From the NCBI RefSeq assembly GCF_035918235.1, contig NZ_CP109485.1:6063501-6127500 (forward strand): a stretch of DNA of 64,000 bases, written 5' to 3'. Below, piece after piece: positions 1 through 64,000 of the stretch. How positions within the stretch are numbered: the first letter of the stretch is position 1; each line of letters begins with the position of its first letter. The notes under the pieces were generated by a model. The model did no database searches. It was given only the letters and a program-made list of their open reading frames with translations, and was not told where the DNA came from. Source of the stretch: Streptomyces sp. NBC_01445. GTDB lineage: Bacteria; Actinomycetota; Actinomycetes; Streptomycetales; Streptomycetaceae. Both the position numbers and the translations under genes were made by a program.

Positions 1-1
1 G

Positions 2-49
2 AGGTTCGGGTCGCGCAAGGAGCGCGACTCCTCGGACTGGGAGGACTGA
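2..49 (+). CDS. 3' end of an unidentified gene
   Basis: An open frame enters from the left edge and ends at the TGA at 47-49. The visible tail is 15 residues, charged and hydrophilic (RFGSRKERDSSDWED). A GC-rich hairpin follows at once, which fits a real gene end. The tail is too short to identify the protein. Confidence 0.5.
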   Translation, partial: RFGSRKERDSSDWED

Positions 50-70
50 GCCCCCGCACGCGCGGGGGGC
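50..70 (+). terminator. GC-rich hairpin after the left-edge gene
   Basis: GCCCCCGC pairs with GCGGGGGGC across a four-base loop, starting one base after the stop codon. It lies between two convergent genes (the left-edge gene and the roadblock gene ending at 126), so it could serve both. There is no T-run, as is usual in Streptomyces. Confidence 0.5.
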
Positions 71-125
71 GCCGCACCCGGCGGGGCGCGGCGCCGTCCC
101 TGAGCGGGCGGGAGGGCCTGGAGAC

Positions 126-500
126 TCAGACGTCCAGCTCCGCCTCGATCTTCTTCAGCTGGTGGCGTGCCATCGCCAGGTTCGCGCGGCTCGAGTCGAG
201 GACCAGGTACAGGAAGAGGCCGTTGCCGGATCGCCCCGACAGCAGGCGGATCAGGTGGTACTGGGTGCCGAGCGTGATCAGGATGTCCTCGATCTCGTCC
301 TTGAGGCCGAGGTGCTCCATGGTGCGGAGCTTCGCCCGTACGACGTCGGTGTTGCCCGCGGCGGCCACTTCGAGGTCGAAGTCCTTGCTGCCGCCGATGG
401 TGCCAAGCGCCATGCCGCTCGTGTAGTCGACGAGCGCGGCGGCGGTGGCGCCTTCGATCGAGGTGACGGCGTCCTTGAGGGAGGCTTCGGTGTTGGCCAT
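126..500 (-). CDS. Roadblock/LC7-family protein (last gene of roadblock operon)
   Basis: A 124-residue protein of the roadblock/LC7 fold, a family that usually binds and regulates small Ras-like GTPases as a homodimer. The N-terminal helix is followed by a segment with [10 protein letters not shown], then an alternating beta/alpha pattern, and the C-terminal helix contains [13 protein letters not shown]. The ATG at 500 has AAAGGA seven bases upstream. It is clearly paralogous to the 132-residue protein at 1857-2255 (VDWTSGLALG; NLALSRIRLGEM). It is the last of four leftward genes. In Streptomyces conservons roadblock proteins sit with a sensor kinase, a DUF742 protein and a GTPase; none of those is present here. 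The fold call is firm and the partner is unknown. Confidence 0.85.
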
Positions 501-541
501 GGTCGGTCCTTTCGAGGGATGCACGTGTGCGGTGGAGTCGT

Positions 542-1018
542 TCAGGAAGCGGACGGGGGCGGTACGGGGCGTGTCGGCAGCCGCTGTTGCCGGGGCGACG
601 GCCGTGCCTGCCGCCCCTCGGGCGCGGGCCGAGGTTCGACGGGTGTCAGGACGTCCGCCACGAGTTCGCCGATACGCGCCCCGGAGCGGCGGCCCTCCAG
701 GTGCAGGCGGCCGACGCTGACCTGGTCGTCCGCGAGCAGCGTCAGGACGGCTGACGGGCCGGCCGCGTAGGTGGCCACATAGCCGTGCGTGCCGCGCACG
801 AGGAGTTCGCGGAGGGCGCCGCGCCCCGTCGCGTCGGCCATGCGCAGGGCCACACCGAGTGAGGCGGCGGTGAGCGCGGCGAGGGACTCGGCCTCCACGC
901 CCGGGGTGTCCTGGGCGAGCACGAGCCCGTCGACACCCGCCGCGAGCGCACCCGTGAGGCGGGGCATCCGAGCCCTCAACCGGTGCAGTTCTTCGAGGAC
1001 TTCGGCCTCGGCCGTCAT
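542..1018 (-). CDS. Roadblock/LC7-like protein
   Basis: A 158-residue protein. Residues 1-120 follow the roadblock pattern: an amphipathic helix with [21 protein letters not shown], a strand with GLVLAQDT, then alternating helices and strands ending with [10 protein letters not shown]. The last ~35 residues are Pro/Arg/Gln-rich and probably disordered. It differs from the other two roadblock proteins of the operon and may have a different binding partner. It lies 38 bases after the DUF4388-type gene and 41 bases before the last roadblock gene, so co-transcription is likely. No catalytic residues are expected in this family. Confidence 0.7.
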
Positions 1019-1056
1019 CAGCTGTCTCCTCTCGGCACGCTGGCGGAGCGCGCGTC

Positions 1057-1860
1057 TCACAGGGCCTCCAGCGCGTCTCTGAGGCGGCGTAACAGGGCGA
1101 CATCGGCGTCGGCCGACGCCGCGCCGGCCCAGGCGGGCACGGCCGGGGCGGGCGGCAGCGGACGCGGCGCCGCAGCCCGTACGAGGCCGGCGGCGGCGAG
1201 CCTGCGCAGATCCACCAGGGTGTGGAAGGCGGGCCTGCCGAGGACGTGGGAGATGTCGGCCGCGGTGCGCGCCCCGTCCACGAGGGCGAGCACCGCGCGC
1301 TGGCGCGGCGGCACCGCGGGGCTGTGGCGGCCGCCGTCCCGTTCGAGGGGCGCCGTGTCGGTCGCGGCGTCGGGCCGGATGCCGTGCAGCAGCTCGCGCC
1401 GGCGCAGCGTCTCGGCCTCCACGGACGCGACGGAGACGGGATGGACGGTGCCGAACCAGTGGGCGGCGCCGTAGCGGAAGCGGGCCGGGGCGCCGCTGGG
1501 CGCGAGGGCGAAGAACGCGGCGTCGTAGAGGGCGCCCAGGTGGCAGAGTTCGAGCGCGCCGTCGGTGAGCCGGCCGCTCTCCACGAGGTACCGGCCGACC
1601 CGCTGCCGTGTCCCGGCCGCGTCGACGGCCTCCCACCAGCCGTCGGGGTGCAGGGTGCCGCCGGTGGTGAGCAGGACGTCGATGCCGGGCGTCGCGGGGC
1701 TCTCGGCGTGCACGACCTGTCCGTCGGCGAGGTAGAGCGTGCCGCGGTCGCGCAGCAGGGCGCCGGTGGCCCGCTCCTCGGCGAGGCGGCGCAGCATGGG
1801 GGAGACCCCGGCCGGTGCCGTGGTGCGCCCCTCGGCCCTGGCCGCTGCCGTCGCGGTCAC
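1057..1860 (-). CDS. DUF4388/PATAN-like protein with C-terminal winged-helix-like segment
   Basis: A 267-residue soluble protein. Residues ~20-140 resemble DUF4388/PATAN-type modules found with roadblock proteins and response regulators: [14 protein letters not shown], then [13 protein letters not shown], then [18 protein letters not shown]. Residues ~185-235 look like a winged helix-turn-helix ([25 protein letters not shown] followed by a Leu-rich helix ending LAAAGLV). The GTG start at 1860 overlaps the stop of the upstream roadblock gene by four bases, which implies translational coupling. It may link a roadblock/GTPase signal to transcription, but DNA binding is an inference. Homologues are often named MarR-like. 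Confidence 0.6.
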
Positions 1861-2255
1861 CCGAGCACCAGCCGGTCCGCCATCTCGCCGAGCCGGATGC
1901 GGGACAGCGCCAGGTTGCCTTGTTCCCGGTCGAGCCACAGATGGAGGAAGACGCTGCTGTCGAACGTGGTCCGCACGAAGCGCAGCACGTGATAGCCGTC
2001 CCGGCTGGTGACGATGACGTCCTCGACCGGCGGCTCGCCGGCGGACCAGTCGGCGCCGCCGGCGGGCGCGAAGGCGCGGTGCTCGGCTGTCATCCGGGCC
2101 AGCTCGGCGGCTTCCGCGGCGGTCGCCTCGTGGTCCCCGTTCGGCGAGTCCCCGACGGTGCCGAGGGCGAGCCCACTGGTCCAGTCGACCACGGAGGCAC
2201 CCCGCGCACCGGGCAGCCGCATGGCTTCCAGCAGGCACTCGTCGATTCCGGGCAC
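1857..2255 (-). CDS. Roadblock/LC7-family protein (first gene of operon)
   Basis: A 132-residue roadblock/LC7 protein, paralogous to the one at 126-500 (shared VDWTSGLALGTVG versus [13 protein letters not shown], and a matching C-terminal strand-helix). I chose the GTG at 2255 because GGGAGGAG lies six bases upstream; the open frame extends further 5' without a better start. It is the promoter-proximal gene of the four-gene leftward operon, divergent from hutU. The presence of three roadblock proteins and one DUF4388-type protein, with no small GTPase, is unusual. Confidence 0.8.
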   Translation of the reverse strand: MPGIDECLLEAMRLPGARGASVVDWTSGLALGTVGDSPNGDHEATAAEAAELARMTAEHRAFAPAGGADWSAGEPPVEDVIVTSRDGYHVLRFVRTTFDSSVFLHLWLDREQGNLALSRIRLGEMADRLVLG

Positions 2256-2643
2256 ACCGGACTCCTCCCGTACGTGACGTTCGGCCGTGTGCACGACGCT
2301 ACGCAACGTACGGAGGCCAGGTGAGGGTTCTGGCATTTTCCAGTGGAACATGCGTGGATCTACTAAAATCCGCCAACCAGCTTGATATCCGCGGGAGTCG
2401 GGGTGCCGTCCTGCCCGGAGGAAGCCCCTCCGCATGGCCCCCGCAGTGCCTCCGCAGCGCCCCCTCAAGGCCCCGGCAGTGCCTCCGGTGCGTCACCGCC
2501 CGACTCCCTGACGATCTCTGTGACCAGGCGATCACCCCTGTCCGGCGCGGCGGCGCGGCAACCGGCCGCGGAGATGTATTGACTAGCTCTATTCAGAACG
2601 CCAGGATGTGAATAATCACGGCAACAGTTTCTAGGAGGCAGCC
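2256..2643. other. 388-bp divergent intergenic region, roadblock operon / hutU
   Basis: This gene-free region separates the leftward roadblock operon from the rightward hut genes and must hold both promoters. It is locally A/T-richer around 2336-2385 and 2575-2640. A hut promoter candidate is annotated at 2579-2607. I see no convincing open frame; the short frames on both strands lack ribosome-binding sites and codon bias. Confidence 0.6.
2579..2607 (+). promoter_or_regulatory. Candidate sigma-70-type promoter for hutU
   Basis: TTGACT at 2579-2584 is separated by exactly 17 bases from CAGGAT at 2602-2607. It lies about 37 bases before the hutU start. The -35 element is near-consensus and the -10 is weaker. 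An AGGAGG ribosome-binding site follows at 2633-2638. Confidence 0.5.
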
Positions 2644-4308
2644 ATGTCAGGACCCCGCCCCGTACGAGCCCCGCGCGGTACGGAACTGAACACCCTGGGA
2701 TGGCAGCAGGAGGGCGCCCTGCGGATGCTCATGAACAACCTCGACGCGGAGGTTGCCGAGCACCCCGACAAGCTGGTCGTCTACGGGGGCACCGGCAAGG
2801 CGGCCCGGTCCTGGGAGGCGTTCGACGCGATCGTGCGCACGCTCAAGACGCTGAAGGCGGACGAGACCCTCCTCGTGCAGTCCGGCAAGCCGGTCGGCGT
2901 GATGCGCACGCACGAGTGGGCGCCGCGCGTGCTGCTCGCCAACTCCAACCTGGTGGGCGACTGGGCCAACTGGGAAGAGTTCCGCAAGCTGGAGGCCGAG
3001 GGCCTGACCATGTACGGCCAGATGACGGCCGGTTCGTGGATCTACATCGGCTCGCAGGGCATCGTCCAGGGCACCTACGAGACCTTCGGCGCCGTCGCCC
3101 GCAAGAAGTTCAACGGCACCCTCGCCGGGACCATCACCCTCACCGCCGGCGTCGGCGGCATGGGCGGCGCCCAGCCCCTCGCGGTCACCATGAACGAGGG
3201 TGTCGCCATCTGCGTCGACGTCGACGAGACCCGCATCGACCGCCGCATCGGCACCCGCTACCTGGACGTGAAGGCCGACAACCTGGACCACGCCCTCGAG
3301 CTCGCGGTCCAGGCCCGTGACGAGCGCCGCGGCCTGTCCATCGGCGTGGTGGGCAACGCCGCCGAGATCTTCCCGGAGCTGCTGCGCCGCGAGGCCCCGA
3401 TCGACATCGTCACCGACCAGACCTCCGCCCACGACCCGCTGGCCTACCTGCCCGTCGGCATCTCGGTCGAGGACTGGGACAAGGAGCGCGAGGCCGACCC
3501 GGCCGGCTTCACCGACAAGGCGCGCCACTCGATGCGCCTCCACGTCGAGGCCATGATCGGCTTCCTCGACCGCGGCGCCGAGGTCTTCGACTACGGCAAC
3601 TCCATCCGCGACGAGGCCCGCAAGGCGGGCTGCGAGCGTGCCTTCGACTTCCCCGGCTTCGTCCCGGCGCACATCCGCCCGCTGTTCGAGGAGGGCCTCG
3701 GCCCGTTCCGCTGGGCCGCCCTGTCCGGCGACCCGGAGGACATCGCCAAGACCGACAAGGCGATCAAGGAGCTGTTCCCGGAGAACAAGCACCTGCACCG
3801 CTGGATCGACATGGCCGCCGAGCGGATCGCCTTCGAAGGCCTGCCCGCGCGCATCTGCTGGCTCGGCTACGGCGAGCGCCACCTGGCCGGTCTGAAGTTC
3901 AACGAGATGGTCGCCTCCGGCGAGCTCTCCGCCCCGGTCGCCATCGGCCGTGACCACCTCGACTCCGGCTCGGTCGCCTCCCCGTACCGCGAAACCGAGG
4001 CCATGAAGGACGGCTCCGACGCCATCGCCGACTGGCCGCTGCTCAACGCCCTGGTCAACACGGCCTCCGGTGCCTCCTGGGTCTCCATCCACCACGGTGG
4101 CGGCGTCGGCATGGGCCGCTCCATCCACGCCGGCCAGGTCTGCGTCGCCGACGGCACCGAGCTGGCCGCGCAGAAGATCGAGCGCGTCCTCACCAACGAC
4201 CCGGCGATGGGCGTCATCCGCCACGTCGACGCGGGCTACGAGCACGCGGCCGAGGTCGCGGCCGAGCGCGGGGTGCGGGTGCCGATGCGCGAGGGTGACG
4301 ACGCGTGA
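2644..4308 (+). CDS. hutU: Urocanate hydratase (HutU)
   Basis: Urocanase, the cytoplasmic NAD+-dependent enzyme that hydrates urocanate to imidazolone propionate, step two of histidine degradation. It has 554 residues, the usual family length. Visible family motifs are [16 protein letters not shown] for cofactor binding, [15 protein letters not shown], the active-site cysteine at residue 405 in [11 protein letters not shown] (equivalent to Cys410 of the Pseudomonas enzyme), and the C-terminal [11 protein letters not shown] motif. The ATG has an AGGAGG five bases upstream. Its stop overlaps the next gene's GTG by four bases. Histidine ammonia-lyase (hutH), which makes the substrate, is not in this window. 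Confidence 0.97.
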
Positions 4309-5531
4309 CGAGTTCTTCCTTCGGCGAGATGTGGCGCGACCTCGCGCCCATCGGCCGCAACAACGAGAGCGGCGGCTACCGCCGCTACGCCTGGACCGCC
4401 GCCGACACCGACTGCCGGGCCTGGTTCAGGGCACAGGCCGAGTCCCGGGGCCTGACCTACGAGCTCGACCGCAACGGAAACCAGTGGGCCTGGCTCGGTG
4501 ACCCGGCCGCCGGGGACGCCGTCGTCACCGGCTCCCACCTGGACTCCGTACCGGACGGCGGCGCGTTCGACGGGCCCCTCGGGGTCGTGTCGTCCTTCGC
4601 CGCCCTCGACGAACTCCGCCGCAGGGGAGCGGAGTTCACCCGCCCCCTCGCCCTCACCAACTTCGGTGACGAGGAGGGGGCCCGGTTCGGCCTGGCCTGC
4701 GTCGGCTCCCGCCTCACCGCGGGCCGGCTCACCCCCGAGCAGGCGGCGCAGCTGCGGGACGGCGACGGCGTCAGCCTCCCGCAGGCCATGGAGCGGGCGG
4801 GCTACGACCCGGAGGCGATCGGCCCCGACCCCGAGCGCCTCGCGCGCATCGGCGCCTTCGTCGAGCTGCACGTGGAGCAGGGCCGCGCCCTGGACCTGTC
4901 CGGCGACGCCGTGGGCATCGCGAGCGCGATCTGGCCGCACGGCCGCTGGCGCTTCGACTTCCGCGGCGAGGCCAACCACGCGGGCACCACCCGTCTCGTG
5001 GACCGCCGCGACCCGATGCTGTCGTACGCGCAGACCGTCCTGGCGGCCCGCCGCGAGGCGGAACTCGCGGGCGCCGTCGCCACGTTCGGCAAGATCTCCG
5101 TCGAGCCGAACGGCGTCAACGCCATCCCGTCCCTGGTCCGCGGCTGGCTCGACTCCCGCGCCGCCGACCAGCAGACCCTCGACACGGTCGTCACGGCCGT
5201 CGAGAAGGCGGCCCGCGAGTACGCCGACGCGCACGGCATCGACCTGGAGACCGTGCGCGAGTCGTTCACGCCGGTCGTCGAGTTCGACCACGCGCTGCGC
5301 GACGAACTCGGCCGCATCCTCGGCACCGACGACAAGCTCACCGTCCCGGTCCTCGGCACCGGCGCGGGACACGACGCCGGAATCCTCGCGGACTCCGTGC
5401 CGACCGCCATGCTGTTCGTGCGCAACCCCACGGGCGTCTCGCACTCCCCGGCCGAACACGCCGCGGAGGACGACTGCCTCGCCGGGGTGAACGCACTCGC
5501 CGACGTACTGGAGGGCTTGGCGTGCAGGTGA
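4305..5531 (+). CDS. M20 metallo-amidohydrolase (allantoate amidohydrolase / N-carbamoyl amino acid hydrolase family)
   Basis: A 408-residue dinuclear-metal amidohydrolase of the M20/AllC-HyuC type. Metal-ligand motifs are present: [15 protein letters not shown] (His, Asp), GDEEGARFG (tandem Glu), ELHVEQG (His) and the C-terminal [11 protein letters not shown] (His). The lid/dimerisation domain contains GEANHAGTT and NAIPSLV. The GTG start overlaps the hutU stop (GTGA), and the gene overlaps hutF by ten bases, so it is embedded in the hut operon. The family hydrolyses N-carbamoyl or related amides. By position the likely substrate is N-formyl-L-glutamate, the HutF product, which would supply the missing HutG step; this is inference. 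Allantoate amidohydrolase is the usual automatic name. Confidence 0.85.
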
Positions 5532-6859
5532 CGTACTGGCTGGAACATGCCTGGCTCGACCCGGAGGTCGAGCCGGGCGTGGTCGTCGAGGTGTCGCAGG
5601 ACGGCCGCATCGCGGACGTGCGCACCGGCGTCGACACCCCGCCCCCCGGCGCGACCGTGCTGCGCGGCCTGACCGTCCCCGGCCTGGCCAACGCCCACAG
5701 CCACGCCTTCCACCGCGCCCTGCGCTCCACCGTCCAGGTGGGCTCGGGCACGTTCTGGACGTGGCGCGAGGTCATGTACTCGGTCGCCGACCGGCTGACC
5801 CCGGACACGTATCACGCGCTCGCCAGGGCGGTGTACGCGGAGATGGCGCTCGCCGGGATCACCGCCGTCGGCGAGTTCCACTATCTGCACCACGCGCCGG
5901 GCGGCACCGCGTACGACGACCCCAACGCGATGGGCGAGGCCCTGATCGCGGCCGCCGCCGAGGCCGGCATCCGCATCACGCTCCTCGACACGGCGTACGT
6001 CTCCTCCGGCTTCGGCAAGGAGCCGGACCGCCACCAGCGGCGCTTCTCCGACGGCGCCACCGAGGCGTGGGCCGAGCGGGCCACGCTCCTCAAGGACCGC
6101 GACCACGCACGCATCGGCGCGGCGATCCACTCCGTGCGGGCCGTCCCAGCGGACCAGCTCGACACGGTCGCCGAGTGGGCGAGGACGCGCGGCGCGCCCC
6201 TGCACGTCCACCTCTCCGAGCAGACCGCGGAGAACGAGGCGTGCCTGGCCGCGCACGGCTGCACGCCGACCCGGCTCCTCGCGGACCACGGCGTGCTCGG
6301 CCCGGACACCACGGGCGTCCACAACACGCACCTCACCGACGAGGACATCGCCCTGCTCGGCGGTTCCGGCACGGGCACGTGCATGTGCCCCACGACGGAA
6401 CGCGACCTGGCCGACGGCATCGGCCCCGCCGTCGCCCTCCAGAAGGAGGGCTCACCGCTCTCCCTGGGCTCGGACAGCCACGCCGTCATCGACCTCTTCG
6501 AAGAGGCGCGGGCGATGGAGCTGAACGAGCGGCTGCGCACGCGCACCCGGGGCCACTGGACGGCGGCGGCCCTGCTGCGCGCCGCCACGGCCGACGGGCA
6601 CGCGGCGCTCGGCTGGACCGACGCCGGACGTATCGAACGCGGGGCCCTCGCCGACTTCACGACGGTGGCCCTGGACTCCGTACGCACAGCGGGCCCGCTG
6701 CCGCGCCTCGGGGCGGAGACAGCGGTGTTCGCGGCGTCGGCCGCGGATGTCCGGCACACGGTCGTGGGCGGCCGCCAGGTGGTCCGTGACGGGCAGCACG
6801 AGCTGGTCGGGGATGTCGCGGGGGCGCTGACGGCGGCGATCGGGGCGCTGCGGGGGTAA
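5522..6859 (+). CDS. hutF: Formimidoylglutamate deiminase (HutF)
   Basis: A 445-residue member of the amidohydrolase superfamily that deiminates N-formimino-L-glutamate to N-formyl-L-glutamate and ammonia. The metal-binding HxH lies in [11 protein letters not shown], further ligands are in HVHLSEQT, and the late Asp is in SDSHAVID. The family-typical [11 protein letters not shown] and HYLHHAPGG segments are present. The GTG at 5522 overlaps the preceding amidohydrolase by ten bases. HutF implies the five-step route through N-formylglutamate rather than direct cleavage to formamide. Confidence 0.94.
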
Positions 6860-6890
6860 AGCTTCCCCAGCCCGCCCCTTCCCGATTCCC

Positions 6891-6948
6891 GAATGTCCTC
6901 GAACGCCGGACGGGCTGACACCACAGCCCTTCCGGCGTTCGAGGATTC
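6891..6948. repeat. Long imperfect palindrome of a dispersed Streptomyces intergenic repeat type
   Basis: CCTCGAACGCCGGA (6897-6910) pairs perfectly with 6931-6944. Inner arms GGGCT (6912-6916) and AGCCC (6925-6929) and outer GAAT/ATTC extend the stem. The sequence resembles the CCTCAAACGCCGGACGGGCT element I recall as recurring in many Streptomyces intergenic regions, often preceded by a CCCCAGCCCGCCCC-like stretch as here. It lies between hutF and hutI and may attenuate or stabilise the transcript. Confidence 0.65.
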
Positions 6949-6968
6949 CCCACCCGCGGAGAGGAACC

Positions 6969-8138
6969 ATGACCACCACCGTCATCACCAACATCGGCTC
7001 CCTGGTCACCAACGACCCGGCCCAGGGCGACAGCCCTCTCGGTCTCGTCGAGAACGCGGCCGTCGTCATCGAGGACGACCGGATCGCCTGGGTGGGGCCG
7101 CAGGCGCAGGCGCCGGCCGCCGACGCCACCCACGACGCCGAAGGCCGCGCCGTCATCCCCGGCTTCGTCGACTCGCACTCCCACCTGGTGTTCGCGGGCG
7201 ACCGCACCCAGGAGTTCAACGCCCGCATGTCGGGCCGCAGTTACTCCGCCGGAGGCATCCGTACGACGGTCGCGGCCACCCGCGCCGCCACGGACGCGGA
7301 GCTGGAGGCGAACCTCACCCACTACCTCGCCGAGGCGCTGCGCCAGGGCACGACGACGTTCGAGACGAAGTCGGGCTACGGCCTGACCGTCGAGGACGAG
7401 GCGAGGGCGCTGCGCATCGCGGCGAGGCACACCGACGAGGTCACCTACCTCGGCGCGCACATCGTGTCGCCGGACTACGCGGACGACCCGGCCGCCTACG
7501 TCGCGCTCGTCACCGGCGAGATGCTGGACGCCTGCGCCCCGCACGCCCGCTGGGTCGACGTCTTCTGCGAGAAGGGCGCCTTCGACGGCGACCAGGCCCG
7601 CGCGATCCTCAAGGCCGGCCAGGCCCGCGGCCTGCACCCCCGCGTCCACGCGAACCAGCTCAGCTACGGGCCCGGGGTCCAGCTCGCCGTCGAGCTCGAC
7701 GCGGCGAGCGCCGACCACTGCACGCACCTCACGGACGCGGACGTCGACGCCCTCGCGAACAGCGGGACGGTCGCCACGCTGCTGCCCGGCGCCGAGTTCT
7801 CGACGCGCGCCGAGTGGCCCGACGCCCGTCGTCTCCTGGACGCGGGAGCGACCGTGGCGCTGTCCACGGACTGCAACCCGGGCTCGTCCTTCACGTCCTC
7901 GGTGCCGTTCTGCATCGCCCTGGCCGTACGGGACATGGGGATGACGCCGGACGAGGCGATCTGGGCCGCGACGGCGGGCGGCGCGCGGGCGCTGCGCCGC
8001 GACGACATCGGCCGCGTGGCGCCGGGCGCGTACGCGGACCTGGCCCTGCTCGACGCGCCGAGCCATGTGCACCTGGCGTACCGGCCGGGCGTGCCGCTGG
8101 TGTCGGCCGTCTGGCGGCGCGGAGTGCGCGCCGCCTGA
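6969..8138 (+). CDS. hutI: Imidazolonepropionase (HutI)
   Basis: A 389-residue metal-dependent imidazolone-5-propionate hydrolase that forms N-formimino-L-glutamate, step three of histidine degradation. Metal-ligand motifs are [42 protein letters not shown] and STDCNPGSS, in the order expected for the amidohydrolase superfamily. The start ATG follows GGAGAGGAACC. It is separated from hutF by 109 bases containing the 6891-6948 palindrome, so its expression may be uncoupled from the first three genes. Confidence 0.96.
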
Positions 8139-8145
8139 CCGGGCA

Positions 8146-8201
8146 CACACGCCGCCTCCGCACGCACACGCCGCCTCCGCGCCGAGTGCGCGGAGGCGGC
8201 G
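8146..8201. terminator. Bidirectional terminator with a duplicated left arm
   Basis: A perfect 14-bp stem (8169-8182 with 8188-8201, loop CGAGT) lies between convergent hutI and sigI. The left arm is preceded by a direct copy of CACACGCCGCCTCCGC (8146-8161 and 8165-8180), so either copy can pair with the right arm. Confidence 0.7.
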
Positions 8202-8225
8202 GAGGTCAGTCGGCCGGCGTGACGG

Positions 8226-9110
8226 CTATTCCTCCAGCGTGAGGCCCTTGCGCAGGCGTACCAGCGTGCGCGAGAGCAGCCGCGACACGTGCATCTGGGA
8301 GATGCCCAGCTCGTCACCGATCTCCGACTGCGTCATGTTGGCGACGAAGCGCAGGGAGAGGATCTTCCGGTCCCGCGAAGGGAGTTCGGCGATCAGGGGC
8401 TTCAGGGACTCGACGTACTCGATGCCCTCGAGCTCATGGTCCTCGTACCCGATGCGGTCCGCGAGCGCGCCCTCGGAGTCGTCCTCCTCGGGCTGTGCGT
8501 CCAGGGAGCTGGCCGTGTAGGCGTTGGAGGCGGCCATGCCCTCGACGACCTCGTCGTTCGTGATGCCCAGGCGCTCGGCGAGCTCGCCCACCGTCGGTGC
8601 GCGGTCGAACTGCTGGGCGAGTTCGTCGCCCGCCTTGGCAAGGTCGAGACGAAGCTCCTGGAGCCGCCGCGGAACGCGGACCGACCAGGACGTGTCGCGG
8701 AAGAAGCGCTTGATCTCGCCGACGATGGTCGGCATCGCGAACGTGGGGAACTCGACGCCACGGCTCAGCTCGAAGCGGTCGATCGCCTTGATCAGGCCGA
8801 TCGTGCCGACCTGGATGATGTCCTCCATCGGCTCGCTGCGGGAGCGAAACCGGGACGCCGCGAACTTCACCAGGGCGAGATTGAGTTCAACCAGCGTGTT
8901 GCGGACATACGAATACTCGTGGGTGCCCTCTTCGAGGGACTCCAGCCGCCCGAAGAGCGTTTTTGACAGGGCCCGTGCGTCCCGGGGAGCCACCTCGTCG
9001 AAAGGCGGGATCTCCGGCAGGCCGGCCAGGTTGTCGAAGGCCTCGTGTTCCGGTGGGGGTGTCGACGTCGACGCCTGGTCAGTACGCGATTCGTCGAGCC
9101 GGGGTGACAT
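8226..9110 (-). CDS. sigI: SigB/F-family RNA polymerase sigma factor (SigI-like)
   Basis: A 294-residue group 3 sigma factor. Region 2 contains ALVKFAASRF and DIIQVGTIGLIKAIDRFE, followed by FPTFAMPTIVGEIKRFFRD. Region 3 follows from ~residue 130, and region 4 has the helix-turn-helix MTQSEIGDELGISQMHVSRL. I chose the ATG at 9110 because GGAGGA lies four to five bases upstream; in-frame ATGs at 9122 and 9134 would add 4 or 8 residues. It is divergent from an anti-anti-sigma and an anti-sigma gene, the arrangement of the S. coelicolor sigI-arsI-prsI partner-switching locus. It is expected to direct stress or developmental promoters when released from PrsI. The symbol rests on synteny recalled from memory. 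Confidence 0.88.
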   Translation of the reverse strand: MSPRLDESRTDQASTSTPPPEHEAFDNLAGLPEIPPFDEVAPRDARALSKTLFGRLESLEEGTHEYSYVRNTLVELNLALVKFAASRFRSRSEPMEDIIQVGTIGLIKAIDRFELSRGVEFPTFAMPTIVGEIKRFFRDTSWSVRVPRRLQELRLDLAKAGDELAQQFDRAPTVGELAERLGITNDEVVEGMAASNAYTASSLDAQPEEDDSEGALADRIGYEDHELEGIEYVESLKPLIAELPSRDRKILSLRFVANMTQSEIGDELGISQMHVSRLLSRTLVRLRKGLTLEE

Positions 9111-9264
9111 GATGTCCTCCATCGTTCTCGGCATATGGCTGCCGATGCCAATACGTGCACTGCGGTGTGCGGCGCCTCCGTAGCCGGCCGTGGTTGAAAC
9201 TGTCCTTACTAGGCCTACCCGCTTTTACGCTCCGCCCGCAAGTGCGTTCTGTCAGTAAATGTCC

Positions 9265-9288
9265 GATTCCTAGGGGTTGTTCGGGTAC
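9265..9288 (+). promoter_or_regulatory. SigB-type promoter candidate upstream of arsI
   Basis: GATT (9265-9268), a 14-base spacer and GGGTAC (9283-9288) match the S. coelicolor SigB-family consensus GNNT-N14-16-GGGTAY. It lies 38 bases before the anti-anti-sigma start. This suggests that a SigB-family factor transcribes the partner-switching genes. Confidence 0.6.
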
Positions 9289-9326
9289 CGGAGGGCGTAG
9301 CAAAGGCGTAGTGTTCGAGGGCGTCA

Positions 9327-9740
9327 ATGAACAGCCACGACGGTCGAGCAGACTCGGAAGAGAGAGACGTCATGGACCGCGGGACAGTCGGCAGCGCGCA
9401 TCGGGGCCGGCTTCTGGTCGAGGTGCGGGAAGAGGGCGCCAGCGCCGTCGTGACTCCGGTGGGTGAGCTGGATCACCACACCGCAGATCTGTTGCGAGAA
9501 CCCCTGGAGAGCTGCCTCACGGCCGGATTCTCACGGCTGGTGATCGACTGCTCACGGCTGGAGTTCTGTGATTCGACCGGGCTCAATGTGCTGCTCGGCG
9601 CCCGCCTCAAGGCGGAAGCCGCCGGCGGCGGAGTCCATCTGGCCGGGATGCTGCCCGTGGTGGCCCGGGTCTTCGAGATCACCGGTGCGGAGGCCGTCTT
9701 CACCGTCCATGAGTCGCTGGACGCGGCTCTCGGCGACTGA
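9327..9740 (+). CDS. arsI: STAS-domain anti-anti-sigma factor (ArsI-like)
   Basis: A 137-residue single STAS-domain protein of the SpoIIAA/RsbV type. The conserved phosphorylatable serine is near residue 83 in FCDSTGLNVLL, preceded by GELDHHTADLL and the strand LVIDCSRLEF. When dephosphorylated, such proteins bind the anti-sigma kinase and free the sigma factor. The ATG at 9327 has GAGGG five bases upstream; an in-frame ATG at 9372 would remove 15 residues. A SigB-type promoter precedes it. Its partners are the divergent sigma gene and the downstream HATPase protein. Confidence 0.88.
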   Translation: MNSHDGRADSEERDVMDRGTVGSAHRGRLLVEVREEGASAVVTPVGELDHHTADLLREPLESCLTAGFSRLVIDCSRLEFCDSTGLNVLLGARLKAEAAGGGVHLAGMLPVVARVFEITGAEAVFTVHESLDAALGD

Positions 9741-9823
9741 CGGGACGCGTACGCAGGTGAAGCACGGAAGTTACGCGTCAGTTGTCTCTACGTGATCGAG
9801 GCGTTACCAGCGTCACACCGACC

Positions 9824-9955
9824 ATGCCGAAGAAGTGGGTGTTCTCGCGGATCGGCCGGGCAGGAGACATGCTGGGTCCCACCCCGGACCGCGCCGCCAC
9901 GGCGGATCATTTCCACACATCACACGTCAAGAGTCTCGGTGAGGTGAAGTGCTGA
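9824..9955 (+). CDS. Candidate 43-codon ORF translationally coupled to prsI
   Basis: A short open frame encodes a basic, His-rich 43-residue peptide (starts MPKKWVFSRIGRAGDM). Its stop overlaps the prsI start as TGATG, so a ribosome finishing it could reinitiate on the anti-sigma gene. Third codon positions are about 80% G/C, below typical genes but above chance. No clear ribosome-binding site precedes the ATG. It could be a leader cistron or a chance frame. Confidence 0.35.
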   Translation: MPKKWVFSRIGRAGDMLGPTPDRAATADHFHTSHVKSLGEVKC

Positions 9956-10476
9956 TGGGCACCACCCGGCCTTACTCGCCGGGCGACCGCGGCCCGGAGC
10001 CGGAAGCCGCCGGTGATACCGGTGGCACGCCAGGTCTGTCCTCCGCCGACGTCGGGCGGGCAGCCGGGCACCAGAGCCGCAGGCTGAACCTGGTCGGGGC
10101 GGCCGGCATCGTCCCCCTGGCCCGCGACTTCACCCGTGAGGCGCTGCACGCATGGGGCTGGATGCCGGCGGGCACCGCCGACCGGCGGGCCGCCGCCGAG
10201 GACGTCCTGCTCGTCGTCTCCGAGCTGGTCACCAACGCCTGCCTGCACGCCGAGGGCCCCGACGAGCTGCGCATCTCCTGCGACAGCAAGGTGCTGCGCA
10301 TCGAGGTCTCCGACCGGGGAGCCGGGCAGCCCGCGCCCCGGACCCCGCACCGCGCCGGACGCCCCGGCGGGCACGGGATGTTCATCGTGCAGCGCCTGTG
10401 CATGGACTGGGGCGTCGTCAGGGCCGCAGGCGTCCCCGGTAAGACCGTCTGGGCCGAAGTCGGGGCACCCGCCTGA
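9955..10476 (+). CDS. prsI: Anti-sigma factor, HATPase/serine kinase family (PrsI-like)
   Basis: A 173-residue SpoIIAB/RsbW-type ATPase. The first ~45 residues are variable and low in complexity. The GHKL fold then shows the N-box in VVSELVTNACLHA, the G1 box IEVSDRGAG and the G2 box GGHGMFIVQRL. It should bind the SigI-like factor and phosphorylate the STAS protein encoded just upstream. GAGGTGA lies eight bases before the ATG at 9955; the GTG at 9949 is too close to it. The gap to arsI is 214 bases and holds a possible coupled small ORF. Confidence 0.88.
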   Translation: MGTTRPYSPGDRGPEPEAAGDTGGTPGLSSADVGRAAGHQSRRLNLVGAAGIVPLARDFTREALHAWGWMPAGTADRRAAAEDVLLVVSELVTNACLHAEGPDELRISCDSKVLRIEVSDRGAGQPAPRTPHRAGRPGGHGMFIVQRLCMDWGVVRAAGVPGKTVWAEVGAPA

Positions 10477-10528
10477 CCGGAGCCCTTGGGGGGCTTGGGG
10501 TTACCCCGGGTTCGTACGTCTCTTCGCA

Positions 10529-10556
10529 CGCGCCGGATCCCATCGGATCCGGCGCG
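10529..10556 (+). terminator. Terminator after arsI-prsI
   Basis: A perfect 12-bp stem (10529-10540 with 10545-10556) with loop CATC lies 52 bases after the prsI stop and isolates it from the surface-protein operon. Confidence 0.65.
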
Positions 10557-10670
10557 CACTTATGTCTTCCCTCGACAAGGTCCCCGGCGTACCTTGAGCG
10601 CCCAATCTGATGTGCCGTCAGTAACTTGGCGCGTGCAACTCAGGAACTCCCGGCATGAGGGGAACTCGAG

Positions 10671-11369
10671 GTGTCGTACCGGACGTACCAGAAGCGAACG
10701 GCAGGGCTCGCGCTCGCCGCGGCCCTGGGCTGTGGCGCGGCTTCCACGGTGCTGCTGGCCGCACCCGCAGCCCACGCCGATGTGCAGGACGTCAACTACC
10801 AGTGCAAGACGCCGATCGGGAACAAGGGAGCGGTCTCCCCGATCGACATCAAAGGCGTGAAGAGCGGCAGCGGCTACAAGATCACCATGTCCTTCCAGAA
10901 GGGCGTCTCGTCCAGCCCGGTCGAGCTCGGCAAGGGCGCGATGAAGCCCAGCGCCGTCATCAAGCTGGGCGGCGCGGAGAGCGGCTCCCTGCCGGTGTCC
11001 GGGCCGCCGAACGCGGAGGCGGTCCCCGCCAACACCCCCATCAAGATCAGCGACTTGTCGGGCACCTACACACCGGCCAAGAGCGGCAAGGTCACCTTCA
11101 CGGCGGGTGTCCTCACCATCAAGGCGCTCGGCACCACGACCACGTGCACACCCGCGAACAGCCCGAAGCCGTCACTGACCCTGGACGTCAAGTCGGCCGG
11201 GGGCGGCGGCACTTCGGGCGGCTCGCAGAGCACCCCGTCCGGCGGCGAACTGCCGCAGACCGGACCCGAGGACTCCGCGATCGCGCTCGGCACCCTCGGT
11301 GGCACGGTGCTGCTCGCGGGCGCGGCGGGCGTGCTGTGGCTGACGCGGCGCAACCAGGCGGCGCGCTGA
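10671..11369 (+). CDS. Sortase-anchored surface protein (LPQTG), first gene of surface operon
   Basis: A 232-residue secreted protein. It has a signal peptide (basic start, hydrophobic ~residues 11-31, AAHA-D cleavage site), one ~120-residue globular domain with a probable disulphide (YQCKTPIG to TTTCTP), and a Gly/Ser-rich linker. The tail is a sortase signal: LPQTG near residue 197, a hydrophobic helix, then RRNQAAR. The domain is closely related to the second domain of the LAETG protein at 13530-14864 (CKTPIG, KLGGA, LSGTY versus LTGTY, VLTIKALGTTTTCTP) and more distantly to its first. GAGGGGA precedes the GTG start by seven bases. No function is known to me; its ends and operon point to a cell-wall surface role. 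Confidence 0.85.
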   Translation: MSYRTYQKRTAGLALAAALGCGAASTVLLAAPAAHADVQDVNYQCKTPIGNKGAVSPIDIKGVKSGSGYKITMSFQKGVSSSPVELGKGAMKPSAVIKLGGAESGSLPVSGPPNAEAVPANTPIKISDLSGTYTPAKSGKVTFTAGVLTIKALGTTTTCTPANSPKPSLTLDVKSAGGGGTSGGSQSTPSGGELPQTGPEDSAIALGTLGGTVLLAGAAGVLWLTRRNQAAR

Positions 11370-11419
11370 CCTCGGCGGCCGTGCCCGTCCGACACCCGTA
11401 CGCGAACCTGGAGCCGCCG

Positions 11420-12403
11420 ATGCCGTCCAGTCCCCGGGCCCGCGCCCGCCTGCGCGCGCTGTGCGGGGCCGCCGTCCTGCTGACCGCGGGGGCGGGGGTC
11501 CCGGCGGCCGCGGCCGGTACGGCGCCCGCGTGGTCGGTCGCCCCGTCGGCGGGCGGCGGCACCAGGCCCGCGACGGACGGGCGCCCCTACTTCTACGCGG
11601 AGGGGGTGCCCGGCGCCGTGCTCCAGGACAAGGTGGCCGTCACCAACCCCGGCGGCCGCCCCCTGACCGTAAAGCTGCGGGGCGCCGACGCCGACAACAC
11701 CGGCACCGGCGCCCTCTCCCTGCGCACGAAGTCGACCGACACGGGCGCGTGGATCACCTTCGCCCGGCGCGAGGTGAGGATCCCGGCGCGCACCCGCGCC
11801 GAGGTGCCCTTCACCGTCACCGTCCCGGCCGACGCCACACCCGGCGACCACCCCGGCGCCGTCGTGGCGAGCGCGAACGGGCGCGACACCGGGGTCAGTA
11901 TCCATCTGCGGGTCAGCGGCCCCACCCTGTCGGCGCTCACCGTCGAGCGGGTGCGGGTCACCGGCGGCCGGATCTCGTACGACCTCGTCAACCGCGGCAA
12001 CACCGTCCTGACGCCGAGGCTGGCCGTGCGTGCCGACGGCGTACTCGGCCGGGCGCTGGACCGGCGTCCGCGCACGCTGCCGGTCGAGCTGCTGCCCGGC
12101 CGCCGCGTGACCCTCAGCGAGCCCTGGAAGAACAGCCCCGTCCTCGATTCGGTCCGGGTGCGGCTCACGGTCACGGCCGGGGGCGGCGCCCACGACGAGG
12201 CGACGGCGACGAAGCGGTTCGTGCCGTGGGCGGCGGTCGCGGGAACGTGCGCCGTGATCCTGGCCGCCGGGGGCGCGGCCTTCTGGCTCGTACGCCGACG
12301 GCGGCATGCGAACGGCGAGAACGGCGCGGACAGCGGAAGCAGCGAGAACGGCGCGGACAGCGGGAACCACGGGAGCCACGAGATCCAAGGGAGTTGGTCA
12401 TGA
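11420..12403 (+). CDS. DUF916-like (WxL-type) membrane-anchored extracellular protein
   Basis: A 327-residue protein with a signal peptide (hydrophobic ~residues 14-33), an extracellular beta-rich region and one C-terminal membrane helix (~residues 275-298) followed by a short basic, then Asn/Gly/Ser-rich cytoplasmic tail. Residues ~35-165 have the layout of DUF916, the peptidoglycan-binding domain of WxL-system proteins: FYAEGVPGAVLQDKVAVTNP, LRGADADNTGTG, AWITFARREVRIP, FTVTVPADATPGDHPGAVVAS. The ATG at 11420 has a weak GGAG; the frame is open further upstream. It lies 50 bases after the LPQTG gene and overlaps the next gene by four bases. The domain call is by eye. Confidence 0.7.
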   Translation: MPSSPRARARLRALCGAAVLLTAGAGVPAAAAGTAPAWSVAPSAGGGTRPATDGRPYFYAEGVPGAVLQDKVAVTNPGGRPLTVKLRGADADNTGTGALSLRTKSTDTGAWITFARREVRIPARTRAEVPFTVTVPADATPGDHPGAVVASANGRDTGVSIHLRVSGPTLSALTVERVRVTGGRISYDLVNRGNTVLTPRLAVRADGVLGRALDRRPRTLPVELLPGRRVTLSEPWKNSPVLDSVRVRLTVTAGGGAHDEATATKRFVPWAAVAGTCAVILAAGGAAFWLVRRRRHANGENGADSGSSENGADSGNHGSHEIQGSWS

Positions 12404-13533
12404 ACCGCCGCCACCGCTGCGGGCCCCGGCTGTGGGCGGCAGCGCTCGTCCTGGTCACCGCGCTCGGCCTGGCCGCCCTGCCGCAGCTGACGGCCTCCGC
12501 CGCCTCCGCCGCGGAAGGGCCGGCCGTGACGCTGTCCAAGTCCCAGGCGGGGACGGGTGGTTCGATCACCGTCAGCGGCTCCGGGTGGCGTTCCAAGACG
12601 CTGCTCATGATGCTCATCTGCGGCCAGTCCGAACCCGGCAGGGGAGTCATCGGCGGTACGAACTCCTGCGCCAACGCCGACGGCCGCGCCGTCACCACCG
12701 GGGACAAGGGCACCTTCAGCAAGAAGCTCCCGGTCGCCGAGCCGCCGGTGCCCTGCCCGTGCGTCGTCCACGTGGCGACCGTCACCGGCGACAAGGCGCA
12801 GGCGGACGCGGTGCTCAAGGTCGCGGGCCATCCGGTCAAGGCGCTCCCCACGCAGTCGGGCGGCGGGAAGCTGTCCGTTCTCAGCGATACGCGGCTCGAC
12901 GGTTCGAGCGGCGTCCTGACCTGGTTCGGCGCCCCGGCGTCGCGCACCTTCGTCTTCACCGTCGGCAACGTCGGCTCGGCCCCCCTCAAGGACCCGGTCT
13001 TCCAGGTCGGCACGTCCCACGGCGTGTTCGCCCCGCAGTGGGAGGACCAGCAGTGGCGCGGCACGATCGCCCCCGGCAGGAAGGCGCAGATCAAGCTGCC
13101 CGTCGAGCTCACTTCGGGGGCGCACGGCAACTACCTGGTCTCCCTCAAGTTCGGCGGCAAGGTCCTCGCCGAGCAGCCGTGGGGTGTGGGCCGCCCCTGG
13201 GGCGTGACCCTCTTCTGGATCCTGCTCTGCGTCGTCGTACCGGCCGCCGTGTTCCGTATCGGGATGGCCGTCGTCGAACGCGTACGCCCACGGCGGTCCG
13301 GCGGCGCGGGCCGGCACCGCGGTGGCCTGCGCCTGTCCGAAGTGACGGCGCGGCTGCCGAGATTGACCCTCCCGGAATCGTCCCGCCGCTCCACGGACAG
13401 GGATCCCGGCCCCACCACGACTTCTACTTCTACGGCCCTGCCCTGGTTCACCCCGGACACCGATCCGGGCGCACCGGCCGGTCAGCTCTCCGCACCGTCA
13501 GACAACAGCCCGACAACGAAGGGAAACACGTGA
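12400..13533 (+). CDS. Secreted membrane-anchored protein with Ig-like/beta-sandwich regions
   Basis: A 377-residue protein with a signal peptide (residues ~1-40, SAASAAEG). Its N-terminal beta-rich domain begins VTLSKSQAGTGGSITVSGSGW and has Cys pairs (ICGQSE, NSCANAD, CPCVVH). A second beta domain covers roughly residues 165-255 and contains TFVFTVGNVGSAPLKDPVF. One membrane helix (WGVTLFWILLCVVVPAAVF, ~residues 267-287) precedes a basic cytoplasmic tail of ~90 residues. The ATG overlaps the upstream stop (ATGA), and GGGAG precedes it. The topology matches the DUF916-like gene, so the two may form a membrane complex that holds the sortase substrates. I do not recognise a named family. Confidence 0.75.
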   Translation: MNRRHRCGPRLWAAALVLVTALGLAALPQLTASAASAAEGPAVTLSKSQAGTGGSITVSGSGWRSKTLLMMLICGQSEPGRGVIGGTNSCANADGRAVTTGDKGTFSKKLPVAEPPVPCPCVVHVATVTGDKAQADAVLKVAGHPVKALPTQSGGGKLSVLSDTRLDGSSGVLTWFGAPASRTFVFTVGNVGSAPLKDPVFQVGTSHGVFAPQWEDQQWRGTIAPGRKAQIKLPVELTSGAHGNYLVSLKFGGKVLAEQPWGVGRPWGVTLFWILLCVVVPAAVFRIGMAVVERVRPRRSGGAGRHRGGLRLSEVTARLPRLTLPESSRRSTDRDPGPTTTSTSTALPWFTPDTDPGAPAGQLSAPSDNSPTTKGNT

Positions 13534-14864
13534 GCACCCAACGGAGAGTGAGCGCGGCCGGCGTCGCCCTGATGCTGGGCGGTGCGGGCCTGCTGCTCGC
13601 CGCCGCACCGGCACAGGCCGCCGAGGTCGCGTACAAGACCGAGTGCATCCCGCCCGCGATCTCCGGCCTGCCGCCCGTGGAGGGCACGACGAAGGTGGAG
13701 ATCACGGCGCCCGCCGAGGCGAAGGTGGGGGACGAGGTGGAGGTCGTCTGGAAGACGACACAGGCCGCCTCGAGCAACCCCGACGTCCTCGACCTGGAGA
13801 AGGACACCGTCCAGCCGACCGGCACGGTCAAGGTGGGCGGCGCGCAGACCGCGGACCTGGCGGTGGAGGGCACCCGCACCAACCCGCCGATCAAGAAGAA
13901 CAGCCCCATGGTGCTCTCCGACATGAAGGGCAAGATCAAGCTGACGGCGCCCGGCGAGGTGACGCTGACCCCGGACAAGTACAACATCAACGTCAGCAAG
14001 CCGATCTCGACGGACACCAAGTGCTCGCCCAAGGAGACCGTCAAGCCCGGCGCGACCATCAAGGTCACCGACGCGGGCGGCGCGACCACGGGCGGGCTGC
14101 CCACCGGCCTCCCGACGGGCCTGCCCACCGGGCTTCCGACGGGTCTGCCGACCGGGCTCCCCACGGGCGGCACCAGCGGCGGCTCCTCCGGTACGGGCGG
14201 CAGTGACACCGGTGGCAGTGACACCGGTGGCAGCGGTGGCGGGAAGAGCGACTTCACCGGCAAGGAAGTCCAGATCCCCTACAAGTGCAAGACGCCCATC
14301 GGCGACAAGAGCGCCACCTCGCCGGTGCAGATCAACGCCAAGAAGGACGGCGGGAACTACGGCCTGACGGTCCAGTTCAAGAAGTCCGTCATGGACAGCC
14401 CGGCAGACATCCCCGCCGACTCGGTCAAGCCGTCGATGGAGGTCAAGCTGGGCGGCGCCGACAAGGGCACGGTCCATGTGGAGGGCCCCACGAACAAGGA
14501 GCCCATCAAGTCCGGTGCACCGATCAACATCCCCGACCTCACCGGCACCTACAAGCCGGGCGCCGACGGCAAGTCGACCCTGTCGCCCGGAGTGCTCACG
14601 GTGAAGGCCCTCGGTACGACGACCACGTGCACCCCGTCGAAGACGGAGGTCTCGTTGGAGATCGACACGGCGGCCCAGCCGGGCGGCGCGGCCGGCGGCT
14701 CGGGCTCCGGGTCGGCGGGCGGTTCGGACACCTCCGGCGGCCTCGCGGAGACAGGCTCCTCGAACGACGGCATCCTGCGCGCCCTCGGCCTGGTCGCGGG
14801 CACGGTGATCCTGCTGGGCGGAGCGGTGTTCACATTCCTGCCGCGCCGGCGCCGGGCGAACTGA
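13530..14864 (+). CDS. Two-domain sortase-anchored surface protein (LAETG)
   Basis: A 444-residue secreted protein. After a signal peptide (APAQA-AE, ~residue 30) come two domains of the type found once in the 10671-11369 protein: residues ~32-180, a linker with six LPTG units and Gly/Ser/Asp repeats (~190-237), and residues ~245-380. Each domain has two cysteines (TECIPP/TKCSP and YKCKTP/TTCTP). The C-terminus is LAETG near residue 412, a hydrophobic stretch and PRRRRAN, as in Streptomyces class E sortase substrates. The GTG overlaps the previous stop. The linker LPTG units lack the extra residue of LPXTG and are unlikely to be sortase sites. Confidence 0.85.
   Translation: MSTQRRVSAAGVALMLGGAGLLLAAAPAQAAEVAYKTECIPPAISGLPPVEGTTKVEITAPAEAKVGDEVEVVWKTTQAASSNPDVLDLEKDTVQPTGTVKVGGAQTADLAVEGTRTNPPIKKNSPMVLSDMKGKIKLTAPGEVTLTPDKYNINVSKPISTDTKCSPKETVKPGATIKVTDAGGATTGGLPTGLPTGLPTGLPTGLPTGLPTGGTSGGSSGTGGSDTGGSDTGGSGGGKSDFTGKEVQIPYKCKTPIGDKSATSPVQINAKKDGGNYGLTVQFKKSVMDSPADIPADSVKPSMEVKLGGADKGTVHVEGPTNKEPIKSGAPINIPDLTGTYKPGADGKSTLSPGVLTVKALGTTTTCTPSKTEVSLEIDTAAQPGGAAGGSGSGSAGGSDTSGGLAETGSSNDGILRALGLVAGTVILLGGAVFTFLPRRRRAN
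14097..14168 (+). repeat. Six tandem 12-bp units encoding LPTG
   Basis: Six units of CTG/CTC/CTT-CCN-ACN-GGN encode a Leu-Pro-Thr-Gly linker inside the LAETG surface protein. Synonymous codons differ between units, so the repeat is maintained at protein level. A second tandem, GGCAGTGACACCGGT twice, follows at 14199-14228. Confidence 0.8.
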
Positions 14865-14880
14865 ACGAACAGCTGAGCCA

Positions 14881-14916
14881 ATGGGCCCGGGGCGCGCACG
14901 GTCGCCCCGGGCCCAT
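14881..14916 (+). terminator. Terminator of the surface-protein operon
   Basis: A perfect 14-bp stem (ATGGGCCCGGGGCG at 14881-14894 with 14903-14916), eight-base loop, lies 16 bases after the LAETG gene stop. Confidence 0.8.
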
Positions 14917-14942
14917 GCCGGCGTTCCCGGGCCAGTAGCTTC

Positions 14943-14973
14943 TTGACCCTCACACCGTGTCAGGCGGTCAGCT
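14943..14973 (+). promoter_or_regulatory. MerR-type promoter/operator
   Basis: A 17-bp dyad CCTCACACCGTGTCAGG (14948-14964; one mismatched base pair) overlaps a TTGACC -35 element (14943-14948). With the long 19-base spacer typical of MerR-controlled promoters the -10 would be TCAGCT (14968-14973), only ten bases before the ATG. The -10 match is weak. Autoregulation by the adjacent MerR protein is likely. Confidence 0.55.
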
Positions 14974-14983
14974 CGGAGACATC

Positions 14984-15805
14984 ATGTTCACCATCGGAGA
15001 CTTCGCCCGGCACGGCCGCGTCTCAGTCCGGATGCTGCGTCACTACGACGCGACCGGCCTGCTGCGCCCGGCCCACGTCGACCCTGCGAGCGGCTATCGC
15101 TACTACACCGCTGCTCAGCTCGCCCGCCTCAACCGGATCATCGCGCTCAAGGACCTCGGATTCGTCCTTCAGCAGGTGCGGGACATCGTGGACGAGAGGG
15201 TCGGTGTCGAGGAACTGCGCGGGATGCTGCGGCTGCGGCATGCGGAACTGGAGGCCGCAGTGGCTGCCGCGGGGGCACGGCTGGTCCAGGTCGAGGCGAG
15301 GCTCCGAGCGATCGAGAGTGAGGGGCACATGCCCACGAACGACGTTGTCATCAAGAGCGTCCCCGCTGTCCGGGTGGCGGAGCTGACCGCGACCGCCGCG
15401 AGTTTCGGGCCCGAGGACATCGGCCCGGTCATCGGGCCGCTCTACGACGAGCTGTTCCGGTGCCTGGGCTCGGCGGGTATTGCCCCCACGGGCCCCGGAG
15501 TCGCGTACTACGAGGACGCTCCGGAGGGTGGCGGCAGGATCAGCGTGCACGCCGCCGTCCAGGTCTCCGCCCCTCTTCAGGACGGCGTCTTCCGTGTCCT
15601 CGACCTGCCGTCCCTCGACCAGGCGGCGACCATCGTGCACCGCGGTTCGATGGACACCGTGATCCCCACCGTCCAGACCCTGGCCCGCTGGACCGATGCC
15701 AACGGCTACCGGTCGAACGGTTACCCCCGTGAGGTCAACCTGGAGTGTCCCGAGAACACTGACGACTGGGTGACGGAATTGCAGGCACCGGTGACCCGGG
15801 CCTGA
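14984..15805 (+). CDS. MerR-family regulator with GyrI-like effector domain
   Basis: A 273-residue transcription factor. Residues 1-70 form the MerR winged-helix domain: FTIGDFARHGRVSVRMLRHYD, then GYRYYTAAQLARLNRI. A dimerisation helix spans ~75-120 (LRLRHAELEAAVAAAGARL). Residues ~125-270 form a GyrI/BmrR-like ligand-binding domain (ISVHAAVQV, TIVHRGSMD, REVNLEC). Such proteins sense hydrophobic or cationic compounds and remodel a promoter with a long spacer. The ATG at 14984 follows GGAGACATC; a MerR-type dyad lies immediately upstream. No efflux gene follows, so it may control only itself or distant genes. Confidence 0.88.
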   Translation: MFTIGDFARHGRVSVRMLRHYDATGLLRPAHVDPASGYRYYTAAQLARLNRIIALKDLGFVLQQVRDIVDERVGVEELRGMLRLRHAELEAAVAAAGARLVQVEARLRAIESEGHMPTNDVVIKSVPAVRVAELTATAASFGPEDIGPVIGPLYDELFRCLGSAGIAPTGPGVAYYEDAPEGGGRISVHAAVQVSAPLQDGVFRVLDLPSLDQAATIVHRGSMDTVIPTVQTLARWTDANGYRSNGYPREVNLECPENTDDWVTELQAPVTRA

Positions 15806-15872
15806 CCGATCGCCGTCCGCGCCGGCAAGACCCCCCACGGCTGAACCCGCCGGGGCGTACAGCGCAAACGCC

Positions 15873-15910
15873 GAAGGGCCGCCGCACCGATTCCGGTGCG
15901 GCGGCCCTTC
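15873..15910. terminator. Bidirectional terminator between merR and the POT transporter
   Basis: A perfect 17-bp stem GAAGGGCCGCCGCACCG (15873-15889) with its complement at 15894-15910, loop ATTC, sits between two convergent genes. Confidence 0.8.
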
Positions 15911-15937
15911 ACACGTGTACAGGCCGAGCGGAGTGCG

Positions 15938-17425
15938 TCAGTGCACGTCGCCCATGAGCTCCTTGACCTTCTTGCGGTACATGAAGACCGCGCCACCCGC
16001 GATCACCGCGAGCGCGGCCTCCAGGCCCACGACGCCCGTGCCGTTGAGGTCGACGCCGGCTGTGGAGAGCAGACCCGTCACCGCGTCGCCCGCCGTCACC
16101 GCGAGGAACCAGACACCCATCATCTGGGAGCCGTACTTCGCCGGCGCCATCTTGGTGGTCACCGAGAGGCCGACCGGGGAGAGCGTCAGCTCGCCGACCG
16201 TCTGGACGAAGTAGATCAGGACGAGCCACCAGGGGCTGACCTTGCCGTCGCCCGCGGCCGTCAGCGGCAGCAGGAAGACGAAGAAGGAGATGCCGACGAG
16301 GGCCAGGCCGAGCGAGAACTTGGTGACCGTGCTCGGCTCCTTGCCCTTGCGGGCCAGCGCCAGCCAGATCATGGCGGCGACCGGGGCCAGCGCCATGATG
16401 ATCACCGGGTTCACGGACTGGAACCAGGAGACCGGGAAGTCCCAGCCGAAGACGCTCGTGTTGGCGTGGCTGTCGGCGAAGATCGACAGGGTGGAGCCAC
16501 CCTGGTCGTAGATCATCCAGAAGACCGCGGCGGCGACGAAGAACCAGATGTAGCCGGAGACCTTGGACTGCTCGGTGCTCGTCAGTTCCTTGTCGCGCTT
16601 GATGCGGCCGAGGACCATGATCGGGACGATCAGGCCGACCAGCATGAGCGGGACCATCACCCAGTTCAGGGTGTAGGTGCCGGTGCCCACGACGATGCCG
16701 TAGAAGACGACCGCGACGAGCAGCCAGATCATCGACTTCTTCAGCGTGGCGGCACGCTCGGCGGCGTCCAGCGGCTTCGGGACGACCGACGACTTCTCCG
16801 ACAGGTGGCGGGTGCCCAGCAGGAACTGGCCGAGGCCGATCGCCATGCCGACCGCGGCGAGCGCGAAGCCGAGGTGCCAGTTCACGTTCTGGCCGACGGT
16901 GCCGATGACCAGCGGCGCGGCGAACGCGCCGAGGTTGATGCCCATGTAGAAGACGGTGAAGCCGCCGTCACGGCGCGGGTCGTCGGCGCCGTTGTAGAGG
17001 TGGCCCACCATCGTCGAGATGTTGGACTTCAGCAGACCCGAACCGACGGCCACGAAGAGCAGACCGACGTAGAAGATGCCGTTCGACGGTACGGCCAGCA
17101 GCAGGTGGCCGATCATGATCACCGCACCGGCGATCGCGGTCGTCTTACGGGGTCCCCACACACGGTCGCCGAACCAGCCGCCGGGCATGGCGAGCAGGTA
17201 CACCGTCGAGACGTAGACGGAGTAGATGGCGATCGCGGTGCCCGCGTCGAGGCCGAGCCCCTCGGGGGCCACCAGGTACAGCGGAAGCAGGGCGCGCATG
17301 CCGTAGTAGGAGAAACGCTCCCACATCTCGGTCATGAACAGAGTGGCCAGACCGCGAGGGTGGCCGAAGAAGGTCTTACCGCCGGAGGGTGCTCCGGTGG
17401 ATTCCTTCGTCAGGCTGGTCGCCAT
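15938..17425 (-). CDS. POT/PTR-family proton-dependent oligopeptide transporter
   Basis: A 495-residue inner-membrane transporter of the POT family of the major facilitator superfamily, importing di- and tripeptides with protons. It has the N-terminal family signature (FGHPRGLATLFMTEMWERFSYYGMRALLPLYL), PGGWFGDRVWG after helix 2, and the PTR2 motif FTVFYMGINLGAFAAPLV near residue 160. The length and ~14 hydrophobic segments are as expected. The ATG at 17425 has AAGGA six bases upstream. It may feed the dipeptidase encoded at 22275-23462, but no operon links them. Confidence 0.95.
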   Translation of the reverse strand: MATSLTKESTGAPSGGKTFFGHPRGLATLFMTEMWERFSYYGMRALLPLYLVAPEGLGLDAGTAIAIYSVYVSTVYLLAMPGGWFGDRVWGPRKTTAIAGAVIMIGHLLLAVPSNGIFYVGLLFVAVGSGLLKSNISTMVGHLYNGADDPRRDGGFTVFYMGINLGAFAAPLVIGTVGQNVNWHLGFALAAVGMAIGLGQFLLGTRHLSEKSSVVPKPLDAAERAATLKKSMIWLLVAVVFYGIVVGTGTYTLNWVMVPLMLVGLIVPIMVLGRIKRDKELTSTEQSKVSGYIWFFVAAAVFWMIYDQGGSTLSIFADSHANTSVFGWDFPVSWFQSVNPVIIMALAPVAAMIWLALARKGKEPSTVTKFSLGLALVGISFFVFLLPLTAAGDGKVSPWWLVLIYFVQTVGELTLSPVGLSVTTKMAPAKYGSQMMGVWFLAVTAGDAVTGLLSTAGVDLNGTGVVGLEAALAVIAGGAVFMYRKKVKELMGDVH

Positions 17426-17916
17426 GGAAGTTCCTTGCTGGTACGGGTCGCGGGTCGTGGGTGACCGCGCGGCCAGTGAGGGGGGTGGCCGGCACCGGGA
17501 CCTGCCGTCCTCCTCCCCACGCCCACAGGGGATCGCCTCCGTGTGCGAAGACGCTTACGGAGACCAGGTACGGCTGTCCCGGGATCCACACCCCGTGCGC
17601 GACTTCGCGTCCGGGGCCCGGCCCACAGGTCATTCCTTCAACGCTGGCGGTGACCAGCTCACACATGAAAGAGACCTTCGCAGCGCGTACGCTCAAAGGC
17701 CTTCTTTAGTGCATCAGGCGTCCAGTCACCATACGACACGACAGTGCGGCATATGGAAGGACTTGAGAGATGGATCACAGGCCCTGGCGGAACCGTTCGC
17801 GCGGATTCGAAGGCGTTCCCCAGGATCTCATCCCACAGCCGCAGGTCCACCCGGCCAGGTCACGGCCCTGGCGGATCACCCCCCGGCCGCCGTCCGGCGC
17901 GGACTACCATCACTGC
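17426..17916. other. 491-bp divergent region, POT transporter / response regulator
   Basis: This region should contain promoters for the leftward transporter and the rightward two-component genes. It includes an A/T-richer stretch at 17690-17780. Short frames on both strands (for example 63 codons on the minus strand at 17659-17850) lack a ribosome-binding site and were not accepted. I see no clear promoter hexamers or palindromes. Confidence 0.4.
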
Positions 17917-18594
17917 ATGACCCGTGTACTGCTCGCCGAGGACGACGCGTCCATCTCGGAGCCACTGGCCCGTGCCCTGCGCAGGGAGGGTTACGAGGTC
18001 GAAGTGCGTGAGGACGGCCCGACCGCGCTCGACGCGGGACTTCAGGGCAGCATCGACCTCGTCGTACTCGACCTGGGGCTGCCCGGCATGGACGGCCTGG
18101 AGGTCGCCCGGCGGATGCGCGCCGAGGGGCACACGGTGCCCGTCCTCATCCTGACCGCCCGCGCCGACGAGGTGGACACCGTCGTCGGCCTGGACGCCGG
18201 CGCCGACGACTACGTCACCAAGCCGTTCCGCCTCGCCGAACTGCTCGCCCGCGTACGGGCCCTGCTGCGGCGCGGCGCCGCAGAGCCTCAGCAGCCGCCC
18301 GCCACGCACGGCGTCCGCATCGACGTCGAGTCGCACCGCGCGTGGATGGGCGACGAGGAACTCCAGCTCACCGCCAAGGAGTTCGACCTGCTGCGGGTCC
18401 TGGTGCGCGACGCCGGCCGGGTCGTCACGCGCGACCAGCTGATGCGCGAGGTCTGGGACACCACGTGGTGGTCGTCGACGAAGACCCTCGACATGCACAT
18501 CTCCTGGCTGCGCAAGAAGCTCGGCGACGACGCCGCCAACCCGCGCTACATCGCCACGGTGCGCGGCGTCGGCTTCCGTTTCGAGAAGAGCTGA
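17917..18594 (+). CDS. OmpR/PhoB-type response regulator
   Basis: A 225-residue two-component regulator. The receiver domain (residues 1-115) has the acidic pocket LLAEDD, the phospho-acceptor Asp52 in VVLDLGLPGMDG, and Lys102 in DDYVTKPF. The C-terminal winged helix (~130-225) has LTAKEFDLLRVLVRDAGRVV and the recognition region STKTLDMHISWLRKKLGD, ending in RGVGFRFE. The kinase gene begins 15 bases downstream, so they form one operon. Targets are not evident from the sequence. Confidence 0.94.
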   Translation: MTRVLLAEDDASISEPLARALRREGYEVEVREDGPTALDAGLQGSIDLVVLDLGLPGMDGLEVARRMRAEGHTVPVLILTARADEVDTVVGLDAGADDYVTKPFRLAELLARVRALLRRGAAEPQQPPATHGVRIDVESHRAWMGDEELQLTAKEFDLLRVLVRDAGRVVTRDQLMREVWDTTWWSSTKTLDMHISWLRKKLGDDAANPRYIATVRGVGFRFEKS

Positions 18595-18609
18595 CGTACT
18601 GGTACAGCT

Positions 18610-19884
18610 ATGCGCCGCCGTCTGATCAACTCCACGCTCGCCGTCGTGCTCGTCGTGATCGCTGTCTTCGGGGTCTCGCTCGTCATCGTCGAGACCCGCA
18701 CGATCACCAACAGCGCCCAGGAGCGGGTGGACTCCGAGGCGGTCCGGCTCGTCAGCATCGTCGACAGCCGGCTCCTCGGTGACGAACAGGTCACCGGCGC
18801 GATCCTGAGGAACCAGGTCGGCCCCGACCGGTACGCCAGGATCGAGCTGCCGGGGCGCGCGCCCATCGAGATCGGTGAGCGCCCCCGAGGGGACGTCATC
18901 CAGGCCACGGCCAAGGGCGAGAAGGGCGAGACGGTCACCGTCGAGGAGCCGCGCTCCTCCGTCACCCGCGAGGTCGGCCGCACGCTGCTGATCATCGCCG
19001 GGGTGGCGCTGCTCGCCGTCATCGCCGCGGTCCTGCTCGCCGTACGCCAGGCCAACCGGCTCACGTCCCCGCTCACCGACCTCGCGTCCACCGCGGAGCG
19101 CCTCGGCTCGGGCGACCCCCGCCCGCGCCACCGCCGCTACGGGGTGGCCGAGCTGGACCGGGTCGCCGACGTCCTCGACTCCAGCGCCGAGCGGATCGCC
19201 CGCATGCTGACCGCCGAGCGGCGCCTGGCGGCCGACGCCTCGCACCAGCTCCGTACGCCCCTCACGGCGCTCTCCATGCGCCTGGAGGAGATCACCGTCA
19301 CCGATGACCTGGACACGGTGAAGGAGGAGGCGACGATCGCCCTCGCGCAGGTCGAGCGGCTCACGGACGTCGTGGAGCGGCTGCTGACCAACTCGCGCGA
19401 CCCGCGCACGGGGTCCGCGGTCTCCTTCGACCTGGACGAGGTCATCAAGCAGCAGCTGGAGGAGTGGCGCCCCGCCTACCGCAGCGCGGGCCGCGCCATC
19501 GTCTCCTCGGGCAAGCGGCATCTGAAGGCCGTGGGCACGCCGGGCGCCGTCGCCCAGGTGCTCGCCGCGCTGATCGAGAACTCGCTCATGCACGGCGGCG
19601 GCACGGTCGCGCTGCGCACCCGGGTCACCGGCAACCAGGCCGTCGTCGAGGTCACGGACGAGGGTCCCGGGGTGCCGGGGGACCTGGGGGCGCGGATCTT
19701 CGAGCGGACCATCAGCGGCCGCAACTCGACGGGCATCGGCCTCGCGGTCGCCCGCGACCTGGCCGAGGCGGACGGGGGCCGCCTGGAGATGCTCCAGACG
19801 AACCCGCCGGTGTTCGGCCTGTTCCTGTCGCGTACGCCGCTGAAGAAGTCGGCGCCGGGTGAGGGGACGGAGACGGTTCGCTAG
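18610..19884 (+). CDS. Sensor histidine kinase (partner of the 17917 regulator)
   Basis: A 424-residue membrane kinase. Helix 1 spans ~residues 6-27 and helix 2 ~124-146, with a ~95-residue extracytoplasmic sensor between them. A HAMP-like linker runs from 150 to 205. The H-box DASHQLRTPLTAL carries His212. The ATPase domain has the N-box ALIENSLMHGGG, G1 VTDEGPGVPGD, F-box FERTIS and G2 STGIGLAVARDLAEADGG. It probably autophosphorylates and passes phosphate to the response regulator 15 bases upstream. The sensor domain matches no family I recognise, so the signal is unknown. Confidence 0.93.
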   Translation: MRRRLINSTLAVVLVVIAVFGVSLVIVETRTITNSAQERVDSEAVRLVSIVDSRLLGDEQVTGAILRNQVGPDRYARIELPGRAPIEIGERPRGDVIQATAKGEKGETVTVEEPRSSVTREVGRTLLIIAGVALLAVIAAVLLAVRQANRLTSPLTDLASTAERLGSGDPRPRHRRYGVAELDRVADVLDSSAERIARMLTAERRLAADASHQLRTPLTALSMRLEEITVTDDLDTVKEEATIALAQVERLTDVVERLLTNSRDPRTGSAVSFDLDEVIKQQLEEWRPAYRSAGRAIVSSGKRHLKAVGTPGAVAQVLAALIENSLMHGGGTVALRTRVTGNQAVVEVTDEGPGVPGDLGARIFERTISGRNSTGIGLAVARDLAEADGGRLEMLQTNPPVFGLFLSRTPLKKSAPGEGTETVR

Positions 19885-19909
19885 CCGGCCGGCCGGTGAG
19901 CGGCCCCGG

Positions 19910-20461
19910 TCAGCGGTGGGTGCGCTGGATGTCGGAGCGGCGGTCCTCGCGCCCGTCCCGACCATCACGCCCGTCCCGCCCGTCCCCGGCCTCCAGGAAC
20001 GATTCGGCGCGGGTGACGGTCTCGCGGCCGGGCATGGTCTTGAAGACCCACGTGCGGTACGACCAGAACCGGAACAGCGTCGCGATGCCGATGCCGACGA
20101 ACTTGAAGACGTTGCGCTGCAGCGAGCTGTCCCAGCCGAAGCCGTAGATCGCCAGGTACAGGACGCCGTTCTCGATCACCAGGCCGACCGCACTGAACGC
20201 CAGGAACAGCGAGAGCTCCCGCGTCCGGCCACTCTTGTCGCGGTCACGGTAGGTGAAGTAGCGGAACCCCACGTAGTTGAACGCGATGGCGATGACCGTG
20301 GCGATGACGTTCGCCCGCACCGCCTGAAGGTTCGTGGTGTGCCACAGAAAGTTGGAGACGCCGAAGTTCACCAGGGTTCCGAGCGCGCCCACGGCACCGA
20401 ATTTGGCGACCTCGCGACCGAGCCGGTCGAGCCGCGCACGCCAAGTGGCAGGTCCGTTCAT
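19910..20461 (-). CDS. GtrA-family membrane protein
   Basis: A 183-residue protein with four predicted membrane helices (~residues 20-42, 50-68, 84-108, 120-140) and the GtrA/DPMS signature FGAVGALGTLVNFGVSNFL followed by FNYVGFRYFTY. GtrA proteins are thought to flip or handle polyprenol-linked sugars in cell-wall glycosylation. The cytoplasmic tail ends in a DGR repeat (DGRDGRDGRDGRE) encoded near 19953-19990. It is divergent from purK with 120 bases between them. The sugar is unknown. Confidence 0.88.
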   Translation of the reverse strand: MNGPATWRARLDRLGREVAKFGAVGALGTLVNFGVSNFLWHTTNLQAVRANVIATVIAIAFNYVGFRYFTYRDRDKSGRTRELSLFLAFSAVGLVIENGVLYLAIYGFGWDSSLQRNVFKFVGIGIATLFRFWSYRTWVFKTMPGRETVTRAESFLEAGDGRDGRDGRDGREDRRSDIQRTHR

Positions 20462-20581
20462 CGTGCTCGCCCCAGCCCCCGTAGTTCCGATATATCGACC
20501 CAGTCATGCTAACCAGGCGGCAGGTCGGGCGCCTGGGGACGCCTAATCCTGGCACCGCGTGGCGGCCGATACCCTGGGGGT

Positions 20582-21745
20582 GTGACGTTCCCGGTAGTCG
20601 GCATGGTCGGCGGGGGGCAGCTCGCTCGTATGACACACGAGGCGGGCATCCCGCTCGGCATCAAGTTCAAGCTCCTCAGTGACACTCCTCAGGATTCCGC
20701 GGCGCAGGTCGTCAGCGATGTCGTCATAGGCGACTATCGCGACCTGGACACGCTGCGTGACTTCGCGCGGGGCTGTGACGTGATCACCTTCGATCACGAG
20801 CACGTGCCCACGGAGCACCTGCGGGCCCTGGAGGCGGACGGTATCCCCGTGCGCCCCGGACCCGAGGCGCTGGTGCACGCCCAGGACAAGGGTGTGATGC
20901 GCGCGAAGCTCACTCAGATCGGCGCTCCCTGCCCGCGCCACCGCCTCGTGAAGGATCCTGCCGATGTGGCGGCCTTCGCGGCGGAGGCCGCCACTGACGG
21001 CGATTCCGCCAGTGACGGGTTCCCCGTGATCCTCAAGACGGTGCGCGGCGGCTATGACGGGAAGGGGGTGTGGTTCGTACGGTCCCTGGACGACGCGGCC
21101 GAGCCCTTCAAGGCCGGCGTCCCCGTCCTCGCGGAGGAGAAGGTCGACTTCGTACGGGAGCTCGCGGCCAATGTCGTCCGCTCGCCGCACGGCCAGGCCG
21201 TGGCCTACCCCGTCGTCGAGTCCCAGCAGGTCGACGGCGTGTGCGACACGGTGATCGCGCCCGCCCCCGGCCTCGACGAGAACCTCGCCCTGCGCGCCGA
21301 GCAGCTGGCGCTCGGCATCGCGAAGGAGCTCGGTGTCGTCGGGCACCTCGCGGTCGAGCTCTTCGAGACCCGCGACGGCCGCATCCTGGTCAACGAACTG
21401 GCGATGCGCCCGCACAACTCCGGCCACTGGACCCAGGACGGGGCCGTGACCTCGCAGTTCGCGAACCACGTCCGCGCCGTCCTCGACCTCCCCCTCGGCG
21501 ACCCGCGCCCGCGCGCCCCCTGGACGGTCATGTGCAACGTCCTCGGCGGCGACTACCCGGACATGTACTCCGCGTACCTGCACTGCATGGCCCGCGACCC
21601 GAAGCTCAAGATCCACATGTACGGCAAGGACGTGAAGCCCGGACGCAAGGTCGGCCACGTCAACACCTACGGCGACGACCTGGACGACGTGCTGGAGCGC
21701 GCCCGTCACGCAGCCGGCTACCTCAGAGGAACGATCACCGAATGA
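20582..21745 (+). CDS. purK: 5-(carboxyamino)imidazole ribonucleotide synthase (PurK)
   Basis: A 387-residue ATP-grasp enzyme converting AIR, ATP and bicarbonate to N5-CAIR in purine synthesis. The N-terminal [11 protein letters not shown] motif is diagnostic. ATP-grasp elements include [29 protein letters not shown] and [16 protein letters not shown]. The start is GTG. The stop overlaps the purE start (ATGA), giving a purK-purE operon, the usual bacterial order being purE-purK. The dipeptidase gene follows in the same run. Confidence 0.96.
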
Positions 21746-22269
21746 GCACGTCCCCTGTCGTTGGCATTGTCATGGGTTCCGACTCCGACTGGCCCGTCAT
21801 GGAGGCCGCCGCCCAGGTTCTCGACGAGTTCGAGATCCCCTACGAGGTGGATGTCGTCTCCGCCCACCGCATGCCGCGCGAAATGATCGCGTACGGCGAG
21901 CAGGCGGACGGCCGCGGCCTCAAGGCGATCATCGCCGGAGCCGGGGGAGCCGCCCATCTGCCGGGCATGCTCGCCTCCGTGACCCCGCTGCCCGTCATCG
22001 GCGTCCCGGTCCCGCTGAAGTACCTCGACGGCATGGACAGCCTGCTGTCCATCGTGCAGATGCCCGCGGGCGTCCCCGTCGCCACCGTCTCCGTCGGCGG
22101 CGCGCGCAATGCCGGTCTCCTCGCGGCCCGCATCCTCGCCACGCACGACGAGGAACTCCTCGGCCGCATGCGGGAGTTCCAGCAGGAGCTGAACGACCAG
22201 GCCACGGAGAAGGGCAAGCGGCTGCGGGCCAAGGTCGAGGGCACGTCCGGCTTCGGCTTCGGGAAGTGA
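21742..22269 (+). CDS. purE: N5-carboxyaminoimidazole ribonucleotide mutase (PurE)
   Basis: A 175-residue class I PurE, which interconverts N5-CAIR and CAIR. The hallmark [13 protein letters not shown], the active-site [12 protein letters not shown] and the [13 protein letters not shown] loop are all present. The ATG overlaps the purK stop by four bases. A frame beginning at GTG 22266 overlaps its own stop, so the dipeptidase gene may be coupled. Confidence 0.97.
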
Positions 22270-22274
22270 CGGCG

Positions 22275-23462
22275 ATGACCACCTCGCTGGAGCGGGCCCG
22301 CGCGATACTCGCCGACTTCCCCGTCGTCGACGGACACAACGACCTGCCGTGGGCGCTGCGCGAGCAGGTCGCGTACGACATCGACGCGCGGGACATCGCC
22401 GTCGACCAGAGCGCGCATCTGCACACCGACCTGGCCCGGCTGCGGGCCGGCGGGGTCGGCGCGCAGTTCTGGTCCGTGTACGTGCGCTCGGACATGGCCG
22501 GTGACGTGGCGGTCAGCGCCACCCTGGAGCAGATCGACTGCGTCCAGCAGCTGATCGAGCGCTACCCGGCAGACCTGCGCCGCGCGCTGACGGCCGCCGA
22601 CATGGAGGCCGCCCGCACCGAGGGCCGTATCGCGTCCCTCATGGGCGCCGAGGGCGGCCACTCCATCGACAACTCGCTGGCCACGCTGCGCGCGCTGCAC
22701 ACTCTGGGCGTGCGCTACATGACGCTCACGCACAACGACAACATCGCGTGGGCGGACTCGGCGACGGACGAGCCGGGCGTCGGCGGACTCTCGCCCTTCG
22801 GCCACGAGGTCGTACGGGAGATGAACCGGGCCGGCATGCTCGTCGACCTCTCGCACGTGGCGGCGACCACGATGCGGGCCGCGCTCGACACCTCGGTCGC
22901 GCCGGTGATCTTCTCCCACTCGTCCTCGCGCGCGGTGTGCGACCACCCGCGCAACATCCCGGACGACGTCCTGGAGCGGCTGCCCGCGAACGGCGGCGTC
23001 GCGATGGCCACGTTCGTGCCGAAGTTCGTCCTCCAGGCCGCCGTCGACTGGACGGCCGCCGCGGACGAGAATCTGCGTGCGCACGGCTTCCACCACCTGG
23101 ACACGTCGCCGGAGGCCATGAAGCTCCACCGCGTGTTCGAGGAGGCGCGCCCGCGCCCGGTCGCCACCGTCTCCACGGTCGCCGACCACCTCGACCACAT
23201 GCGTGAGGTCGCCGGCGTCGACCACATCGGCATCGGCGGCGACTACGACGGCACGGCGTTCCTGCCGGACGGCCTCGGCGACGTCTCGGGCTACCCGAAC
23301 CTGATCGCGGAGCTCGTCGACCGCGGCTGGTCGGACCCCGACCTCGCCAAGCTGACCTGGCAGAACGCGGTACGGGTCCTCGGCGCGGCGGAGGACGTGG
23401 CCCGGGACGAGCAGTCCCGCCGCGGTCCGTCGAACGCGACGCTGGAGCAGCTCGACGGCTGA
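22275..23462 (+). CDS. Membrane (renal-type) dipeptidase, M19 family
   Basis: A 395-residue zinc dipeptidase of the M19 family. Metal ligands are intact: VDGHNDLPW (His, Asp), LMGAEGGHS (bridging Glu), [20 protein letters not shown] (two His) and IGIGGDYDG (Asp). Despite the family name no signal peptide is visible, so it is probably cytoplasmic and cleaves imported dipeptides. I chose the ATG at 22275; a GTG at 22266 overlapping purE is also possible. It is followed by a strong terminator and then a degenerate paralogue. Confidence 0.93.
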
Positions 23463-23506
23463 ACGGCCAGGCTCGAGGGCCCTGGCTCGACGGCTGAACG
23501 CCCTGT

Positions 23507-23544
23507 CCAAAACCTCCGGAGTTCTTCCGCTCCGGAGGTTTTGG
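23507..23544 (+). terminator. Strong terminator after the first dipeptidase
   Basis: A perfect 15-bp stem CCAAAACCTCCGGAG (23507-23521) with its complement at 23530-23544 and an eight-base loop. The descending arm ends in GGTTTTGG, giving a short T tract. Confidence 0.8.
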
Positions 23545-23644
23545 CGGCGCGGTGTCGCCCGAACGCGCCGCCCGCCAGGTGGCTGCGGGCCATGCGTGTG
23601 ACGGTGAGCGTACTGCCGACACCGTCGACGCCCGGAGCTTTGCC

Positions 23645-24751
23645 ATGGCAGACCTGCAGGACGAACTGACCGCCACCGCCGAGATAGGCGAGCTCGACGA
23701 GCTCGCCTCACCGACCGAGGAGGCTCCCGAGCCCCCCGCGGACGACACGCTCGCCCGCGCCCGTGCCCTCCTCACGACCCACCCCGTCGCCGACGGCTAC
23801 TGCGGTCTGCCCGCAACGCTGCGCACCCTGCCCTGGTACGACCTCGAACTGGGCGACAGCTCGGTCGACACCGACCTGCCCCGGCTGCGTGACGGAGGTG
23901 TCGGCGCCCTCCTGTGGACGCTGCGCCTGCTGCCCGGCACGGCGCACGCCGAGCACCCGGTCACCGCGGTCCTCGAACAGCTCGACTTCGCCAAGCAGGT
24001 CGTGGCCGACCACCCCGAGGGCCTGCGCCTGGCCCGCTCCGCCTCCGAGTCGTGCGACGCCCGCGACTACGGCCGCATCGCCGTCCTCATGGGCCCTGCG
24101 CCGGCCGCCGCGATCGGGGCCTCCCTCGCCACGCTGCGCGCCCTGCACACGCTCGGCCTGCGCGTGCTCACCCTCACCGGCACCTCCTGGGCCACGGACG
24201 CGGGGCTGACCCGGTTCGGCGACGAGGTGGTGCGCGAGATGCACCGGATCGGCGTCCTCGCCGACCTCACCGGCGCCTCCGTGCGCACGGCCCGCCGGGT
24301 CCTCGCCCTCACCAAGGCCCCGGTGATCCTCACCCACTCAGGGGCCCTCGCCCTCAACAGCCACCCCGACAACGTCCCCGACGATCTGCTCGCCGACCTC
24401 GGCGCGGCCAAGGGCGTGTGCCTCGTGCCGTGCTCCGCGGAGCGCACAGGATCCGGACTCGGCGACGTCGCCGACCATCTGGACCATGTGCGGCGGGTGG
24501 CGGGCCCGGAGTCCGTCGGCCTCTCGGGCGCGTACGACACCGGAGCCGTGCACCCGGACGGCCTCGCCGACGTCTCGCGCTATCCGCACCTCATCGCGGA
24601 ACTGATCGAGCGGGGCTGGCCGGACTCGGATCTGGCACGCCTCACGTGGGGCAACGTCCAACGCGTGCTGCGCGAGACGGAGTTCGCGGCACGAGCGGCC
24701 GCGCTGCGCCGCCCGCCGTCGACGGCGAGGATCGAACTCCTCGACACCTGA
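23645..24751 (+). CDS. Dipeptidase-like pseudoenzyme (M19 fold, metal ligands lost)
   Basis: A 368-residue paralogue of the preceding dipeptidase, alignable end to end. The His-Asp pair of DGHNDLP is ADGYCGLP here, the bridging Glu of MGAEGG is MGPAPA, and the Asp of GIGGDYDG is GLSGAYDTG. Only the two mid-protein histidines remain (LTHSGALALNSHPDN). The acidic ~35-residue N-terminal extension is absent from the active paralogue. The fold and reading frame are intact, so it is probably expressed but not a zinc dipeptidase. It may bind a ligand or regulate its paralogue. The ATG at 23645 lacks a strong ribosome-binding site. Confidence 0.85.
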   Translation: MADLQDELTATAEIGELDELASPTEEAPEPPADDTLARARALLTTHPVADGYCGLPATLRTLPWYDLELGDSSVDTDLPRLRDGGVGALLWTLRLLPGTAHAEHPVTAVLEQLDFAKQVVADHPEGLRLARSASESCDARDYGRIAVLMGPAPAAAIGASLATLRALHTLGLRVLTLTGTSWATDAGLTRFGDEVVREMHRIGVLADLTGASVRTARRVLALTKAPVILTHSGALALNSHPDNVPDDLLADLGAAKGVCLVPCSAERTGSGLGDVADHLDHVRRVAGPESVGLSGAYDTGAVHPDGLADVSRYPHLIAELIERGWPDSDLARLTWGNVQRVLRETEFAARAAALRRPPSTARIELLDT

Positions 24752-24772
24752 CGGGCGGCCGGGGGAGCGGAC

Positions 24773-25135
24773 TCAGCAGGCGCACAGGCAGAACGGGTGC
24801 CCCGCCGGGTCCGCGTAGACCCTCCAGGTGCGCGAGCGGTCCTCCGCGTCGAGGACCTTCGCGCCCAGGGCCAGCACGCCCTTCTCCGCCGTGTCGAGGT
24901 CCTCGACCGTGAGGTCCAGGTGGAACTGCTGCGGCCGGTCGGGCGCGGGCCAGGACGGTGCCGCGAAGTCGGGCGCCGCCTGGAACGCGAGCGGCCGGCC
25001 GCCCGGCACCTCCAGGTCGACCCACGTGCCGTCGTCGCTCGTCACGGTGCCGCCGAGCACCTCCGCATAGAAATCGGCGAGCGCGCGCGGGTCGGGACAG
25101 TCCAGGACGACGACACCCAGCGTGGCGAGAGCCAT
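24773..25135 (-). CDS. VOC-family (glyoxalase/bleomycin-resistance fold) protein
   Basis: A 120-residue single-chain VOC protein with two beta-alpha-beta-beta-beta modules: LGVVVLDCPDPRALADFYAEVLGG, then FHLDLTVEDLDTAEKGVLALGA and VYADPAGHPFCLC. Members may be dioxygenases, glyoxalases or drug-binding proteins, and the sequence does not decide. It is a lone leftward gene after convergence with the pseudo-dipeptidase. A GGTTACC palindrome lies ~20 bases upstream of its start. Confidence 0.85.
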   Translation of the reverse strand: MALATLGVVVLDCPDPRALADFYAEVLGGTVTSDDGTWVDLEVPGGRPLAFQAAPDFAAPSWPAPDRPQQFHLDLTVEDLDTAEKGVLALGAKVLDAEDRSRTWRVYADPAGHPFCLCAC

Positions 25136-25154
25136 GACATCTCCTCGGTGTGAG

Positions 25155-25185
25155 GGTTACCCGTAGCGGCGTGCATGAGGTAACC
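25155..25185 (-). promoter_or_regulatory. GGTTACC-N17-GGTAACC inverted repeat upstream of the VOC gene
   Basis: Perfect seven-base arms (25155-25161 and 25179-25185) are separated by 17 bases, 20 bases before the VOC start. A third GTTAC occurs at 25188-25192. It looks like an operator for an unidentified dimeric repressor. Confidence 0.45.
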
Positions 25186-25217
25186 GCGTTACTGCATGCT
25201 CCCGCAAACGACAGACC

Positions 25218-26561
25218 CTAGGCGGCGGGACGGCCCATCGCCCGGTACGTCCAGCCCGCCTTGCGCCACAGCACCGGGTCCAGCGCGTTGCGCCCGTCGA
25301 GGATCAGCTGTGTGCCGGCCAGCTCACCGAGCGCCGCCGGGTCCAGCTCGCGGAACTCGCGCCACTCCGTCAGGTGCAGGACCACATCCGCGCCCCGCAC
25401 GGCCGCCTCTGCGGACTCCGCGTAGCCGAGCGTGGGGAACAGGCGCCGCGCGTTGTCCATGCCCTTCGGGTCGTAGACCGTGACCTGGCCGCCCTGGAGG
25501 TGGATCTGCCCGGCCACGTTCAGCGCCGGTGAGTCGCGTACGTCGTCGGAGTCCGGCTTGAACGTGGCGCCGAGCACCGCGACCCGCTTGCCCAGGAACG
25601 AACCCCCGCCGAGCGCTTCACGGGTCATCTCGACCATCTGGCCCCGGCGCCGCATGTTGATGGAGTCGATCTCGCGCAGGAACGTCAGGGCCTGGTCCGC
25701 GCCCAGCTCACCGGCGCGCGCCATGAACGCCCGGATGTCCTTGGGCAGGCAGCCGCCGCCGAAGCCGATCCCGGCCCGCAGGAACTTGGACCCGATCCGC
25801 TCGTCGTAGCCGATCGCCTCCGCGAGCTTCGCGACGTCACCGCCCGCGGCCTCGCAGACCTCGGCCATCGCGTTGATGAAGGAGATCTTCGTCGCCAGGA
25901 ACGAGTTGGCGGCCGTCTTGACCAGCTCGGCCGTCGGGAAGTCCGTCACCACGAACGGCGAGCCCTGCCCGACCGGCGTCGCGTACACCTCGCGCAGGGT
26001 CTTCTCGGCGCGGTCGCTGCGCACACCGACCACGATCCGGTCCGGGTGCAGCGTGTCCTGGACGGCGAAGCCCTCGCGCAGGAACTCCGGGTTCCAGGCG
26101 AGCTCGACGTCGCCGCCCGCGGGCGCCAGTTCCAGGATGCGGGCCGCGAGGCGCTCGGCGCTGCCGACGGGCACGGTCGACTTGCCGACGACGAGTGCCG
26201 GCTTGCTCAGGTGCCGGGCCAGTGACTCCACCGCGGCGTCGACGTACGACATGTCGCAGGCGTACTCGCCGTGCTTCTGCGGGGTGTTCACGCACACGAA
26301 GTGGACGTCACCGAACTCGGCGACCTCGGCCCAGTCCATGGTGAAGCGCAGCCGCCCGGTCGATCCCTCGATCCCGGCGACGTGCTTGCGCAGCAGTTCC
26401 TCGAGACCGGGCTCGTACATGGGGACCTCGCCCCGCGTGAGCATCTCGATCTTCTCGGGCACGACATCGAGCCCCAGCACCTCGAAGCCGAGTTCGGCCA
26501 TGGCAGCGGCGTGCGTGGCGCCGAGGTAGCCGGTGCCGATCACGGTGATCTTCAAGGCCAT
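25218..26561 (-). CDS. UDP-glucose/GDP-mannose dehydrogenase family (UDP-glucose 6-dehydrogenase)
   Basis: A 447-residue NAD+-dependent sugar-nucleotide dehydrogenase that oxidises the C6 hydroxyl, most likely of UDP-glucose to UDP-glucuronate. The Rossmann motif VIGTGYLGATHAAAMAELG is at the N-terminus. The catalytic Cys lies in GIGFGGGCLPKDIRAF, preceded by the conserved Lys/Asn in LVKTAANSFLATKISFIN. The C-terminal domain has LGATFKPDSDDVRDSP. The ATG at 26561 is the first residue of MALKITVIG; the frame is open upstream but non-conserved. The product probably feeds cell-wall or exopolymer sugars. The exact nucleotide substrate is inferred. Confidence 0.92.
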   Translation of the reverse strand: MALKITVIGTGYLGATHAAAMAELGFEVLGLDVVPEKIEMLTRGEVPMYEPGLEELLRKHVAGIEGSTGRLRFTMDWAEVAEFGDVHFVCVNTPQKHGEYACDMSYVDAAVESLARHLSKPALVVGKSTVPVGSAERLAARILELAPAGGDVELAWNPEFLREGFAVQDTLHPDRIVVGVRSDRAEKTLREVYATPVGQGSPFVVTDFPTAELVKTAANSFLATKISFINAMAEVCEAAGGDVAKLAEAIGYDERIGSKFLRAGIGFGGGCLPKDIRAFMARAGELGADQALTFLREIDSINMRRRGQMVEMTREALGGGSFLGKRVAVLGATFKPDSDDVRDSPALNVAGQIHLQGGQVTVYDPKGMDNARRLFPTLGYAESAEAAVRGADVVLHLTEWREFRELDPAALGELAGTQLILDGRNALDPVLWRKAGWTYRAMGRPAA

Positions 26562-26695
26562 GAGAGAGCTCCAGAGGTGTACGGCTGCAGTGCGGCCCCG
26601 AGCATAGTCGGGCGTGACACGGGCACTCACAGGGCACGTTTCCGCTGTCGCGTAGCTCACGTATCCCTCTCGTGGGCAGACGCATAAAATTTGGG

Positions 26696-26709
26696 TTACT
26701 TAACGGTAA
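26696..26709. promoter_or_regulatory. TTAC-N6-GTAA inverted repeat upstream of the acyl-CoA dehydrogenase
   Basis: A short dyad in an A/T-rich island (26684-26712) 27 bases before the acyl-CoA dehydrogenase start, in the gap divergent from the UDP-glucose dehydrogenase. It resembles operators of TetR/GntR-type fatty-acid regulators, but no regulator gene is near. Confidence 0.35.
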
Positions 26710-26735
26710 TTAGCGTCCTTGGAGCGTGAGACACC

Positions 26736-27893
26736 TTGGCAGGATCGCCCGAATTCGACCTGTACCGTCCGGCCGAAGAGCACGACATGCTCCGCGCGTC
26801 CGTGCGGGCCCTGTGCGAGGCCAAGATCGCGCCGTTCGCCGCGGCGGTGGACGAGGAGGCGCGTTTCCCGCAGGAGGCCCTCGACGCCCTCGTCGCGAAC
26901 GACCTCCAGGCGGTGCACGTACCGGAGGCCTACGGCGGCGCCGGAGCCGACGCCCTCGCGACCGTCATCGTGATCGAGGAAGTGGCCCGCGTCTGCGCGA
27001 GCTCCTCCCTCATCCCGGCCGTGAACAAGCTGGGCTCGCTGCCCGTCATCCTCTCCGGCTCCGAGGAGCTGAAGAAGAAGTACATGACGCCCCTCGCCAA
27101 GGGCGACGGCATGTTCTCGTACTGCCTCTCCGAGCCGGACGCGGGCTCGGACGCCGCGGGCATGAAGACGCGCGCGGTCCGCGACGGCGACTCCTGGGTG
27201 CTCAACGGCGTGAAGCGCTGGATCACCAACGCCGGCGAGTCCGAGTACTACACGGTGATGGCCGTCACCGACCCGACCAAGCGCTCGAAGGGCATCTCCG
27301 CCTTCGTCGTCGAGAAGTCCGACGAGGGCGTCTCCTTCGGCGCCCCGGAGAAGAAGCTCGGCATCAAGGGCTCCCCGACGCGCGAGGTCTACCTCGACAA
27401 CGTTCGCATCCCCGCCGACCGCATGATCGGCGAGGAGGGCACCGGCTTCGCCACGGCGATGAAGACCCTGGACCACACCCGCGTCACCATCGCGGCCCAG
27501 GCCCTCGGCATCGCCCAGGGCGCCCTCGACTACGCCAAGGGCTATGTCAGGGAGCGCAAGCAGTTCGGCAAGCCGATCGCCGACTTCCAGGGCATCCAGT
27601 TCATGCTCGCCGACATGGCGATGAAGATCGAGGCGGCCCGCGCGCTGACGTACCAGGCCGCGGCCAAGTCGGAGCGCGGCGACGCGGACCTCACCTTCCA
27701 GGGCGCCGCGGCCAAGTGCTTCGCCTCGGACGTCGCCATGGAGGTCACCACGGACGCCGTCCAGCTCCTCGGCGGCTACGGCTACACCCGCGACTACCCG
27801 GTCGAGCGCATGATGCGCGACGCGAAGATCACGCAGATCTATGAAGGCACGAACCAGGTCCAGCGGATCGTGATGGCCAGGAACCTGCCGTAA
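26736..27893 (+). CDS. Acyl-CoA dehydrogenase
   Basis: A 385-residue FAD-dependent acyl-CoA dehydrogenase, catalysing the first step of fatty-acid or branched-chain acyl-CoA beta-oxidation. Family signatures are YCLSEPDAGSDAAGMKTRA, WITNAGES, and the C-terminal FAD/catalytic region LLGGYGYTRDYPVERMMRD with the catalytic Glu in ITQIYEGTNQVQ. I chose a TTG start at 26736 (MAGSPEFDLYRP); GGAG precedes it by ~11 bases and the family's first helix begins there. The next ATG, at 26787, would truncate it. The chain-length preference is not evident. Confidence 0.93.
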   Translation: MAGSPEFDLYRPAEEHDMLRASVRALCEAKIAPFAAAVDEEARFPQEALDALVANDLQAVHVPEAYGGAGADALATVIVIEEVARVCASSSLIPAVNKLGSLPVILSGSEELKKKYMTPLAKGDGMFSYCLSEPDAGSDAAGMKTRAVRDGDSWVLNGVKRWITNAGESEYYTVMAVTDPTKRSKGISAFVVEKSDEGVSFGAPEKKLGIKGSPTREVYLDNVRIPADRMIGEEGTGFATAMKTLDHTRVTIAAQALGIAQGALDYAKGYVRERKQFGKPIADFQGIQFMLADMAMKIEAARALTYQAAAKSERGDADLTFQGAAAKCFASDVAMEVTTDAVQLLGGYGYTRDYPVERMMRDAKITQIYEGTNQVQRIVMARNLP

Positions 27894-27947
27894 CAAGGGT
27901 TTCGCTGCGCAGGAGATCCTGGGCCGGTACTGACCTGCACAGACACC

Positions 27948-27976
27948 ACGGCCCCCGGCATGCTGCCGGGGGCCGT
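27948..27976. terminator. Bidirectional terminator between acyl-CoA dehydrogenase and rph
   Basis: A perfect 13-bp stem ACGGCCCCCGGCA (27948-27960) with 27964-27976 and loop TGC lies between two convergent genes. Confidence 0.75.
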
Positions 27977-28002
27977 TCGGGTCTGGATTCCGGTGTGGCC
28001 GG

Positions 28003-30615
28003 TCAGGGCAGGATCTCGACGTACCCGTCGGTTCCGTGCACGCGGATCCGCTGCCCGTCCCGGATCAGCCGGGTGGCCTGCTCCACGCCCACGACGGCCG
28101 GCAGGCCGTACTCCCGGGCGATCACCGCGCCATGGGTCATCAGGCCGCCCACCTCCGTCACCAGGCCCGCGATTCCGACGAACAGCGGCGACCAGCTGGG
28201 GTCCGTGAAGGCCGTGACCAGGATGTCGCCCGCTTCGAGATCGGCCTTCGCCATGTCGAGGATGACGCGGGCCCTTCCCTCGATGGTCCCGGCGGAGACC
28301 GGCACGCCGATCAGGGCGCCGTCCGGTACGTCGTCGCGCCGGTACGCCCCGGTGACGGCCTCACCGTCCGATGTGAGCACCCGGGGCGGGGTGAGCGCGT
28401 GGTACGACCGGAACGCGTCCTTGCGCTCCGTGATGAGCCGGTCATCCACCTGGTTCGAGCGCACGGCGTCGTGGAGTTCCTGGAACGTGAGGTAGAAGAT
28501 GTCCTCCTTCTCAGGAAGCACGCCCGCCTGCACGAGGCGCTCGGCCTCCTCCAGCAGGGCCTGCTTGTAGACGAAGTAGCGGCTGATGATGCCGTACTTG
28601 GGGTACTCCCGGTACCCGATGAAGGTTCTGACCCGGTCGATCATCCGCTTGGTCTCGTCGGCCTTCCGGTCCCCGTCCGGCAGGGCCCGCAAGCGGGTCA
28701 GCACGTCCTGTTCCTTCTGCTGCGCCTTCTGCCGCCCCTGCTCGAAGCGCTGCTCCGCGGCGCCCGGCCCGAAGTTCCTGACGTTGTCGAGGATCACGGG
28801 CACGAGCGTGGTGGGGCGCTCGCGCCAGCGGGGCCTCGTGATGTCGATCTCGCCGACGCAGCGCATGCCGTACCGGTCGAGGTAGGCCTCGATGGCGTCG
28901 CGCGCTTCGGTCCCGCCCGCGACTTTCGCCAGCTCGTCCAGGAAGGCTGTGTCCCCGGCGTTCTCGACGCCCTGGAGGAACGCCACCACCTCCGACCGCG
29001 GGCGGATCACGTCCGCGACGTCGAGCAGCTCAAGGCCCATCTCCGACGTGATGTTGTCGGGGGCGGACAGGGTGAGCGTGTCAGCCGCGTTCTTCTCGCC
29101 CAGCCACTCCTGCAGCTTGTCGTTGAGCCACCACGTGGCCTCCATCCCCGCCATGATCGCCTGAATGCTCAGCGGATCACTGAGGACCCGCTTGTGCTCC
29201 TCGAAGGCCTCCAGCAGGAAGTCGAACAGCGCCGGTCCGGTCTTCGTCCGGACGTCGCGCTCCAGGGCGGCGATGGACACCTGACTGCGCTCGATCAGCT
29301 TGGTGACGACGGCCGGATCGGTCTCGATCGGGGCGGGCGCACCGCCGGCCGGCGGCCCGCCGGGGCCCGCGTCCGGGAGCGACGGGACGAAATCGTCGCG
29401 GTCGAGGACGGTCTCCAGAGCGTTCCTGATCAGCGGATCGCCCTTCCCCATGGCGTCCAGGAGGCCGGCGCGGCTCGCGGGCGAGGCCAGGCGCCGGGTG
29501 ACGTCGACGAACAGCCTCCCGCCGGCCTCGTGCATCGGCACCATGGCCGTCAGCTGCCACATGGAGAACCCCAGGGGCTTCATGGGGTCGGTCATCATCT
29601 GTCCGTGACCGACGGAGACGTAGACGTGATTCTCCTGGTCGCCGGTCTCGGGGACGGGGAACAGCGTCGTGATCGGCCGGCTCTGAACGATCTGGAAGTC
29701 ATCGTCGACCAGGCACCATTCGATGTCCTGCGGGCGGCCGAAGTGCGCTTCGATCCGTCGCCCGAGCTGCACGAGCCGCAAGGCCTGAGCGTCCGTCAGC
29801 GCCGGCTGCTCCTGCCGCTGCGAGTCGACCGCCACTTCCTGCGTACCGCCGGCCGGCAGGGCGTGAACCGCACGCTGTTTGGCGGCGATCGCCTTGGCGA
29901 CGACTTCGCCGTTTCGCACCTTGAAGACGTCCGGGTTCACCAGGCCGGAGACCAGGGCCTCGCCGAGGCCGAAACCGGCGTCCACGGTGGCGACCTTCCG
30001 GTTGCCCGTGACGGGGTCGGCCGTGAACAGGATGCCGGCCGCATGCGGGAAGACCATCTGCTGCACGACCACGGCCATGTGGACCGTACGGTGGTCGATG
30101 CCGTTGCGCTGGCGGTAGGTCACGGCCCGCTCGGTGAACAGCGAGGCCCAGCACCGGCTGACGTGCTGGAGGATCGCCGTCGGCCCCATGACGTTCAAAT
30201 ACGTGTCCTGCTGGCCGGCGAAGGAGGCCGTGGGCAGGTCCTCCGCCGTCGCGCTGGACCGGACGGCGTAGGCGGTCTGCTCGCCGGGCTCGCCTCGCCG
30301 GCCGAGCGCGCGGGTGATCGCCGCCGCGAGATCGTCCGGGACGGCGATCCCCTCGATGGTCCGGCGGATCTCCGCGCTCTGCGTACGGATCGCCTCCCGG
30401 TCGTCCGGGTTCAGACGCGCCAACTGGTCGAGCCGCTCGTCGATCGACGCTTCCGCCATGATCCGCCGGAAGGCGTCCGTCGTCACGCAGAAGCCGGCCG
30501 GCACGCGGACGCCTTCGATCCGCGACAGCCCGCCCAGGTGCGCGCCCTTGCCACCGACGACCGCGACCTGCGTCTCGCCGACCTCTTGAAGATCCAACAC
30601 GTACCGCTCACTCAT
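28003..30615 (-). CDS. rph: Rifampin phosphotransferase (PEP-synthase-like)
   Basis: An 870-residue dikinase-like enzyme, the length of rifampin phosphotransferases. It has an N-terminal ATP-grasp domain (VGGKGAHLGGLSRI; YAVRSSATAEDLPTASFAG), a central helical rifampin-binding domain (~340-760) and a C-terminal swivelling His domain with the catalytic histidine near residue 828 in GGLMTHGAVIAREYGLP. The enzyme inactivates rifamycins by phosphorylating the ansa C21 hydroxyl using ATP, releasing AMP and phosphate. The ATG at 30615 follows GGAGGTGA. A rifamycin-associated element lies 154 bases upstream, which separates this from an ordinary PEP synthase. Most such genes are automatically named PEP synthase. 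Confidence 0.92.
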   Translation of the reverse strand: MSERYVLDLQEVGETQVAVVGGKGAHLGGLSRIEGVRVPAGFCVTTDAFRRIMAEASIDERLDQLARLNPDDREAIRTQSAEIRRTIEGIAVPDDLAAAITRALGRRGEPGEQTAYAVRSSATAEDLPTASFAGQQDTYLNVMGPTAILQHVSRCWASLFTERAVTYRQRNGIDHRTVHMAVVVQQMVFPHAAGILFTADPVTGNRKVATVDAGFGLGEALVSGLVNPDVFKVRNGEVVAKAIAAKQRAVHALPAGGTQEVAVDSQRQEQPALTDAQALRLVQLGRRIEAHFGRPQDIEWCLVDDDFQIVQSRPITTLFPVPETGDQENHVYVSVGHGQMMTDPMKPLGFSMWQLTAMVPMHEAGGRLFVDVTRRLASPASRAGLLDAMGKGDPLIRNALETVLDRDDFVPSLPDAGPGGPPAGGAPAPIETDPAVVTKLIERSQVSIAALERDVRTKTGPALFDFLLEAFEEHKRVLSDPLSIQAIMAGMEATWWLNDKLQEWLGEKNAADTLTLSAPDNITSEMGLELLDVADVIRPRSEVVAFLQGVENAGDTAFLDELAKVAGGTEARDAIEAYLDRYGMRCVGEIDITRPRWRERPTTLVPVILDNVRNFGPGAAEQRFEQGRQKAQQKEQDVLTRLRALPDGDRKADETKRMIDRVRTFIGYREYPKYGIISRYFVYKQALLEEAERLVQAGVLPEKEDIFYLTFQELHDAVRSNQVDDRLITERKDAFRSYHALTPPRVLTSDGEAVTGAYRRDDVPDGALIGVPVSAGTIEGRARVILDMAKADLEAGDILVTAFTDPSWSPLFVGIAGLVTEVGGLMTHGAVIAREYGLPAVVGVEQATRLIRDGQRIRVHGTDGYVEILP

Positions 30616-30768
30616 CGCGTCACCTCCGAGGCGGCCGTGCTCCGTTGTACTGCGGTGGCCGATCGAGTCACCGGGGCCTCTCCCACTCCGTCGAACCTCT
30701 TGCCGAGCACCCCGCACCTCCGCGCCGGGCCCCCGCAACTGCAGGCCGCCGATTCTGCGCCATGACCT

Positions 30769-30787
30769 GGGCCTTGCGGCAAGTCCC
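30769..30787 (-). promoter_or_regulatory. Rifamycin-associated element (RAE) upstream of rph
   Basis: GGGCCTTGCGGCAAGTCCC is a 19-bp near-perfect inverted repeat close to the published RAE consensus (GGGGCTTGCGGCAAGGCCC), which is found upstream of rifamycin-inducible genes in actinomycetes. Both strands contain a -35-like hexamer: TTGCCG towards rph and TTGCGG away from it. The rph start is 154 bases downstream on the minus strand. Confidence 0.88.
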
Positions 30788-30802
30788 CCACTGCGCTATA
30801 TG
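30774..30802 (+). promoter_or_regulatory. Divergent promoter-like element inside the RAE
   Basis: On the plus strand TTGCGG (30774-30779, within the RAE) is followed after 17 bases by TATATG (30797-30802). Transcription would start near 30810 and run directly into the hairpin and T-run at 30811-30844, giving an RNA of about 35 nucleotides. Confidence 0.35.
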
Positions 30803-30810
30803 TTGAGAGT

Positions 30811-30844
30811 GGCAAGGAGAGGGCTCTCCTTGCCTTTGTTTTTT
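30811..30844 (+). terminator. Hairpin with T-run, pointing away from rph
   Basis: GGCAAGGAGA (30811-30820) pairs perfectly with TCTCCTTGCC (30825-30834) around GGGC, followed by TTTGTTTTTT (30835-30844). T-tailed intrinsic terminators are uncommon in Streptomyces. No plus-strand gene precedes it, so it may end a short divergent RNA or block read-through. Confidence 0.6.
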
Positions 30845-30940
30845 GCCGTCCGACGGCAGGCGGGACGACTCTCCAGGAGCAGACCGGACACGGATGGGTG
30901 GACGAGCACGGCAACGTGATCGGCGCCGAACGACCGCACA

Positions 30941-30996
30941 GAAACGGGGCAGTTGGCCCGGGCCGGATCTCTGGCCCGGGCCAACTGCCCCGTTTC
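30941..30996. terminator. 24-bp perfect hairpin after the LCP gene at 31002
   Basis: A perfect 24-bp stem (30941-30964 with 30973-30996), eight-base loop, starts five bases beyond the LCP stop. It is the longest perfect hairpin I found in the window. Confidence 0.8.
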
Positions 30997-31001
30997 TTAC
31001 G

Positions 31002-32303
31002 TCAGTTGCCCGACACCGTCACCGGTGCGTCGTCCTTGAGCTCGCCCACCAGCTGCTTGACCTTGGTCTTGTCCCAGACGAGGTTGCCGTTGACGGAGCC
31101 GGAGACCGGCATGTTCATCGACTTGCCGTCGCCGCCGGTGACGCCCTTCATGGCGAAGAACATCGAGCCGAGGTCCCACAGGCTCATGTCCTTGTCGACG
31201 ACGAGCGAGTCGAGGCCCGCGCCCATCGTCGGGTAGAGCTTGAACGGGTTCAGGACCGTCGACGGGGTGGCCACCTGGTGGGCCAGCGCCGACAGGAACG
31301 CCTGCTGGTTCTTGGTGCGCTGGAGGTCGCTCGCCGCGAACGCGTGGCGCGTACGGACGAAGGCCAGGGCCTGCTGGCCGTTCAGCGTCTGCTTGCCCTT
31401 CTGGAAGTCGGCTCCGGACCACTTGTCCTTGAAGCCCTCCTTCAGGTTCATCTCGACGCCACCGACCGCGTCCACGATCTTCGCGAAGCCGCCGAAGCCG
31501 ATCTCCGCGTAGTGGTCGATGTGCAGCCCGGTGTTGAACTCGACGGTCCGCACGAGCAGTTCGGGGCCGTCCTCCGCGTACGCGGCGTTGAGCTTCACCT
31601 GGCGGCCCTGGTTCGGGTAGAGCTTGCCGGAGTCCGAGCCCTTGTAGGACGGGATGGTGACGTTCGAGTCACGCGGCAGGGAGATCATCGTGCTGCCGTT
31701 GTCGCCGGTGTGCAGGATCATCATCGTGTCCGTGCGCTTGCCCTCGGCGGACCCGGTGTGCAGCTTCTTCTTCTCCTCGTCGGACATTCCGGCCCGGCTG
31801 TCCGTGCCGACGATGAGGTAGTTGGTGCCCTGGCCGGTCTCGGGCCGTTCTATGACCTTGGAGAGGTCGACGTCGCGGTGGAGCTTGGAGTCGGCCCAGA
31901 AGTACGTGCCTATGCTCACACCGAGGAACACGACGACGAGGGTGAGGACGGCCCACTTGATGCGCCGACGCCAGTTCGGCCGCGGCCGCGGGGGCGCGTA
32001 ACCGTCGGCCGGGTCGTTGTCGTTCGGTACGTAGCCGCTGCCGCCGCGGCGCCCGCCGCCACCGCCGTAGACCTGGCCGGTGTTGTAGCCGCTGTCGTAC
32101 TGGTCCCCGTAGCCCTCGCCGTACGAGGGCTGCGCCGGCACCGTCGGCCGGGGCGGCGCGGAGCGGCGGGAGCCGCCGCCCTGTCCGCGCTGCACGTGCG
32201 GCATCGCGCGGGCGCCCTCGGGGCGCGCGCTGGAACTGCCGCGACCGTAACCGCGGTCGCCGCCGCCCTGACTGTCGCCCCAACCCTCTGGCCAATCATT
32301 CAT
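31002..32303 (-). CDS. LytR-CpsA-Psr (LCP) family protein 1
   Basis: A 433-residue membrane-anchored LCP protein. LCP enzymes transfer lipid-linked glycopolymers such as teichoic acids or arabinogalactan-like polymers to peptidoglycan. The cytoplasmic N-terminus (~1-110) is Gly/Tyr/Pro-rich; one membrane helix follows WRRRIKWAVLTLVVVFLGV. The extracellular LCP domain has LIVGTDSRAG, the catalytic SLPRDSNV region, LNAAYAEDGPELLVRTVE and ALAFVRTRH. There is no LytR_C domain. The start is the ATG at 32303. It is one of five LCP paralogues between 31002 and 40709. Confidence 0.92.
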   Translation of the reverse strand: MNDWPEGWGDSQGGGDRGYGRGSSSARPEGARAMPHVQRGQGGGSRRSAPPRPTVPAQPSYGEGYGDQYDSGYNTGQVYGGGGGRRGGSGYVPNDNDPADGYAPPRPRPNWRRRIKWAVLTLVVVFLGVSIGTYFWADSKLHRDVDLSKVIERPETGQGTNYLIVGTDSRAGMSDEEKKKLHTGSAEGKRTDTMMILHTGDNGSTMISLPRDSNVTIPSYKGSDSGKLYPNQGRQVKLNAAYAEDGPELLVRTVEFNTGLHIDHYAEIGFGGFAKIVDAVGGVEMNLKEGFKDKWSGADFQKGKQTLNGQQALAFVRTRHAFAASDLQRTKNQQAFLSALAHQVATPSTVLNPFKLYPTMGAGLDSLVVDKDMSLWDLGSMFFAMKGVTGGDGKSMNMPVSGSVNGNLVWDKTKVKQLVGELKDDAPVTVSGN

Positions 32304-32421
32304 GGCCCCAGTGTGCCGTCCGGTGCTGTGTGCCCCACAAGGGTGGGTGGGGAATCGGACCCGGGCTGTTGCAGAGCTGACACAAAGCAACCCGTGTCCT
32401 GCCCGGCATAAGGTGGAGGCC

Positions 32422-32970
32422 ATGACAGACCAGGCCCGCGGCACGGAATCCGAAATTCCGGGTAAGCCGACCTCAGCTTCCCGTACGACGTTGTCGCACA
32501 TCATGACCCATAACGACACCAACCTGCTCGGAACGGTACATGGTGGCGTGATCATGAAACTGGTCGACGACGCGGCGGGCGCCGTGGCAGGCCGGCACTC
32601 CGGCGGACCCGCCGTCACCGCCTCCATGGACGAGATGGCCTTCCTGGAGCCGGTGCGCGTGGGCGACCTGGTCCATGTGAAGGCTCAGGTCAACTGGACG
32701 GGCCGGACCTCCATGGAGGTCGGGGTCCGGGTCCTCGCCGAGCGCTGGAACGAGTCGACGCCGGCGCAGCAGGTCGGCTCCGCCTACCTCGTGTTCGCCG
32801 CGGTCGACGGCGACGGCAAGCCGCGCTCGGTGCCGCCGGTCCTGCCGGAGAGCGAGCGCGACAAGCGGCGCTGCCAGGAGGCCCAGATCCGCCGCCAGCA
32901 CCGGCTCGCGCGCCGCCGGGCGATCATGGAACTGCGGCAGCAGCGCGCGGCCGACGGCATCGAGGACTGA
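32422..32970 (+). CDS. Hot-dog-fold acyl-CoA thioesterase
   Basis: A 182-residue single hot-dog domain protein of the cytosolic acyl-CoA hydrolase (BACH/YciA) type. The active-site region reads MTHNDTNLLGTVHGGVIMKLVDDAAG, with substrate-contact strands in VTASMDEMAFLEPVRVGD. The basic C-terminal tail (~135-182) is rich in Arg/Gln. GGTGGAGG precedes the ATG at 32422. It lies between two LCP genes on the opposite strand. The acyl chain preference is unknown. Confidence 0.9.
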   Translation: MTDQARGTESEIPGKPTSASRTTLSHIMTHNDTNLLGTVHGGVIMKLVDDAAGAVAGRHSGGPAVTASMDEMAFLEPVRVGDLVHVKAQVNWTGRTSMEVGVRVLAERWNESTPAQQVGSAYLVFAAVDGDGKPRSVPPVLPESERDKRRCQEAQIRRQHRLARRRAIMELRQQRAADGIED

Positions 32971-32992
32971 GCCCTTCGGAGGCGGACCGGCG

Positions 32993-34465
32993 TCAGCCGC
33001 ACACCACCTGGTCCCCGGTGACCGCCCCGAACTCGCCCTGGCGCGAGTCCTCGGCCCGCACCGCGCGCACGGCCTCGAAGTCCGGGCCGGCCAGCACCTT
33101 CAGTACCGCACCCTGTCCCTTCACTGCCTGCAACTGCGCCCCCGGCAACGCCGTCGCCAGCGCCTTCGCCGACTGGTCCCAGCGCGGGTCGTAGAGGACC
33201 ACCGTGTGCTGGGCGGTGCGCTGCGCCGCGTTCATCGGCGTACCGCTCGTGCGGAACCCCGTCCCCCGCAGCCCCGCGTCCACCTTCCTGCCGAGCCCCG
33301 GCGTCATCGTGCCGTTCTCGACCTGGACGCGGATCTGCTGCGGGGCGACGCCGACGACCGTCTCCTTCTTCTTCGTTTGGTGCACGGCGAGCGGCTTGTC
33401 CTCGCGCAGCGCCTTGAACAGCTTCGTGGACTTCGCCGGGTCCCACTTCACCGTCGAGCCGATGCCCTTGACCGGGAAGCTGGCCTGACTGATCGGCACG
33501 GTCGTGAACTCCGACGACGACGGCGAGAACCCCCGCATCGCCTGCCCGAGCCCGACCATCTGGTCCGTGCCGAACCCCTTGTCCGCGCGCACGGAACTGA
33601 GCAGCGTGTGGACCACATCGCGGAATTTCACCGGGTTCAGGAGCACTCCGGACGACGTGGCCTTCGCGATGAGCGCGGCGAGGAAGCGCTGCTGGCGCTG
33701 CATCCGGCCCAGGTCGCCCGCCCCGTCGGTGTGCCGGGCGCGCACGTACTGGAGGGCCTGGCCGCCGTCGAGCGTGTGCGTGCCGACGGCCATGTCGAGC
33801 CCGGTGTACGAGTCCTTGAGCGGTTGCGCCGTGCAGATCTCGACGCCGCCGAGCACGTCCACCGTTTTCATGAAGCTGGTGAAGTCGACCTCCATGTAGT
33901 GGTCGATCTTCACGCCGGTCATGTGCTCGACGGTGCGCACGGTCAGATGGGGCCCGCCCTCCGCGTACGCCGCGTTGATCTTCACCGGGTGCTGTTGGTG
34001 CTGCTCGCCCGTCGTCCGGTCGGTGTGCGCGGGGATCTCGGCGTACGAGTCCCGGGGCAGGCTGACGATGCTCGCGCGGTCCTTGTCGGCGGAGAGGTGC
34101 ACGATCATGATCGTGTCCGTGCAGTGACAGGGCGCGCCGCCCAGCCGGTACTTCTCCCTCTCCGCCGGGGTGATCTTGTCGCGGCCGTCGGTGCCGACGA
34201 GCAGCACATTCATCCCGTGACCGCCGGAGGGTCGGTTCTTCATGTCCTTGAAGGGGTCGATGCGGTTGATGTCCGTGTCGAGCCCGGTGACGACCGCGTG
34301 CCCGATCCCGGCGGCCGCGAGCACCGTGACCGAGACCGTCGTCGCCACCCGCATGGCCCACCGCGGCTTCCTCCTCCGTACGGGGGCGGGCACGGGGGGA
34401 CGATGGCGCTCCTGCCGTGGGGGACGCGGCGGGCGTGCGGGGGAGCGGGTCGGCGGAGTGGGCAC
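32993..34465 (-). CDS. LCP family protein 2 with LytR_C domain
   Basis: A 490-residue LCP protein. The short Pro/Arg-rich cytoplasmic N-terminus and membrane helix (~residues 40-60) are followed by the LCP domain (LLVGTDGRDKIT, SLPRDSYAEIP, INAAYAEGGPHLTVRTVEHMTG, QALQYVRARH). A LytR_C domain (~390-475) contains IRVQVENGTMTPGLGRKV. I chose the GTG at 34465 because GGAGGTG lies seven bases upstream. Two cysteines in GAPCHCTDT are unusual. It ends only 22 bases from the convergent thioesterase gene. Confidence 0.9.
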   Translation of the reverse strand: MPTPPTRSPARPPRPPRQERHRPPVPAPVRRRKPRWAMRVATTVSVTVLAAAGIGHAVVTGLDTDINRIDPFKDMKNRPSGGHGMNVLLVGTDGRDKITPAEREKYRLGGAPCHCTDTIMIVHLSADKDRASIVSLPRDSYAEIPAHTDRTTGEQHQQHPVKINAAYAEGGPHLTVRTVEHMTGVKIDHYMEVDFTSFMKTVDVLGGVEICTAQPLKDSYTGLDMAVGTHTLDGGQALQYVRARHTDGAGDLGRMQRQQRFLAALIAKATSSGVLLNPVKFRDVVHTLLSSVRADKGFGTDQMVGLGQAMRGFSPSSSEFTTVPISQASFPVKGIGSTVKWDPAKSTKLFKALREDKPLAVHQTKKKETVVGVAPQQIRVQVENGTMTPGLGRKVDAGLRGTGFRTSGTPMNAAQRTAQHTVVLYDPRWDQSAKALATALPGAQLQAVKGQGAVLKVLAGPDFEAVRAVRAEDSRQGEFGAVTGDQVVCG

Positions 34466-34591
34466 GTGGGGACACCTCCGAGAAGGTGGGCGTGGGATCG
34501 CGAGCACCGTAGGCCCACACGATCTCCTCCCCGCGGCAGTGACCACGGCGGCGCGCGCCGGTGTCCCCCATTAGCGGTAACGTGACGCCTG

Positions 34592-35620
34592 ATGAACGCG
34601 AATTCCGACAAGCAGCTTCCGCCCGTATCGGTGATCATGCCCGTCCTCAACGAGGAGCGGCACCTGCGCGGAGCCGTCGAGGCGATCCTGGCGCAGGAGT
34701 ACGGCGGCGAGATGGAGGTCGTGGTCGCGCTCGGCCCGTCCTCGGACCGCACGGACGAGATCGCCGCGGAACTCGTCCGCGAGGATCCCAGGGTCCACAC
34801 CGTGGCGAACCCCACGGGCCGTACGCCCGCGGCGCTGAACGCCGCGATCGAGGCGTCCCGACACCCCATCGTGGTGCGCGTCGACGGGCACGGCATGCTC
34901 TCGCCGAACTACATCGCGACGGCCGTCCGCCTCCTTGAGGAGACCGGCGCGCAGAACGTCGGCGGCATCATGCACGCCGAGGGCGAGAACGACTGGGAGA
35001 ACGCGGTCGCCGCCGCCATGACCTCGAAGATCGGCGTCGGGAACGCGGCCTTCCATACGGGCGGCGAGGCCCAGCAGGCCGAGACCGTGTTCCTGGGTGT
35101 CTTCCGGCGCGAGGCGCTGGAGCAGCAGGGCGGCTACAACGTGGAGTTCATCCGCGCCCAGGACTGGGAGCTGAACTTCCGCATCCGCGAGGCCGGCGGC
35201 CTGATCTGGTTCTCGCCCGAGCTGAAGGTCTCGTACCGGCCGAGGCCCAGCGTGAAGGCGCTCGCCAAGCAGTACAAGGACTACGGCCGCTGGCGCCATG
35301 TCGTCGCCCGCTACCACGAGGGCTCGATCAACCTGCGCTACCTCGCGCCGCCGGCCGCCGTGTGCGCGATCGCCGCGGGTGTCGTCGTGGGCGCGCTCGT
35401 GACGCCGTGGGGCTTCGTGATCCCGGGCGGCTACCTGGCGGCCATCGTGGCCGGTTCGGTGCCGGCCGGCAAGGGGCTGCCGCTGAAGGCGCGCCTGCAG
35501 ATCCCGGTCGCGCTCGCCACGATGCACATGTCCTGGGGCTGGGGCTTCCTGACCAGCCCGCGCTCCCTCGCGAAGAAGGTCATCGCGTCGCGCCGCCCCG
35601 CGGTACTCAGCGAGGCGTGA
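34592..35620 (+). CDS. Family 2 glycosyltransferase, membrane-associated
   Basis: A 342-residue GT-A glycosyltransferase. The donor-binding motif is VSVIMPVLNEERHLRGAVEAIL; the DxD-like motif lies in VVRVDGHGML; the acceptor/catalytic ED-type motif is AQDWELNFRIR. Two C-terminal hydrophobic helices (~residues 255-295) anchor it. It probably builds an envelope glycan, possibly one handled by the neighbouring LCP proteins. There is no ribosome-binding site, but TAACGT lies eight bases before the ATG, so a leaderless transcript is possible. The sugar specificity is unknown. Confidence 0.88.
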   Translation: MNANSDKQLPPVSVIMPVLNEERHLRGAVEAILAQEYGGEMEVVVALGPSSDRTDEIAAELVREDPRVHTVANPTGRTPAALNAAIEASRHPIVVRVDGHGMLSPNYIATAVRLLEETGAQNVGGIMHAEGENDWENAVAAAMTSKIGVGNAAFHTGGEAQQAETVFLGVFRREALEQQGGYNVEFIRAQDWELNFRIREAGGLIWFSPELKVSYRPRPSVKALAKQYKDYGRWRHVVARYHEGSINLRYLAPPAAVCAIAAGVVVGALVTPWGFVIPGGYLAAIVAGSVPAGKGLPLKARLQIPVALATMHMSWGWGFLTSPRSLAKKVIASRRPAVLSEA

Positions 35621-35636
35621 GCCTTACGTCTGCTTT

Positions 35637-35665
35637 CTCCGGGGCCGAGCCGCTCGGCCCCGGAG
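35637..35665. terminator. Terminator between glycosyltransferase and LCP 3
   Basis: A perfect 13-bp stem CTCCGGGGCCGAG (35637-35649) with 35653-35665 and loop CCG, between two convergent genes. Confidence 0.75.
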
Positions 35666-35677
35666 CTTTGGCCTGAG

Positions 35678-37291
35678 TCACCAGGTGAAGTTCTTGTTCA
35701 CCTTCATGCAGGCCTTCGTGTCCGACCCGTTGAGCGCGAGCGCGGTGTCCGGGGTGGTGTCGTCGTCCTTCGAGGACTTCGGGTAGGTGTTCCCCTCCCG
35801 CCAGTCGTCGCCCACGATGAGTGTCACCCCTGAGACGCCGGTCGACTTCTTCACCGAACTCAGCGGAACACCAAGGGACTTGGCGACCCGCTGGGCATCG
35901 CCCTCCAGGTCGACGCTCGGGAAGCGGATGACCGTCTTCTCCTCGCTCAGCGACACCGACTGGTCGGCGGACGACTTCGTGAAGCCCTTCGTGACCAGGA
36001 TCTGAGACACCGTGCTCGCCCGGCCCGACGCCGCGGGCAGCTGCGCCGTCCGCGTGCCGTTCTGCACCTGTACCGCGATCTCGCCGTCGGGCGCCGCCGG
36101 GTCGTCCGACTCCTTGGGCGGCGCCTTCTTCTTGTCCTTGCCGTCCAGGGCCACATCCTCGCGCACAAGCCGGAACAGCTTGTCCGCGTCGCCCGGCTTC
36201 GGGGCCACGCGCGCGCCCACGTACACGAACGGCATCGTCGTCATCGTGATGCGATCCGGCGCGGGCTTCTTCAGCTCGTTGCTGAGGTCGTAGAGCTTCT
36301 TGACCGTGTCGAGGCCCTCGTCGACGCGGAGCGCCTTGGTGGCCTCCTCGGCGAGGGTGCGCAGCTTGCCGGGGTTGGTGATGGTGGCGTTCTCCCGCAT
36401 CTGGCGCACCATCGAGTTCATGTACATGTGCTGCGCCTTGGTTCGGGCGATGTCGCTGCCGTCCTCGAAGCCGTAGCGCGTACGCAGCCACTGCAGGGCC
36501 TGCTTGCCCTTGACCGGGTGCGTGCCCTCCGCCAGCTTCAGGCCCGAGCCGTGGCCCTGGCTGTCCTTGGAGAGGATGTTGGCGTCCACGCAGACCGGTA
36601 CGCCGCCGATCGCGTCCGCCATGGAGACCACGCCCGCGAAGTCGACCATCATGAAGTGGTCGATGTGGATGCCGGTCAGCAGTTCCCAGGTGGCCACCGT
36701 GCAGCCGGGGCCGCCCCGGCCGAGCGACTCGTTCGTCATCCGCCGCCCCACCGTGGCCGGGTACGCGTTGCCCGTCTTCGGGTCGGTGCACTTCGGCAGC
36801 TGGAGCAGCGTGTCGCGCGGCATGCTCACCACCGACATGTTGGTGCGGTCCGCGGAGAGGTGGACCAGCATCTGCACGTCCGCGAGCGGTACGCCGCCGA
36901 AGGTCTCCTTGGCGCCGCCGAGCTTCTGGTTGGCCTTGGAGTCCCGCGCGTCCGAGCCGATCAGCAGGATGTTCAGCGGGGTCTGGCCCGCCGCGTTCGG
37001 CGTCGGCTTCGCCGCCTGGTGCTCGCCGATGTTGAGCTTGTCCGTCTTGATGTTGCTGTTGAGATGCTCGTACCAGAGATAGCCCGCTCCCGCGGTGCCG
37101 AGTACCAGTACGGCGAGAGTGATCGAGAACCAGCGCAGTATCCGGTGTTTGCGGCGCCGCGGGCGCGCGCCGCCGCGCCGGTGCCCGCGCGGCCTGCCGC
37201 CGTCACCCTGCCCCTGCTTCGGTACCCGCCCCTGTCCGCCGTCCGGCCCCCCGGCCGAGTGCCGACTGTCACGCACACTGCTCTGCCTCAT
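35678..37291 (-). CDS. LCP family protein 3 with LytR_C domain
   Basis: A 537-residue LCP protein. The basic cytoplasmic segment (~1-50, Arg/Gly-rich) precedes a membrane helix (RWFSITLAVLVLGTAGAGYLW). The LCP domain has LNILLIGSDARDS, SMPRDTLLQLP, GRRMTNESLGRGGPGCTVATWE and QALQWLRTRYGF. The LytR_C domain starts near residue 405 (IAVQVQNGTRTAQLP). Paired cysteines (PKCTDP, PGCTVA, VPVCVD) suggest disulphides. It is transcribed in the same direction as LCP 4, separated by an 81-base gap with nested hairpins. Confidence 0.92.
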   Translation of the reverse strand: MRQSSVRDSRHSAGGPDGGQGRVPKQGQGDGGRPRGHRRGGARPRRRKHRILRWFSITLAVLVLGTAGAGYLWYEHLNSNIKTDKLNIGEHQAAKPTPNAAGQTPLNILLIGSDARDSKANQKLGGAKETFGGVPLADVQMLVHLSADRTNMSVVSMPRDTLLQLPKCTDPKTGNAYPATVGRRMTNESLGRGGPGCTVATWELLTGIHIDHFMMVDFAGVVSMADAIGGVPVCVDANILSKDSQGHGSGLKLAEGTHPVKGKQALQWLRTRYGFEDGSDIARTKAQHMYMNSMVRQMRENATITNPGKLRTLAEEATKALRVDEGLDTVKKLYDLSNELKKPAPDRITMTTMPFVYVGARVAPKPGDADKLFRLVREDVALDGKDKKKAPPKESDDPAAPDGEIAVQVQNGTRTAQLPAASGRASTVSQILVTKGFTKSSADQSVSLSEEKTVIRFPSVDLEGDAQRVAKSLGVPLSSVKKSTGVSGVTLIVGDDWREGNTYPKSSKDDDTTPDTALALNGSDTKACMKVNKNFTW

Positions 37292-37321
37292 GCCCCACCC
37301 CTCCCGCCCCCGGCCTACACG

Positions 37322-37366
37322 TCGGCCGCCCCGATCCTGTCTGTTAGACAGTCAAGAGGCGGCCGA
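37322..37366 (-). terminator. Nested hairpins between LCP 4 and LCP 3
   Basis: An outer stem TCGGCCGCC/GGCGGCCGA (37322-37330, 37358-37366) encloses an inner stem CTGTCT/AGACAG (37337-37342, 37346-37351). It follows the stop of LCP 4 at 37373 and probably ends that transcript. Confidence 0.65.
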
Positions 37367-37372
37367 GGTTGG

Positions 37373-39118
37373 TCACTTGGCGCACACAGTCTTGTCCGCT
37401 GTCGCCTTCTGGATGTCCGCCGGCGCCTTCGCCGGGGCGGCGATGGGTGTCCCGGCCTCCTTGAAGTCGGCTCCGAGGGTCAGGATCATCGCGGGCAGAC
37501 CCTGGTCGTTCTTCTCGCTCTTGCCGGGCTTCATGGCGGATGAGGGCAGCCCCATGATGTCGGCGAGCTTGCGGGCCTGGTCGGCCTGGTCCGGCGCGTA
37601 CTCGAGCGTCGTCTTCGGCAGCTTCTTCGGCGCGTTGCCCAGCTGGCTCGACTTGAGGACGCCCTCGTTGTTCTGCAGCCACGTCAGCGTCGCCTGCGCG
37701 GCGCCGACGGTCTCGCTGCCGTTGTAGATGTCGACCCGGACCTCGGAGGCGTCGGCGCGGGAGCCCTTGAGCAGCGCGTCCTGCTTCGACTTGGCGGCCT
37801 TCTTGTCCTTCGCCACCTCGGTCAGGGACACGTCGTTCTGGAGCATCGCGAACAGCGGGTCCGCCTTGGCCGGGTTGACGACGACCGTCGCGTGGACCTT
37901 CTCGGCGGGGTTGTCTATCACGGGCAGCGTGGTGAAGGTGATGTTCTTCGGCGGCACCTTCTTCAGCTCCAGGGCCACGTCCTTGAGCTCGCTGAGGCTT
38001 CCGATGCCGCTGTCCACGGTCAGCGCCTTGGTCGCAGCCTCGGCCAGGCCGGACAGCTTGGTCGGGCTGGTGAGGGTGTCACTGGAGCTCATCTTGCGCA
38101 TCAGCGATCCGAGGAACTGCTGCTGCTGCTGGATGCGGTCCAGGTCGCCCTGGTTGCCGAAGCTGTGCCGGGTGCGCACGAACGCGAGGGCCTGTTCGCC
38201 CTGCACGGTGTGCTTGCCCTTGGAGAGTTTCAGATGCGAGTCGGGGTCGTTGACGTCCTTGGCGAGACAGATGTCCACACCGCCGACCGCCGTCGTCAGC
38301 GTCTTGACGGCGTTGAAGTCGGCCATCATGAAGTGGTCGGGCTGAACTCCCGTTATGGCCTTGACCGTTGCCATCGTGCAGCCCGCGTCCCGGCCGCTCT
38401 GGCCGAGGCTGGTGTTGAAGCGGATGTCGGGCGTTCCGGGGATCGTCTTCTCCACCCCGTCCTCCCTCACCTTGCAGTCCGGGATGTCGGTGATGAGGTC
38501 GCGCGGGATGCTCAACGCCGTCGCGTTCGAACGGTCCTTGGCCACGTGCAGCAGGATGTTGGTGTCCGCGTGGCCGACGCTGTTCTTGTCGCCGTAGCCC
38601 GCGTTGCCCTTGCCGGTGCGCTTGTCCGTGCCGATCAGCAGGATGTTGAACGCCTCGTCCTTGCTGAAGCCGTTCTTCGCGCCGACGACGTCCTGCTTGT
38701 CGATGTTGCCGTCGAGGTGGCGCAGATAGAGATACGCCCCGCCCGCGCCGGCGACCAGGACGAAGGCCATGACGCCGCCCGTCCACAGGAGTGCCTTCTT
38801 GCCCTTGGACTTCTTCTTGCTCTTGGACCGGCGCCTGCCGGCCGGCTCCGGCTGCGGGGCCCGCCGCCTGCGCTGGCCGGGCACTTCGCGGCTGTCCTGT
38901 TCCTCACGGGACCTGCCGTTCTGCCGGGTCTGCCCGGTCTGTCCCCGTCGCCCGGTGGGGCGTTGGGAAGACCTGCGAGGTGCGGGTACGGCCGACTGCC
39001 CAGAGGAAGGGTTCAGTCGCAGTTCGTAATCGCCGGTGTTCGGGTTGAGTACCCACTGGTCTGCGGGGTCGATGTTGTCCGCCCGCCCACGGCCTTGCGC
39101 GTCCACGGTTGTCTGCAT
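37373..39118 (-). CDS. LCP family protein 4 with LytR_C domain
   Basis: A 581-residue LCP protein, the longest of the five. The N-terminus has a conserved-looking cytoplasmic motif (NIDPADQWVLNPNTGDYELRL), then a basic, Lys/Ser-rich stretch before the membrane helix (~residues 108-128). The LCP domain has FNILLIGTDKRTGKG, SIPRDLITDIP, IRFNTSLGQSG and QALAFVRTRHSFG. A LytR_C domain (~435-545) contains VRVDIYNGSETVGAAQ. The ATG at 39118 has GGAGG almost touching it; a GTG at 39106 is the alternative and fits the conserved VDAQGRGR start better. Confidence 0.9.
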   Translation of the reverse strand: MQTTVDAQGRGRADNIDPADQWVLNPNTGDYELRLNPSSGQSAVPAPRRSSQRPTGRRGQTGQTRQNGRSREEQDSREVPGQRRRRAPQPEPAGRRRSKSKKKSKGKKALLWTGGVMAFVLVAGAGGAYLYLRHLDGNIDKQDVVGAKNGFSKDEAFNILLIGTDKRTGKGNAGYGDKNSVGHADTNILLHVAKDRSNATALSIPRDLITDIPDCKVREDGVEKTIPGTPDIRFNTSLGQSGRDAGCTMATVKAITGVQPDHFMMADFNAVKTLTTAVGGVDICLAKDVNDPDSHLKLSKGKHTVQGEQALAFVRTRHSFGNQGDLDRIQQQQQFLGSLMRKMSSSDTLTSPTKLSGLAEAATKALTVDSGIGSLSELKDVALELKKVPPKNITFTTLPVIDNPAEKVHATVVVNPAKADPLFAMLQNDVSLTEVAKDKKAAKSKQDALLKGSRADASEVRVDIYNGSETVGAAQATLTWLQNNEGVLKSSQLGNAPKKLPKTTLEYAPDQADQARKLADIMGLPSSAMKPGKSEKNDQGLPAMILTLGADFKEAGTPIAAPAKAPADIQKATADKTVCAK

Positions 39119-39332
39119 CCTCCGTCGGGGCCACGCGGCGCCTTGTCCCCCTCAAGAAGGCGCTCGGTCAGTCGGTAAGCAGTGCGCGACCGTCGTTGGC
39201 CGGGTGCACCGGATCGCTCACACTATCCGCCCAGTTCAGCGTCAAGCGACGGCCGTGACAAATTGCACTTCCCTACAACTGGGCAATCCGTCCTATTTCT
39301 TTGGACGTGATGCGAACCCCTTGGGTATCGCT

Positions 39333-40709
39333 TTACCCGCAGGCGTCCTGAGCGGCTGTGTTGCCGCGGAACGTGGGGGCCGGGGTGGGCGATGAGCCGG
39401 GTGACGAACCGGACGATCCGGACGACATGGAGGGGTCGCCGGGCTTCTGGGCGCTTCGGTCGGCGCCGCCCTTGCCGTCGTCGAATCCGTCGTGCTCGTA
39501 CGCCCTGTTGTCCCTGCCCGTGGCGTCCGTGCCCGAGCTGTCCGTGCCGGAGCCGTCGGAGGAACTCTGGGTTGTGCTCTCCCGCGGTGTCTTCTTGGCG
39601 ACCACGACGGGGGCGTCGGTGCGCAGTCGCGTGAAGAGCTGCTCGGCGGCGGGCTGGACGAGCTGGTCGCGGTTGGCGTTGTAGACGTAGCTGCGCCGCG
39701 GCACCGTCAGGAATTGGACGCGTTCGGTCGGAATGTCCCGGATGCCGCGTACGAGGTTGTAGAGGCCGCGCAGACTGGCGAGCCCGGGGTCCGTAGTGAG
39801 GGACGAGGTCCCCGCGTCGAGCACGGGGTACAGCTTCGTCGGGTTGAGCAGCACCTGGTTGCTCTGCACTTTGTTCACCAGGGCGCCGAGGAACTGCTGC
39901 TGGCGGTCCATCCGGTCGGTGTCGCTGCCGTTGCCGAGACTCTTGCGGGCCCGCACGAAGCCGAGCGCCTGCTCGCCGTCGAGGGTCTGTTTTCCCGCGG
40001 GCAGCTTGAGGCGCGCGGCGCGGTCGTTCATGGGCTCCTTGAGGCACACCTCGACGCCGTCGACGGCGTCGACCATGTCCTTGAACCCGCTGAAGTCGAC
40101 GACCATGTGGTGGGTGATGCGGATACCGGTGAGCTTCTCGACCGTACGGATCGTGCAGGCCGAACCGCCTTGCTCGAAGGCGTAGTTGAACATCGAGAAC
40201 ATGGGGCCGGTGCGGGTGCCGCCGTGTGCGCGGCAGCTCGGTACGTCGACCATCAGGTCGCGGGGCAGCGAGACCGCGATGGCGCTTTTGTGGTCGGCGG
40301 ATATGTGCAGCAGGATCGTCGTGTCCGAGCGCTGGGTGCCCGAGTCGCGGCCGTACTTGCGGTTGTCGGCGCCGGACCGTGAGTCGGAACCGATCAGCAG
40401 GATGTTCTGCGCGCCGGCCACGAGCGAGGTGGGCCGCTCCTTCTCGTAGCGGGCGAGCTCGGCGGCCGCGTCGGTGTCCTCGGTGATGTTCCCCTGGAGC
40501 TTCTCGTAGACCGCCCAGCCGGCGCCGCCCGCGGCGAGCACCGCCACTCCGACGCCGATCGCCGTGTACCGCAGCCAGCGCTTGTGCCGCCGGGCCGTGC
40601 CCGCTCCCGTGGGGGACGAGCCCGCGCCCGGCCCGTGCATGACCGGCCCCGCCGCGTCGTCGTCGCCGGGGTGCTGTGGTTCCGGGGGCGTGCCTGCGGA
40701 ATCGGTCAC
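39333..40709 (-). CDS. LCP family protein 5
   Basis: A 458-residue LCP protein with one membrane helix (~residues 47-68) and an LCP domain (QNILLIGSDSRSGADN, SLPRDLMVDVP, FSMFNYAFEQGGSACTIRTVEKLTG, QALGFVRARKSLG). Instead of LytR_C the C-terminal ~90 residues are Ser/Gly/Asp-rich and probably disordered. Cysteines occur in PSCRAHG, SACTIRT and VCLKE. The GTG start is at 40709. It is the first of the three adjacent same-strand LCP genes (5, 4, 3), each with its own flanking hairpins or gap. Confidence 0.9.
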   Translation of the reverse strand: MTDSAGTPPEPQHPGDDDAAGPVMHGPGAGSSPTGAGTARRHKRWLRYTAIGVGVAVLAAGGAGWAVYEKLQGNITEDTDAAAELARYEKERPTSLVAGAQNILLIGSDSRSGADNRKYGRDSGTQRSDTTILLHISADHKSAIAVSLPRDLMVDVPSCRAHGGTRTGPMFSMFNYAFEQGGSACTIRTVEKLTGIRITHHMVVDFSGFKDMVDAVDGVEVCLKEPMNDRAARLKLPAGKQTLDGEQALGFVRARKSLGNGSDTDRMDRQQQFLGALVNKVQSNQVLLNPTKLYPVLDAGTSSLTTDPGLASLRGLYNLVRGIRDIPTERVQFLTVPRRSYVYNANRDQLVQPAAEQLFTRLRTDAPVVVAKKTPRESTTQSSSDGSGTDSSGTDATGRDNRAYEHDGFDDGKGGADRSAQKPGDPSMSSGSSGSSPGSSPTPAPTFRGNTAAQDACG

Positions 40710-40839
40710 GTGAGTCCACCCCTCATGGCGACGACGGTGCGCAGGTGCGCCCCTTCGACCATGGCCCGGCGCGGCGCCCGGGGCCCGGCGGCCCAGGGGT
40801 GGACAGGGCCGAACGGGTGACGCCGGCGGCCCGGGTGTC

Positions 40840-41595
40840 TCAGCGCGCGGTTGCCGAGACCCGCTCGTTCTCGACCCGCTTGGCCAGGGAATCCTCGTCC
40901 AGGCCGTCGAGGTGGCGGCACAGGACGACGGAACCGCCGGTGGCGAGTGGCGCGTAAAGACCCGCGCTCAGACCGCGCCAGGTGTCGTACGGGAGTCCGG
41001 ACAGCAGGCGCGAGCCGGGGCCCGTCAGGCCGAGGTCCGTGGCGTCGGCCCGCGCTTTCTCGACGACCTCGGCGCCGGTGAGCTCGGCCCCCGCGACGAC
41101 GAGCGCGGGCTCCTCCGGGTCCACGGGTACGAACGGGGCGAAGCGGTCGCCCTGCCCCGGTACCTCGACCGCGTAGTCGACGAAGCCCTCCGGCGGCTGC
41201 GGGAAGCGACCGCCCAGGGGACGCAGCGCGAGCGCCACCCGTTCCCCGGAGCAGGCGCGCGCCTCGTCCAGGGAGTCGGGGCCGCTGACGACGATGTCGG
41301 CGGCGGCCGGGTCACCGCCGACATCGGCGACGACTCCGACGGACGCGCACGCGAGCAGCCAGACAGCGCTCTGCCAGTGCGCGGGCAGCAGCAGCGCGAG
41401 GCGGTCGCCGGGCTGCGCGGCGAGGTCGCCCTGGAGGAGATTGGCGGTCTTGGCCACCCAGTTGGCGAAGGTGGCCACGGACAGTTCGACACGTTCGCCC
41501 GTGGCGTCGTCGTAGAAAGTCACCAGTGGGCGTCCTGGATCGGCGGCGAGCGCGGATCGCAGCAGGTCGGCGGGGGTGCGGTCGGTGGCGTTCAC
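40840..41595 (-). CDS. TIGR03089-family protein (truncated AMP-binding-like)
   Basis: A 251-residue actinobacterial protein that looks like the N-terminal part of an acyl-CoA synthetase/AMP-binding enzyme: ADLLRSALAADPGRPLVTFYDD, GERVELSVATFANWVAKTANLL, and GDRLALLLPAHWQSAVWLLA. It is far shorter than the ~500-residue enzymes and lacks the nucleotide-binding P-loop and the C-terminal lid, so adenylation activity is unlikely. The GTG at 41595 begins VNATDRTPADLL. Its function is unknown to me; it is usually next to LCP genes in actinomycetes, as here. Confidence 0.82.
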   Translation of the reverse strand: MNATDRTPADLLRSALAADPGRPLVTFYDDATGERVELSVATFANWVAKTANLLQGDLAAQPGDRLALLLPAHWQSAVWLLACASVGVVADVGGDPAAADIVVSGPDSLDEARACSGERVALALRPLGGRFPQPPEGFVDYAVEVPGQGDRFAPFVPVDPEEPALVVAGAELTGAEVVEKARADATDLGLTGPGSRLLSGLPYDTWRGLSAGLYAPLATGGSVVLCRHLDGLDEDSLAKRVENERVSATAR

Positions 41596-41744
41596 GGGCG
41601 CAAGGGTACGCGGGGCGCGCGACGGTGTGGGGCCGACCGGGGGAACCACGCCGTCGTGTCGGCCCGATGAGCCGTCAATTCCCCTGCCCACCAATGACAC
41701 TTCCCGATGGACAGATATGCACCCCTATGTCCACGATCGTTGGC

Positions 41745-43151
41745 ATGCGTGGATTCCTCATTTCCTCGATCGGCGTCGCGTCCGCGGCAGCCCTCACCCT
41801 TCCGCTCGCCCTGTCCTCCGGAGTCGGGGCAGCCACGACCCCTTCGGCCGGCAGAGCCCTGACCGCCGAAGCCGTATCCGGCAGCACCCAGTCGCTCCCC
41901 CTGACCGTCCTGCCCCGCGACCGCGGCCTGCGCGCCCCAGGTGAACAGGGCCTGACCCAGCGCGATGTGCACCCCTTCTCGCTCGTCGGCGTCGTCTGGA
42001 AAGACCCGGCCCTGGCGCTGGAGGGCAGCGTCCAGGTGCGTACGCGCGCCATGGGCACCGCCCGCTGGTCCGGCTGGCAGGACGTCGAGACCCACAACAG
42101 CGACCATGCCCCCGACCCCGGCACGGCCGAGCACGACTCGGGCCGGCTGCGCGGAGCCACCGCCCCGCTGTGGGTCGGCGCGTCCGACGGCGTCGAGGTG
42201 CGCGTGCGCCCCCAGGCGGCCCCGGCGCACCGGACCGCCGGATCCTCCGCGAACTCCGCCGCTCAGGCCCCTCTGCCCAAGGGCCTGCGCCTCGACCTGG
42301 TCGACCCCGGAGAGGAGCCCCCGCCCGCCGGCGAGCCCGCGCCCGGCGATGAGCCCGTGCCCGGCGGCGCCCCCGCCGAAGCCGCCGGCTCCGGCGTGCT
42401 GACCGCCGAGTCCGCCGCCTCCTCCGCCGTCAACGCCGACCTGGCCCCCCTAGGCGCCGACGCCATCCCCGCCCTCACCAAGAAGGAGACCGAGAACGAG
42501 CTCATCGAGGCCGGCGGCGGTGAGGCCGACGCGAAGGTCAGCCCCTACATCGGCCCGCGCCCGCGCATCGTCACGCGCAAGGGCTGGGGCGCCGACGAGA
42601 AGCTGCGCGAGCGCGCCTTCGGCTACACCTCGAAGGTCAAGGCGACCTTCGTGCACCACAGCGCCACGGGCAACAACTACAAGTGCTCGCAAGCCCCTTC
42701 AGTCATCCGCGGTATCTACCGCTACCACGTGAAGAGCATGGGCTGGCGCGACATCGGCTACAACTTCCTCGTCGACAAGTGCGGCAACATCTACGAGGGC
42801 CGCGCCGGCGGTGTGGCGAAGCCGGTCATGGGCGCCCACACCCTCGGGTTCAACTCGAACAGCATGGGAGTCGCGGTCCTCGGCACCTTCGGCTCCTCGA
42901 AGCCGCCGGCCGCCGCGGTGGACGCCCTCGCCCGCCTGACGGCCTGGAAGCTTGGCCTCTACGGGGTGAATCCGAGCGGTAAGACATATCTCACGTCAGC
43001 CGGTGGCAATCTGTACCCCAAGGGAAAGAGCGTACGACTGAACGCGATTTCGGGGCACCGGGACGGCTTCGCGACCGAGTGCCCGGGGCGCCGCCTCTAC
43101 GACAAGCTCGGCACCGCCCGGTCCACATCGGCCAGTCTCCAGGGCCGCTGA
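41745..43151 (+). CDS. Secreted peptidoglycan-recognition N-acetylmuramoyl-L-alanine amidase
   Basis: A 468-residue secreted amidase. The signal peptide (~1-30) precedes a ~200-residue N-terminal region with a WSGWQD motif, a Pro/Glu/Ala-rich linker (~185-250) and a PGRP/Amidase_2 domain from ~275. Zinc ligands are seen in TFVHHSATG, MGAHTLGFN and TECPGRRLYD, giving the His-His-Cys set of T7-lysozyme-like amidases. It cleaves between MurNAc and L-Ala. The ATG at 41745 begins MRGFLISS; an upstream ATG at 41727 would add six residues, and neither has a clear ribosome-binding site. Confidence 0.9.
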   Translation: MRGFLISSIGVASAAALTLPLALSSGVGAATTPSAGRALTAEAVSGSTQSLPLTVLPRDRGLRAPGEQGLTQRDVHPFSLVGVVWKDPALALEGSVQVRTRAMGTARWSGWQDVETHNSDHAPDPGTAEHDSGRLRGATAPLWVGASDGVEVRVRPQAAPAHRTAGSSANSAAQAPLPKGLRLDLVDPGEEPPPAGEPAPGDEPVPGGAPAEAAGSGVLTAESAASSAVNADLAPLGADAIPALTKKETENELIEAGGGEADAKVSPYIGPRPRIVTRKGWGADEKLRERAFGYTSKVKATFVHHSATGNNYKCSQAPSVIRGIYRYHVKSMGWRDIGYNFLVDKCGNIYEGRAGGVAKPVMGAHTLGFNSNSMGVAVLGTFGSSKPPAAAVDALARLTAWKLGLYGVNPSGKTYLTSAGGNLYPKGKSVRLNAISGHRDGFATECPGRRLYDKLGTARSTSASLQGR

Positions 43152-43234
43152 CGCCCGGCCGCACCGCACAGTCTGCATACACTGGCCGGCCGAAAGGCAG
43201 TTCGACCGGCCCCAGCAGGAAGCAGAGACGACAG

Positions 43235-44317
43235 GTGACAGAAGCGATCCTCCTGGTCGGCGGCAAGGGCACCCGACTGCGACCGCTCACCGTGAACACA
43301 CCCAAGCCGATGGTCCCGGCGGCGGGCGTCCCGTTCCTCACCCACCAGCTGGCCCGGGCGAGAGCGGCGGGCGTCGAGCACATCGTGCTCGCCACCTCGT
43401 ACCTCGCCGAAGTCTTCGAGCCGTACTTCGGCGACGGCTCACGCCTCGGACTGCATCTGGAGTACGTCACCGAGGAGGAGCCCCTCGGCACCGGCGGCGC
43501 GATCCGCAACGTCGCGTCGCGGCTCCACTCGGGACCCGCCGATCCGGTCCTGATCTTCAACGGGGACATCCTCACCGGCCTCGACATCCGCGCCCTGGTG
43601 GACGAGCACGAGACCACCGGCGCGGACGTCTCCCTGCATCTGTCCCGGGTCGAGGACCCGCGGGCGTTCGGCCTGGTCCCCACGGACGCGACGGGCCGGG
43701 TCCAGGCGTTCCTGGAGAAGCCCCAGACGCCCGAGGAGATCGTCACCGACCAGATCAACGCGGGCGCCTACGTGTTCCGCCGCTCGGTCATCGACACGAT
43801 CCCCACGGGCCGTCCCGTCTCGGTGGAACGCGAGACGTTCCCCGACCTGCTGGCGTCCGGCGCCCACCTGCAGGGCATGGTCGACTCCACGTACTGGCTG
43901 GACCTGGGCACCCCCCAGGCCTTCGTGCGCGGCTCCGCCGACCTCGTCCTCGGCCGCGCGCCGTCCCCGGCCGTCCCCGGCCGGCGCGGCGACAGCCTCA
44001 CGCTGCCCACCGCCTCGGTCGCCCCCGGCGCGAAGCTCACGGACGGCACGGTCGTCTGCGAGAACGCGACGGTCGGCGAGGGCGCCCGCATCTCGGGCAG
44101 CGCGGTCCTCGCCGGCGCGACGGTCGAGGCGGGCGCGGTCGTCACCGACTCCCTGATCGGCCGCGGCGCCCACGTGGGCGCCCGCACGGTCCTGACGGGC
44201 GCGGTGATCGGCGACGGCGCGACGGTCGGCCCGGACAACGAACTCCAGTCGGGCGTACGGGTGTGGTGCGACGCCCGGATCCCGGCGGCGGCGGTGCGCT
44301 TCTCCTCGGACCAGTAG
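43235..44317 (+). CDS. Sugar-nucleotide pyrophosphorylase, probably mannose-1-phosphate guanylyltransferase
   Basis: A 360-residue nucleotidyltransferase. The N-terminal catalytic domain has LVGGKGTRLRPLTVNTPKPM and the metal-binding FNGDILTG. Residues ~240-355 form a left-handed beta-helix of hexapeptide repeats (CENATVGEGARISGSAVLAGATV). The architecture matches actinobacterial GDP-mannose pyrophosphorylases, and manB and manA lie 13-16 kb downstream, so mannose-1-phosphate plus GTP is the likely reaction. A glucose-1-phosphate enzyme cannot be excluded. The GTG is at 43235. The stop codon lies inside the first copy of a triplicated 17-bp sequence. Confidence 0.85.
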   Translation: MTEAILLVGGKGTRLRPLTVNTPKPMVPAAGVPFLTHQLARARAAGVEHIVLATSYLAEVFEPYFGDGSRLGLHLEYVTEEEPLGTGGAIRNVASRLHSGPADPVLIFNGDILTGLDIRALVDEHETTGADVSLHLSRVEDPRAFGLVPTDATGRVQAFLEKPQTPEEIVTDQINAGAYVFRRSVIDTIPTGRPVSVERETFPDLLASGAHLQGMVDSTYWLDLGTPQAFVRGSADLVLGRAPSPAVPGRRGDSLTLPTASVAPGAKLTDGTVVCENATVGEGARISGSAVLAGATVEAGAVVTDSLIGRGAHVGARTVLTGAVIGDGATVGPDNELQSGVRVWCDARIPAAAVRFSSDQ

Positions 44318-44362
44318 GGGTCCCTCGGACCAGTAGGGGTCGTCTCCTCGGACCAGTAGGGG
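44304..44362 (+). repeat. Three copies of a 17-bp sequence spanning the stop codon
   Basis: CCTCGGACCAGTAGGGG occurs at 44304-44320, 44323-44339 and 44346-44362. The first copy encodes the last residues (SSDQ) and stop of the pyrophosphorylase; the other two are non-coding. Confidence 0.9.
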
Positions 44363-44419
44363 CCGGCGAGGCCGACCCCCTACGCTGCAAGGAGCACCCC
44401 ACCACTCGACGAGGACCCC

Positions 44420-45430
44420 TTGGCCGGCCGATACGCCCCCCGTCCCACGCGCACCACGGTGCGCGGCGGCGAGGCCGTCGTGCCCAAGGCCGTCCTGCCG
44501 CGCCCGGCGACCGCGGCGCAGACCCGCCGCTGGACGCCCAAGGGCGCGTTCGACCTGGGCCTGACCCTGGGACCGCTGCGCCGGGGGCCCGCCGACCCCG
44601 CCTTCCGCGTCACACCGGACGGCTCTGTCTGGCGGGCCACCCGCACGCCCGAGGGCCCCGGCACGCTGCGCGTGGCTCTGCGCGGCACAGTCGCCGAAGC
44701 GGAGGCATGGGGCCCGGGCGCAACCTGGCTGCTTGCCCAACTCCCGCAACTTCTCGGTGAGTCGGACGAGCCCGAGGCGTTCGAGCCGCGCCACCGGCTG
44801 GTCGCCCACGCCCACCACTACCGGCCTGGTCTGCGCCTGCTGCGTACGGGTCTGGTCATGGAATCGCTGATCCCGTCGATCCTGGAACAGAAGATCACGA
44901 CGGAGGAGGCGTACCGCGCCTGGCGGATCCTGCTGCGCACGTACGGCACCCCGGCACCCGGCCCCACCGCCGGGCTCGGCCTCCACGTCATGCCGGAACC
45001 CCGTACCTGGTCGCTCATCCCGTCCTGGGAGTGGCACCGCGCGGGCGTGGACAACAAGCGGGCCTCGACCATCCTGCGCGCCGTGAAGGTGGCCCGCCGC
45101 ATGGAGGAGGCCGCGGCGATGACCCCGGCCGACGCCCGCGCCCGCCTCGAACTGATCCCCGGCATCGGCCCCTGGACCTCCGCCGAGACGGTCCAGCGCA
45201 GCAACGGCGCCGCCGACGCCGTGACGACCGGCGACGTCCATCTGCCGGGCATCGTCGGCTACGCGCTCGCCGGCAACCGCGACGCGGACGACGCGGAGAT
45301 GCTGCGGCTCCTCGCCCCGTACGAGGAGCAGGGCCAGCGCCACCGCGCGGCCCGCCTCATCCTCCTCAGTGGCCGCACACCCCCGCGCAGACAGCCGAAG
45401 ATGCGCCGCACGAACATCGCCGACTGGTAG
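44420..45430 (+). CDS. HhH-GPD DNA glycosylase (3-methyladenine glycosylase type)
   Basis: A 336-residue base-excision repair glycosylase. The helix-hairpin-helix and catalytic region is LELIPGIGPWTSAETVQR followed by TTGDVHLPGIVGYAL, in which the Asp is the likely catalytic residue. The upstream helical domain includes MESLIPSILEQKITTEEAY. It lacks the Cys cluster of endonuclease III, which fits an AlkA-like alkylpurine glycosylase. The TTG start at 44420 has GAGGA six bases upstream. It is convergent with fbiB. Confidence 0.85.
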   Translation: MAGRYAPRPTRTTVRGGEAVVPKAVLPRPATAAQTRRWTPKGAFDLGLTLGPLRRGPADPAFRVTPDGSVWRATRTPEGPGTLRVALRGTVAEAEAWGPGATWLLAQLPQLLGESDEPEAFEPRHRLVAHAHHYRPGLRLLRTGLVMESLIPSILEQKITTEEAYRAWRILLRTYGTPAPGPTAGLGLHVMPEPRTWSLIPSWEWHRAGVDNKRASTILRAVKVARRMEEAAAMTPADARARLELIPGIGPWTSAETVQRSNGAADAVTTGDVHLPGIVGYALAGNRDADDAEMLRLLAPYEEQGQRHRAARLILLSGRTPPRRQPKMRRTNIADW

Positions 45431-45449
45431 GTCCTCCAGGGCCTGTCTT

Positions 45450-45504
45450 CTTCACCTTCCCGCCTGCCCCGCGCCCCCTCCGTGCGGACGACGGGAATGT
45501 GAAG
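45450..45504. terminator. Possible terminator between the glycosylase and fbiB
   Basis: CTTCACCTTCCCG (45450-45462) pairs with CGGGAATGTGAAG (45492-45504) with one mismatch, around a 29-base loop, between two convergent genes. Confidence 0.45.
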
Positions 45505-45511
45505 GAGGGCT

Positions 45512-46819
45512 CTAGCGCACGACCACGAAGTCACCGGCGTCGCGCGCCGGGCGCTCCGCAGGTGCGACGGCCGCGTGCCCCACGGCCACGGCGCCCATCG
45601 GGTCCCACTCCTGCGGAAGGCCGAGCACCTCGCGTACGACATCGCGGCAGAACATCGTCGACGACACCCACGCGGAGCCGAGCCGCTCACCGGCGAGCGC
45701 GACCAGGAAGTTCTGCACGCCCGCGCCGGCCGCGACCACGAACATCTCCCGCTCGGCGGCGTCCCGGCGCGCGTGCCCGTACGTGTGCGACCCGTCCATC
45801 ACCATGCACGGCACGACCAGATACGGCGCCTGGCGCAGCACGTCACCGCGGCGCACGCGCTTGGCGACGGACTCCTCGCTCTTGCCGTCGCGCCGCAGAT
45901 CCTCGATCCACGCGTCCCGCATCGCGTCGAGCAGCCGTACGCGCGACTCCTCGGACTCCAGGAGCACGAACCGCCACGGCGTCGTGTGGTGCGGGGCGGG
46001 CGCCGTCACGGCCGCGGCGACCGCGCGCCGCACGGCTCCCGGGTCGACCGGCTCGTCCGTGAAGGCCCGCACCGTACGCCGCTGGGTCACGGCCTCCCGT
46101 ACGGCCTCGGACGTGCCGAGCCGGAACATGTCGTCCCGCGCTACGCGCACCAGCTCGCGCGCGCCGGTGCCCTCGCCCACCACGTGCGCGAGCCCGCGCA
46201 CGACGGCGACGGGCAGCCCGGCCGCCTTGCCCTTGACCAGGTCCCCGGCGGCGGCCAGCTCGTCCGCCGTGGCGACGACCGTGGCGCTGAGGGGATTGCC
46301 GTACGCGTCCGTGCCGCCGCGCAGGTCGTCGAGGACGTGCACGCCCGCGGCGCCGATGGCGACATCGGTCAGGCCGTTGCGCCAGGGGCGGCCGAAGGTG
46401 TCCGTCACGACGACCCCGACGTCCACGCCGAGTGTGTCCCGCAGCCCGTCCCGGATCGCCGCGGCCGACGCGTCGGGGTCCTGGGGCAGCAGCAGCACCG
46501 TGCCCGCGGGCGTGTTCGACGCGTCGACGCCGGCCGCGGCCATGACCAGGCCCAGCTTGTTCTCGACGATGCGCAGGGGGCCGCGGCGCGCGACGACCCG
46601 TACGGTCTCGGCGTCTATGGCCGCCTCGCGGTCGGTGGCCTCGACGATCCGGCCCTCGGCCTTGCTGACGATCTTCGAGGTGACCAGTAGTACGTCCCCG
46701 TCGACGAGGCCGGGCTCGGCGGTGGCGATCAGCTTGGCGAGGTCGTCGCCCTCGCGGACCTCGGGGATGCCGGGGAGCGCCCAGGCACGGAAGGAGGGAG
46801 CGGAGGGAGTGTCACTCAC
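45512..46819 (-). CDS. fbiB: Bifunctional F420-0:gamma-glutamyl ligase / FMN-dependent dehydro-F420 reductase (FbiB)
   Basis: A 435-residue fusion protein for coenzyme F420 maturation. Residues ~1-240 are CofE-like and add gamma-linked glutamates to F420-0 using [38 protein letters not shown]. Residues ~245-435 are a nitroreductase-like FMN domain ([40 protein letters not shown]) that in actinobacteria reduces dehydro-F420-0. The GTG start at 46819 overlaps the fbiA stop by four bases. The two-domain fusion is typical of actinobacteria. Confidence 0.95.
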
Positions 46820-47775
46820 GCGCGGACCTCCTCCGCGAGCGTGAGCGCCTCACGCGCCATCTGCGTCGTCGCGTCCAGGTCGGACATCATCAGCGGCACC
46901 GCGCGGCAGCGGATGCCCGCCGACTCGACGCGCTCCACCGTGCCGGCGTCCACCGTGTCGACGAGCCATCCGTCGAGCAGCCCCGACCCGTAGTGCTCGG
47001 CGACCGCGGCGGCCGTCGAGTCGACACCCACGGCGGCGAGGACCTTGTCGGCCATGCCGCGCACGGGCGCGTCCCCGACGATGGGCGACAGGCCGACAAC
47101 GGGCACACCGGCTTCGGCGATGGCCTCGCGGATGCCCGGCACGGCGAGGATGGTCCCGACGCTGACGACGGGGTTGGACGGCGGGAAGAGGATGACGTCC
47201 GCCTCGGCGATGGCCTCCAGGACACCCGGCGCGGGCTTGGCCTGCTCGGCGCCGACGGGCACCACGGCGTGCGCGTCCACAGAGGCCCGCAGCTTCACCC
47301 AGTACTCCTGGAAGTGCACGGCCCTGCGCTCCCCGTCGAGGGTCACCGCCACATGCGTCTCGACGCGGTCGTCGGACATCGGGATGAGCCGCACGCCGGG
47401 CTTCCAGCGCTCGCACAGCGCCTCGGTGACCGCGCTGAGCGGATAGCCGGCGCCCAGCATCTGCGTACGGACGATGTGGGTCGCGAAGTCCCGGTCGCCG
47501 AGACCGAACCACTCGGGCCCCACCCCGTAGGCGGCCAGCTCCTCCTTGACCAGATACGTCTCGTCCGTACGTCCCCAGCCCTGCTCCTCGTTGATGCCAC
47601 CGCCGAGCGTGTACATCACCGTGTCGAGGTCCGGACAGACCTTCAGGCCGAAGAGATGGATGTCGTCCCCGGTGTTGCCGATGACCGTGATGACCGCGTC
47701 GTCCGGCGCCGCCTGCTTGAGACCGCGAAGGAACCGGGCACCACCGATGCCGCCTGCCAGAACCACAATGCGCAT
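46816..47775 (-). CDS. fbiA: 2-phospho-L-lactate transferase / FbiA (CofD)
   Basis: A 319-residue CofD-family enzyme that joins the activated phospho-three-carbon moiety to the deazaflavin Fo, giving dehydro-F420-0 or F420-0. Motifs are [16 protein letters not shown] at the N-terminus, [19 protein letters not shown], and [11 protein letters not shown] near residue 200. It is translationally coupled to fbiB. The ATG is at 47775. Fo synthase is not in this window. Confidence 0.96.
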
Positions 47776-47808
47776 GTGCCCAGCATCGCAGGCGGGTACG
47801 ACACTTCG

Positions 47809-48312
47809 TCAGGCGGTCACGGCATCCTGCATGGCGTCGCTGACGCAGCGGGGGGCGTGCATGGGCATCTCGGTGAGCCCGGGGTAGTACACATGGAGGC
47901 TGACTGCGGGCTCCAGCGCGTCGTTGACGACCTCGTGGACGTATCCGGGAGCGAAGACGCGCTGTGCGCCGGGCGCGAGGGTGCGGGCGCCGCGCTCCGA
48001 ACGCTCCGTCAGCTCACCCTGGAGGACGGTCAGTATGCCGGAGGAGCGGCCGTGGTCGTGCAGTCCGCTGCCCTGCCCGGGCACCCAGGACAGCAGCCAG
48101 ACCTCGTAGCCGGGGCCGGTCTGGAGCCGGTGGTACCAGCGGCTGGTGGCGTCGTACTCGACGAGGTGTTCCCACCGGCCGCGGTCGGCGGCGATGGTGC
48201 GGGCCAGGCCGGCGAACTCGGCGACGGTGGCCGGGTGCTCGCGCGCGGGCTGGAGCAGGTGGGGTACTTCGAGGATGTCGCCGGCGATCTGCAGGTCGCT
48301 GTCACTGTTCAT
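47809..48312 (-). CDS. Cysteine dioxygenase family protein
   Basis: A 167-residue cupin protein. The non-haem iron ligands are in [10 protein letters not shown] and the later VHEVVNDA; the intervening strand reads [11 protein letters not shown]. Bacterial cysteine dioxygenase oxidises L-cysteine to cysteine sulphinate, lowering toxic cysteine. The ATG at 48312 follows GAGGAG by 11 bases. That GAGGAG is complementary to CTCCTCG about 105 bases upstream, and a short leader ORF with a run of Cys codons lies further upstream, so expression is likely cysteine-controlled. Related thiol dioxygenases cannot be excluded, but the leader favours cysteine. Confidence 0.9.
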
Positions 48313-48323
48313 GGGTACGGGGG

Positions 48324-48437
48324 CTCCTCGGCGGAGTGCGGAGTGCGGGGTGCGGTGTGCGGTGTGCTGGGGGTGTCGCTGGACGGCGCCCGGCACGGAT
48401 GAACTGCCGGGGGAGTGGAGCGCGGTGGAGCGAGGAG
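48324..48437 (-). promoter_or_regulatory. Predicted Shine-Dalgarno / anti-Shine-Dalgarno pairing in the CDO leader
   Basis: Read on the minus strand, CTCCTCG (48437-48431) is perfectly complementary to CGAGGAG (48330-48324), the ribosome-binding site of cysteine dioxygenase. The anti-SD is flanked by two direct copies of CCACCGCGCTCC (48457-48446 and 48428-48417). Pairing would hide the start region. Translation of the upstream Cys-codon ORF could shift this fold. Confidence 0.45.
48333..48367. repeat. Five tandem 7-bp units in the CDO leader
   Basis: GGAGTGC, GGAGTGC, GGGGTGC, GGTGTGC, GGTGTGC run head to tail on the plus strand, immediately 5' of the cysteine dioxygenase ribosome-binding site on the minus strand. 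Confidence 0.8.
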
Positions 48438-48459
48438 ATTCAGCCGGAGCGCGGTGGGC

Positions 48460-48549
48460 TCAACAGCTGGGACAGCAACAGCAACAGCGCGCGTGGGCAG
48501 CACCGAGGGACCCGGGTCGGGTCACGGAAAGCGCCAAGTTCGCGAGCAT
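48460..48549 (-). CDS. Cysteine-rich leader peptide (29 codons) upstream of cysteine dioxygenase
   Basis: A short ORF reads MLANLALSVT, then RPGSLGAAHA, then RCCCCCPSC, with five consecutive and one further Cys codon (TGT/TGC) just before the stop. Such a run is very unlikely by chance beside a cysteine-metabolising gene and matches the cysteine-responsive upstream ORFs of actinobacteria. TTGACA (48585-48580) lies 17 bases from TGTCCT (48562-48557), which would place the transcript start at the A of the ATG, so it is probably leaderless. No ribosome-binding site is correctly spaced. The dioxygenase starts 147 bases downstream. Confidence 0.8.
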   Translation of the reverse strand: MLANLALSVTRPGSLGAAHARCCCCCPSC

Positions 48550-48556
48550 GCCCACC

Positions 48557-48585
48557 AGGACACCGGTTCATTCCTCCTCTGTCAA
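48557..48585 (-). promoter_or_regulatory. Promoter for the Cys leader ORF and cysteine dioxygenase
   Basis: A consensus TTGACA (48585-48580), a 17-base spacer and TGTCCT (48562-48557) are followed seven bases later by the ATG of the Cys-rich leader ORF. The -10 is weak; the geometry predicts a leaderless mRNA. Confidence 0.6.
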
Positions 48586-49037
48586 CTAGGTGTCCGGATT
48601 GTGGGATATGTTTCACCTCATCCGGTTGTCGTGCCAGGCGAAAGGTTTGTTCAGCTTCCGGCCGGGACACATGGCGCATCAACCGGGCGCACAAACGCCG
48701 TCGCGCTCCCGTGATCCGAATGTGATCCGGAACGCTCCGGCGCCGCTCCCGGAACGGGATCAACGCTCCAGGCGTCCTCCCTTGCAGAGGCCCGCGCGAG
48801 GTCTGCCGGAGCTCTCGGGGGAGCGACGACCGGGATGGGCCTCTGGCAAGTGTCAAGGTATATGCCGATTTGAACACTTTCCGCATACCCTTGGTTCCGC
48901 AGAGTGAATAAGGGACCCAATAGCAGATCTCGGCTTGACTGGCCCGGATCGGCACACTTGTAATTTCACTCGTGTCGTTCAGCCGAAAACGGTAGCGGCA
49001 GCATCACGGGGACGCACAGACGGACGAGGGGCGCACT
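48586..49037. other. Divergent region upstream of whiB
   Basis: About 450 bases between the cysteine dioxygenase promoter and whiB. It has an A/T-rich stretch at 48855-48925 and a promoter candidate at 48935-48964. I see no supported open frame; a minus-strand frame across 48440-48955 lacks a ribosome-binding site and conflicts with the Cys leader. Confidence 0.5.
48935..48964 (+). promoter_or_regulatory. Candidate whiB promoter
   Basis: TTGACT (48935-48940) and TGTAAT (48959-48964) are separated by 18 bases, giving a start near 48971 and a ~67-base leader. TTCACTCGTGTCG just downstream (48964-48976) contains two halves resembling a BldD box but with a shorter centre than the consensus, so BldD control is only a possibility. 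Confidence 0.5.
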
Positions 49038-49301
49038 ATGACCGAGTCGTTTCAGCAACTGCTGGTCGAGGACGCGGAAGAGGAACTCGGCTGGCAGGAG
49101 CGCGCGCTGTGCGCCCAGACCGACCCCGAGTCGTTCTTCCCGGAGAAGGGCGGCTCCACCCGGGAGGCCAAGAAGGTCTGCCTCGCCTGCGAGGTCAGGT
49201 CCGAGTGCCTCGAGTACGCACTGGCCAACGACGAGCGGTTCGGCATCTGGGGCGGCCTCTCCGAGCGGGAGCGGCGCCGCCTGAAGAAGGCCGCTGTCTG
49301 A
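49038..49301 (+). CDS. whiB: WhiB transcriptional regulator
   Basis: An 87-residue iron-sulphur Wbl protein, the sporulation regulator WhiB. Four cysteines at residues 25, 48, 51 and 57 (C-X22-C-X2-C-X5-C) bind the [4Fe-4S] cluster. The beta-turn GIWGG and the basic C-terminus SERERRRLKKAAV contact sigma-HrdB and DNA. WhiB works with WhiA in sporulation septation. The sequence matches WhiB itself rather than other Wbl proteins as far as I recall. The stop codon closes the first unit of a three-unit 12-bp tandem repeat. Confidence 0.95.
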   Translation: MTESFQQLLVEDAEEELGWQERALCAQTDPESFFPEKGGSTREAKKVCLACEVRSECLEYALANDERFGIWGGLSERERRRLKKAAV

Positions 49302-49325
49302 GCCGCTGTCAGAGCAGCTGTCTGA
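49290..49325 (+). repeat. Three tandem 12-bp units at the whiB stop codon
   Basis: GCCGCTGTCTGA (49290-49301, including the stop), GCCGCTGTCAGA (49302-49313) and GCAGCTGTCTGA (49314-49325). The third unit carries a second in-frame TGA, a natural backup stop. Confidence 0.9.
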
Positions 49326-49434
49326 AACGACGAGAACGACAGGCCTCGGCAAGGACCGCAGCAGGATCCACTGAGCACCGCCCCAAGGACCGCAATAAGG
49401 ACGCCGTCCGAAGACTCTTTTCCGCGTAGCGATC

Positions 49435-49470
49435 GGCCCGTCGCCCTGGGTTGTCCACAGGGGGCGGGCC
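49435..49470 (+). terminator. Probable terminator after whiB
   Basis: GGCCCG (49435-49440) and CCCTG (49444-49448) pair with CAGGG (49458-49462) and CGGGCC (49465-49470) in one imperfect hairpin, 134 bases after the whiB stop. Confidence 0.5.
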
Positions 49471-49575
49471 GCCGTTGTTGTCAGCCGTTAGTGTGGGGCC
49501 CCGTCCGAGACGACCCAGCGCCCCCGCAGGGCACGGGCGTCCACCGCAGTCCAACGAACCGGGGCCCGTACCTCG

Positions 49576-52500
49576 ATGTCCGTGCACAGCCATTCGGCAG
49601 GCCAATTCGACACTGCCGCAGCCGCGTTCAACCCGGGGCACGCCGCAGGTCCAGACCCGACCCGGCCACCCGAGTTCCCCAGACATGTCGTCACCGCCGT
49701 GCTCGTCTCCCACGACGGAGCGCGCTGGCTGCCCGACGTCCTGTCAGGGTTGCTCGGCCAGGAGCGCCCCGTACAGAACGCCGTAGCCGCCGACACCGGC
49801 AGCGCGGACGCCTCCGCCACGCTGATCGCCGACGCGATCGGTGACGAGCGCGTTCTCCACCTGGCGCGGCGCACCGGCTTCGGCCAGGCCGTCGACGAAG
49901 CGGCGCGTACCGCGGGAGTGCTGACTCCCGAGGAGCTGCCGTACCTCAAGCGCCCCAGCGGCTGGGACCCCGTCAGCCGCACCTGGCGCGACGACGCCTA
50001 CGACATGCCGGAGCTCCCGCACGGCGAGCCCGAGCAGTGGCTGTGGCTCCTGCACGACGACTGCGCGCCCGAGCCCGACGCGCTCGCCGAACTCCTGCGC
50101 GTCGTCGAGAACGAGCGCGAGATCGGCAACGAGGTCGCCGTCGTCGGACCCAAGCTCCTCGGCTGGTACGACCGCAGGCAGCTCCTCGAGGTCGGCGTCT
50201 CCATCGCCAACTCGGGGCGCCGTTGGACCGGCCTCGACCGCCGCGAGCAGGACCAGGGGCAGCACGACCACGTGCGGCCCGTCCTGTCCGTGTCCACCGC
50301 GGGCATGCTGATCCGGCGCGATGTCTTCGAGCAGCTCGGCGGGTTCGACCGCAGGCTGCCCCTGATGCGCGACGACGTCGACCTGTGCTGGCGCGCGCAG
50401 GCCGCCGGCCACCGCGTCGTCATCGCCCCCGACGCCGTCGTCCGGCACGCCGAGGCCTCCTCGCGCGAGCGCCGCACCGTCGACTGCGTGGGCCGCACGG
50501 CGACGTCACCGCACAAGGTCGACAAGGCCGGCGCCGTCTACACCCTGCTCGTCAACGCCAGTACGGCCGTGCTGCCCTGGGTGCTCCTGCGCCTCGTCAT
50601 CGGCACGCTGGCGCGCACGCTCGCGTACCTCGTCGGCAAGGTTCCCGGCCAGGCGCTCGACGAGATCACCGGACTCCTCGGCACCCTGCTGCGGCCCGAG
50701 CGGATCCTCGCGGCCCGCCGCAGGCGCGGCAGGGGAGTGGTCGACGCCAAGGAGCTGCGGCCGCTCTTCCCGCCGCCGGGCGCCACGGTCCGGCTCACCG
50801 TCGAGCAGGTCGCGGGCAGCGTCTTCGGCGCGTCCGACCCCGAGATCAACGCCGCGGGACGGCACGGCAGCGCCGTCGAGTCCGGCCCCGGCGGCGACGA
50901 CGCGGACTTCCTGGAGATCGAGCAGTTCGCCCGCCTCAAGCGCATCGCCCGCAAGCCGGGACCGGTGCTCTTCGTAGTGCTGCTGTTCGTCTCGCTCATC
51001 GCCTGCCGCGCGCTGCTCGGCGGCGGGGCGCTCGCGGGCGGCGCGCTGCTGCCCGCCCCGGGTGACGCGTCCGCCCTGTGGTCGCGCTATCTCGACGGCT
51101 GGCACCCGGCCGGCACGGGCGGCACGCAGTCCGCGCCGCCGTACCTGGCGGTCGTCGCCGCGTTCTCCACGCTCCTGTTCGGCTCGACCGGACTCGCCGT
51201 CACCGTGCTCCTCGTCTGCTCGGTGCCGCTCGCCGGCTTCACCGCCTACTTCGCCTCACGCCCCCTGGTCACCTCGCGCCTGCTGCGGGCGTGGGCCTCG
51301 GTCGCCTACGCCTTCCTGCCCGCCGCCACCGGCGCGCTCGCCGGCGGCCGGATCGGCACCGCGGTCCTCGCGATCCTGCTGCCGCTCATCGCGCGCGCGG
51401 GGTTGTCCGCCAGCGGCTTGATGAACCACGCGGGGGCGCGCGGCAGCTGGCGCGCAACCTGGGCGTACGCCCTCCTGCTGACTGTCACGACGGCCTTCAC
51501 GCCCATCGTGTGGCCGATCGCGCTCGTCCTCGGCATCGCGCTCCTCGCGGTCCGCCGCGGCGACATCACCGCGTACGGGCTCCGCTTCCTGGCCGCGCTC
51601 GGCACCCCGCTCCTGATGCTCGCGCCGTGGTCCCTGACGCTGCTGCCGTTCGGCTTCTTCAAGGAGGCCGGCCTCCCGTACGGCAAGGGGTCGGCGTCCG
51701 CGCTCGGACTGCTCGGCGCCTCGCCCGGCGGCTCCGGCACCCTCGGTGGACTGCTGCTCATCGGCATCGTCCTCGCCGGGCTCGCCGCGCTCCTGCGCAC
51801 CGAGCGCCGCCCCGCGGTCCTCACCGCCTGGGCGATCGCCCTGGTGGCCCTGGTCTTCGCGGCCCTGTCGAACAGCTCGGCCTGGGCCGGACCCGCGACC
51901 CTCGTCTACGGCATCGCCCTCCTCGCCGCCGCCGTGCTCGGCGCCGAGGGGGCACGCTCGCGCGTGGCCGAGCAGAGCTTCGGCTGGCGGCAGCCGGTGG
52001 CGGCCCTCATCGCGTTCGCCGCGGTGGCCGGACCGCTGCTCGCCGCGGCGGGCTGGATGATCCGCGGGGCCGACGGCCCCCTGGAGCGCCGCGACCCCAC
52101 CCAGGTGCCCGCGTTCGTCGCCGAGGAGAGCGACACCCAGGACCAGGCCCGCACCCTCGTCATGGACAGCGACTCGGCCGCCAGGGTGTCGTACACGCTG
52201 GTCCGCGGCGCCGGCGCGCGCCTCGGTGACGGCGAACTGACCGAGGCGGGCGGCAGCAACAAGAAGCTCGACAAGGTCGTCGCCAACCTCGTCGCCGGCT
52301 CCGGCGCCGACCAGGCCGACCAGCTCGGCGGCTTCGCCGTGCGCTACGTCCTCGTACGCGCGGGCGCGCCCCGGCAGATGACCCGCGTCCTCGACTCCAC
52401 GCCCGGCCTGTCCCGGCTCAGCCAGCAGGACGGCACCGCCCTGTGGCGCGTGGACCGGCAGGTCTCGCGCGCCGCGATCGTGTCCGGGTCCGACGAGCCG

Positions 52501-53271
52501 CAGCCCGTCGCCGCGGGCCCCGTGGAACTGCACACGAAGATCCCCGAGGGCAAGGCCGGCCGCGTCCTGCGCATCGCCGACACGGCCGACGAGGGCTGGA
52601 CGGCGACACTGGACGGCGCGCCCCTGACGAAGACGACCGTCGACGGCTGGGCGCAGGGCTTCGAACTGCCCGCCACGGGCGGCCGCCTGGATGTCACCTT
52701 CGACGCGCCGATCTCGCACGCGGCCTGGCTGTGGGCGCAGGGCGCGCTCGCTCTCGTCCTCGTGGTGCTGGCCCTGCCGGGCCGGCGCAGGGACGTGGAC
52801 GACGACCTTCCCGAGGAGCCCGTCGTGCCCGCGCAGGCCGTCGAGGGCGAGGGCCGCAGGGCCCGCCGCCTGCGCGCCCAGGCGGAGGCCGAACAGGCCG
52901 CGGCCGAGGGCACGGACGGCGCGGCACCGCCGGCCCCTTCGGAGGAGGAGCTCGCCGCGGCCGGTGTGCCGCAGCAGCCGTCGTACGGCGAGTGGGACTC
53001 CCCTGCGTACGCGCCCGCCGACTACGGCCAGTACGCCGAAGGCGACCAGCAGCAGTACCAGGGCGGCCCCTACCAGGGCACGTACGACCAGACCCAGCAG
53101 GCGGACCCCTATCAGGCCGACCCGTACCAGGCCGGCCCGTACGACCCGTACGCCTACGGGGGCACGTACGACGCCCAGCAGCAGTACGGGCAGCAGGCCT
53201 ACGACCCGTACGAGCAGCCGCAGCCGCCGCACGGCACCGACAGTGAGCGCCCCGACGGGAGCCAGCAGTGA
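49576..53271 (+). CDS. Large membrane glycosyltransferase (GT2 domain plus multi-helix membrane region)
   Basis: A 1231-residue protein. The GT2 domain (~35-320) has VTAVLVSHDGARWLPDVL, the metal-binding WLLHDDCAPEPDAL, and MRDDVDLCWRAQAAGH. Around 12 membrane helices span ~residues 330-850. An extracytoplasmic beta-rich part (~870-1050) ends with a last helix (~1055-1075). The cytoplasmic tail is Gln/Tyr/Pro-rich with DPYQA-type repeats. The layout suggests a polyprenol-sugar-using enzyme that builds or exports an envelope glycan. The next gene overlaps it by four bases. The ATG at 49576 has no clear ribosome-binding site. The sugar is unknown. Confidence 0.88.
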   Translation: MSVHSHSAGQFDTAAAAFNPGHAAGPDPTRPPEFPRHVVTAVLVSHDGARWLPDVLSGLLGQERPVQNAVAADTGSADASATLIADAIGDERVLHLARRTGFGQAVDEAARTAGVLTPEELPYLKRPSGWDPVSRTWRDDAYDMPELPHGEPEQWLWLLHDDCAPEPDALAELLRVVENEREIGNEVAVVGPKLLGWYDRRQLLEVGVSIANSGRRWTGLDRREQDQGQHDHVRPVLSVSTAGMLIRRDVFEQLGGFDRRLPLMRDDVDLCWRAQAAGHRVVIAPDAVVRHAEASSRERRTVDCVGRTATSPHKVDKAGAVYTLLVNASTAVLPWVLLRLVIGTLARTLAYLVGKVPGQALDEITGLLGTLLRPERILAARRRRGRGVVDAKELRPLFPPPGATVRLTVEQVAGSVFGASDPEINAAGRHGSAVESGPGGDDADFLEIEQFARLKRIARKPGPVLFVVLLFVSLIACRALLGGGALAGGALLPAPGDASALWSRYLDGWHPAGTGGTQSAPPYLAVVAAFSTLLFGSTGLAVTVLLVCSVPLAGFTAYFASRPLVTSRLLRAWASVAYAFLPAATGALAGGRIGTAVLAILLPLIARAGLSASGLMNHAGARGSWRATWAYALLLTVTTAFTPIVWPIALVLGIALLAVRRGDITAYGLRFLAALGTPLLMLAPWSLTLLPFGFFKEAGLPYGKGSASALGLLGASPGGSGTLGGLLLIGIVLAGLAALLRTERRPAVLTAWAIALVALVFAALSNSSAWAGPATLVYGIALLAAAVLGAEGARSRVAEQSFGWRQPVAALIAFAAVAGPLLAAAGWMIRGADGPLERRDPTQVPAFVAEESDTQDQARTLVMDSDSAARVSYTLVRGAGARLGDGELTEAGGSNKKLDKVVANLVAGSGADQADQLGGFAVRYVLVRAGAPRQMTRVLDSTPGLSRLSQQDGTALWRVDRQVSRAAIVSGSDEPQPVAAGPVELHTKIPEGKAGRVLRIADTADEGWTATLDGAPLTKTTVDGWAQGFELPATGGRLDVTFDAPISHAAWLWAQGALALVLVVLALPGRRRDVDDDLPEEPVVPAQAVEGEGRRARRLRAQAEAEQAAAEGTDGAAPPAPSEEELAAAGVPQQPSYGEWDSPAYAPADYGQYAEGDQQQYQGGPYQGTYDQTQQADPYQADPYQAGPYDPYAYGGTYDAQQQYGQQAYDPYEQPQPPHGTDSERPDGSQQ

Positions 53272-54773
53272 ACCGCACCACCCTGTCCCTGATCGCCGCG
53301 GCCGGGGCCCTCGCCGCCGTCACCGGCTTCGCGGCGGCCACCGCGCCCGGCAGCGGCGACGGCGACTCCGCGAAGGCGGCCGCCCGGCTGCCGGTGGAGC
53401 GCTCCAGCCTGCTGTGCCCCGCGCCGAGCTCGTCGGACCTCGCCGAGACCGCGTACACGTCGTACACACCCGCCTCGAAGGAGTCCGGGAGTTCCGGCAA
53501 GGCCGCCCTGTCACCCGCCACGCGCGAGCTGACGGACAGTGCCGGGAGCGGCAAGGACAAGGGCAAGGCCGACAAGCCCGTGCTGTCCCCGCAGAAGCCG
53601 GGCAAGCCCGTCGCGGGTGAGTCGTCGGGCGCCGAGTCGCCCGCGCTCGTGGGCAGCGCCGACGGGAATCTCGCGCCCGGCTGGACCGTGCAGCAGACGA
53701 CGGAGGTGGCCGCCGGCACCGGCCGCGGCCTCCTAGGGGTGAACTGCTCGGCGCCCGACACCGACTTCTGGTTCCCGGGCGCCTCCACCGCCAAGGAGCG
53801 CAGCGACTACATCCACCTCACGAACCCGGACGACTCGGCCGCCGTCGTCGACGTCCAGCTGTACGGCGCGAACGGCGCCATCAAGTCCGATGTGGGCGAG
53901 GGAATCCAGGTCCAGCCGCATTCCAGCGTGCCGGTCCTGCTGTCCACCCTCACCGACAAGCCGCAGACGAACGTCACGCTCCATGTGACGGCCCGCAGCG
54001 GCCGGGTCGCCGCCGTCGTTCTCGCCGCGGACGACAAGCTCGGCGGCGACTGGCTGCCGGCGTCCGCGGACCCCGCGGACACGGTCGTGCTGCCCGGCAT
54101 CCCGAAGGACGCCACGAGCGTGCGCCTGGTCGCCTTCGCCCCCGGCGACAACGACGCGGACCTGAAGGTCCAGCTGGCCTCCCCGACCGGCCGCATCAGC
54201 CCGGCCGGGCACGAGAGCCTGCACGTGAAGTCGGGGATGACGGCCGCCGTCGACCTCGGCGACGTCACGCGCGGCGAGGCCGGCTCCCTGATCCTGACCC
54301 CCACGGGCGACTCGGCCCCGGTCGTGGCCGCCCTGCGCGTCGTGCGCGGCAAGGGCGAGGATCAGGAGTCGGCGTTCATCCCGGCGACCCGGCCCGTCGG
54401 CGCCCGGGCGACCGTCGCCGACAACCGCGCGAAGGGCTCGACGCTGTCGCTGACGGCCCCGGGCGCGGCGGGCACGGTCAAGGTGACGGCGTCGGCGGGC
54501 ACCGAGGGCGGGACCCCGGTCTCGAAGACGTACACGGTGAAGGGCGGTACGACGACGTCCGTGCAGCCGCCGGTCCCGGCCGGGCTCAAGGGGTCGTACG
54601 CGCTGACGGTGGAGCAGGTATCGGGCGGGGAGGTCTACGGCTCGCGGATGCTGGACGTGCCCGACAGGGACGTCCCGGGAGTCCCGATGTTCACGGTCCA
54701 GACGCTCCCGGACGACCGGGGGATGGTCTCGGTGCCGCACGCGGACCAGGACCTGTCGGTACTGCAGAAGTGA
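53268..54773 (+). CDS. DUF5719-family secreted protein
   Basis: A 501-residue exported protein. The hydrophobic N-terminus (~5-27) is a signal peptide or anchor. Residues ~30-120 are Ser/Lys/Gly-rich, then beta-rich repeats follow (YIHLTNPDDSAAVVDVQLYG, VTLHVTARSGRVAAVVLA, SVRLVAFAPGDND), the DUF5719 pattern. There are no catalytic motifs. The GTG at 53268 overlaps the glycosyltransferase stop (GTGA), so the two probably function together at the envelope, the DUF5719 protein perhaps as an extracellular subunit. The same pair occurs widely in actinomycetes, from memory. Confidence 0.82.
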   Translation: MNRTTLSLIAAAGALAAVTGFAAATAPGSGDGDSAKAAARLPVERSSLLCPAPSSSDLAETAYTSYTPASKESGSSGKAALSPATRELTDSAGSGKDKGKADKPVLSPQKPGKPVAGESSGAESPALVGSADGNLAPGWTVQQTTEVAAGTGRGLLGVNCSAPDTDFWFPGASTAKERSDYIHLTNPDDSAAVVDVQLYGANGAIKSDVGEGIQVQPHSSVPVLLSTLTDKPQTNVTLHVTARSGRVAAVVLAADDKLGGDWLPASADPADTVVLPGIPKDATSVRLVAFAPGDNDADLKVQLASPTGRISPAGHESLHVKSGMTAAVDLGDVTRGEAGSLILTPTGDSAPVVAALRVVRGKGEDQESAFIPATRPVGARATVADNRAKGSTLSLTAPGAAGTVKVTASAGTEGGTPVSKTYTVKGGTTTSVQPPVPAGLKGSYALTVEQVSGGEVYGSRMLDVPDRDVPGVPMFTVQTLPDDRGMVSVPHADQDLSVLQK

Positions 54774-54798
54774 CCGAGGAGTGGCCCGGTCCGCCGGG

Positions 54799-55254
54799 TC
54801 ACTCCTCGTCGCCGTAGCGCGGATCCACCGTCTCCGGGGACAGGCCGAGGAGCTCGGCGACCTGCTCGACCACGACCTCGTGCACCAGGGCCGCGCGCTC
54901 GTCGCGGCCCTTGGTGCGGATCTCGACCGGGCGGCGGTAGACGACCACGCGCGCGGGGCGTCCCTCGCGGGCCGCGATCGTGCCGCCCAGGGGCACCGCC
55001 TCGTCGCTCCAGCCCTCGCCGGCCGGGCCGACCGCGGGCACTTCGAGGATCAGGAAATCGATGTCGGCGAGCTGCGGGAAGCGTCGCTCGAGCCGCTCCA
55101 CGGAGTCCTGCACCAGATCGGCGAACCCCTCGGCCCGGCTCGCGGAGAGCGGCACCTGAGGAGGGGCGACGGGCCCGCGCATGCCCCTGCCGTGCCGGTC
55201 GCGGCGGCGGGGAGGCTTCGGCTCTGCGGCAGGGGGCGGTACGGGGTTCTCCAT
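54799..55254 (-). CDS. Zincin-like metallopeptidase family protein with altered HExxH
   Basis: A 151-residue protein. A Pro/Arg-rich N-terminus (~1-35) precedes a minimal zincin-like domain with FADLVQDSVERLERRFPQL and, near residue 128, VHEVVVEQVAELLGL. In canonical members this last segment is HExxHxxG; here the first His-Glu is kept but the second His is Val-Glu. Catalysis is therefore doubtful. It corresponds by position to the small protein downstream of whiB2 in mycobacteria. The ATG at 55254 has a GTG one codon upstream as an alternative. Confidence 0.78.
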   Translation of the reverse strand: MENPVPPPAAEPKPPRRRDRHGRGMRGPVAPPQVPLSASRAEGFADLVQDSVERLERRFPQLADIDFLILEVPAVGPAGEGWSDEAVPLGGTIAAREGRPARVVVYRRPVEIRTKGRDERAALVHEVVVEQVAELLGLSPETVDPRYGDEE

Positions 55255-55576
55255 CACTGACGCAGCGTAGACCTCCCGCCGATGCACCTGCCCGCGCCGG
55301 CCCGTACGGAACCGGCATGTCGCTTCCTGACCGATCAAGCCAAACTTGGGCGCGATTCCGCGTCCCTCCCGGACCGGTGGCCTCGCGGCTCCTGTCAGTA
55401 TTTGCCCCGAGTGGTGACCGCGTTCACCACGGACGCGGGGCGCACCACTCCCGGTCCGCGCAGGTCAGCGGCGCGCTCCCGGAGCCCGGTGTGCGCCGCT
55501 GCGCACCACGACACGGTGGGGTGACCTCCCGGGGAGTCGTCGCGGCCCGCTCAAGAGTGCGGTACCGTCCAACGCT
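55255..55576. other. 322-bp region between divergent zincin-like and DUF3499 genes
   Basis: It contains a perfect inverted repeat GTGGTGA-N6-TCACCAC (55411-55417 and 55424-55430), a possible operator, and TACCGT (55563-55568) eight bases before the DUF3499 GTG, which fits a leaderless promoter. No supported open frame is present. Confidence 0.5.
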
Positions 55577-55951
55577 GTGAGCCCTGTACGTCGCTGTTCG
55601 CGCACCGCTTGCGGCCGTCCCGCCGTCGCGACGCTGACGTACGTCTACGCCGACTCGACCGCGGTCCTCGGCCCCCTCGCCACCTACGCCGAACCCCACT
55701 GTTACGACCTGTGCGCCGAGCACTCCGAGCGCCTCACCGCCCCGCGCGGGTGGGAGGTCGTCCGGCTCGCCGACAGCTCCGGCCCCTCGCGCCCCAGCGG
55801 CGACGATCTGGAGGCCCTGGCCAACGCGGTGCGTGAGGCGGCCCGCCCGCGGGAGCGCGCGGCCGAGGCGGGCGGCGGCCCCCGCACGGCGGACCCGATG
55901 GAGGTCGCGCGCCGCGGCCATCTCCGGGTGCTGCGCTCACCGGACAACTGA
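55577..55951 (+). CDS. DUF3499 protein
   Basis: A 124-residue actinobacterial protein. Four cysteines in two pairs (VRRCSRTACGRP at ~7-12 and HCYDLCAEHSERL at ~41-45) suggest a small zinc-binding fold, followed by an Arg/Ala-rich C-terminus. The GTG at 55577 lies eight bases after a TACCGT -10-like hexamer with no ribosome-binding site, so a leaderless mRNA is likely. It sits between the zincin-like gene and manB as in mycobacteria. Its function is unknown. Confidence 0.85.
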   Translation: MSPVRRCSRTACGRPAVATLTYVYADSTAVLGPLATYAEPHCYDLCAEHSERLTAPRGWEVVRLADSSGPSRPSGDDLEALANAVREAARPRERAAEAGGGPRTADPMEVARRGHLRVLRSPDN

Positions 55952-56044
55952 GCCGGACGCCGCCCGGCAGCCGGGCCGGCAGCTGGATTCGGACTTCGGT
56001 TTCCCCTTTACGGAATCTCCTTCGTCCCACACATTGACCTGAGT

Positions 56045-56062
56045 TTGTTGCGGACACAACAA
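56045..56062 (+). promoter_or_regulatory. TTGTTG-N6-CAACAA inverted repeat upstream of lactate permease
   Basis: Perfect six-base arms 30 bases before the permease start. Position and form suggest an operator for a GntR/LldR-type lactate regulator, although the arms do not exactly match the LldR consensus I know. Confidence 0.4.
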
Positions 56063-56091
56063 TTTCGCCACCCAGTGCCCGGGAGGCGCCC

Positions 56092-57708
56092 GTGTTCGTC
56101 CAGCAGCTTGAGCCCGTGGCCGGATCGCTCGGTCTGTCCGCACTCGTCGCGACCCTGCCCCTAGTCACCGTGCTCGTCCTGCTCGGCGCCGTCCGCATGA
56201 AGGCCCACCTCGCGGGCCTCATCGGGCTCGCCGCGGCCGCCCTCGTCGCCTGCCTCGCCTACGGGATGCCGGTCGGCCAGACCGTGTCGAGCGCCGCACA
56301 GGGCGCGCTGTTCGGGCTGTTCCCCATCATGTGGATCGTCGTGAACGCCCTGTGGGTGTACCGGATGACCGTCCGCACCCGGCACTTCGACATCCTGCGC
56401 CGTTCCTTCGGGCGGCTGTCCGACGACCCGCGCATCCAGGCCCTCGTCATCGCGTTCTGCTTCGGCGCGCTCCTCGAGGCGCTCGCCGGGTTCGGGGCGC
56501 CCGTCGCGATCTGCTCCGTGATGCTCGTCGCGCTCGGCTTCGACCCGGTCAAGGCGGCCGTCGTCGCCCTCGTCGCCAACACCGCGCCCGTGGCCTTCGG
56601 TGCGATGGGCACGCCCGTCGTCACCCTCGCCCAGGTCACCGGGCTCCCGCTCGACTCCGTCGCCTCCGTGGTGGGCCGTCAGACCCCGCTGCTCGCCCTC
56701 GTGGTGCCGCTGGTCCTCGTCTGGCTCGTGGACGGGCGGCGCGGCCTGCGCGAGACCTGGATACCCGCCCTCGCCTGCGGAGTCGCCTTCGCCGCCGCCC
56801 AGTTCGCCGCCTCGAACTACGTCTCCGCACAGCTCGCCGACATCGGGGCCGCACTGGTCGGCGCGGGCGCCCTGGTCGCCGTGCCGCACGCGCGCAGGCC
56901 CGCCGCCGAACCCGTACGCGCCGCCGTCCTGACCGGCGTACGCAGCGAGGAACTCGACCAGGACGACCCGCGGCCCGAAATCCTGCGCGCCTACGCCCCC
57001 TACGCGCTCATCGTCGTCATCTTCTCGATCGCGCAGATACCCGCGGTCAAGGACTGGATCGCCAAGGCGACGCGCGTCTTCGACTGGCCCTTCCTGAACG
57101 TCGCCAACCCCGAGGGCAAGCCCGTCGGCGGCAACCTCTTCACCCTGCCGCTCGTCTCCACCGGCGGCACCCTGGTCCTCCTCGCCGGCGCGATCACGGC
57201 CGCCGTCATCGGCGTCCACGCGCGCGTGGCCGTACGCGAGTGGCTGGCGACCGTGTACGAGCTGCGCTTCGCGATCCTCACCGTGACCAGCGTCCTGGCC
57301 CTCGCCTACGTCATGAACCTCTCCGGGCAGGCCGCCACCATCGGGCACTTCGTCGCCGCGGCCGGCGCGGGCCTCGCGTTCCTGTCGCCCGTACTCGGCT
57401 GGTTCGGCGTCGCCGTCTCCGGCTCCGACACCTCCGCCAACGCCCTCTTCGGCGCACTCCAGGTCACCGCCGCCCAGCAGTCCGGACTGTCACCCGAACT
57501 GCTCGCCGCCGCGAACAGCTCCGGCGGCGTCCTCGGCAAGATGATCTCCCCGCAGAACCTCACCATCGCCTGCGCCGCCGTCGGGCTCGCGGGCAAGGAG
57601 GGGGATCTGCTGCGCAAGGTGCTGCCGTGGAGCGCGGGACTCCTGCTGGTGATGTGCCTGATCGTGATGGCGCAGAGCTCAGCGGTCCTCGGCTGGATGC
57701 TGCCCTGA
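56092..57708 (+). CDS. L-lactate permease (LctP family)
   Basis: A 538-residue membrane protein with ~13 hydrophobic segments. It imports L- or D-lactate or glycolate with protons. Family motifs include LFPIMWIVVNALWVYRMTV, GALLEALAGFGAPVAI, ANTAPVAFGAMGTPV, and the C-terminal VSGSDTSANALFGALQ and ANSSGGVLGKMISPQN. The GTG at 56092 follows GGGAGG with five bases between. It appears inserted into the otherwise mycobacteria-like DUF3499-manB order. No lactate dehydrogenase is adjacent. Confidence 0.95.
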   Translation: MFVQQLEPVAGSLGLSALVATLPLVTVLVLLGAVRMKAHLAGLIGLAAAALVACLAYGMPVGQTVSSAAQGALFGLFPIMWIVVNALWVYRMTVRTRHFDILRRSFGRLSDDPRIQALVIAFCFGALLEALAGFGAPVAICSVMLVALGFDPVKAAVVALVANTAPVAFGAMGTPVVTLAQVTGLPLDSVASVVGRQTPLLALVVPLVLVWLVDGRRGLRETWIPALACGVAFAAAQFAASNYVSAQLADIGAALVGAGALVAVPHARRPAAEPVRAAVLTGVRSEELDQDDPRPEILRAYAPYALIVVIFSIAQIPAVKDWIAKATRVFDWPFLNVANPEGKPVGGNLFTLPLVSTGGTLVLLAGAITAAVIGVHARVAVREWLATVYELRFAILTVTSVLALAYVMNLSGQAATIGHFVAAAGAGLAFLSPVLGWFGVAVSGSDTSANALFGALQVTAAQQSGLSPELLAAANSSGGVLGKMISPQNLTIACAAVGLAGKEGDLLRKVLPWSAGLLLVMCLIVMAQSSAVLGWMLP

Positions 57709-57770
57709 CAGCTGACTGTCAGTCCGTACGGGTAGTTTGTGCTGTCCGAAGCGGACTTCAGGAGAGTTGG

Positions 57771-59141
57771 GTGACCGTGGCTGCTGATCTGTCGCAGATC
57801 GTCAAGGCGTACGACGTACGCGGAGTGGTCCCGGACCAGTGGGACGAGCGCCTCGCCGAGCTGTTCGGCGCCGCCTTCGTGCGCGTGACGGACGCGGCGG
57901 CGATCGTCGTCGGACACGACATGAGGCCCTCGTCACCCGGCCTCTCCCGGGCCTTCGCGCGGGGCGCGGCCGCCCTCGGCGCCGACGTGACAGAGATCGG
58001 CCTGTGCTCCACCGACCAGCTGTACTACGCGTCGGGCGCGCTCGACCTGCCCGGCGCGATGTTCACGGCCTCGCACAACCCGGCCCAGTACAACGGCATC
58101 AAGATGTGCCGCGCCGGCGCCGCCCCCGTCGGACAGGACACGGGCCTCGCCGACATCCGCGAACTGGCGGAGAAGTGGCTGGAGACGGGCGCCCCCGAAC
58201 CGGCCGTGAAGGCGGGCACACTCACCCGGCGCGACACCCTCGACGACTACGCGGCCTATCTGCGCTCCCTCGTCGACCTCACGGAGATCCGCCCCCTGAA
58301 GGTCGTCGTCGACGCGGGCAACGGCATGGGCGGGCACACCGTCCCGACCGTCTTCGCGGGCCTGCCGCTCGACCTCGTCCCGATGTACTTCGAGCTCGAC
58401 GGCACGTTCCCCAACCACGAGGCCAACCCGCTCGACCCGGCGAACCTCGTGGACCTGCAAAGGCGCGTCCGCGAGGAGCGCGCCGACCTCGGCCTCGCCT
58501 TCGACGGCGACGCGGACCGCTGCTTCGTCGTCGACGAGCACGGCGACCCCGTCTCCCCGTCCGCCGTCACCGCCCTCGTCGCCTCCCGCGAACTGGCGAG
58601 AAACGGCGGCGCGGGCACGATCATCCACAACCTGATCACCTCCTGGTCCGTCCCCGAAGTCGTGAAGGAGCACGGCGGCACACCGGTACGCACACGCGTG
58701 GGCCACTCGTTCATCAAGCAGGAGATGGCCACCTCCGGAGCGATCTTCGGCGGCGAGCACTCGGCGCACTACTACTTCCGCGACTTCTGGAACGCGGACA
58801 CGGGCATGCTCGCCGGGCTCCACGTCCTCGCCGCCCTCGGCAGCCAGAGCGGCGCCCTGTCCGCCCTGGTCGCCGAGTACGACCGCTACACCGGCTCCGG
58901 CGAGATCAACTCCACGGTCGCCGACCAGCGCGCCCGCCTCGCCGCGATCAAGACCGAGTACGCCGGCCGGGACGGCATCACGCACGACGAGCTCGACGGC
59001 CTGACGATCACCTCCGCGGACTGGTGGTTCAACGTCCGCCCGTCCAACACGGAGCCCCTCCTGCGACTGAACGCGGAGGCCAGGGACGAAGCCACCATGA
59101 CCAAGATCCGCGACGAGGTCCTGGCGATCATCAGAGCCTGA
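57771..59141 (+). CDS. manB: Phosphomannomutase/phosphoglucomutase (ManB)
   Basis: A 456-residue alpha-D-phosphohexomutase. The catalytic phosphoserine loop is [15 protein letters not shown], the metal-binding loop is [15 protein letters not shown], the sugar-binding loop is [13 protein letters not shown], and the phosphate-binding loop is [16 protein letters not shown]. It interconverts mannose-6-phosphate and mannose-1-phosphate, supplying GDP-mannose for protein mannosylation and wall glycans. The GTG at 57771 has AGGAG six bases upstream. It heads a manB-Trm112-SIS-manA run. Confidence 0.95.
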
Positions 59142-59250
59142 CCACGGCCACACCCGCCGGGACTCCCGTCCGAGCAGCCGTGCCCCCGTCCCCGGCGGTA
59201 CGCTGACCAGGCCGCACGCACACACATTCATACCGCCGAAGGGACACCTC

Positions 59251-59421
59251 ATGCCGCTCGAAGCCGGCCTCCTGGAGATCCTCGCCTGCCCGGCCTGCCA
59301 CGCCCCCCTCAAGGAGGCGGACGCCGAGCTGCTCTGCACCGGATCGGACTGCGGCCTCGCCTACCCGATCCGCGACGGCATCCCCGTGCTCCTCGTTGAC
59401 GAGGCCCGCCGCCCCGCATAG
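59251..59421 (+). CDS. Trm112-family zinc-ribbon protein
   Basis: A 56-residue protein with four zinc-binding cysteines: C13-P-A-C16 and C29/C34, followed by [11 protein letters not shown], the Trm112/YcaR signature. Eukaryotic Trm112 activates methyltransferases; the bacterial role is less clear. GGGACACC precedes the ATG. It lies between manB and the SIS-domain gene, an arrangement conserved in actinomycetes. Confidence 0.88.
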
Positions 59422-59464
59422 GTCCCACCCAGGCCCCACAGGGGCCGTCCCGGAGGCTGACACC

Positions 59465-60589
59465 ATGCTCGACGAATCGCTGCTCGACGCCCCCGAGGCC
59501 CTCGCCAGGGTCGACCGCCGCGGACTCCTGCGCGGCGCCGCCGAGGCCGGCGCCCGCGTCCGCACCGCGGTCCGGCACGCCGCGGAGGCCGGGATCACCG
59601 AGCTCAAACCGGACGGCCGCCCGCGCGCCGTCCTCTTCGCGGGACCGGGACTGGCCGCCGGCTGCGTCGCCGACCTGCTCAACAGGCTCGCCGGCGCCTC
59701 CTGCCCCGTAGCCCGCCTGCGCCCCACCGGAGTCGCCCCCGCCGCGGGCGCCCTGCGCTGGGAGCTGCCCGGCTGGGCGGGCCCCGTGGACCTCCTCCTC
59801 GTCGCGACCACCGACGGCACCGAGCCGGGACTCGCCCTCCTCGTCGAGCAGGCCTACCGGCGCGGCTGCACCATCGTCGCCGTCAGCCCCGCGGGCGCCC
59901 CCCTGAGCGAAGCCGTCTCCGGGGCACACGGCCTCTTCGTACCGATGGCGACCGCCCCGTACGAGGACGACGAACCCGCCGCGGCCTCCGCGCCCGGCGC
60001 CCTGTGGGCCCTGCTCACCCCGCTGCTCTCCCTCCTGGACCGCACCGGTCTGCTCTCCGCGCCGGCCGAGACCCTGGAGAAGGTCGCCGACCGCCTCGAC
60101 CAGACCGCCGAACGCTGCGGCCCGGCGATTGCGACCTACGGCAACCCCGCCAAGACACTCGCCGCCGAGCTCGCCGACGCCCTGCCCCTGATCTGGACCG
60201 AAGGGCACGCCGCGGGCCCGGCAGGCCGCCGCTTCGCCGCCGCGCTCGCCGAACTCGCCGGCCGCCCGGCCCTCGCCTCCGACCTGCCCGAGGCGCTCCC
60301 CGCGCACGGCCGCCTTCTCCTCGGCGACCTCGCGGGCGGCGCCGACCCCGACGACTTCTTCCGCGACCGGGTCGACGAGGCACAGCCGATGCGCGTCCGC
60401 GTCGTCCTCCTGCGCGACCGCCCCGGCGGCCTCACCGCCGCGCCCGCCGCCCGCGAGCTGGCCCTCGGCCACGACACCCCGATCAGCGAGCTCGAACCCG
60501 AAGAGGGCGGCGAGCTGGAAACACTCGCCGAACTGATCGCCGTCACGGATTTCGCCGCCGTTTACCTCGCGCTCGCCTCGGGCGCATGA
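59465..60589 (+). CDS. SIS-domain protein (phosphosugar isomerase-like, TobH type)
   Basis: A 374-residue protein with a double SIS fold: AVLFAGPGLAAGCVADLLNRL, LLLVATTDGTEPGLALLVEQA and the hinge IVAVSPAGAPLSEAV, then a second half with LPLIWTEGHAAGP. It resembles bifunctional glucose/mannose-6-phosphate isomerases, but the catalytic residues cannot be confirmed by eye. GGAGG lies eight bases before the ATG. It is placed directly before manA, so a role in mannose-6-phosphate supply or its control is likely. Confidence 0.82.
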   Translation: MLDESLLDAPEALARVDRRGLLRGAAEAGARVRTAVRHAAEAGITELKPDGRPRAVLFAGPGLAAGCVADLLNRLAGASCPVARLRPTGVAPAAGALRWELPGWAGPVDLLLVATTDGTEPGLALLVEQAYRRGCTIVAVSPAGAPLSEAVSGAHGLFVPMATAPYEDDEPAAASAPGALWALLTPLLSLLDRTGLLSAPAETLEKVADRLDQTAERCGPAIATYGNPAKTLAAELADALPLIWTEGHAAGPAGRRFAAALAELAGRPALASDLPEALPAHGRLLLGDLAGGADPDDFFRDRVDEAQPMRVRVVLLRDRPGGLTAAPAARELALGHDTPISELEPEEGGELETLAELIAVTDFAAVYLALASGA

Positions 60590-60652
60590 CGTGGACCAGG
60601 CCGGTCCGAACCACCGGCCGGCCCCTGACCCGCGTACGGAGAAGAACACCTG

Positions 60653-61804
60653 ATGGACCGCCTCACCAACACCGTCCGCCCCTACGCCTGGGGCTCGACC
60701 TCCGCCATCCCGCACCTGATCGGTGCCGAGCCGACGGGCGAGCCGCAGGCCGAGATGTGGATGGGCGCCCACCCGGGAGCCCCCTCGCGGACCGGGCGAG
60801 GCCCGCTCAACGAGGTGATCGACCAGGCCCCCGAGCGTGAGCTCGGCCCGCAGGCCGTCGCGAAGTTCGGCCCCCGCCTCCCCTTCCTCCTCAAAATCCT
60901 CGCCGCGGGTGCCCCGCTCTCCCTCCAGGTCCACCCCGACCTCGCCCAGGCCAAGGAGGGTTACGAGGCCGAGGAGCGCGCCGGCGTCCCCATAGACGCC
61001 CCGCACCGCAACTACAAGGACGCCAACCACAAGCCCGAACTGATCTGCGCCCTCACGCCGTTCGAGGGCCTGTGCGGATTCCGCGCCCCCGAAGAGGCCG
61101 CACGCCTCATCGAGGGCCTCGGCGTCGACTCCCTCAAGCCCTACGCCGACCTGCTGCGCGCCCACCCCGAAGAGGCCGCGCTGCGCGAGGTCCTGACGGC
61201 CGTACTGAGCGCGGACCCCGCGGAGATGGCCGCCACGGTCGCCGAGGCCGAGGCCGCCGCCGAACGCCTCGGCGGCGACTACGTGCCCTACGCCGGACTT
61301 GCCCACCACTACCCCGGCGACCCGGGCGTGATCGCGGCCATGCTGCTCAACCACGTCCGTCTCAACCCCGGGGAGGCACTGTTCCTCGGCGCCGGAGTCC
61401 CGCACGCCTACATCGACGGCCTCGGCGTAGAGATCATGGCCAACTCGGACAACGTCCTGCGCTGCGGCCTCACCCCCAAGCACGTCGACGTTCCCGAACT
61501 CCTGCGCATCGTCCGCTTCGAGGCCACCGACCCGGGCATCCTGCGCCCCGAGGCGTCCCCCGACGGCGAAGAGGTCTACGAGACCCCCATCGACGAATTC
61601 CGCCTCTCCCGCTACACCCTGCCCGAGGGCGCCGTCGCGCACGACGTGACCGCCGAGACCCCGCAGATCCTGCTCTGCACCGCGGGCACCGTCCGCGCCG
61701 GCGAACTCGACCTCACCGCAGGGCAGTCGGCATTCGTCCCCGCCGGCGAAAAGACCGAAGTGTCCGGAGCCGGCACCCTGTTCCGGGCAACCGTGGTGGC
61801 CTGA
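60653..61804 (+). CDS. manA: Mannose-6-phosphate isomerase, class I (ManA)
   Basis: A 383-residue zinc cupin enzyme interconverting fructose-6-phosphate and mannose-6-phosphate. Zinc ligands are in PLSLQVHPDLAQAKEGY (Gln, His), NHKPELICAL (Glu) and GAGVPHAYIDGLG (His). The N-terminal RPYAWGSTSAIPHLIG is typical. The ATG at 60653 begins MDRLTNTVRPYAWG, with GGAGAAG upstream. With manB and the pyrophosphorylase at 43235 it completes a route from fructose-6-phosphate to GDP-mannose. Confidence 0.95.
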   Translation: MDRLTNTVRPYAWGSTSAIPHLIGAEPTGEPQAEMWMGAHPGAPSRTGRGPLNEVIDQAPERELGPQAVAKFGPRLPFLLKILAAGAPLSLQVHPDLAQAKEGYEAEERAGVPIDAPHRNYKDANHKPELICALTPFEGLCGFRAPEEAARLIEGLGVDSLKPYADLLRAHPEEAALREVLTAVLSADPAEMAATVAEAEAAAERLGGDYVPYAGLAHHYPGDPGVIAAMLLNHVRLNPGEALFLGAGVPHAYIDGLGVEIMANSDNVLRCGLTPKHVDVPELLRIVRFEATDPGILRPEASPDGEEVYETPIDEFRLSRYTLPEGAVAHDVTAETPQILLCTAGTVRAGELDLTAGQSAFVPAGEKTEVSGAGTLFRATVVA

Positions 61805-61817
61805 CGCGCCTCAGCTG

Positions 61818-61866
61818 TCCCGGGCTGCAACAATGACCCACCGCAAAGGGTGGGCAAAGCCCGGGA
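61818..61866 (+). terminator. Nested hairpins between manA and the CDF transporter
   Basis: The outer stem TCCCGGGCT/AGCCCGGGA (61818-61826, 61858-61866) encloses CCCACC/GGTGGG (61837-61842, 61849-61854). It could terminate the manA transcript or be a folded leader of the next gene. Confidence 0.5.
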
Positions 61867-61933
61867 CGGCGTACGCGGACAGATCCGTACGAGCTGTGGC
61901 CCGGGACCGCGTACGAAGGGACATCGGGAACAC

Positions 61934-64000
<2,067 letters not shown>

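Follow-up and report, generated by a model that had tools for sequence, protein, structure and literature searches.

Why should the gene of a cysteine dioxygenase be preceded by a short open reading frame (ORF) that carries a run of cysteine codons, and by what means could this ORF act on it? The locus lies in a stretch of 64,000 nucleotides of the Streptomyces sp. NBC_01445 genome, which is called the window below; its features are collected in Table 1, and other loci are given L numbers where they have to be told apart. The best PDB matches of the protein bear the name cysteine dioxygenase, and the leader ORF is found 147 nt upstream of its start. Behind the dioxygenase gene comes cofD, on the same strand, with an F420 ligase/nitroreductase gene after it; dioxygenase and cofD possibly form an operon. 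The closest named relative among those listed is Streptomyces sp. NBC_01446 (dioxygenase 96% identical). The genome of the window has a distant second cupin/dioxygenase paralogue (G000:C1:3520775-3521131; 42-47% identity), for which no Cys-rich leader is found within the fetched stretch.

Table 1. Features of the dioxygenase locus (window positions)
Feature	Position	Strand	Remark
-35 element TTGACA	48585-48580	-	read from the sequence; spacing kept in relatives
-10-like element TGTCCT	48562-48557	-	N17 after TTGACA; predicted leaderless start at 48549
Leader ORF	48549-48460	-	29 codons, encodes MLANLALSVTRPGSLGAAHARCCCCCPSC, TGA stop included
Hairpin H0 (GACCC...GGGTC)	48509..48523	-	inside the leader ORF; covariation
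Five consecutive Cys codons (TGT TGC TGT TGC TGT)	48472..48486	-	candidate sensor; would be antisense to the start of the dioxygenase
Sixth Cys codon	48465-48463	-	leader ORF, before the stop
Hairpin H1 (CAGCTG..GAGC / GCTCCGGCTG)	48441..48469	-	spans the last Cys codon and the stop
C-rich, G-poor spacer	48331..48459	-	measured as C minus G
Dioxygenase ribosome-binding site CGAGGAG	48330-48324	-	window sequence
Dioxygenase start codon and codons 2-6 (MNSDSD)	48295..48312	-	48308-48295 pairs with Cys tract 48485-48472 (predicted fold)
Cysteine dioxygenase CDS	48312-47809	-	Pfam CDO_I, 73.4 bits
cofD (F420 biosynthesis)	46816..47775	-	33 nt 3' of the dioxygenase
whiB-type gene	49038..49301	+	divergent from the dioxygenase

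A sequence-only reading of the window had described the leader as a 29-codon ORF with five Cys codons in a row and a sixth before its stop, and as preceded by TTGACA-N17-TGTCCT ending 7 nt before the ATG; coordinates and sequence of both agree with the window. From the promoter spacing we infer that the leader mRNA probably starts at the leader ATG, i.e. that it is leaderless. A consensus scan finds no TTGACA/TATAAT-type promoter at the leader, and in the alignment of leaders the -10 region is a T/C-rich TNTCCT that is kept in relatives. The usual -10 element of Streptomyces lividans is TANNNT according to the part of its reannotation that covers promoters (PMC8079986), and the conserved TNTCCT does not fit it. 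A perfect TTGACA combined with a conserved non-standard -10 element is found genus-wide (48585-48550 in the window). An overlapping ORF in another frame (48571-48440, minus strand) has a strong AGGAGGA just 5' of its ATG and terminates directly 5' of CTCCTCG, the proposed anti-Shine-Dalgarno (anti-SD) sequence; this SD-led ORF was rejected, being absent in the relatives compared.

The leader is widely conserved. We collected 170 loci of the same genus: 80 named ones (the best 80 of 565 relatives), 29 more that were collected automatically in a search of 150 genomes of the genus, 60 that come for the most part from the divergent end of this search, and the window; several species are represented twice. 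When a leader is taken to be an ORF with at least three Cys in its last 14 codons that ends 20-330 nt before the dioxygenase start, 163 of the 170 loci have one, so that the hallmark of the mycobacterial type of attenuator, a conserved short ORF with a Cys tract before a cysteine-metabolism gene (here CDO_I), is found. Conserved Cys codons, for which the earlier reading suggested looking in an alignment among Streptomyces, are present; a dioxygenase kept without such a leader, which would speak against it, does occur, in only seven loci (L147, L157, L159, L160, L161, L163 and L166). Six of these seven have a different dioxygenase N-terminus and all seven a weaker SD match, and in the case of L147 the 330-nt limit excludes a leader-like ORF that lies 477 nt upstream. 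TGA is the stop of all 163 leaders, and TTGACA is found 30-40 nt before an in-frame ATG in all 163, a count that is partly due to selection because the ATG was picked by this very rule; the distance is 36 or 37 nt in 154 leaders and 30-35 nt in the remaining nine. The number of Cys in the last 14 codons ranges from three to seven (first 110 loci). With promoter and Cys codons both kept across the genus, the proposed tie between a leaderless-type poly-Cys ORF and the dioxygenase is supported.

The dioxygenase itself is present in 149 of 150 genomes of the genus and in all 150 genomes of the family; outside the family it is patchy (68 out of 148 genomes drawn from the class). Other genera of Streptomycetaceae have the Cys-rich ORF in 38 of 40 loci when 3 Cys are required among the last 14 or 16 codons, a few cases being doubtful (e.g. 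L260, L261 and L267): 18 of 20 in a first set (20 loci from 16 genera) and 20 of 20 in a second (20 further loci from three of these genera). In the second set TTGACA precedes the ATG in 19 of the 20 loci (the exception is L307).

A run of four Cys codons (TGYTGYTGYTGY) is by itself not above chance: 11.47 Mb contain 75 matches, versus 98 for a reversed-pattern control. Chance is rejected because the leader is conserved, the bare Cys run being at chance level. We also scanned the genome for other Cys leaders, covering 73 of the 75 four-Cys runs, all 20 CxCxxC-stop matches and 30 of the 40 CCCx-stop matches, with a filter that asks for an ATG or GTG at a distance of 13-55 codons upstream of the stop and for a long ORF 20-350 nt downstream of it. 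Two candidates were left, the dioxygenase leader and L200; the latter, around 1500, is a short ORF (MVYGGGVCWCCCC) located 225 nt before a 181-codon ORF, and is possibly spurious. Codon choice in the leaders is unusual: Cys codons among the last 20 leader codons are TGT 598 : TGC 163, as opposed to TGT 65 : TGC 415 in the genome (predicted genes of the window and seven 20-kb stretches). This TGT bias fits pairing with the dioxygenase start.

How, then, might the leader act? The sequence-only reading had proposed an anti-SD helix 3' of the ORF, and full translation of the leader at high cysteine was to turn the gene ON. Its sequence elements are there: CTCCTCG at 48437-48431 complements CGAGGAG (48330-48324) perfectly, and the 12-mer CCACCGCGCTCC occurs twice around CTCCTCG. 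Neither the anti-SD nor the duplication is conserved, however: L004, the nearest relative among those listed, has CCCCTCG, CGAGGAA and a single copy of the 12-mer. (The spacer of the window, at 147 nt, is 30 nt longer than the 117 nt of L004, and carries the duplicated CCACCGCGCTCC that is absent from L004.) The proposed helix is not supported across the leaders either: spacer:SD duplexes are no stronger than those of dinucleotide shuffles (mean z +0.24, n=125; window z +0.12). Folding with and without a simulated ribosome at the Cys codons, the other check suggested, gives a mean shift in SD access of 0.019, versus 0.021 with shuffled spacers; among the single loci the shift exceeds 0.1 in 27 out of 125, upwards in 21 and downwards in six. 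A different candidate partner of the SD, the conserved CTCCRGC of H1, was rejected, since this pairing is broken in many divergent loci (judged by eye).

Rather, the folding models indicate that the sequestering element would be the Cys-codon tract itself, which pairs with the first dioxygenase codons. The minimum-energy fold pairs the two in five out of six loci (the window, L004, L056, L068 and L131, not L117), and the paired start sequence is AUG AAC AGC GAC AGC GAC in most folded loci. We simulated a ribosome as a 27-nt mask at the Cys codons and read out the cost of opening -18..+15; left out were the seven loci without a leader by the rule, identical sequences, loci with a short flank and loci with no ATG where expected, so that n after filtering is script-specific (125, 132, 137, 143, 146 or 149). 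The mask lowers the opening cost from 19.0 by 8.18 kcal/mol on average (n=149), with a drop of more than 1 in 136 of the 149 Streptomyces leaders; no leader shows a rise above 1. Masking the leader stop gives a drop of 4.6, and control masks elsewhere give 1.3 and 0.8. Most of the effect is lost on changing codons on either side: the drop left is 1.86 after synonymous recoding of the leader tail (real larger in 135 of 149), 2.54 after recoding dioxygenase codons 2-8 (145 of 149) and 1.90 after permuting the leader codons (132 of 149). Both codon sets therefore look tuned beyond amino acid needs. By folding, the initiation region is predicted to be sequestered, and a ribosome on the Cys tract to free it.

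The size of the drop differs among dioxygenase N-termini: 9.4 and 10.2 kcal/mol for MNSDS with its two leader types, 9.7 for MNSDN and 4.4 for MNSD[V/L/T]. The drop holds in longer mRNAs, with means of 7.6, 7.0 and 6.2 on extension to +60, +150 and +300 (71 loci: the window and 70 random ones), but it is weak in the window by itself, which gives 6.6 when the fold includes 24 nt of coding sequence and 3.2, 4.2 and 0.7 at the three longer lengths. Thirteen of the 149 leaders show a drop below 1: L149, L151, L164 and a ten-locus clade (L115-L119, L121, L122, L129, L133 and L153; mean 0.1), in which the dioxygenase codons or N-terminus are changed and the Cys leader is kept. Most of this clade has an extra GGAGC..GCTCC-like hairpin 3' of the leader stop. 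Two further comparisons speak against the model. By plain duplex energy the start region is the best partner of the tract in only six of 96 loci (mean -26.3 vs -18.3 elsewhere), because other coding stretches pair equally well, and when leaders are swapped within Streptomyces, the own leader does better for only 10 of 24 start types.

Support for a joint change of leader and start comes from across the family, and in the other genera the folding results are mixed. In the first set, 16 loci were folded (L250, L261, L265 and L268 had no clear start or leader, and the genome of L268 has a second copy) and five show a drop of at least 3; in L252 the drop was bigger when the spacer was masked as a control than with the Cys mask. 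In the second set the drop is at least 3 in 12 of 20 loci, versus none of 20 when permuted, and 15 of the 20 exceed their own permuted control. In one genus the Cys tract carries GUCCCUG where the SD is CAGGGAC (L257, L291 and L299), and in the same genus AGGAAC is matched by GUUCCU (L258 and L293; the drop of L258 is only 1.0); L298, which is mismatched (GUUCCUG vs CAGGGAC), has a drop of 3.5 against 8.3-9.2. Loci of this genus that start with AUGAACAGCGACGU carry CUGUCGCUGUUCC instead (L292, L294 and L296), and in another genus GCUGUGUUGUC is paired with GACGACACAGC (L300 and L301). In 28 of 42 start-region clusters the own leader beats the foreign mean, and in 19 it belongs to the top quarter (Wilcoxon p 0.016, a value that ignores relatedness, the clusters being not independent).

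Two hairpins accompany the tract. H0 has 95.7% canonical cells over 137 distinct leaders, where 300 shuffles reach at most 94.4%, and one of its pairs (G-C in 98, A-T in 19) ranks second overall in the covariation scan and first among the mostly canonical pairs. The pair at the top of that scan, which joins columns that precede the start codon, was discarded as an alignment artefact, and the remaining pairs look like clade structure. H1, with 84.5% canonical cells, equals the best of 300 shuffles and shows A-U to G-C and C-G to U-A changes; in the predicted structure it would adjoin the helix of Cys tract and start. No Rfam family, riboswitches and T-boxes included, matches 47700-49300 up to E 5.

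The spacer that follows is C-rich: C minus G is +0.26 (n=146; +0.35 in the window) versus 0.00 in 68 control upstream regions, and 96% of the spacers lie above the 95th percentile of these controls. Such a composition would either prevent the spacer from becoming a rival partner of the Cys tract, or form a Rho site. The latter leads to Rho-dependent attenuation, in which the spacer would be a rut site and leader translation, together with H0 and H1, would decide whether Rho stops transcription before the dioxygenase. It would agree with a window leader in which a consensus scan (48290-48650) finds no intrinsic terminator, and Rho was proposed for mycobacterial cys leaders in the sections of Seliverstov 2005 that treat them (PMC1262725). 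The same composition would equally serve the first purpose, however, and attenuation by Rho does not account for the pairing that is lost on recoding the leader or dioxygenase codons 2-8, nor does its simple version yield a clear cysteine signal. We regard it as unlikely.

With some confidence we favour a translational attenuator like the poly-Cys ones of mycobacteria, here with an unexpected target. In mycobacteria, as Canestrari and others are said to have found in 2020, a ribosome on the poly-Cys tract reportedly unmasks the initiation region of the next gene, which is ON at low cysteine. Here, when no ribosome occupies the end of the leader, the Cys tract would fold onto the dioxygenase start region (in Streptomyces onto the start codon and codons 2-6, in some other genera onto the ribosome-binding site) and initiation would be blocked; a ribosome on the Cys codons would remove this antisense partner and the start region would open. 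Since it is a ribosome on the Cys codons that frees the start, low Cys-tRNA should mean ON: ribosomes would dwell longest on these codons when Cys-tRNA is scarce. A gene that is ON under cysteine shortage is odd for a cysteine-breakdown enzyme.

There is a published expression value that bears on the sign. We take SCO3035 of S. coelicolor to be the orthologue of the whiB-adjacent dioxygenase (whiB presumably being SCO3034). In an RNA-seq table its RNA is up 6.54-fold after 2 h of 0.15 mM H2O2, and it stands in a list that has ssu and cys genes at its head, together with cysA/SCO4165, cysM, SCO5772 and metNIQ (PMC4991794). We consider this rise supportive only, because the identity of SCO3035 is presumed and the source terms it hypothetical and ascribes the response to HbpS-SenS-SenR. 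The opposite sign put forward in the sequence-only reading, ON at high cysteine, is probably wrong, as both the predicted release of the start and the rise of SCO3035 favour ON at low cysteine.

The anti-SD helix with that opposite sign has to be weighed as a rival. Perfect complementarity in the window, a sign that suits a degradative enzyme and the 27 loci with a shift in SD access count in its favour; against these stand an anti-SD that the nearest relative has not kept, duplex energies and access at the level of shuffles, shifts that are mostly rises where they are large, and a SCO3035 transcript that goes up together with biosynthetic genes. We judge it distinctly improbable. The peptide itself might instead sense a thiol and stall the ribosome, in which case the Cys codons would make up no more than a part of the signal. 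The residues before the Cys codons are indeed conserved (GSLGAARARC, GFRSAVQARC, YGSRCAVQARC), and residues of the RRAV/RRAA type precede Cys both in further genera and in mycobacteria-like cysA leaders, but part of this conservation is RNA, since H0 covaries, and the number of Cys varies from leader to leader; there is little to be said for an arrest peptide on balance. Least of all would we expect the leader to be a functional small Cys-rich protein that binds a metal or thiol and regulates nothing: the peptide is indeed conserved and has several Cys, but the codon choice is tuned to the start of the downstream gene and the leader is found only before the dioxygenase among the examined Cys-run loci of the genome, bar candidate L200.

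The attenuator reading can be taken further, to Cys codons that double as an antisense clamp and are re-tuned with the start across genera, and to a gene that is ON under shortage with a product annotated as cysteine-destroying; we offer this combination tentatively and with more doubt than belief. If true, the dioxygenase would be part of a sulfur-starvation or oxidative-stress response and not a simple cysteine degrader, its substrate being perhaps another thiol from which sulfite would be recovered. Because the sign looks wrong for a degradative enzyme, what cysteine dioxygenase does in the physiology of bacteria becomes open to direct test. Ribosome-sensed cysteine control would also be carried from mycobacteria to the antibiotic-producing streptomycetes, by one element kept in nearly all loci examined.

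The principle is known from mycobacteria; target and family are new, and the tract itself would be antisense to the start. Mycobacterial poly-Cys leaderless short ORFs are described in the relevant part of Shell 2015 (PMC4633059). The dioxygenase leader is like these attenuators in being a short leaderless-type ORF with a Cys tract near its end before a cysteine-metabolism gene, and unlike them in its target, which is cysteine dioxygenase and not a cysteine-biosynthesis or sulfur-transfer gene, and in its spread across Streptomycetaceae; set beside them, it has a tract that is itself the predicted antisense to the start codon region, a covarying hairpin in the ORF and another at the stop. Seliverstov 2005 gives, in its account of cys leaders, examples in Mycobacterium and P. 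acnes and before cbs of B. longum, which likewise have Cys runs near the leader stop and no intrinsic terminator; for Streptomyces its text on that genus mentions trp, leu, ilv and trpS/leuS elements, a cys leader not being among them (PMC1262725). The LEU element before leuA, as outlined there, is similar in that codons for the sensed amino acid are paired to the initiation region of the gene that follows, and differs in sensing leucine, in a proposed pseudoknot, in its biosynthetic gene and in pairing with the Shine-Dalgarno box (PMC1262725). In S. lividans, metL before metNIQ is leaderless and has clustered Cys and Met codons, but only three Cys and a transporter operon as its target, and is reported as a methionine leader; the table of that reannotation holds eight leaders, none for cysteine (PMC8079986). 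The literature searched, with most subscription papers outside its reach, contains no description of a leader of the Streptomyces dioxygenase.

Other sulfur genes were looked at as well. In the genome of the window, none of the ORFs upstream of cysA/sseC and of sulfite reductase has 3 Cys among its final 14 codons; upstream of metN there is one that does. The metNIQ genes of this genome have a leader (L367; MTTTSSRTLATEATMTPGARCMCRMCAF) with its ORF end at 514 and the metN start at 712. Its Cys and Met codons are like those of S. lividans metL, which may respond to cysteine as well as to methionine. Mycobacteria-like cysA leaders, used as a positive control for the folding, provided two clear candidates only, with drops of 0.9 and 5.5. 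The cysA leaders L370 and L373 (RRRAIDFCRVANCCC and RRAVDLCRVATCLC) resemble the dioxygenase leaders L305, L300 and L106 outside the Cys codons (the compared dioxygenase leader ends are RRAVNFCCRLCSCC, RRAASALCCRC and FRSAVQARCCC), a likeness that suggests a common origin or a shared peptide constraint. In the first 170 kb of contigs C1 and C2 of the genome of the window (G000), pattern matches are found at 49650/49648, 69852/69850, 159450/159448 and 168493/168491; as these coordinates are nearly identical, a long end sequence may be common to both contigs.
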